Below, piece by piece: positions 1 to 22,129 of a stretch of 22,129 nt of DNA; position 1 is the first letter of the stretch, and each line of letters opens with the position of its first letter. A program made the translations under genes and the position numbers. Origin of the DNA: a virus; IMG/VR virus record IMGVR_UViG_3300018417_000080, positions 1 through 22,129 of that record, one strand, 5' to 3'. The notes beneath the pieces were generated by a model that was given only the letters and a program-made list of their open reading frames with translations, was not told where the DNA came from and did not search any database.

Positions 1-302
1 GAGTACCTTATTTCAGTTTCAAGTTTTGATTTGGGAAGAGAAAGATCCGTGTCTTTCGTTTCGAGTTTCCCTTTGAAAGTGAATTTGTTAACTTTGAATT
101 TGTATCCAGCTTCGTGGCTGTATCCATCAGTCATAGGACCGATTTCAAAATACAAATTATTGTCTGTCTTGTAGCCAACACGCAAATGGTTCACATCTTT
201 TGTGTAACGCCAGTCACGCATTTCGTATTCGTGTTTGTATTCGATGTATGGACCTGCGAACGCAGACATCGGTATGAGAAGAATTAAAAGTAAATATCGC
301 AC
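1..302 (-). CDS. Exported protein with outer-membrane-like beta repeats, 3' end cut by window edge
   Basis: I read this from the sequence: a GTG start at 302-300 follows AAGGAGG at ideal spacing, and the frame stays open for 100 codons to the window edge. The ATG two bases upstream runs into a stop after six codons, so GTG is the likely start. The N-terminus (VRYLLLILLIPMSAFAGPY) is a compact signal peptide with a probable cut after AFA. The mature part alternates polar and aromatic residues (YIEYKHEYEMRDWRY, LRVGYKTDNNLYFEIG), as in outer-membrane beta strands, and has few Cys. That suggests a small porin-like or OmpA-like barrel, but the fold is inferred and the C-terminus is missing. It is the downstream-most member of the exported cluster that starts at 4501. 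Confidence 0.7.
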   Translation of the reverse strand, partial: MRYLLLILLIPMSAFAGPYIEYKHEYEMRDWRYTKDVNHLRVGYKTDNNLYFEIGPMTDGYSHEAGYKFKVNKFTFKGKLETKDTDLSLPKSKLETEIRY

Positions 303-371
303 ATGTCCTCCTTATCGTATTGGACAATAATATTTAACCTTCGGTCTTCTAGTTTTTGTTATTTTACAATT

Positions 372-379
372 AATTTATA
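372..379 (-). promoter_or_regulatory. Possible T4-type late promoter box TATAAATT
   Basis: The minus strand reads TATAAATT, one mismatch from TATAAATA, about 70 bases before the GTG at 302. It lies in a very AT-rich gap (303-402), so chance is a real alternative. Confidence 0.35.
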
Positions 380-402
380 ATTAATTTTTTATTAAGGAGT
401 TG

Positions 403-612
403 TTAAATCGAAAGGTCGTCTTGCATAATCGATTTGATTATATTTTTATTGAGTTGAATCTCTTGGCCGAGATGACTTTCTAATCTAACCCAACTGTTTC
501 CGTTATTCATAATCCAGTCAATTGCTTGACCTGGTTTTAAACAATTTACTTCATCACCAATTAATTTGCCAAACATCACAGCACCATCATTAAATAGTAC
601 CTTGACTCTCAT
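403..612 (-). CDS. Small beta-rich protein, paralogue A of three
   Basis: Function unknown. This 69-residue protein starts with MRVKVLFNDGAVMFGKL and shares its layout with the proteins at 621-818 and 1048-1236: a short strand, (N/D)G, a G in the next strand, a central D-x-(I/V)-(M/L)-N segment, a V strand, a G turn, then LNK/aK-x-x-(I/V)-x-x-I near the end. This recalls the bacterial DUF6812-type small proteins (xDG...GE...RLSDxLND...I), a match made from memory. There is no signal peptide or TM segment. AGGA precedes the ATG. It is the most diverged of the three; the central ND-R motif has become MNNGNSW. Confidence 0.75.
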   Translation of the reverse strand: MRVKVLFNDGAVMFGKLIGDEVNCLKPGQAIDWIMNNGNSWVRLESHLGQEIQLNKNIIKSIMQDDLSI

Positions 613-620
613 TAGTGTTC

Positions 621-818
621 CTACGTTTCGTTGATGTAAGCTATCTGCCCCTTTGCAATAATCTGTTCTTTTCCAGCGCGTCTTACCGGCAAGATATTTC
701 TGTCATCATTCATTACATCAGATAAGCGGTCACCCGTTGGAAGAAAGACTTCGCAATCTAACCAACGGGAGCCGTCATTCATTGTAATGCATACTGTAAT
801 TATTTTACTCTCTATCAT
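621..818 (-). CDS. Small DUF6812-like protein, paralogue B of three
   Basis: This 65-residue cytosolic-looking protein carries the clearest family signature: MNDGSRW, then LPTGDRLSDVMNDDRNILPV, then AKGQIAYI at the C-terminus. The RLSDxxNDDR core is what suggests DUF6812 of bacteria, whose function I do not know. It sits three bases after the stop of the membrane-anchored protein at 822-1046 and nine bases before paralogue A. It is therefore the middle of a small operon A-B-TM-C. AGGAT lies very close to the ATG. Confidence 0.75.
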   Translation of the reverse strand: MIESKIITVCITMNDGSRWLDCEVFLPTGDRLSDVMNDDRNILPVRRAGKEQIIAKGQIAYINET

Positions 819-821
819 ATC

Positions 822-1046
822 CTAAACCATTAGAAAGCCTATTAAGAAACCAATATTGAGACCAACGAGACATACGACCAAAAATTGTCTTTTGAATTCT
901 TCTAAGGATTCCATTTCTGCAACACCTTCAGAATACTCAGTTTTCACTGCAACAATTTCGTATTGTGTATTTTGAATTTCTTCGTATACACTTGCCTCGT
1001 TTGGGCTCGGCCTATAAATGTCTTTTAGGTAAACTACATTCTCCAT
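822..1046 (-). CDS. Small tail-anchored membrane protein
   Basis: Function unknown. The 74-residue protein has a hydrophilic acidic N-terminal half (about residues 1-50, with YRPSPNEASVYEEIQ) and one C-terminal hydrophobic segment, FLVVCLVGLNIGFLIGFLMV, that ends the protein. This predicts a single-span tail-anchored inner-membrane protein with a cytoplasmic domain. I chose ATG at 1046 because AAGG lies 8 bases upstream; an in-frame GTG at 1055 would add three residues but crowds the same ribosome site. It lies between two members of the DUF6812-like paralogue family, so an interaction with them is plausible but is inference. Confidence 0.7.
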   Translation of the reverse strand: MENVVYLKDIYRPSPNEASVYEEIQNTQYEIVAVKTEYSEGVAEMESLEEFKRQFLVVCLVGLNIGFLIGFLMV

Positions 1047-1047
1047 G

Positions 1048-1236
1048 TCATTCACCTTCTTTTACAATATAGGCTACCGCTTCCTTATTAAGCTGTAGTA
1101 ACGTACCATTAGGTCTTGCAACTTCGATGAACATACGATCATCATTTAATACATCGCCTAGTAAAGTATCATCACCACCTACTTCTAAATTACCAACTAA
1201 CGAATACCCATTATGAAACGTGATTTTGACTCTCAT
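1048..1236 (-). CDS. Small DUF6812-like protein, paralogue C of three
   Basis: This 62-residue protein begins MRVKITFHNGYSLVGNLE and contains LGDVLNDDRMFIEVA and LNKEAVAYIVKEGE. It aligns end to end with the proteins at 621-818 and 403-612, and its start MRVK is nearly the same as that of paralogue A. A strong AAGGAGG lies 5 bases before the ATG. It is the first of the four-gene set that also holds the tail-anchored protein. Function unknown; no signal peptide. Confidence 0.75.
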   Translation of the reverse strand: MRVKITFHNGYSLVGNLEVGGDDTLLGDVLNDDRMFIEVARPNGTLLQLNKEAVAYIVKEGE

Positions 1237-1246
1237 TCCAGCCTCC

Positions 1247-1705
1247 TTAATCGGCTAGAGGATTGTCAAGCACCTGTTGAATTTTCTTGTTCAAGCGGTC
1301 ATCTAACGCTTCAATTTGTAAACGAGTGTCGGTCTGTAGACTTTCCCTCTTTGTATCAAATCTCTCTGAAGCACGGTCAATCATATCTTTAACCTTATCT
1401 TCCATCTCTCGATTCTGGTCTTCAATTCGATCTACATTCTTTTCCATCCGATTGAAATCATCTCTCAGATCGTTCTTAATGCTTCTCGAATAATCGATCG
1501 CTTCATCGAGCTTAGTCTCGATAACGTTATTACGTGCCTCAATTTCTCCTACATCAATATTCTGGATGATCTCCTTCATATCCATATAATCTTTATAGAA
1601 CTCAAAGACTCCCCAACTGGCTCCACCCAGAGTACTTAACGCAGTGAGAAGAATCATCATCTTCCCGCCTTTGAAGGTCATGCCCCCAAATTCAACTTCT
1701 GCCAT
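1247..1705 (-). CDS. Membrane-anchored coiled-coil protein
   Basis: The 152-residue protein has a short N-terminal tail with FGGMTFKGG, one hydrophobic span at about residues 16-36 (MMILLTALSTLGGASWGVFEFY), then a long highly charged helix from about residue 45 to the end (DDFNRMEKNVDRIEDQNREM...) with heptad-like spacing, so a coiled coil is likely. The topology fits a bitopic membrane protein with an extended periplasmic or cytoplasmic rod. Phage spanin or lysis roles share such shapes, but nothing here proves one and no partner lipoprotein is visible. It precedes the paralogue C gene by ten bases. Confidence 0.7.
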   Translation of the reverse strand: MAEVEFGGMTFKGGKMMILLTALSTLGGASWGVFEFYKDYMDMKEIIQNIDVGEIEARNNVIETKLDEAIDYSRSIKNDLRDDFNRMEKNVDRIEDQNREMEDKVKDMIDRASERFDTKRESLQTDTRLQIEALDDRLNKKIQQVLDNPLAD

Positions 1706-1724
1706 TTTCCTCTATCCTTTTTTA

Positions 1725-2177
1725 CTAGTCGTCGCTATCGTCTTCAAACTGTAGAGCTTTCAGATTTGCGACTTCTTGTTGAAGTTTCTGGATCTCCAAT
1801 CTTCTCCTTTCAAGTTCAAGTTTATAGAGTGTATTGCAATTAATACGCTCTTTTGGTTTATCTAACGGTATTGTAAGTTTTGCATAAACACCAACATCCC
1901 TTACAAAATCGTTTTGATTCCAACCATCTGGGTTAATGTAGGTAGTACTACTACCAAACCCATTATCGTACGGACCGTTCTGATTAAGAATACCTACAAC
2001 TCCGAATTCCATAGTGGTTGCACCACCAATAGCATTCTGGCATTCAAACTGTCCAGATCTTACACGATCAGATGCGTAACTACCAGGTGAATTGGGCAAT
2101 GCTAAGTTCACTGAACTCGACTGGGCCCTTACCCCTTGTGTCACTATCATCAATATTAGAATAACAAAAATTCGCAT
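1725..2177 (-). CDS. Exported protein with C-terminal coiled coil
   Basis: The 150-residue protein has a signal peptide (MRIFVILILMIVTQGVRAQ, cut probably after RA). A Ser/Asn/Gly-rich domain follows (CQNAIGGATTMEFGVVGIL, about residues 46-65), and then a charged helix (LELERRRLEIQKLQQEVANLKAL) ending in an acidic tail. Two Cys (CQNAI and NCNTLY) could pair after export. I have seen this type of protein in marine T4-like phages, where neighbours are sometimes annotated as curli- or surface-related; that is recollection, not a search. Function unknown. Confidence 0.7.
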   Translation of the reverse strand: MRIFVILILMIVTQGVRAQSSSVNLALPNSPGSYASDRVRSGQFECQNAIGGATTMEFGVVGILNQNGPYDNGFGSSTTYINPDGWNQNDFVRDVGVYAKLTIPLDKPKERINCNTLYKLELERRRLEIQKLQQEVANLKALQFEDDSDD

Positions 2178-2180
2178 AAT

Positions 2181-2561
2181 TTAATCTTTTATCTTTGAAC
2201 AAATCCTCGATGCAATCGTGGCTCGACTCACGTCAGCTTTCAATAATTTACTCTTAGAGCAAATATAGACTGCCTTATGTTTATCTTTCTCACGTATGTA
2301 TATGTCGATTCTTTTTTTCTCAAGATAATCAATCTGCTGAATTTTTTCAGTAGTGGCAAACGGAACCTTTTTCCAGTCTTCCGTCCACACACTAAATTCA
2401 TAATATTGAATATCTTCTCGCTTATTAAACAGTTCCATCTCCGTATGTAAAACACCTGGCACATACGATAATTGCAACCTTGGATAGGTTGGAAGGAATT
2501 CGTGGGCAGAAGCAGTCTGCCCACCAATCCCTAGCATAATTAATAGCATAATATAACGCAT
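2181..2561 (-). CDS. Exported protein resembling a periplasmic pilus-chaperone N-terminal (Ig-like) domain
   Basis: This 126-residue protein has a signal peptide ending at TASA before HEFLPTYPRL. The mature part reads like the first Ig-like domain of PapD-type chaperones: a strand with LQLSYVPG, then MELFNKREDIQYYEFSVWTEDWKKVPF, then KIQQIDYLEKKRIDIYIR. This matches the chaperone pattern of N (N/R) followed by a Y-x-x-x-V strand and a late kR-x-(D/R)-(I/V) strand. The second chaperone domain is absent. Two Cys (YICSK, RICSK) near the end may form a disulfide. The next gene encodes a secreted pilin-like protein, which supports the pairing. The family assignment is tentative. Confidence 0.6.
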   Translation of the reverse strand: MRYIMLLIMLGIGGQTASAHEFLPTYPRLQLSYVPGVLHTEMELFNKREDIQYYEFSVWTEDWKKVPFATTEKIQQIDYLEKKRIDIYIREKDKHKAVYICSKSKLLKADVSRATIASRICSKIKD

Positions 2562-2583
2562 TAGATTTCGATCCCTTTTACCT

Positions 2584-3087
2584 TTAAATTGCGATGCATT
2601 CTGCAGTTACAGAAGCCTGGTACTGACCGCCAGGAAACGCTTTGTCATATCCATAATCAGCTTCAGACTGAATCTTAAACCAGGTTGAACCTGCTACAGT
2701 CAAAGCTACTTCTGTGATATTATCGTAGTATATCTTGTCGGTATCATACGATGACATTGTCGCGTCTGAAACTTGGTCAACTGTTACCCAGTTACTCCAA
2801 GCTACAGTGTCGTTCAGCTCAGGACTTGATGTAAAAGCATCCGGTGCAGTAATGCGAGCCTTATAATAGCTTGCTTGTACTACATCGTACCTTACGACTG
2901 GGTGAATACCACCGTCATCTGGCTTAGTGCTCAACTTTGATGCGGATGGGTTACCATACACACCCAGCGTGTCCTGTGTCACAACGCATTTAGAGGCCAC
3001 GTTACCAGTAACGGGGATCTCTTCTGCCATAGCCGAAAAACAAAAGGACGCGAGTGCAACACATGATATAAGTGTTTTATTGAACAT
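2584..3087 (-). CDS. Exported pilin-like / spore-coat-U-like protein
   Basis: The 167-residue protein has a classic signal peptide (MFNKTLISCVALASFCFSAMA, cut before EEIPVTG). The mature chain opens IPVTGNVASKCVVTQDTLGVYG and ends YQASVTAECIAI. One Cys in the first strand and one four residues from the end match the layout of secreted pilins and spore-coat-U/Csu proteins, where a final beta strand completes the fold. The middle is rich in T, S, Y and D. GGGAG precedes the ATG. It lies directly upstream, in transcription order, of the chaperone-like protein, so a minimal chaperone-subunit pair is possible. Assembly into a fibre is inference; no usher is present here. Confidence 0.65.
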   Translation of the reverse strand: MFNKTLISCVALASFCFSAMAEEIPVTGNVASKCVVTQDTLGVYGNPSASKLSTKPDDGGIHPVVRYDVVQASYYKARITAPDAFTSSPELNDTVAWSNWVTVDQVSDATMSSYDTDKIYYDNITEVALTVAGSTWFKIQSEADYGYDKAFPGGQYQASVTAECIAI

Positions 3088-3108
3088 GTTGTTCTCCCTT
3101 TATGAGTT

Positions 3109-3990
3109 TTATTTGGCATATTGTAGCATAATCATCTGTTGGTGCAATAACTCTTGCGCCATGCCCACTCTCAACCCTCTAGTGTTGTTGGGAAGTTTTG
3201 CATCCTTCAAGACCACTCCTTCAGGATACTCCCCACCAACGAGAGCTCTTTGATAACTCATTGGTAAACTCGCGATCATCTGCTGATGCATCAGAATTTG
3301 TTCCATAGAGAACTCACTCTGTTCAGAGATACCGAGAATGTTTTCCAAGAGCTCATCGATTTCTTCTACTTGTTCTAAAGCTTTCTTTCGAGCTTTCTCT
3401 TTCTCGTCTTCTTTCTGTTGCCTTAGATTGGCTTTACGATCCAACTCGTCTTGAACATAGTCCTCATCGAGTGGATCAATTACTTCTACCTCGGTTAGAT
3501 CAACCACAAATGGGTCAATATAACCAGGGCATTCTGGATTCGTTTGTGGGTCAAAGCAAGGATCATAAGAATATGTGTAATATACTTCTGGACTTTGAAC
3601 TGTTCCAAAACCTTCGGGTTCGATTGATCCCCTTCCCCAATAAGATATGTCGATACCGTCAACAATCGGAACGACCTTAGTAATCGTATTACCAGGCAAT
3701 CCAGTCCAGTCATCTGTTTCTCTAAAGATATAACCCGCTCCTCGTGCGTTTTCGTTCTGCACGTGCACGAGCAAATAATCTTCTTGGTTTTTGACTACGG
3801 TATATTGATATGTGACCTGATTGACTCTCAAGCCTGCTTGTTGCGGTAGCACATTTGTCATAACCCAGTTTAACCCAAACTGAGCTGCATTTGATGTAGT
3901 GCCGTATTGAGGAGCTATGTCTGGATTAGAGTAAGAGTAGGATGAGCAAACTAGCAACGCCAGCGCCACCCAAAAGTGTCTTAGTACCAT
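3109..3990 (-). CDS. Large exported protein with N-terminal beta domain and C-terminal helical region
   Basis: The 293-residue protein starts with a signal peptide (MVLRHFWVALALLVCSSYSYS). Residues 25-165 look beta-rich and Trp/Tyr-rich (FGLNWVMTNVLPQQAGL, YIFRETDDWTGLPG) and end with a Cys-containing segment PCFDPQTNPECPGYIDPF. A linker of acidic residues leads to a charged helix (RKANLRQQKEDEKEKARKKALEQVEEIDELLENIL, about 186-220 by content). A Met/Gln-rich helical end (MEQILMHQQMIASLPMSYQ) follows. AAGGAG stands 7 bases before the ATG. Its first 65 bases overlap the end of the next gene up. Probably a periplasmic or surface protein; function unknown. Confidence 0.75.
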   Translation of the reverse strand: MVLRHFWVALALLVCSSYSYSNPDIAPQYGTTSNAAQFGLNWVMTNVLPQQAGLRVNQVTYQYTVVKNQEDYLLVHVQNENARGAGYIFRETDDWTGLPGNTITKVVPIVDGIDISYWGRGSIEPEGFGTVQSPEVYYTYSYDPCFDPQTNPECPGYIDPFVVDLTEVEVIDPLDEDYVQDELDRKANLRQQKEDEKEKARKKALEQVEEIDELLENILGISEQSEFSMEQILMHQQMIASLPMSYQRALVGGEYPEGVVLKDAKLPNNTRGLRVGMAQELLHQQMIMLQYAK

Positions 3991-4501
3991 CGCTCATCTC
4001 CTTATCGTCTTTGTTTAACACGGGCTTTAGATCTTCATCTAATGACCATGCCTCCTTTGCCTCGAGTCCTATCTTACCATCATAAGGACAGGGAGTACCC
4101 GCCATCATCATAGCATCGAAGACTCTTCGGTCTTGACATAACGTAGATACAGCTGCAACCTTCATACCCATATCATATAATGTTTTTGAGAGCTTTAGAC
4201 GCTCGCAGTTTTCATCTGTGACCTGGGTTCCAGTCGAGATACCAAGTATCTGTGTTTGGATTGCCCCAGCAACACCAAATGTACAAAGATCAGAGTTGGA
4301 TGTGTTTATTGTTGGCGTAATTGCCGATGCGGGAGGCGACTTGAGTGTCGTCGATGTTGTAGAGTTTGTCGTCACTGTACTATCAGTTATCGATTCAGTT
4401 CTGATGGTATCATCAGGTACTGTGGTATCGGTAGTTGTAGTTTCTTCCGCATTTGCAAAAACAATAAAACAAAATCCAAAAACTAATAATAAGATTCGCA
4501 T
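3926..4501 (-). CDS. Exported Thr-rich protein with C-terminal hydrophobic tail
   Basis: The 191-residue protein has a signal peptide (MRILLLVFGFCFIVFANA), a low-complexity Thr/Ser stretch (TTTTDTTVPDDT, residues 21-65), a conserved-looking central domain with four Cys (SDLCTFGVAGAIQTQ, NCERLKLSKTLYDMG, LCQDRRVF, GTPCPYDGKIG) and a C-terminal membrane segment (GGAGVASLLILLLL). The even Cys number suits disulfides in the periplasm. The central domain looks like one I recall in marine T4-like phages. It is the first gene after a perfect late promoter box at 4537-4544, so it likely heads the exported cluster. Function unknown. Confidence 0.75.
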   Translation of the reverse strand: MRILLLVFGFCFIVFANAEETTTTDTTVPDDTIRTESITDSTVTTNSTTSTTLKSPPASAITPTINTSNSDLCTFGVAGAIQTQILGISTGTQVTDENCERLKLSKTLYDMGMKVAAVSTLCQDRRVFDAMMMAGTPCPYDGKIGLEAKEAWSLDEDLKPVLNKDDKEMSDGTKTLLGGAGVASLLILLLL

Positions 4502-4536
4502 TCAATTCAGCCATTCATTTATCAAGTAAACATGTT

Positions 4537-4544
4537 TATTTATA
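4537..4544 (-). promoter_or_regulatory. T4-type late promoter TATAAATA
   Basis: This is an exact TATAAATA on the minus strand, in the short gap between two genes, 36 bases before the ATG at 4501. It fits the T4 late promoter, recognised by the phage late sigma factor (gp55 type). It would drive the exported-protein cluster. Confidence 0.8.
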
Positions 4545-4547
4545 CTA

Positions 4548-4883
4548 CTAGATTTCACCCGGTTCGGTGAAATCAATTTCTTGGCGGGCTCCGCCATCAT
4601 CGAGAATCCAATTCAAAGAACCACCAGTTTGTTCTTCAAAGAGAGTTTCAATATCAGCTAGATTAGGAAGGGATTCGGTCTTTAGGTTATTGCACCAAGC
4701 ATTCAATCGACCCCAAGAATAACCATCCATCACAGCAATGGGAAATTCTTGTATGGGTTCTTTATTGTCACCAAGATAGGCATATAACCTACCACCGAAT
4801 AGTGCAACGGTAGGATCTAGGCCTCGGTCTGTCCACCACGATGAGGGCAATGGGCCAATGGCAGACAATTGGTAGGAATACAT
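4548..4883 (-). CDS. Small partner of the virion protein, function unknown
   Basis: The 111-residue protein has no signal peptide or TM segment. It is Trp-rich (SSWWTDRGLDP, SWGRLNAWCNNL, LNWILDD) and has a predicted strand-turn pattern. It starts directly after the stop of the 465-residue structural protein with no gap, so the two are almost surely co-translated. A virion or fibre-assembly role is inferred from this position alone. Confidence 0.7.
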   Translation of the reverse strand: MYSYQLSAIGPLPSSWWTDRGLDPTVALFGGRLYAYLGDNKEPIQEFPIAVMDGYSWGRLNAWCNNLKTESLPNLADIETLFEEQTGGSLNWILDDGGARQEIDFTEPGEI

Positions 4884-6281
4884 TTACGGCTGTTCTAACC
4901 AGGTAATAGATGCAAAACCAGTTTTGCCGCCTACCTTACTTGCCGCGCAAATTGTATATACATCTGAAGTCAAATCTGCAAAATCTGGTGAACCTGGGTT
5001 AGTGAATACACGACCCAATTGCAATTGAGCGCTGATTGGCATGTTAATTGGAGCCGCGCCACCAGCAAAATAGCCCGAATAGATGATATCATCTCGGCCA
5101 AAATCGATTGATGTTGCCGCGTCATCTAATTCGGCACCGACCCAATCCGCATCTAAAATACTAAATGTAGCACCAGTCAATGTCCCATTACGAACAACGA
5201 CAAAATACACACCTGAGTCATCTTCGGTGAAAACTTGAAACGCCTGAGGAGCAACATAAGAATCAAGAGCTGCATCCTTCAATCGAATACTCAGTAGAGG
5301 ATAGAAGGTGTTTGCCACTGCAAGATTACCAGAACCCACGGTCATTGTGGGTGGATTTGTCGACGTATTAATTGCTGATAATGAGTTATTTAATACACCG
5401 AGCTCTTCAACACCACCTTCAGCAACAACTGATGTTGAGGATTGAAATAAGAAATGATCAATATTATCAGTGTATTCAGGTAGAGCTTCTAATTCAAACC
5501 GAACTGGCAAATTAGGAGTCTTGGTCCAAGTGCCTTGAGTATTATTCGCGTTATAGACCGTATGAATTATATGTAATTCATTATCAATAGCAAAACCAAA
5601 ACGAGTCATACCCGTGCCATACCATTCGTATTCAATACAAAGCAATTGCTGTTTAGCAAAATCGAATGTTATACCGCTACGGCCGGTACCATCTAGTTTA
5701 TCACCGTTCCAGTTTTCACGACTGATCCGAGTAGTTTCAACTCCATTCTTACGAATACAGCAAAAATAGTTATCACCACTGTCTTCAAAGTACATTCCGT
5801 TTTGGTCGTCGAATGTACCAATGCGTCTGCGGATACCAACTGTTCTTGGTTCGAATCTAATTGCCATTGAGGCAAACTGTTCTTTACCTGGAATGTAAGG
5901 AATGACACGTCGAGATTGTCGGACAACCTTATCACCAATTGAAGTGACTCGCATGATCACAGATTTTTCTACGATAATATCACTGCCTGGGTTTGTTGGA
6001 TCAAAAGATTCTGGCACTGCTGCATTATTATTGATATAAGCTTGACCACCGGCAGTTCTTGTAGTTTGGAATGTATCGTTATCAGCAAATGCACTGAAAG
6101 AATTCCAGAATATTGTTTGAACACCAGATGTTTTTAAACGATTCTTTGAAGTAAAGTCTGGTCTCCAATCTGTGATTGCTCCAAACCTGTCAGCGATTAC
6201 AACACTTTGAAAGTCTCCACGACCTGGCCATGTTGTATCTTTGTTGTAAAAATTCTGGGTATCTCTATTCCATTGTGCCAT
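4884..6281 (-). CDS. Virion structural protein, probably tail-fibre or capsid decoration type
   Basis: The 465-residue protein has no signal peptide and is rich in beta-prone, aromatic and Asn/Thr segments. The middle (about residues 120-270) has the pattern SRRVIPYIPGKEQFASM ... RRRIGTFDDQNGMYFE ... KLDGTGRSG ... YEWYGTGMTRFGFAID ... PNLPVRFELE, which I recall from a domain common in virion proteins of marine T4-like phages and some prophages. The exact position in the virion is not shown. A perfect late promoter box sits 37 bases upstream, and AGGA precedes the ATG. Late expression and the 111-residue partner downstream support a structural role. Confidence 0.8.
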   Translation of the reverse strand: MAQWNRDTQNFYNKDTTWPGRGDFQSVVIADRFGAITDWRPDFTSKNRLKTSGVQTIFWNSFSAFADNDTFQTTRTAGGQAYINNNAAVPESFDPTNPGSDIIVEKSVIMRVTSIGDKVVRQSRRVIPYIPGKEQFASMAIRFEPRTVGIRRRIGTFDDQNGMYFEDSGDNYFCCIRKNGVETTRISRENWNGDKLDGTGRSGITFDFAKQQLLCIEYEWYGTGMTRFGFAIDNELHIIHTVYNANNTQGTWTKTPNLPVRFELEALPEYTDNIDHFLFQSSTSVVAEGGVEELGVLNNSLSAINTSTNPPTMTVGSGNLAVANTFYPLLSIRLKDAALDSYVAPQAFQVFTEDDSGVYFVVVRNGTLTGATFSILDADWVGAELDDAATSIDFGRDDIIYSGYFAGGAAPINMPISAQLQLGRVFTNPGSPDFADLTSDVYTICAASKVGGKTGFASITWLEQP

Positions 6282-6317
6282 TGTACATTCCTGAAGTTAA
6301 ATTTGGTAGGATGTAGT

Positions 6318-6325
6318 TATTTATA
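6318..6325 (-). promoter_or_regulatory. T4-type late promoter TATAAATA
   Basis: An exact TATAAATA on the minus strand ends 37 bases before the ATG at 6281 and overlaps the last codons and stop of iscU. It would start transcription of the structural protein. Confidence 0.8.
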
Positions 6326-6701
6326 AATGCTTGTCTTGATAGTCCTTTATCGCAGCTTTGATCGCATCTTCTGCAAGGACACTACAGTGGATTTTGACTG
6401 GGGGGAGGCAGAGTTCTTCTGCGATGTCGGTGTTTCTAATATCTGCAGCTTCATCAAGACTGCGACCTTTAACCCATTCGGTAAGAAGTGAGGAAGATGC
6501 GATAGCACTTCCGCATCCGTAGGTTTTAAACCTAGCATCTTCGATAATTCCATCATCATTTACCTTAATTTGTAATCTCATTACATCACCACAAGCCGGG
6601 GCACCAACCATGCCAGTGCCCACGTCTTGATCGTCTTCATCGAAGCGACCCACATTGCGTGGGTTTTCGTAATGATCTAATACTTTTTCTGAATATGCCA
6701 T
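6321..6701 (-). CDS. iscU: Iron-sulfur cluster assembly scaffold IscU
   Basis: The 126-residue protein is a full-length IscU. It is the scaffold on which the cysteine desulfurase IscS builds 2Fe-2S and 4Fe-4S clusters, later passed on with HscA/HscB help. All key residues are present: Cys37 and Asp39 (GAPACGDVM), Cys63 (TYGCGSAIASSS), His105 and Cys106 (KIHCSVLAEDA), plus the HscA-binding LPPVK motif at 99-103. From memory of E. coli IscU, the identity by eye is about four-fifths, without indels before the last residues. This argues for uptake from a gammaproteobacterium. An extra Cys98 (ELCLPPVK) lies next to the chaperone motif. No other isc gene is in the window. It has a late promoter box immediately upstream and no visible ribosome site. 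Confidence 0.97.
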   Translation of the reverse strand: MAYSEKVLDHYENPRNVGRFDEDDQDVGTGMVGAPACGDVMRLQIKVNDDGIIEDARFKTYGCGSAIASSSLLTEWVKGRSLDEAADIRNTDIAEELCLPPVKIHCSVLAEDAIKAAIKDYQDKHL

Positions 6702-6706
6702 TCAGT

Positions 6707-6714
6707 TATTTATA
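6707..6714 (-). promoter_or_regulatory. T4-type late promoter TATAAATA directly before iscU
   Basis: An exact TATAAATA on the minus strand ends five bases before the iscU ATG. With the usual late start about six bases after the box, the transcript would begin at or near the A of the ATG. No AGGAG-like site separates the two. Confidence 0.65.
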
Positions 6715-7347
6715 TTAGAACCTCTTAGTTAGCATCACAACTGCAGACTTCTCATCTGCAATACCATCTTCACCTTCGAATTGACGATAGCCGAAGGTAG
6801 CATCTACACCTTCAACATCGACAGTCTTGCTGATCATATAGTGTCGACCAACTGTATCGAAATCACCAACGGTTAGGTCAGCAACACCAAACAGGTCTAC
6901 ACCAAGTTCCATGTAATCTGGAGCTTCATCGAGGCCCTTGTAGTAACGAGCTGCAATAGCCTTATACTCTACTTGAAACCCTACTTCTTCGACATCCAAA
7001 GCTGATTCTTCGAAATCAGTAAAACCAGTCAAAGATGAGTAGTTATAATCGATGTATGCAACACCGACCTTCAGATCTTCGCCAAGATTGAAGTTTTTGG
7101 CAATCGTGAGATCGTATTCCAGCTCAACATCTGAGCCATAATCTACTTGACTAGCCCAAACCTGAGCAAAGAAACCTTCATGTACGGCATGCAATTCACC
7201 AGATACTGCAGCGTTACCTGCATTCTGAGATACCCCACGAAAAATGTAGTTGCTTCCCAAAGAAACCGATCCACCTAACTCCATAGCTTGAGCAGACATC
7301 CCGATTGAACACATAGCCAATACTAGCATTAACTTTAAATTTTTCAT
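6715..7347 (-). CDS. Outer-membrane protein of the TIGR02001 (Gcw_chp) type
   Basis: I place the start at 7347 because the protein from there (210 residues) begins with a standard signal peptide (MKNLKLMLVLAMCSIGMSAQAME) after GGAAA; an open frame extends 33 codons further up but has no such signal. The mature N-terminus ELGGSVSLGSNYIFRGVSQNAGNAAVSGEL, read in parts, is the hallmark of this proteobacterial outer-membrane family (strand, Y-(I/V)-F-R-G-(V/I)-S-Q). The alternating strands and final VVMLTKRF with terminal Phe fit a barrel. Family members are poorly characterised. In the phage it may alter the host envelope, for uptake or for blocking other phages; that is inference. It ends 13 bases before iscU. 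Confidence 0.85.
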   Translation of the reverse strand: MKNLKLMLVLAMCSIGMSAQAMELGGSVSLGSNYIFRGVSQNAGNAAVSGELHAVHEGFFAQVWASQVDYGSDVELEYDLTIAKNFNLGEDLKVGVAYIDYNYSSLTGFTDFEESALDVEEVGFQVEYKAIAARYYKGLDEAPDYMELGVDLFGVADLTVGDFDTVGRHYMISKTVDVEGVDATFGYRQFEGEDGIADEKSAVVMLTKRF

Positions 7348-7429
7348 GTTTTTTCCTTTTGTTGAAATGAAAGCCGAGTTTTTAACCTCGGAAAAGATAT
7401 TTAGACAAAAATGAGACAAAATTGAGGGA

Positions 7430-7660
7430 TTATGAATTTTTTTCATTTAGGGACTCAAAGTAGAGTCGAAGGAAGGTTTTGCGAAAGAGTGCCAGAATGG
7501 TGAATGTCACGGTGAGGAATATGGAGGTAGTGAACGCAGACCACTCTTGTTCGAATGCTATTGCAATCAATATGAAATTGATGGGGATATTGGTCAGCAT
7601 TCCCACAGACGTATCTGCGACAGCCTCTTTGAATGCCCTAAGAGTTTTCTGGTAGGTCAT
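7430..7660 (-). CDS. Small two-TM membrane protein (DUF7220-like)
   Basis: The 76-residue protein has an amphipathic N-terminus (LRAFKEAVADTSVGMLTNIP), two hydrophobic spans (INFILIAIAFEQ and FTTSIFLTVTFTILALF) and a basic end (RKTFLRLYFESL). This matches a widespread group of small phage membrane proteins (E-x(4)-(T/V)-x-(V/I)-G-(F/M) start, R-x(3)-R-(R/L)-x-F-E end) that I know as DUF7220-like. The function is unknown. It overlaps the upstream gene by 23 bases, so translation may be coupled. Confidence 0.75.
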   Translation of the reverse strand: MTYQKTLRAFKEAVADTSVGMLTNIPINFILIAIAFEQEWSAFTTSIFLTVTFTILALFRKTFLRLYFESLNEKNS

Positions 7661-7841
7661 TGAGTTTGATGAACTTCCTTCGAGCCTTAGAGAATTGCTT
7701 TAGTGGTTTTTTGAATACCTTTTTCATCTGGCCAGGGGCTTGATAGGCTATGAGGTGGCCAGCATCATTGAGCCAATAAATGCCGTTGTTTCGATTTAGG
7801 GCTTCATCGTCCCAAACAGTCACTTCTTTCAAAATTTCCAT
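7638..7841 (-). CDS. Small basic protein, unknown
   Basis: The 67-residue protein has an acidic N-terminus (MEILKEVTVWDDEALNRN), then a Lys/Arg-rich middle (MKKVFKKPLKQFSKARRKF). The basic part could bind nucleic acid, which I cannot show. GGAT lies before the ATG. It overlaps the small membrane protein gene by 23 bases. Confidence 0.65.
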   Translation of the reverse strand: MEILKEVTVWDDEALNRNNGIYWLNDAGHLIAYQAPGQMKKVFKKPLKQFSKARRKFIKLNDLPENS

Positions 7842-7856
7842 AATATAAAATCCAAT

Positions 7857-8048
7857 TTAAAGAGAGAGTAGTTTCAGCTGAAGTGCTGTAATCTCTCCTT
7901 GTAGACCAGCGGCAGTTTTCATATGATTATGATAATCCCGACCAACACGATCTTGTGTCATTCGGGTTACTACCGCGCGAAGCTGATCAGTCTTTTTTTC
8001 GATTGCTGTTTGACAGGATTCCCGTGTAGAGAATTCTTCATCGTTCAT
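7857..8048 (-). CDS. Small helical protein, unknown
   Basis: The 63-residue protein is hydrophilic and helical by composition (TAIEKKTDQLRAVVTRMTQ, LQGEITALQLKLLSL), with a probable short C-terminal coiled coil. Its ATG lies one base after the stop of the 52-residue gene upstream. No motif recognised. Confidence 0.65.
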   Translation of the reverse strand: MNDEEFSTRESCQTAIEKKTDQLRAVVTRMTQDRVGRDYHNHMKTAAGLQGEITALQLKLLSL

Positions 8049-8049
8049 T

Positions 8050-8208
8050 TTATGCTACGAGAGACTCGATTTCCTCCATTAATTTTTGTTCTTCTTCTCG
8101 AAGAACACTGATTGCTGTACGAATATGACCAGTTGCCTGGGGTTTAACTTGGGCTGAGAGATCAGCGATGATCTCTTGAATCGCAGTTAGTTTCGCCATT
8201 TTGTTCAT
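8050..8208 (-). CDS. Short helical protein of 52 residues
   Basis: I found this frame by translating the gap between its neighbours. It runs from ATG at 8208 to TAA at 8050 and gives MNKMAKLTAIQEIIADLSAQ followed by a charged helix (VLREEEQKLMEEIESLVA). AAGGAG stands 6 bases before the ATG. The start overlaps the stop of the AbrB-like gene as TAATG, as at several other junctions here. The two amphipathic helices suggest a helical hairpin or oligomer. Function unknown. Confidence 0.75.
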   Translation of the reverse strand: MNKMAKLTAIQEIIADLSAQVKPQATGHIRTAISVLREEEQKLMEEIESLVA

Positions 8209-8405
8209 TATGAACTCCTTTTTCTCATTGTAAAACCTTCGAATTCGCCATCCTCTTCAGCGAGGGTTACAAATTCGAACTCAAGTAAATCTTCTTTTTT
8301 CAAACCAAGTTGCTTGACTACCTGAAATGGTAGCTCTATGTTATTGCCTTTACCAACACGTGTAACAAATTTCTCTTGGACAAATAAAAGTTTATCGGTT
8401 GCCAT
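8208..8405 (-). CDS. AbrB/MazE-like small DNA-binding domain protein
   Basis: The 65-residue protein reads VTRVGKGNNIELPFQVVKQLGLKKEDLLEFEF at about residues 14-45 in two parts. This fits the SpoVT/AbrB/MazE swapped-hairpin pattern (V-G-k-x-n-x-I-x-L-P-x-x-v-v-x-x-L-G-L-k-x-x-D-x-L-e-f). Such domains dimerise and bind DNA, as in antitoxins and transition-state regulators. No toxin-like partner is obvious next to it. GGAGG precedes the ATG by six bases, and a CATAAATA box lies just upstream. The short C-terminal tail is basic (TMRKRSS). Regulation of phage or host transcription is inferred. Confidence 0.65.
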   Translation of the reverse strand: MATDKLLFVQEKFVTRVGKGNNIELPFQVVKQLGLKKEDLLEFEFVTLAEEDGEFEGFTMRKRSS

Positions 8406-8424
8406 AATATTCCTCCGTTTCGTC

Positions 8425-8432
8425 TATTTATG
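8425..8432 (-). promoter_or_regulatory. Possible late promoter CATAAATA
   Basis: One mismatch from TATAAATA on the minus strand, 19 bases before the ATG at 8405, which has a strong ribosome site. It overlaps the stop of the gene above. Confidence 0.5.
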
Positions 8433-8670
8433 ACGCTTCAAGGAGTTTAGAATTAGAGGTTTCAAGCACCACATAATCACCAAAATAGTAATCGAACGTT
8501 TGAACCAGATGAGTGTAATCATCTTGTCGCATTTCGATCACTATCCTCTCTGGGTCCATGCCCAGTTGCCGACCAAGTTTTCGAGCGTAACCTATGAGAG
8601 TAAAAGCATTACCCTCTGGGCCATCTAAGTCGATAACTTGTACACCACCCTTTGACGCTTGTTTAATCAT
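8428..8670 (-). CDS. Conserved phage protein of 80 residues, unknown
   Basis: The start at 8670 (MIKQASKGGVQVIDLDGPEG) is chosen because it forms a TAATG overlap with the upstream stop; a TTG three codons earlier is less likely. The core VIDLDGPEGNAFTLIGYARKLG and a later DYTHLVQTFDYYFGDYVVLE resemble a small protein I recall from many T4-like and marine phages. There is no TM segment or signal. Its function is not known to me. Confidence 0.75.
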   Translation of the reverse strand: MIKQASKGGVQVIDLDGPEGNAFTLIGYARKLGRQLGMDPERIVIEMRQDDYTHLVQTFDYYFGDYVVLETSNSKLLEAS

Positions 8671-8909
8671 TAACCCCAATCCTTTTTCATTCCAGTTTCT
8701 TCTTGTTCCCCATACCCGAGAGTATAGGCCTTAACCTCAGCCTGAGTCATATCGTCCAGATCGACACGTGGGCTTGAATAAGTTGCACCTTCATAATAAT
8801 GAGGCTCGAAGGGTCGACCATACCAAGAGTCAGCAGAACCTCGGTCATACGGACTCCCGTGCCTTTCATACAAACGAATATGATCAGCGTTGTCCTTTAA
8901 AGTAATCAT
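8670..8909 (-). CDS. Conserved phage protein of 79 residues, unknown
   Basis: The protein is Tyr/Gly/Asp-rich with HGSPYDRGSADSWYGRPF and PHYYEGATYSSPRVDLDD. A helical end has MTQAEVKAYTLGYGEQEETG. The block HGSPYDRGSADS-x-YGR is familiar from marine phage genomes as a conserved hypothetical. Both ends are joined to neighbours by TAATG overlaps (8909 upstream, 8670 downstream). No enzymatic motif is visible. Confidence 0.75.
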   Translation of the reverse strand: MITLKDNADHIRLYERHGSPYDRGSADSWYGRPFEPHYYEGATYSSPRVDLDDMTQAEVKAYTLGYGEQEETGMKKDWG

Positions 8910-9049
8910 TATACAATACCCTCTTCTACGAGTACAAGTTCCAAAACCTCAGTGATACGTCTCTCAACCCGCGCGTTGTCAGCTTCAGACAACTCACCAC
9001 GAATCTCCAAAAGACAATCCAGCTCGTTTTTAAGATCTTCAACATTCAT
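8909..9049 (-). CDS. Short helical protein of 46 residues
   Basis: I found this frame in the gap between neighbours: ATG at 9049 to TAA at 8909, translating as MNVEDLKNELDCLLEIRGEL and then SEADNARVERRITEVLELV. Both ends form TAATG overlaps with the flanking genes, which is strong evidence that it is translated. The composition predicts two helices with leucine spacing. It is too small for a catalytic role; a partner or adaptor function is possible. Unknown. Confidence 0.8.
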   Translation of the reverse strand: MNVEDLKNELDCLLEIRGELSEADNARVERRITEVLELVLVEEGIV

Positions 9050-9423
9050 TATGCAGCCTCCAACCAGCCTAGATTGTTTCGCATATTTTCAATTTTTTCG
9101 AAGCCGTAGGCCGCGCAAAAGAAGAACTCACCGTCCATTTCAAAGATGTCACCCATCGATGAAGAAACACCTCGGTCACCGACAACATCCACCTTGGGCA
9201 TATCTTCTTCCAACCACAGGTTGGTGATTCGAAAAGCCTCTTCGAGGTCATCAACATAAACGTTATAGGCCTCAGTGTAAAAGTGAGAATGTTCTGGGTT
9301 GAATTTACCGAAAACAGAAGCATCCAACCGAGCCACATTGGCTGGTACCGCATTATGGTCAGCCTTCTCGTTAATCAAATCGATCTCTTCGTGGGTCAGT
9401 TGAATCTGGTAAATCTTGATCAT
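9049..9423 (-). CDS. Conserved phage protein of 124 residues, unknown
   Basis: The protein starts MIKIYQIQLTHEEIDLINEK, then has FNPEHSHFYTEAYNVYVDDLEEAFRITNLWLEE in two pieces, and near the end GVSSSMGDIFEMDGEFFFCAAYGFEKI. This layout (MKI-Y-x-I-x-L-T start, D-L-E-E-A-F-x-(I/L)-x-N, S-x-S-(V/M)-G-D-(I/V)) is one I recall from many phage hypothetical proteins. It is the first gene after the promoter at 9461-9489 and likely heads the run of tiny genes down to 7430. Confidence 0.8.
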   Translation of the reverse strand: MIKIYQIQLTHEEIDLINEKADHNAVPANVARLDASVFGKFNPEHSHFYTEAYNVYVDDLEEAFRITNLWLEEDMPKVDVVGDRGVSSSMGDIFEMDGEFFFCAAYGFEKIENMRNNLGWLEAA

Positions 9424-9460
9424 GTTTTTTTCCTTTTCAAATCATCTTTTGTATGTGTAC

Positions 9461-9489
9461 ATACTATCACGCATTGAGGCAGAAGTCTA
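9461..9489 (-). promoter_or_regulatory. Sigma70-like promoter TAGACT-17-TAGTAT
   Basis: The minus strand has TAGACT (9489-9484), a 17-base spacer ending TGA (extended -10) and TAGTAT (9466-9461). Two A-tracts lie just upstream (9492-9509). The -10 region GTGATAGTATG is the same as in the promoter at 15739. It would transcribe the gene starting at 9423. Confidence 0.6.
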
Positions 9490-9519
9490 CCTTTTTTTCA
9501 TCTTTTTTTAGATTAATTT

Positions 9520-9548
9520 GTTATAAGGATATAACAGTTTGTTATAAC
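9520..9548. repeat. AT-rich inverted repeats of GTTATA/TATAAC
   Basis: GTTATA-AGGA-TATAAC at 9520-9535 is a perfect 6-bp hairpin with a four-base loop, and GTTATAAC at 9541-9548 is a further palindrome. No T-run follows on either strand, so a factor-independent terminator is unlikely. It lies between the end of one operon and the A-tracts of the next promoter, where an operator would also fit. Confidence 0.45.
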
Positions 9549-9730
9549 TGATTATGACGAGGATCTTGGGCTTGTTGCTTTTTTCTTTTCTCTTCCTTTG
9601 AGAGAAATCTGTCCTCGTCTACCCAGGGTCTTTGATTATCGTAATCTTCGCCATATCGCCCTCTTGATTGATTACCATCTGAGTTCAATTCTGTCATTTC
9701 TTGTTGCTTCTGCTTGTAATTACTTGGCAT
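9542..9730 (-). CDS. Small hydrophilic protein, unknown
   Basis: The 62-residue protein is almost wholly polar (MPSNYKQKQQEMTELNSDG, RWVDED-like acidic and KEEKRKKQQAQD basic stretches) and has hardly any hydrophobic residues, so it is probably disordered. AAGGTG lies five bases before the ATG and a TATAAATC box lies further up. Function unknown. Confidence 0.6.
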   Translation of the reverse strand: MPSNYKQKQQEMTELNSDGNQSRGRYGEDYDNQRPWVDEDRFLSKEEKRKKQQAQDPRHNQL

Positions 9731-9755
9731 AAGTGCACCTTTAGGGTATGGGGTC

Positions 9756-9763
9756 GATTTATA
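9756..9763 (-). promoter_or_regulatory. Possible late promoter TATAAATC
   Basis: One mismatch from TATAAATA on the minus strand, 25 bases before the ATG at 9730 and in the short gap after the nucleotidyltransferase gene. Confidence 0.45.
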
Positions 9764-9770
9764 TATGAGT

Positions 9771-10178
9771 CTATCGATTACAAACCCTGCGTCTCAAATC
9801 GCTAGAGCTAAATCGGTGGTCTCTCTTATTGAAATATAATTCGATGTCTCGCTTTCTGCAGACGTCCTTGCCTGTGAACTCTTTGTCTCGGTATTCCTCA
9901 CCTAGAATACGAATGTTAATGGGATACATCTGCAGGATATCCAGCAGATCTTCTTCTGATCGATATGGGATGATCTCGTCGACATAGCTGACTGCTTTGA
10001 GCTGTGTATACCTCTCGACCAGGGTTTGGACTGGAGTGTTTTTCTCGGGTCGGTCGAAACTGGGATCTACTTGAAGACAACAAATCAAGTAATCACATTG
10101 GGATTTTGCGTCTCGTAACATTGATACGTGACCTGCGTGGAGCAGATCAAACGTACTAGCTGTCATTCCAATCTTCAT
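9771..10178 (-). CDS. Cytidylyltransferase-like nucleotidyltransferase
   Basis: The 135-residue protein has the HxGH nucleotidyltransferase signature at residues 14-17 in TASTFDLLHAGHVSMLRDA, and a C-terminal FSSSDLRRRV in place of the RTxGISTT/SSTxLR end motif. The length and order fit the TagD/GCT and RfaE-C family, which transfers CMP or AMP to a phosphorylated polyol, sugar or pantetheine-like substrate. The substrate cannot be read from sequence. A role with the glycosyltransferase at 17629 in virion or host-surface sugar modification is possible. The ATG overlaps the stop of the small membrane protein upstream as ATGA. Confidence 0.85.
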   Translation of the reverse strand: MKIGMTASTFDLLHAGHVSMLRDAKSQCDYLICCLQVDPSFDRPEKNTPVQTLVERYTQLKAVSYVDEIIPYRSEEDLLDILQMYPINIRILGEEYRDKEFTGKDVCRKRDIELYFNKRDHRFSSSDLRRRVCNR

Positions 10179-10321
10179 GTCTTAAGGTATATCTGAAAGC
10201 AAATTAATATGATCATCCAAAAAGGAATAGTGTAGGCCAAGCCCCAAAGTAGACCCCTGAAGAACCGGGATGGTTCTTCGGTGGGGCGGGGTCTTTGGCA
10301 GACGAAGGAGTCTTCGTCCAT
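10175..10321 (-). CDS. Small single-TM protein of 48 residues
   Basis: I found this frame by translating the gap below the DUF932 gene: MDEDSFVCQRPRPTEEPSRF, then a hydrophobic span (LLWGLAYTIPFWMIILICF) and a short basic end (YLKT). Its ATG overlaps the DUF932 stop as TAATG, and its TGA overlaps the next ATG as ATGA, so it is coupled on both sides. The N-terminus with Pro/Arg/Glu would be cytoplasmic by the positive-inside rule. Function unknown; a small inner-membrane effector would fit the size. Confidence 0.8.
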   Translation of the reverse strand: MDEDSFVCQRPRPTEEPSRFFRGLLWGLAYTIPFWMIILICFQIYLKT

Positions 10322-11280
10322 TATGCAGCCTCAGCAAAGTCGAGTGCAATGTTCAAGGCATCTACCTTTTTCTTTGCATTCGAACCAAACCAGGCAGAGG
10401 TCATACGAGTGTCATCAGATCGACCAAGTTCATGGTCAGTCAGATAGGTCACTGCGTTGTATGCGTTCCACCAGGTACCAGGTCGGAATTCTGCACCAGG
10501 CTGTGTCTCGACAATTTCGAGAGCGCGTTCTCCGGTTCGGGAGAGTTTCTTACCTTCCTTGTTTGACTCACCAAACACTTTGCCAAGGAATCGTTCGAAA
10601 TCATAATCAGTATAACGCTTGGAACCAAGAAGGGTTGCAGCCTCTTCGAATTGTTCCAGACGTTGATGTCCAAGACCGAGGACTTGTTTCACTTCCTCAG
10701 CATTGAATTCACGTCGATGATTTACCTTGACTGAAGGCTGGCCCTTTTCCGCAAGGGCCATGGTCAGCGTGTTGTTGCATACAACACGCTCTAAGACAAA
10801 TTTGATATCAATCGATTTGCCATAGATGTGGGGGTTAGAGAACAACAGGTAGCCACGTACCTCGTCTCCACCAAATAATTTGAAACCGTCTTTCACATCA
10901 GCGAGGGCCCAGACGATCTGGCCATCCTTTAATGATCCGGCTGTGTCCATCATCATATCACCAGAGGACACGAACTCTGAGAAGAATTCGAAGGCCTCAG
11001 CGTTCTGGACAGGTTTCCAGTCCTCGCCGATCATAGGGGCAAGAACAGATTGATCTGATGTACGAATCAGAGCGTTGGTTCCGGTTGCGATTTGATTGCC
11101 GTTGATGTCGACAAAGGTGGGTACAGATTCCACTTCCCAATCAAGGCCAGCAGCCTTCATCATTTCAGCGGGGGTGAGATCATCACCAACAGCAGTACCT
11201 AGTCGATGCCATGGTCGACCTTCAGACTCTCGGTATGCCATTTGCGCCTGACCGTTGATGATTTCAAGTTCGTGTGCCAT
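10321..11280 (-). CDS. DUF932 (phage/plasmid-like, TIGR03299) protein
   Basis: The start at 11280 (MAHELEIINGQAQMAYRESEG, read in two parts) has AGGA at good spacing and gives 319 residues; a further 9 codons are open upstream but unsupported. The N-terminus with GRPWHRLGTAV, the LTPAEMMKAAGLDWEVES block and the middle VCNNTLTMAL are the marks of DUF932 proteins found in phages and plasmids. Their biochemical role is not settled. It is the first gene after a consensus promoter, so it should be strongly expressed early. The small TM protein and the nucleotidyltransferase follow in the same operon. Confidence 0.88.
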   Translation of the reverse strand: MAHELEIINGQAQMAYRESEGRPWHRLGTAVGDDLTPAEMMKAAGLDWEVESVPTFVDINGNQIATGTNALIRTSDQSVLAPMIGEDWKPVQNAEAFEFFSEFVSSGDMMMDTAGSLKDGQIVWALADVKDGFKLFGGDEVRGYLLFSNPHIYGKSIDIKFVLERVVCNNTLTMALAEKGQPSVKVNHRREFNAEEVKQVLGLGHQRLEQFEEAATLLGSKRYTDYDFERFLGKVFGESNKEGKKLSRTGERALEIVETQPGAEFRPGTWWNAYNAVTYLTDHELGRSDDTRMTSAWFGSNAKKKVDALNIALDFAEAA

Positions 11281-11322
11281 AATATAAATCCTATAATTTG
11301 ATTTCAATTTAATATGGGAGCC

Positions 11323-11351
11323 ATTATACCATATTAAAAGCGAATTGTCAA
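11323..11351 (-). promoter_or_regulatory. Consensus sigma70 promoter TTGACA-17-TATAAT
   Basis: On the minus strand TTGACA (11351-11346) and TATAAT (11328-11323) match both consensus hexamers exactly with a 17-base spacer, and TGG before the -10 makes an extended -10. An AT-rich block (to 11367) lies upstream like an UP element. The start near 11316 leaves about 35 leader bases before the DUF932 ATG. Confidence 0.9.
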
Positions 11352-11367
11352 CACTTTTTTGAAATTA
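11346..11367 (-). repeat. 22-bp block shared with 15762-15783 (-35 plus upstream A-tract)
   Basis: These 22 bases are identical to 15762-15783. They hold the TTGACA hexamer and AAAAAAGTG just upstream of it, so the repeat is a promoter module rather than a coding repeat. Confidence 0.85.
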
Positions 11368-11889
11368 ATTTAAAACAATTGTGATAGGGGAGCAAATTTG
11401 GAAGTCACAGCCGAAATATGTCCAGCCGAGGTTCTCGATGCCCGAATCCCAGTCCTCTTCATAGGCCTCTTCAGCCTCTTCTTGCATTGCCTCGAGAGCG
11501 TCTTCATCGACTTCTTTATCCATTCCGTAGCAATCAACAGAAAAGAAACATGCGCATTCGTCTTCTAGGTCTTCTACCTGGGCATCATAATCTTCACTGA
11601 GCTCGATAAAATCGTCTTCAGCAGGAGGCAGACAAAAAGCCTCAGGCGAGAGGTCTTCTTCAAATAATTCTCGGTGCTCTTGCTGAATGTCTTCCCACGA
11701 ATCATATCCTCGGCTTTCGGCAAGCTCTAAGAATTCTTCATCTGTTTCGGGGACGTCAATAGAAAACTCACCCCATCGGTAGGTACTCTCTTTTCGAAGG
11801 AAATACTTTACTCCATCAATTTCCTTGATCCAAGTGTTGAGTTCTATGATTGATTTTTTGTAGATCGGCTTAATACTATAGTTTTTCAT
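11365..11889 (-). CDS. Acidic protein, unknown
   Basis: The 174-residue protein has a basic, aromatic N-terminus (MKNYSIKPIYKKSIIELN, YFLRKESTYRWGEFSID) and then a very acidic body (ELSEDYDAQVEDLEDECACF, EAMQEEAEEAYEEDWDSG). It ends in a small hydrophobic strand (ICSPITIVLN). Four to five Cys lie in the second half. Strong negative charge is a trait of DNA-mimic phage proteins that block host nucleases or repressors, but I see no family match and offer it only as an option. The ATG at 11889 overlaps the upstream stop as TAATG. Confidence 0.7.
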   Translation of the reverse strand: MKNYSIKPIYKKSIIELNTWIKEIDGVKYFLRKESTYRWGEFSIDVPETDEEFLELAESRGYDSWEDIQQEHRELFEEDLSPEAFCLPPAEDDFIELSEDYDAQVEDLEDECACFFSVDCYGMDKEVDEDALEAMQEEAEEAYEEDWDSGIENLGWTYFGCDFQICSPITIVLN

Positions 11890-12290
11890 TAATGTAGGGT
11901 TCCTGCCTTATAGAGACCATCGGCCATACGATGGACGTATTTGTCGTATCCGGCCTGTAATATTTCTGTTACAGTGGCGAATCGTTCATTTTCAGTTTCA
12001 AGTGGTAAGAGCCGTAATGTCAATTTGGCTGTGTCTGGATTTGCCGAAAAGAATGTCAACATCCAATGTGCAAACCCTTTTGCCGCTTCTTCATCTTTGA
12101 AGGCTGCAGCTCTATCAAAATCATATACATCGTCTGCGGCAAACATGAGCCCGATCTGTTTGGTTACCGTACCACCTTTTCGAAAGGCTTCGAGTAACTC
12201 ATCGAATTCTTCGCCCAGGTCAGACGCATTATAGGTTCCAATAAATGCACCTTTGGTTTCATCTACAATGATCCATCTAAGGTCCTTCAT
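11889..12290 (-). CDS. Unknown protein downstream of the PD-(D/E)XK nuclease
   Basis: I chose ATG at 12290 because GGAG lies six bases upstream and the overlap with the nuclease gene is then only 14 bases; open codons reach 12323. The 133-residue product starts MKDLRWIIVDETKGAFIGTY and has a charged helical body (DLGEEFDELLEAFRKGG, DDVYDFDRAAAFKDEE). No motif recognised. It is in the operon started by the promoter at 12961 and its stop overlaps the acidic gene start. A nuclease-linked function is inference from position. Confidence 0.75.
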   Translation of the reverse strand: MKDLRWIIVDETKGAFIGTYNASDLGEEFDELLEAFRKGGTVTKQIGLMFAADDVYDFDRAAAFKDEEAAKGFAHWMLTFFSANPDTAKLTLRLLPLETENERFATVTEILQAGYDKYVHRMADGLYKAGTLH

Positions 12291-12954
12291 GTAACTCTCC
12301 ATATTTCTTACGAACAGCTGCAAAGTGTTTGAGCCATCCGTGTGTGCCTATTTTAAATACCTGTGGTTCTGAATCATCCACGGCAATCAAAACCACACCC
12401 TGGGTAATTGGGATACCCGTCATTTCATAGAATGCAGCTGCATAGAAAGAAATCTGCATAAAATAATTTGTGATCTGTCCTTCATCCTTTGGACGTTTTG
12501 ATGTCTTGAAATCGATGACCGAAAGCTTTCCATCCCATTCAGCAATACAGTCAACCTGTCCGGCTGTCTTCAAGGTGTCGCTGTATAGGTATTCCTCTTG
12601 AAACCAAATATTGTTGATATGCTCATCAATCAGTGGTCTGATCGTATTGAAGGTAAATAGATTGACTGGTGTCGCACTTCCTTTCCACGTCTCGACATTG
12701 TCGATATAATCTTCGCAGAGTTTGTGGACTGCGGTACCACGACCTGCAGCTTGACGAGAGATCTTATCGGCAACATCATGGCCTACACGATCTCGCCAAC
12801 GTTTGATCGAATCTTTGCTTAGGATAGATAGAACGGTTGTGACAGAAGGATACGCATCACCTTTATCGGTGAAGTATTTCCTACCCTCATCGGTGGTCTT
12901 TCTGGTTAATTTGGGGAGTTCGACCCCATGTGCTTTGTGAGTAAACATATTCAT
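12277..12954 (-). CDS. RecB-like PD-(D/E)XK nuclease
   Basis: The 225-residue protein has the RecB/Cas4-type nuclease order: GRGTAVHKLCEDY (His77, Glu81), EEYLYS (Glu120/121), GQVDCIAEW (Asp135), LSVIDFKTSKRP (Asp148, Lys150) and QISFYAAAF (Gln168). The N-terminal YPSVTTVLSIL block is typical of the phage exonuclease version. No Cys cluster for an Fe-S site is seen, unlike most Cas4 proteins. It probably acts in phage DNA recombination or host DNA breakdown. The promoter at 12961-12989 is so close that ATG 12954 would be at the transcript start, and there is no ribosome site. Confidence 0.88.
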   Translation of the reverse strand: MNMFTHKAHGVELPKLTRKTTDEGRKYFTDKGDAYPSVTTVLSILSKDSIKRWRDRVGHDVADKISRQAAGRGTAVHKLCEDYIDNVETWKGSATPVNLFTFNTIRPLIDEHINNIWFQEEYLYSDTLKTAGQVDCIAEWDGKLSVIDFKTSKRPKDEGQITNYFMQISFYAAAFYEMTGIPITQGVVLIAVDDSEPQVFKIGTHGWLKHFAAVRKKYGELHEGP

Positions 12955-12960
12955 GGGGCC

Positions 12961-12989
12961 ATTATATCAGATAAAAGAATGTTTGTCAA
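12961..12989 (-). promoter_or_regulatory. Consensus sigma70 promoter TTGACA-17-TATAAT
   Basis: The minus strand has exact TTGACA (12989-12984) and TATAAT (12966-12961) at 17-base spacing with TGA before the -10. The expected start is about seven bases after the -10, at the ATG of the nuclease gene (12954). Confidence 0.9.
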
Positions 12990-13291
12990 CCCCCTATCAT
13001 CACTTTCGGGAACCCGGTCGAAACAGCTCCGAGATCAGCGGAGTCTCCTATTCGGCCTGCAGCAATGCCTCCTATAAAGACCTTGGATGAACCGACGTTT
13101 ACTATTTGGCCGGGATGGGGCACACAACTACCACCAGATAAAATTGTGTGTGGGGTAAGAGGAGCACCAACGACAGCTGCAAGTGGCCCTCCAATGAATA
13201 CCTTGGATTGTAAGGTTGACGCTATTGTAGTGACCGGGGTACACGGATGGTTCGTGACTACCGAATCTCCTACTCTTGCTGCTGCGGGCAT
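12986..13291 (-). CDS. PAAR-motif spike-tip protein
   Basis: The 101-residue protein is a complete PAAR domain: it starts MPAAARVGDSVVTNHPC, repeats KVFIGGPLAAVVGAP and KVFIGGIAAGRIGDSADLG, and ends KVMIGG. His and Cys in NHPC, PHTILSGGSC and VPHPG fit the metal-binding tip residues of the family. Such proteins cap the gp5/VgrG spike of contractile tails and sharpen it for membrane puncture (T4 gp5.4 is the counterpart). It lies one base after the stop of the gene at 13293, in the late unit that starts at 15140. Confidence 0.92.
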   Translation of the reverse strand: MPAAARVGDSVVTNHPCTPVTTIASTLQSKVFIGGPLAAVVGAPLTPHTILSGGSCVPHPGQIVNVGSSKVFIGGIAAGRIGDSADLGAVSTGFPKVMIGG

Positions 13292-13292
13292 T

Positions 13293-14075
13293 TTAGTTTC
13301 CTGTAAATGATTGAATCAAAGCGAATGCCTTTGAGGCATCCCACTCAACAGTAAAATCGTAATCATAGCTTATTGGCGTATCACCAAACTGAGGAGTCAC
13401 ATCAACAGATATATTATATGTGTATGACGTAGTTGTCGGTTGTTTGTGCTCTATAAAGACCTCATCTGGGTCTGGTGTGTAATTATAAGCAGCCAACATA
13501 CCCACGGAATTATTTGATATCTCAGTGAAATAACCGTCGGGCACAAATTCTGTTGAGGTAACACTATTTATAATCTGAGTGTCCATAAAAGAAGTATTGA
13601 CAGTCAACGATTGGCCAAGTGTGTTCGTAATTGTCTTGCTGGAAAAGACTGTATTGGCACCTTGAATCGTATCGTAGGTTGTCGATTCTATCGTGGTACC
13701 ATTAGAGCTTGGAATTGTATTGAATGTTTGAAAGGTAAAAATTTCATCGAGAAAATTGCCTATAATTGCCAATTCTCTTACTTCGATAACATTATTTGCT
13801 AATCTGCTTGCGCCTGGTATCATGGTTGGACTAATTGATACATTATCTATATCGTAGACAGCAGTATTCGAGTAGACTGTGTTAGCTCCACTCTCCGTGT
13901 CTATAATTGAATTATTAACATATAACTCCACCTCAAATTGAAACACCCTATCAGAAGGATGCGCGTTTGATAAGATCGTGGGTAGAGTATTGGAATTGGG
14001 GTCCGAATCGAACCCCGCCTCCGTAATACCGAATCCGGTACTGTTAACTATGTATTTTAGATCGCCAATGGCCAC
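13293..14075 (-). CDS. Probable virion-associated beta-rich protein, unknown
   Basis: The 260-residue protein starts with GTG at 14075, overlapping the phoH stop TAG, with AGAGG seven bases upstream. It opens (M)AIGDLKYIVNSTGFGITEAG and is rich in Thr, Ser, Asn and Ile with few charges (YNISVDVTPQFGDTPISYDY), like beta-structured tail or fibre proteins. It lacks a signal peptide. It directly precedes the PAAR tip gene and shares its late promoter, so a tail-spike or baseplate role is likely but not shown. Confidence 0.75.
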   Translation of the reverse strand: MAIGDLKYIVNSTGFGITEAGFDSDPNSNTLPTILSNAHPSDRVFQFEVELYVNNSIIDTESGANTVYSNTAVYDIDNVSISPTMIPGASRLANNVIEVRELAIIGNFLDEIFTFQTFNTIPSSNGTTIESTTYDTIQGANTVFSSKTITNTLGQSLTVNTSFMDTQIINSVTSTEFVPDGYFTEISNNSVGMLAAYNYTPDPDEVFIEHKQPTTTSYTYNISVDVTPQFGDTPISYDYDFTVEWDASKAFALIQSFTGN

Positions 14076-14833
14076 TATACTGCCTCTAAGAACCTCTCGG
14101 GGTTATAACCCTCTTTGGCAAGTATATATTCTTTGACCAAACCGGAACGAACGATGTCGTTGATACCAAAATTGATAACCCTAAATGAAGGGATTTTTTC
14201 TAGGACCTGAAGGAACTCAGGCAGGCCAGATACATCCATTTTGTGTCTGTTCGTTGCTAGATCGTCTTGCTTTGTGTCTCCACAAAAGATGATTTTAGAG
14301 CATTCCCCGACACGGGTGATGATACTGTCTAGTTCGTGTAGTGTCATTGATTGGCATTCATCGACGATGATGATTGAATTGTCAAAGGTAAGCCCTCTGA
14401 CGAAGGATGAGGTGGTGAACTCCACCATATTTTTTTGTTTGAGAATATCCCAAGCGTCTCCACGTTGGAAAAGATCTACGCATATGTCTGCGTAAGGGGT
14501 TGTAAAAACTGCCTCCTTTTGTTGTTTATTACCGGGCATGAAACCCTGCTCCCGTGTCTGTACGGCTGACCGTACGACGATGATTTTTTCATAATCAGGT
14601 TTGGATAAGATATCTCTTAGTCCAAGGTACATTGCGCACATTGTTTTACCCGTGCCTGCAGTACCTACGGCAGCGATGTTATACCCCCTTGTATAATCAT
14701 CAAAGAACTCCTCTTGCGAGGGTGTCAAAGGATCGATACGTCTCATGTTGAATCGATTATTGACTATGTAGTTTGTAGTGCTTTCATTTCTCCTTTTTTC
14801 TTTTCGTGAGAGTCTTCGTTGCTGTTTAGACAT
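14075..14833 (-). CDS. phoH: PhoH-family ATPase
   Basis: The 252-residue protein has a Walker A at residues 57-64 (GTAGTGKT), the RSAVQTREQGFMPG segment typical of PhoH, a Walker B at 154-159 (IIIVDE, in SIIIVDECQSMTLHE) and TRVGECSKIIFCGDTKQDD as the sensor region. PhoH is an ATPase related to helicase cores and is a frequent marine phage gene, sometimes linked to phosphate stress; its exact role is unsettled. A very basic N-terminal tail (KQQRRLSRKEKRR) precedes the core. AAGGAGG lies five bases before the ATG. It is transcribed in the late unit with the PAAR protein. Confidence 0.93.
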   Translation of the reverse strand: MSKQQRRLSRKEKRRNESTTNYIVNNRFNMRRIDPLTPSQEEFFDDYTRGYNIAAVGTAGTGKTMCAMYLGLRDILSKPDYEKIIVVRSAVQTREQGFMPGNKQQKEAVFTTPYADICVDLFQRGDAWDILKQKNMVEFTTSSFVRGLTFDNSIIIVDECQSMTLHELDSIITRVGECSKIIFCGDTKQDDLATNRHKMDVSGLPEFLQVLEKIPSFRVINFGINDIVRSGLVKEYILAKEGYNPERFLEAV

Positions 14834-14860
14834 TGGGACCTCCTTGCATGACCCCTTAAG

Positions 14861-15112
14861 TCAGAAGTCATTGATCGTGTTTTTTATTGTTCTTGAACCG
14901 GGATGGTTCTCCTTTGCTTTTTTTAACACATCACGAAAATTCGCATCGGGCTTTTTGAGCCCGAGACGTACTGGGTCACCGATTCCCAGAAAACCGGTCA
15001 TTAATTGCTGTATATGAGGATTGGCTGCTAGATATTCTTCTTTCGCAGCGATAGACATGAGTTTAGAAAACTCTTCTTGGGTATTAGTATCTCTAAAATC
15101 GTATGTTGGCAT
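14861..15112 (-). CDS. FmdB-like small protein lacking the zinc cysteines
   Basis: The 83-residue protein begins MPTYDFRDTNTQEEFSKLM, the same frame as FmdB/zinc-ribbon regulators (MP-x-Y-x-(F/Y)-x-C-x-x-C-G-x-x-F-E), but has T-N-T where the first CxxC would be and has no Cys at all. The C-terminal half has GIGDPVRLGLKKPDANFRDVLKKAKENHPG, familiar from T4-like marine phages. It may be a former zinc ribbon turned metal-free protein-binding module. A perfect late box lies 20 bases above the ATG, with GGTGGAG as ribosome site. First gene of the phoH-PAAR unit. Confidence 0.8.
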   Translation of the reverse strand: MPTYDFRDTNTQEEFSKLMSIAAKEEYLAANPHIQQLMTGFLGIGDPVRLGLKKPDANFRDVLKKAKENHPGSRTIKNTINDF

Positions 15113-15132
15113 AAAACTCCACCTAATGCATT

Positions 15133-15140
15133 TATTTATA
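15133..15140 (-). promoter_or_regulatory. T4-type late promoter TATAAATA
   Basis: An exact TATAAATA on the minus strand lies 20 bases before ATG 15112. No other promoter is seen until 12989, so the FmdB-like, phoH, 13293 and PAAR genes should be one late unit. Confidence 0.82.
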
Positions 15141-15711
15141 TAAGCGATTCGTAGATTTCACGCCAATTCATCACAGTCTTATAAGGAGTTTTCATATCCT
15201 TATTATGAGAATGATGAATGAGGATTGGATCAAGTCCTACCTTTTCTCCTGCCTCACAGTTGAGGTATTTATCTTCGACCCAGAGACAACCAGTGTCTCG
15301 ATATTCTTCGAGGGCCTCATCCTTGTCAGCACCACATTCTAGGCAGACAATCTTTTCAAAGACTCCCTTACCGAATACGGTCTCGAGGTTCTTCCTTCGA
15401 AGTTCTCCAGCGTGTCGGTCTGTACTGAGTGAGGTGATACAATGAAACACATAACCAAGTTCTTCGTAGATCTTGGTCACATATTTCTTCGCATCCCTGA
15501 AGGGGGTGAGAGAACCAATCGCAGCGCTCTCATTATAGATTCGAACGTATTCACGTCCCTTTGCTTTGGTGATCCCATAGGTGTCACCTACAGAATATAC
15601 ATCATTTCGTATTGGAGTGAGGCCGAACCTATCTTTCATGTAGGTCGCGAAACCGTATTCCCAATCCAATAGGACGCCATCACAATCAGTGAGGATTACT
15701 TTATCCTTCAT
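15136..15711 (-). CDS. HAD-superfamily phosphatase
   Basis: The start at 15711 (MKDKVILTDCDGVLLDWEYG) is fixed by the promoter: the -10 at 15739 would put the earlier ATG at 15732 at the transcript start, while GGAG lies ten bases above 15711. The 191-residue protein has HAD motif I (TDCDGVL, Asp9 and Asp11), motif II (CITSLSTD) and a motif III/IV region (GADKDEALEEYRDTG, LWVEDKYLN). The length and the DWE after motif I fit the 5'-nucleotidase-like phage HAD group. The substrate is not shown; a deoxynucleotide fits the neighbours (dNMP kinase, RNase H). Confidence 0.85.
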   Translation of the reverse strand: MKDKVILTDCDGVLLDWEYGFATYMKDRFGLTPIRNDVYSVGDTYGITKAKGREYVRIYNESAAIGSLTPFRDAKKYVTKIYEELGYVFHCITSLSTDRHAGELRRKNLETVFGKGVFEKIVCLECGADKDEALEEYRDTGCLWVEDKYLNCEAGEKVGLDPILIHHSHNKDMKTPYKTVMNWREIYESLI

Positions 15712-15738
15712 AGCTTTACTTCTCCATTTCATATTGTC

Positions 15739-15767
15739 ATACTATCACACATTTGGAGAAATGTCAA
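15739..15767 (-). promoter_or_regulatory. Sigma70 promoter TTGACA-17-TAGTAT
   Basis: The minus strand has TTGACA (15767-15762) and TAGTAT (15744-15739), 17 bases apart with TGA before the -10. It sits 28 bases above the HAD start at 15711. Confidence 0.82.
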
Positions 15768-15783
15768 CACTTTTTTGAAATTA
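15762..15783 (-). repeat. 22-bp block shared with 11346-11367
   Basis: Identical 22 bases to the promoter module above the DUF932 gene, comprising the -35 hexamer and upstream A-tract. The bases on each side differ, so the match ends sharply. Confidence 0.85.
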
Positions 15784-15786
15784 TTT

Positions 15787-15966
15787 TTAATTATCTCGCC
15801 AATCTCGATACGTCTGGAATTTCTCTTCACGTCGATTCCGGCGTTGGTATTTAGCACCACCTTTCTTCTGCTTTTCCCTTCGTCGGTCTTCGTTGATGTC
15901 ACCCCATTCGTCAGCATAGGGATCTGAAGATTTTCCTTTACGGAAATTCTTATATCGCTTTGCCAT
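15787..15966 (-). CDS. Small very basic protein, unknown
   Basis: The start at 15966 gives 59 residues and overlaps the upstream stop as TAATG; open codons further up lie inside the DUF6433 gene and are not needed. The product is MAKRYKNFRKGKSSDPYADE and then a long Arg/Lys tail (DRRREKQKKGGAKYQRRNRR). Such charge suits RNA or DNA binding, but there is no family match. Its 3' end abuts the promoter of the HAD gene. Confidence 0.7.
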   Translation of the reverse strand: MAKRYKNFRKGKSSDPYADEWGDINEDRRREKQKKGGAKYQRRNRREEKFQTYRDWRDN

Positions 15967-16397
15967 TACGCTATCCTCGTCTCGTAAATAGTAGGAAATG
16001 CCTCTTCGAGGGTCTTGGCTGTAAGCCCCTTCAGTGGTTTCTGAGCAATCATCTTGCAAAGAAGTTCGGCGTCATTATTATCAACGTCTTCTAAAAGACT
16101 GATGAATAAATTTTCTCTTTTTAAAACGGGTAAATTATCGTATCCACCACCCTTGACAAAAATTCTAAGTCGGCGGGCCTCATTATACATCATACCCTCA
16201 ACACCAATGTAATCGTTTTTCTTCCACGGCGGTGGTGTATTAGGTATTAAGAATTCAATAGATTTGTCGTAGGTCAATCGGAGTACTTGTCTTAAAGGTA
16301 TAGAATCGTACTTTCGAAGCCATTGTATCTTGTCGGCCTTTTTCGAAAGTTTAGGTAATTCGTCTACAATTTCCGCTAGGGATAGTCGCATGGGCAT
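15966..16397 (-). CDS. DUF6433-type phage protein
   Basis: The 143-residue protein has LSLAEIVDELPKLSKKADKIQ, WLRKYDSIPLRQVLRLTYD, FLIPNTPPPWKKNDYIGVEG, RRLRIFVKGGGYDNLP and KRENLFISLLEDV, then a C-terminal LKGLTAKTLEEAFPTIYE. This order (K-I-x-x-L-x-x-Y, I-x-F-x-(I/L)-P-x-x-x-P-P, L-R-x-F-V-K-G-G, K-R-E-x-x-F-I-x-L-L-E) matches the T4-supergroup family I know as DUF6433. Its function is not established. ATG 16397 lies one base after the RNase H stop, so the pair is probably co-translated. Confidence 0.85.
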   Translation of the reverse strand: MPMRLSLAEIVDELPKLSKKADKIQWLRKYDSIPLRQVLRLTYDKSIEFLIPNTPPPWKKNDYIGVEGMMYNEARRLRIFVKGGGYDNLPVLKRENLFISLLEDVDNNDAELLCKMIAQKPLKGLTAKTLEEAFPTIYETRIA

Positions 16398-16398
16398 A

Positions 16399-17256
16399 TC
16401 AAAAATCCTGAATATCTGTCATGAGGTTTTTTAGTTTTTTCTGGACAAAGAAATTAAAGAGTTTCTCTCTGCCGATGGGTTTCTCTTCGGCAAATTTAGC
16501 TAAGATTTTATCTTTATATTCTTGGGGTACCTGAGACAAGTCAATCATTGCCTTATTACGATTGTATCTTAATGTTGTCTCCACGTCCATTTCAGCATTC
16601 TCTTTAAGCAATGCTTCCATTCTTTTTTTGGTCATAGGCTTTTGCCTTTCACCAACCGCCAAACAATTATCAGCACTGAGGACGTTTGGTACACCGTCGC
16701 CAACATCTCCTTTTAAAATGTGTTCTTGCAAATATTTATGGGGATTCGCGTTTCTGATCCATCTTTTTCTTACTGGATCAAACTGAGAAACATTCGCATA
16801 CGTATGGAGCTGGATGTAATCCTTATCGCCCGATAGAATCAGAATGGGTTCAGAGCCCATGTTGAGCTCGGTGCCATATTCGTGTACGATGGTGCCGATG
16901 ATGTCATCCGCCTCACACCTATCGAACCCAAGAACCTTGTAAGGAAAGTGTTCATTGACCTCACACTTCAAGGTATCCATAATTTCAAAAAGTGCATTCC
17001 AGTCGATTTCAGATTCACTACGATTCTTCTTTCGGTTGGCCTTATAGTAAGGATAGAGGTCTCGTCGCCAGACATTTCGATTATCTGTGCAGATGACCAA
17101 TTCACCATACTCTTCGGAGAATTTCTTGCGATTGTATCGGAGTGAATTGAGGAACATATGTCGAACGAGATGATCATCTAATTCGATGTTGTGGTGGTTT
17201 CCAATCGAGGCGAACAGGTTCGCAAGGATAACCTGGTTATAGTCTACCAAAATCAT
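16399..17256 (-). CDS. rnh: T4-type RNase H / 5'-3' FEN exonuclease
   Basis: The 285-residue protein is close in length to T4 RNase H (about 305). It shows the metal ligands of the FEN family in order: Asp5 (ILVDYNQ), Asp58 (VICTDNRNVWRRDLYPYYKANR read in parts), Glu115, Asp117 and Asp118 (CEADDIIG), Asp144 and Asp146 (LSGDKDYIQL), Asp184 and Asp187 (KGDVGDGVPN). It removes RNA primers and flaps during lagging-strand synthesis. A sigma70 promoter lies 30 bases upstream inside the gene above. The ribosome site (GGTAATAAC) is weak. Confidence 0.93.
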   Translation of the reverse strand: MILVDYNQVILANLFASIGNHHNIELDDHLVRHMFLNSLRYNRKKFSEEYGELVICTDNRNVWRRDLYPYYKANRKKNRSESEIDWNALFEIMDTLKCEVNEHFPYKVLGFDRCEADDIIGTIVHEYGTELNMGSEPILILSGDKDYIQLHTYANVSQFDPVRKRWIRNANPHKYLQEHILKGDVGDGVPNVLSADNCLAVGERQKPMTKKRMEALLKENAEMDVETTLRYNRNKAMIDLSQVPQEYKDKILAKFAEEKPIGREKLFNFFVQKKLKNLMTDIQDF

Positions 17257-17285
17257 GTTATTACCATTGTTTAATTTGATCGAGT

Positions 17286-17314
17286 ATTATATCACTATTG
17301 ATCGTCAAAGTCAA
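17286..17314 (-). promoter_or_regulatory. Sigma70 promoter TTGACT-17-TATAAT
   Basis: The minus strand has TTGACT (17314-17309) and TATAAT (17291-17286) spaced 17 bases, with TGA before the -10. It overlaps the last codons of the 17295 gene and would transcribe the RNase H gene. Confidence 0.82.
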
Positions 17315-17648
17315 GACCCTGCTTGCCATCCCACTCTTCATAAGAGATATTATCTTTCGCGAATTGCTGTAGCGGATGGTCAAGCCCCTGGGTCATTAGG
17401 TGCAGAGATCGTATTGATTCGAGTATCAGAATCATTGATGGGAAATGCTTATCAACATCTGAATTCAAATCACACCCAGCACGACCAAGTTCACCCAAAA
17501 GATTTTGCCATAGAATCTCAGCAATCTCATCTGAATAACTTTTCTTGTACTGTTTGATCTGCTCTGCTATCTCTTCCGCACTCTGTGGGGGTGACCCAGG
17601 AAAGTGCATCTGAGGGAACTGAATGATGTTATCCTTCATCTTCTTCAT
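17295..17648 (-). CDS. Conserved phage protein of about 115 residues, unknown
   Basis: The protein reads MKKMKDNIIQFPQMHFPGSP, then a helical body (EIAEQIKQYKKSYSDEIAEI) with LLGELGRAGCDLNSD and HFPSMILILESIRSLHLMTQG. The layout (I-x-x-F-P, L-x-E-L-x-R-x-G-C-D, F-P-S-M-I-L-I-x-E-S-I-x-S-L-H-L) is one I recall from T4-like marine phages as a conserved hypothetical. The start may be 17648 or the Met three codons in (17639); neither has a clear ribosome site. It overlaps the glycosyltransferase end by about 20 bases. Function unknown. Confidence 0.75.
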   Translation of the reverse strand: MKKMKDNIIQFPQMHFPGSPPQSAEEIAEQIKQYKKSYSDEIAEILWQNLLGELGRAGCDLNSDVDKHFPSMILILESIRSLHLMTQGLDHPLQQFAKDNISYEEWDGKQGLDFDDQ

Positions 17649-18612
17649 CTTGATTATCGAATTTGTAAATCAGATTGGCCAATAATGAGTTCCACATGGT
17701 CGTGAATGACTCTATATTATTTCGGGCCAAAGCGAAGCGATCGGATTTTGAAAATCGATTGAAATAATTTTCATCTTGCTTGATTGTGTTGATTAATTGC
17801 AATGCGACAGAGTAACAGAAATTTGCATGCTTGCCTAAATCTTCATTATAATCATACATGATTGTCGCATTACTTGCCGTCTCTGCCAAGGCTCCATAGT
17901 TAGGATGGACACAAATGACCTGGCTCTTAATTGCCTCAATCAGTGCAATACAAGATGTTTCTTTCCAAATATTCGGATAAAGAAAGATGTGAGCCTTATC
18001 AAGATAGTACAAAACCTCTTCGTTTGGTCTTGAGCCGTGATACGTCATCTTTGGATGCTCTTTAATTTGCTCGAAGACTTCTTTATACATCTCATCACGC
18101 TCAGGCCATCCATAGATCTCGAACGAAGAGAATACATCAAGATGAATGTTATCGTGTGTCTTGCACAATTGGTCGAAGATAGGAACCAACAATTCAAGGC
18201 CTCGATGGGGTGTCGTGTGATAAATGAAGCGAATCGTATCTGTTGGCTTATCGACAGGATTGTATTGCTTTTCTACTGCGTTATAGATGACAGAACAATC
18301 AGAATATGGAATACCATACATGTTGATGTACTGATCTCGTTGCCAGGCCGAAACAAAAACGAAATGATCAAACTCTTCCCAGCCTCGGTTGAATAGAATT
18401 TTATTCTCTGGATCTTCTGCCAAATCGTGGCAATATAAGATATTAGGAACATCATCGTATATCTTTCTAGGACGCGAGAAGTGAATCGCAAAATTCTCTA
18501 ATAGATCTGATCTAACATTATTGAGTAGACGCTTACGCATCTGCTCTGACCCACCATTGGCATTACCAGATAATTCTGATTCTACGACTTCGCCTTTATA
18601 GACACAACTCAT
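17629..18612 (-). CDS. GT4-like glycosyltransferase
   Basis: The 327-residue protein has a GT-B fold pattern. The short N-terminal part contains GNANGGSEQMRKRL, then a middle with FVFVSAWQRDQYINMYGIP, SVIYNAVE and FIYHTTPHRGLELLVPIF. The nucleotide-sugar site has ETSCIALIEA, an E-x7-E motif. It lacks a long acceptor domain, as many phage versions do. It probably adds a sugar to phage DNA, a virion protein or a host surface; the acceptor cannot be told. A very acidic tail (FDNQDEEDEG) overlaps the next gene. It starts two bases after the SH3-fold gene. Confidence 0.88.
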   Translation of the reverse strand: MSCVYKGEVVESELSGNANGGSEQMRKRLLNNVRSDLLENFAIHFSRPRKIYDDVPNILYCHDLAEDPENKILFNRGWEEFDHFVFVSAWQRDQYINMYGIPYSDCSVIYNAVEKQYNPVDKPTDTIRFIYHTTPHRGLELLVPIFDQLCKTHDNIHLDVFSSFEIYGWPERDEMYKEVFEQIKEHPKMTYHGSRPNEEVLYYLDKAHIFLYPNIWKETSCIALIEAIKSQVICVHPNYGALAETASNATIMYDYNEDLGKHANFCYSVALQLINTIKQDENYFNRFSKSDRFALARNNIESFTTMWNSLLANLIYKFDNQDEEDEG

Positions 18613-18613
18613 A

Positions 18614-18865
18614 TTATTCTACCTTCTCAATACTCTTAAATAAATCAACTCTGAATGATCTCCAGCCATCTTTCTCGACATCCCACACAGAGATGACTTT
18701 CTCTCGCATTTGGGGATACCGGGTCTCGGCTGGATGAATTGGTTTGACAGGAATCTTATCAGACATCAAGGTGCATTTCATGAGTCGGCTTTCACCGTTC
18801 ACCTTGGTGAACTCTACCAAACATACACTCTCTTCTAACATCGAAACTATTTCATTACTATCCAT
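18614..18865 (-). CDS. SH3-fold DUF2693-like protein
   Basis: The 83-residue protein has VCLVEFTKVNGESRLMKCTLMS and VISVWDVEKDGWRSFRVDLF. This fits the small phage family (V-x-F-T-K-x-(N/D)-G-x-x-R-x-M-x-C-T-L, then V-W-D-x-E-x-x-x-W-R-S-F-R) with an SH3-like barrel known as DUF2693. No biochemical role is established, to my knowledge. AAGGAT lies before the ATG. It is just upstream of the glycosyltransferase, with a stop-start gap of one base. Confidence 0.82.
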   Translation of the reverse strand: MDSNEIVSMLEESVCLVEFTKVNGESRLMKCTLMSDKIPVKPIHPAETRYPQMREKVISVWDVEKDGWRSFRVDLFKSIEKVE

Positions 18866-18887
18866 TGCAATATCCTTTTATATATGC

Positions 18888-19511
18888 CTAATTCATTGAT
18901 CTTGATAGCTGTGTATAGATATCACTCAAGATCTGGTGGAATGACTCTAGGGTACCATTATTGTGTACACGATAGGTAAGAAGCTGCAGCTGTTCGGGCA
19001 ACATATCTTCCTCTTCTATCTCTGTACGATGACCTATAATCATTTCATTCTGTAATCTTCCATTGAAGTATTTACGAGAGTCACCTCTATAGGAACACCC
19101 GTCTCTGGTAATCTGAACCAGTACTATATCATATGGATTGACCTTCTCTAAGATGGGAGCAATCTCTTCACTGAAACCACCATCACTGATGGCATAGTTT
19201 TCTCCATCCTCAATCTTCTCCGCGACCTTCTGGCCAAAGAAATCCTTACCATATTTTGGTTTAATAACATCTTCTGATACATGGATCAAAGCCGATCGGC
19301 GAGAATAACCGTGGAGTGCAGATTTCGGTTCTTCTTTTATTGCTCGATCATCATAGCCATCCATGAACCATTCACGTTTGACATTAAAGTACTTGCATGT
19401 TTCGTCGATCAAAACATCTTTGAAAGACAGGTGACGAAAACCACGGTTCACAAACTGAGCCGTGGCCTCGTCTTTTCCTGCTGCGGGCGGGCCATTAAAG
19501 ATTATTATCAT
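18888..19511 (-). CDS. Deoxynucleoside monophosphate kinase-like P-loop protein
   Basis: The 207-residue protein begins MIIIFNGPPAAGKDEATAQF, a P-loop GxxxxGKD at residues 7-14 typical of phage dNMP kinases (T4 gp1). An ISDGGFSEEI segment (Walker B-like) and DIVLVQITRDGCSYRGDSRKYF, a lid and Arg-bearing region, follow. It is shorter than T4 gp1 (241). It phosphorylates dNMPs for DNA synthesis; which bases cannot be told. It overlaps the RuvC gene by 17 bases and has its own promoter inside that gene. The weak ribosome site suggests coupling to it. Confidence 0.85.
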   Translation of the reverse strand: MIIIFNGPPAAGKDEATAQFVNRGFRHLSFKDVLIDETCKYFNVKREWFMDGYDDRAIKEEPKSALHGYSRRSALIHVSEDVIKPKYGKDFFGQKVAEKIEDGENYAISDGGFSEEIAPILEKVNPYDIVLVQITRDGCSYRGDSRKYFNGRLQNEMIIGHRTEIEEEDMLPEQLQLLTYRVHNNGTLESFHQILSDIYTQLSRSMN

Positions 19512-20067
19512 GTTCTTTCAAGAATCCATATTTTGCTATATAGTAGGAGTCCACGACATCGTCGATTGGACTTTTAGATTTGGGTATTATATCAAACTTA
19601 GCGTAAATGTCAACCCCTGTTTCGTCAATAAACGCTTCAATCATCTGTTCTTTCTTAGCGTTACCCTTACCGGTAGCCAATTTCTTGATCTCTGTCGGAG
19701 CTGGTGTCTCTATTCGATACCCTAATTGGTCTAATCGATATTTAAGAACACCAGCATTCTCTGCTATCTGGAATACACGACCGACTGCCCCGAAGGCATA
19801 TCCTTCGACGTAGACAACATCTGCCTTGTGGTGAATGACCTCACGAAGAACCGATCGAGAAAGCTTCCAATATCTGTCATAATCATTGGTCCATGTAGGA
19901 TGCCGTGCCGGAAAGAAGCCATCGCCTCGATGTTCAAGGACACGATCGCCACCAGTTTTCGTATGCAGGAGATAAAAGAATTTGCAATTTTCAACAGACC
20001 ATTCATCACCACTATGGACACAGAAAGCCGGACTCGACAGACTGTAATCAACACCTACTATCACCAT
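19495..20067 (-). CDS. RuvC-like Holliday junction resolvase
   Basis: The start at 20067 (MVIVGVDYSLSSPAFCV) has GAGG eight bases upstream; a GTG three codons up is less likely. The 190-residue protein has the RNase H-fold acid residues: Asp7 (IVGVDYSL), Glu88 (VVYVEGYAFG) and the late Asp pair near 169-173 (SPIDDVVDSYYIA). It also has the K-x-x-x-T-G-x-G-x-A-K-K-E-Q-M sequence typical of RuvC. It would cut four-way junctions before packaging, the job done by endonuclease VII in T4. The mid-section around 40-60 (GGDRVLEHRGDGFF) is not standard RuvC. Confidence 0.85.
   Translation of the reverse strand: MVIVGVDYSLSSPAFCVHSGDEWSVENCKFFYLLHTKTGGDRVLEHRGDGFFPARHPTWTNDYDRYWKLSRSVLREVIHHKADVVYVEGYAFGAVGRVFQIAENAGVLKYRLDQLGYRIETPAPTEIKKLATGKGNAKKEQMIEAFIDETGVDIYAKFDIIPKSKSPIDDVVDSYYIAKYGFLKEHDNNL
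19586..19613 (-). promoter_or_regulatory. Sigma70 promoter TTGACA-16-TATAAT inside the RuvC gene
   Basis: The minus strand has exact TTGACA (19613-19608) and TATAAT (19591-19586), with a 16-base spacer and TGA before the -10. It lies in the last third of the resolvase gene, 75 bases before the dNMP kinase ATG. Confidence 0.7.
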
Positions 20068-20095
20068 AATAAACACCTCAATTCATTTGAGATAT

Positions 20096-20677
20096 TTATT
20101 CAGCCCTAAAGAATACGTGAGCTCCTATCCTGCCGACAGAGTAAAAGTGTTTGTTCCACGAGGGGGCTACATACGTCGTGTGGTAATGAGTAGCTCCTTC
20201 AGTAATCCCCCGATAATGTTCTTCTTTCAAAATGGAATAAGCCACATATTGAGCCTGTGCCCAGGCCTCGAGTTCATGTGGAGTGTCATCTTTACCGTCA
20301 CAGTACCAAGAAAACTGACACATGTTTCGAATTGGAATCATCTTCTCTGGGTCTTTCCACGAGGGCTTCATCTTCCCCTGATAGACGACATCACAGACCG
20401 TGTTAGGATACCTCTTATTCTCAACGCGATTTAGGACGACGTCTGCGACAGCGTACTGTCCCGCTAGATTATCGCTTCTGCTTTCATGGTAGATATTCAG
20501 TGCAAGACAATGAGCCTCGCTAGTATCCATCAATTGCCAGAATTCATCGTGGATAATGATAAAGGGTGAGTCGTTGGTATCTCCCTTGGCATTTTCACTG
20601 AACATCCACAGGAACATACCTGCGAGTATCATAAGGCCAAAGATAGCTGGTTTATAACTTGATTCATATTTTTTCAT
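20096..20677 (-). CDS. SleB-family cell-wall hydrolase with N-terminal membrane anchor
   Basis: The 193-residue protein has a hydrophobic N-terminus at about residues 11-26 (AIFGLMILAGMFLWMF) acting as signal anchor or signal peptide. A SleB/Hydrolase_2 domain follows: LALNIYHESRSDNLAGQYAV (Glu65 the likely catalytic acid), VLNRVENKRYPNTVCDVVYQ, MCQFSWYCDG and GATHYHTTYVAPSW. These enzymes are lytic transglycosylase-like and cut peptidoglycan. With the anchor it resembles a signal-arrest endolysin, exported by Sec and released on membrane loss. Its ATG overlaps the upstream membrane-protein stop as ATGA, so lysis genes may be coupled. Confidence 0.9.
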   Translation of the reverse strand: MKKYESSYKPAIFGLMILAGMFLWMFSENAKGDTNDSPFIIIHDEFWQLMDTSEAHCLALNIYHESRSDNLAGQYAVADVVLNRVENKRYPNTVCDVVYQGKMKPSWKDPEKMIPIRNMCQFSWYCDGKDDTPHELEAWAQAQYVAYSILKEEHYRGITEGATHYHTTYVAPSWNKHFYSVGRIGAHVFFRAE

Positions 20678-21471
20678 CGCATCACCATGATCTGATTTTC
20701 GTCAACAAGAGCGTTACTTGGTCTTTGAAGATCTCGCTTAAATGCACCAGTACTAACAATGAGCAGCATAATAGCAAGAGGGTCAAAAACAAGAACGATA
20801 ATAATGATAACCCACCTAACTGTAACATCGAAATAATTACTTGCTTCATCTCCATATATTAACTCCGCGATATATTTGAGAGGCCCGATTTCGGCTTCGA
20901 GGTCGAGTTGTGTTTGTCTTAGAGGTATTAATTCCTCTTGGTAAGTTTGGATTGTTCGTTGGCCGGCTTGGATCGTGTCTTCAAGTTCCGACCTTTCTTC
21001 TTTTTGGGATTCACGTACAGCAATCGAGCCTTCTGGCCCTCTGATTCTATCATAATCGATAAGTGTTTGTACTTGTTGGTCGAGACTCTCAAGCACAGAT
21101 TCTGCTGATCTAATATTTCGCTTTTCAGATTCGATTCTGCTTTCAAGTAACTGTATTTGTATATCATTGTTGCCACCCACCGAAATCGATTGTTCTATGT
21201 GGGCCTTAGACAGATACCCAAATATCCCCATAGAAGTGATGAACATTAATAATAATATTGCTGTCGTGAAATAGGTCTTTACCAAAAAATTTATTTTGTC
21301 CCACTCATAATGTAGCCAAGCGGCAGAGACTAGTTTAGCAAATTCTAGTATCCCTGCCATAATGACTACCGAATAAAAGGCCCCTGAGAATATTGTAGCT
21401 AGTCCTACGATTGAGAACCAGGCGGCACATGAGGCCAATGCTATTGAGGTGAATAGCGTGAGGTATTTCAT
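20674..21471 (-). CDS. Multi-TM protein with central coiled coil
   Basis: The 265-residue protein has three hydrophobic spans at the N-terminus (FTSIALASCAAWFSIVGLAT; GAFYSVVIMAGILEFAKLV; TYFTTAILLLMFITSMGIFG). A charged helical region follows at about 105-205 (LLESRIESEKRNIRSAESV and more), and then PLKYIAELIYGDEA with a last span (VRWVIIIIVLVFDPLAIMLL). This form is common in marine T4-like phages and unnamed. A role in lysis or the inner membrane is suggested only by the ATGA overlap with the SleB hydrolase. No classic holin size or charge pattern. CCTAAATA lies upstream, too weak to call a late box. Confidence 0.82.
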   Translation of the reverse strand: MKYLTLFTSIALASCAAWFSIVGLATIFSGAFYSVVIMAGILEFAKLVSAAWLHYEWDKINFLVKTYFTTAILLLMFITSMGIFGYLSKAHIEQSISVGGNNDIQIQLLESRIESEKRNIRSAESVLESLDQQVQTLIDYDRIRGPEGSIAVRESQKEERSELEDTIQAGQRTIQTYQEELIPLRQTQLDLEAEIGPLKYIAELIYGDEASNYFDVTVRWVIIIIVLVFDPLAIMLLIVSTGAFKRDLQRPSNALVDENQIMVMR

Positions 21472-21507
21472 GTGGTTATTTAGGACTTAGCGTACATCCA
21501 GACACCT

Positions 21508-21849
21508 TCACTTGATCATCGCAGAAATTTCTTCTGCATATTTTTGGTTGGTTACTGGAACTGCATTACTCTTGTGGAGCGTTGCGATTCCGATGACGTA
21601 GTCACCTGTATATTGTTTTGATTCAGATCTGCGACCTGCTGTTGAGGTTGGTTTGTAGTCGTGGAGGCTTGGATACTGCTGGGATTCGAGTCGCCTCTGT
21701 TCAGCATATGAAATACACGTTGTTGATTTAGTTGCCTCGATTGGACGAAACGGCGGTGGCGTGTATTTCGCATAGACTTCTCCTTTAGGCTTTTTTGGTT
21801 TCCGGCGACGACCAGAAAAATCATATTTATAGGAATTGGGTAGGTACAC
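21508..21849 (-). CDS. Basic, probably disordered protein, unknown
   Basis: The 113-residue protein starts with GTG at 21849, three bases below the stop of the gene above; GGAGG eight bases upstream supports it. It reads (V)YLPNSYKYDFSGRRRKPKK, then a Pro/Arg/Ser-rich region (TPPPFRPIEATKSTTCI, RRLESQQYPSLHDYKP). Its end is more ordered (DYVIGIATLHKSNAVPVTNQ, AEEISAMIK). The N-terminal block is one I recall in marine phages. There is an internal TATAAATA at codons 7-9 that I think is just the Tyr-Lys-Tyr coding sequence. Confidence 0.7.
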   Translation of the reverse strand: MYLPNSYKYDFSGRRRKPKKPKGEVYAKYTPPPFRPIEATKSTTCISYAEQRRLESQQYPSLHDYKPTSTAGRRSESKQYTGDYVIGIATLHKSNAVPVTNQKYAEEISAMIK

Positions 21850-22089
21850 TTAGTCGTCCTCCCATTCCATCAAATTATTTTCGATTTCATTCAAGACATT
21901 ACGAAACCCCGCGTAGAGAAGGGTATATTCATTTTCATCTAACCAGGCCTCGATCTCATCGTATTCCTTCTGGCCTAGTTCTTCGATACCACAATCGTAA
22001 TGATTTTCAACGATGTAGATAGCATCTTCTGTCAGTCGAGACTCGATGTTATCTTCCCACTTGTGTAGCTTTACTGGTTCAAATGCCAT
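21850..22089 (-). CDS. Small acidic conserved phage protein, unknown
   Basis: The 79-residue protein has LTEDAIYIVENHYDCGIEEL and QKEYDEIEAWLDENEYTLLY, then MEWEDD at the end. It is all-helical by composition and acidic, with no motif of known function. AAGGAG lies six bases before the ATG, and a -10 TATAAT is visible above it. It is the first complete gene of the window in transcription order. Confidence 0.75.
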   Translation of the reverse strand: MAFEPVKLHKWEDNIESRLTEDAIYIVENHYDCGIEELGQKEYDEIEAWLDENEYTLLYAGFRNVLNEIENNLMEWEDD

Positions 22090-22112
22090 ATCAATCTCCT
22101 TATTAGGGGGCC

Positions 22113-22118
22113 ATTATA
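22113..22118 (-). promoter_or_regulatory. -10 element TATAAT of a probable sigma70 promoter; -35 outside window
   Basis: TATAATGGCCCC on the minus strand matches the -10 and next bases of the promoter at 12961. The -35 hexamer would lie past 22129, so it cannot be seen. Confidence 0.55.
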
Positions 22119-22129
22119 TAACAATCTTA

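Follow-up and report, generated by a model that had tools for sequence, protein, structure and literature searches.

Pelagiphages carry a curli (type VIII secretion) cluster, that is, a set of co-inherited putative fibre genes for the infected marine host (PMC7029224, PMC9599517). The locus analysed here resembles that cluster in being phage-borne, co-inherited, common to unrelated phage families and a candidate source of fibres; it differs in that its proteins are unrelated, that regulator genes are lacking, and that the fibre would be of the pilin type rather than of the amyloid type (PMC7029224, PMC9599517). The curli cluster is the closest precedent in kind, though one made from unrelated proteins (PMC7029224, PMC9599517).

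Chaperone-usher pili (FimA/FimC/FimD, the archaic Csu and Caf1M/Caf1) provide another comparison. What the locus appears to share with them is a predicted Ig-like subunit, whose glycine-containing, putative N-terminal donor strand is followed by a cysteine, and a neighbouring gene for a predicted chaperone of the PapD superfamily that, like members of the Caf1M class, would have a disulphide between strands F and G; both proteins bear Sec export signals. Unlike them, it is a phage-carried module behind a late promoter, without an usher, with a one-domain chaperone and four unrelated partner genes, and it yields no Pfam sequence match to a pilin, chaperone or usher. A search of open-access literature found no description of this six-gene module.

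The window--the whole stretch of DNA analysed--is a viral record of 22,129 bases (IMGVR_UViG_3300018417_000080). According to its list of open reading frames, the unit runs from position 4501 down to 1247, entirely on the minus strand, and consists of genes termed here A (g3926), B (g3109), P (g2584, pilin-like), C (g2181, chaperone-like), D (g1725) and E (g1247), as follows:

4537..4544, minus strand: T4-type late promoter box TATAAATA, an exact match, 36 bases upstream of the g3926 ATG
3926..4501, minus strand: gene A, 191 aa; has a signal peptide, a linker rich in Thr and Ser, a domain whose four cysteines are invariant, and a hydrophobic tail at the C-terminus
3109..3990, minus strand: gene B, 293 aa; secreted; N-terminal part beta-rich in appearance, C-terminal part charged and coiled
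2584..3087, minus strand: gene P, 167 aa; pilin-like; the N-terminus, IPVTGNVASKCVV, is of the donor-strand type, and Cys34 and Cys164 are invariant
2181..2561, minus strand: gene C, 126 aa; resembles a periplasmic chaperone, with one PapD-like domain in which Cys101-Cys121 is predicted to join strands F and G
1725..2177, minus strand: gene D, 150 aa; secreted protein with a pair of short beta segments ahead of a C-terminal helix; Cys46 and Cys114 are invariant
1247..1705, minus strand: gene E, 152 aa; N-terminal transmembrane segment, a long coiled coil on the periplasmic side and, at the C-terminus, an invariant DNPL motif

No standard family covers the six proteins, and searches of Pfam, NCBIfam, PADLOC and PDB sequences gave no usable match for A through D. 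A reading of the locus as curli was dropped because neither the six window proteins nor the relatives aligned for P, C and D matched CsgG, CsgF or CsgA/B in Pfam.

A preliminary description of this DNA had assigned signal peptides to six reading frames and transmembrane segments to two more. The N-terminus is clearly a signal sequence in g3926, g3109, g2584, g2181, g1725 and the frame at 3-302 (given there as 1-302); the transmembrane segment of g822, which has no signal peptide, lies at its C-terminus and that of g1247 at its N-terminus, ahead of the coiled coil. When a crude signal-peptide rule is applied to relatives, the proteins of A, B, P, C and D score positive in 93-99% of cases, control reading frames in 22%. 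The borders proposed for the cassette did not hold: the conserved unit reaches from g3926 to g1247, and so takes in the transmembrane gene g1247 and leaves out 1-302 and 822. Genes 3-302, 403, 621, 822 and 1048 are present in only a minority of relatives and are local additions outside the conserved unit.

All six genes occur in the order A-B-P-C-D-E in 145 distinct IMG/VR loci, tightly packed wherever a retrieved locus affords enough room; A and B overlap by 65 bases in the window and by about 68 bases in relatives. In order to offset the bias of retrieval by P or C, loci were also retrieved via D and via A: where flanks were complete, the six-gene set was present in 35 of 35 D-anchored and in 30 of 33 A-anchored loci, the other three being A-B-E or A-E. 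(Because these three lack P-C-D, A, B and E must have a use without the pilin.) No other neighbouring family comes near this regularity, the commonest being found in at most 35 of 112 distinct loci. Moreover, across the 145 six-gene loci the pairwise distances of one gene correlate with those of another (r 0.36-0.76, versus permutation maxima of 0.07-0.15), B, C and E being among the most variable of the six. By strict synteny and co-inheritance, then, the six genes form one system, as the preliminary description had supposed of the exported genes, though within the borders g3926 to g1247; the expected co-occurrence was seen. Its suggestion that marine phages have similar proteins, as a conserved unit, is likewise borne out, both by the retrieval via D and A and by IMG/VR scans, in which at least 587 stretches encode relatives of P and at least 565 encode relatives of C.

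The late promoter box, which had been reported as exact at 4537, is indeed an exact TATAAATA at 4537-4544 and recurs in relatives: of 164 distinct loci, 70 have a box directly upstream of gene A, in most cases between -23 and -46, whereas random positions have one at a rate of 2.6%. Within the window there are six exact boxes, all on the minus strand, where 1.2 were expected; shuffled sequences never gave six.

The module is not confined to one kind of phage. Six of 13 large carrier records, plus one further carrier, encode the T4-type capsid protein Gp23; other carriers have an HK97-type capsid, a different portal family and no Gp23. P, C and D on their own, in unchanged order, were found in Vibrio siphophages and T5-like Vibrio phages (nine of nine examined), where each of the three obtains the correct profile match in all nine loci and where profile-profile comparison gives E 1.2e-9 for P and E 6e-9 for C. 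The corresponding families, phrog_25895, phrog_25455 and phrog_37374, are annotated as of unknown function; they are homologous to P, C and D and keep the gene order of the window, but in the Vibrio phages A, B and E are absent from the neighbourhood of the triplet. Direct tblastn searches of 50,697 phage records with the window's P, C, B and D gave no match; a divergent D query (from locus L065) revealed the Vibrio relatives, and divergent B and P queries still found none. Relatives of D occur in Vibrio phages, in 181 records. A search of 84,980 species genomes, by contrast, met D at five places only, which marks it as a virus family, and it is always accompanied by P and C. Conversely, homologs of A (which matches phrog_20531, likewise annotated as of unknown function) are found in pelagiphages and roseophages with E-values from 1e-36 to 1e-5, followed there by a large secreted protein and then by an E-like coiled coil ending in NPL. 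Because P-C-D stands alone in the Vibrio phages and A-B-E alone in pelagiphages and roseophages, the operon comprises two sub-modules that are usually joined.

The nature of the first sub-module is suggested by structure predictions of P (2584-3087) and C (2181-2561) taken singly, which gave folds not unrelated to those of Ig-like pilins and chaperones. The AlphaFold2 (AF2) model of P has a pLDDT of 93, leaves residues 19-33 unpaired, and matches chaperone-usher pilins (CfaB, FimF, the PapG pilin domain, CsuA/B, FimG and Caf1) in about 18 of its top 50 PDB hits, each of them individually weak (best E 2.9e-3, TM about 0.4). The unpaired segment, IPVTGNVASKCVV, may be set beside ITVNGKVVAKPCTV of E. 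coli K-12 FimG and ITIRGYVRDNGCSV of FimF: IPVTGNV...C in P aligns with ITVNGKV...C in FimG, and Gly28 and Cys34 are invariant in 75 of 75 relatives, in which the valine of the motif is either Val or Ile. Profile comparison of P with the E. coli Fim pilins aligned the N-terminus only, at a probability of 21%, and did not show sequence homology. As judged from its sequence, the P N-terminus resembles the donor-strand layout of pilins; the modelled protein is predicted to be Ig-like, with an unpaired N-terminal strand matching the FimG/FimF donor strand. The earlier view of 2584 as a secreted, pilin-like protein is accordingly strengthened by the predicted fold, by the enrichment of pilins among its weak matches and by the N-terminal motif.

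C (126 aa) is modelled as a single seven-stranded domain (pLDDT 90) with no second chaperone domain. Its best Foldseek matches in the PDB are the CEP192 PapD-like domain (4.7e-4), Caf1M (6.5e-4) and PapD (8.6e-4), with further matches to VAP MSP domains, SfaE, FimC and FaeE; the PapD-like superfamily, non-bacterial MSP/ASH domains included, dominates the list, in keeping with the resemblance to the first domain of a PapD-type chaperone noted previously. An invariant pair of cysteines lies on the last two strands, which is the F-G position of the disulphide in Caf1M-type (FGL) chaperones. Sequence searches with C returned nothing significant from Pfam, NCBIfam or the PDB, none of its 75 alignment members matches PapD in Pfam, and profile comparison with FimC did not show sequence homology. 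The model predicts one PapD-superfamily domain with an F-G disulphide, and P and C quite probably constitute a pair of the pilin-chaperone type.

The usher family PF00577 was absent from 20 carrier records (many of which may be fragments), in a search whose E. coli positive control worked. Lacking an usher, and with a C protein lacking the second domain, the module falls outside the chaperone-usher family as defined; it may work like a chaperone-usher system although outside that family, in which case D and the A-B-E set may replace the usher and second domain, or a host usher may serve.

The reading favoured here, at a probability of about 0.5, is that through this late operon the infected cell acquires a donor-strand fibre or coat in its envelope, P, C and their partners being about equally likely to yield such a structure in the envelope or on the surface as not. 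The reading builds on the gene set and its order, the co-inheritance, the late promoter, the export signals and the predicted folds, from which we infer the assembly, localisation and roles that follow. The operon would be transcribed late in infection from its own promoter. P, an incomplete Ig-like subunit, and C would be exported by Sec; C would hold P in the periplasm by lending it a strand; and P subunits would then link through their N-terminal donor strands in the manner of pilins (donor-strand exchange). Because there is no usher, assembly and anchoring would have to rely on the phage partners D, A, B and E: D is probably a platform on the outer-membrane side, E (an inner-membrane-anchored coiled coil) and A (through its hydrophobic tail) would tie the assembly to the envelope, and B, which is among the more variable members, may be exposed. 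What such a fibre or coat is for is a matter of speculation, the likeliest use being a late change in the surface that the dying host presents, either blocking superinfecting phages or sparing progeny from loss on debris. In its fullest form, that of an usher-less viral fibre machine in which a donor-strand pilin, a one-domain chaperone and an A/B/D/E envelope complex move as a unit between unrelated phages, the proposal is put forward only tentatively.

A rival reading is that the module serves lysis. Proteins A, B, E and D could bridge the envelope while P oligomerises in the periplasm and so ruptures the outer membrane when infection ends. Lytic genes do lie close by: the Vibrio P-C-D triplet, itself downstream of large tail-region genes, stands upstream of a holin and an endolysin where these are annotated (in T5-like Vibrio phages), an M15 peptidase follows the E-like gene in HTVC023P, and CRP-207 has a lysozyme annotation. 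Like Rz/Rz1 spanins, moreover, E has an N-terminal transmembrane segment and a periplasmic coiled coil, an i-spanin-like topology, and a motif resembling a lipobox is present in about 9% of the D proteins. Unlike them, E has no match among PHROG spanin families; and separate Rz-like spanins flank the operon in two carrier loci (L205 and L048), which counts against E as the phage's spanin. Given also that a dedicated chaperone would be unusual for a lysis factor, and that P-C-D and A-B-E are found apart, disruption of the envelope seems an unlikely function.

Exclusion of superinfecting phages by a non-fibrous complex, which would obstruct or cover receptors or the route of DNA through the periplasm, the Ig domains being binding modules only, is rather less probable again. 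It would fit the predicted late expression behind tail or virion structural genes, which is a usual place for surface-altering phage genes, and the variability of B, as expected of an interaction surface; it leaves unexplained, however, the invariant donor-strand motif of P and its PapD-like partner, and the six proteins match none of the known anti-phage defence families among the PADLOC models, E giving only weak coiled-coil matches. That P, A or B are tail or head decorations processed at the membrane is very unlikely, for although g4884, two places upstream of A, belongs to the virion structural family phrog_1645 (E 1e-97) and the Vibrio triplet follows tail-region genes, five of the six proteins bear Sec signals, whereas T4- and HK97-type virions assemble in the cytoplasm.

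Whichever function applies, unrelated phages share the module, and several hundred viral contigs at the least contain it, which means that marine bacteria under infection routinely receive envelope proteins that are made by the virus and not described in the open-access literature searched. If P and C work as predicted, they would represent a minimal, usher-less donor-strand assembly system, which would inform what ushers are for; and if a fibre or coat is indeed made, it would be a second fibre system in marine phages, unrelated to curli, and would suggest that phages gain generally from dressing the dying host. The module can be tested now, since P-C-D occurs in Vibrio phages that are in culture and whose hosts are named.

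The partner proteins show further regularities. A hydrophobic C-terminal tail is present in 93% of A proteins among relatives, and the four cysteines of the A domain are invariant alignment columns. A strand-proline-helix pattern in D suggested a TolC-like channel, which stays a guess, since the Pfam support came from one member only, at E 0.065. E ends in NPL in 157 of 159 relatives, N148, P149 and L150 being its invariant residues. In about 30 loci, one to three additional genes lie between D and E.

Gene C of the six-gene late operon A-B-P-C-D-E encodes a chaperone-like protein; for 248 of the 357 members of the C family, cleavage is predicted between AxA and H, which would leave a mature chain with an N-terminal histidine. 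The mature chains of histidine-brace copper proteins likewise begin with histidine. The homologs of C in Vibrio phages lack it. The signal peptide of the adjacent gene product, D, contains a lipobox (ISSC) in related loci L036-L041, and because of this motif D of that clade is probably a lipoprotein.

Between D and E, the operon's last gene, a recurrent family is inserted in some relatives (MVEIAAALSMAGSAxNMIK..., with a C-terminal membrane segment). Three small paralogues, sharing the pattern xNDDRxFIxVxxPxGxxxQLNK, directly adjoin the operon's end, and a family resembling them lies downstream of E in 15 related loci. Another family, perhaps holins, is close to the operon in 35 loci; its member gp72 directly adjoins E, downstream, in roseophage CRP-207.

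L018, L019, L021, L029, L035, L055, L131, L143, L145, L149: D-E insert, about 155 aa
403-612, 621-818, 1048-1236, minus strand: tandem small paralogues, about 62-69 aa each
L117:9541-9849 and L004:3870-4226 (CRP-207 gp72): EF-hand-like motif, two membrane segments
3-302, minus strand: Phage_OMP gene (PF24653; 34.3 bits, cut-off 27), truncated at window end
6715-7446, minus strand: TorF-family putative porin gene (TIGR02001; 70.7 bits, cut-off 47.15)
6321-6701, minus strand: IscU/NifU-like iron-sulphur scaffold gene, assigned by eye

Phage_OMP is a cyanophage family of outer-membrane beta-barrel-like proteins; the putative porin is an additional exported outer-membrane protein of the phage in the window. 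The scaffold-like gene, whose family is present in 18 related loci, has its own exact T4-type late promoter box (6707-6714).
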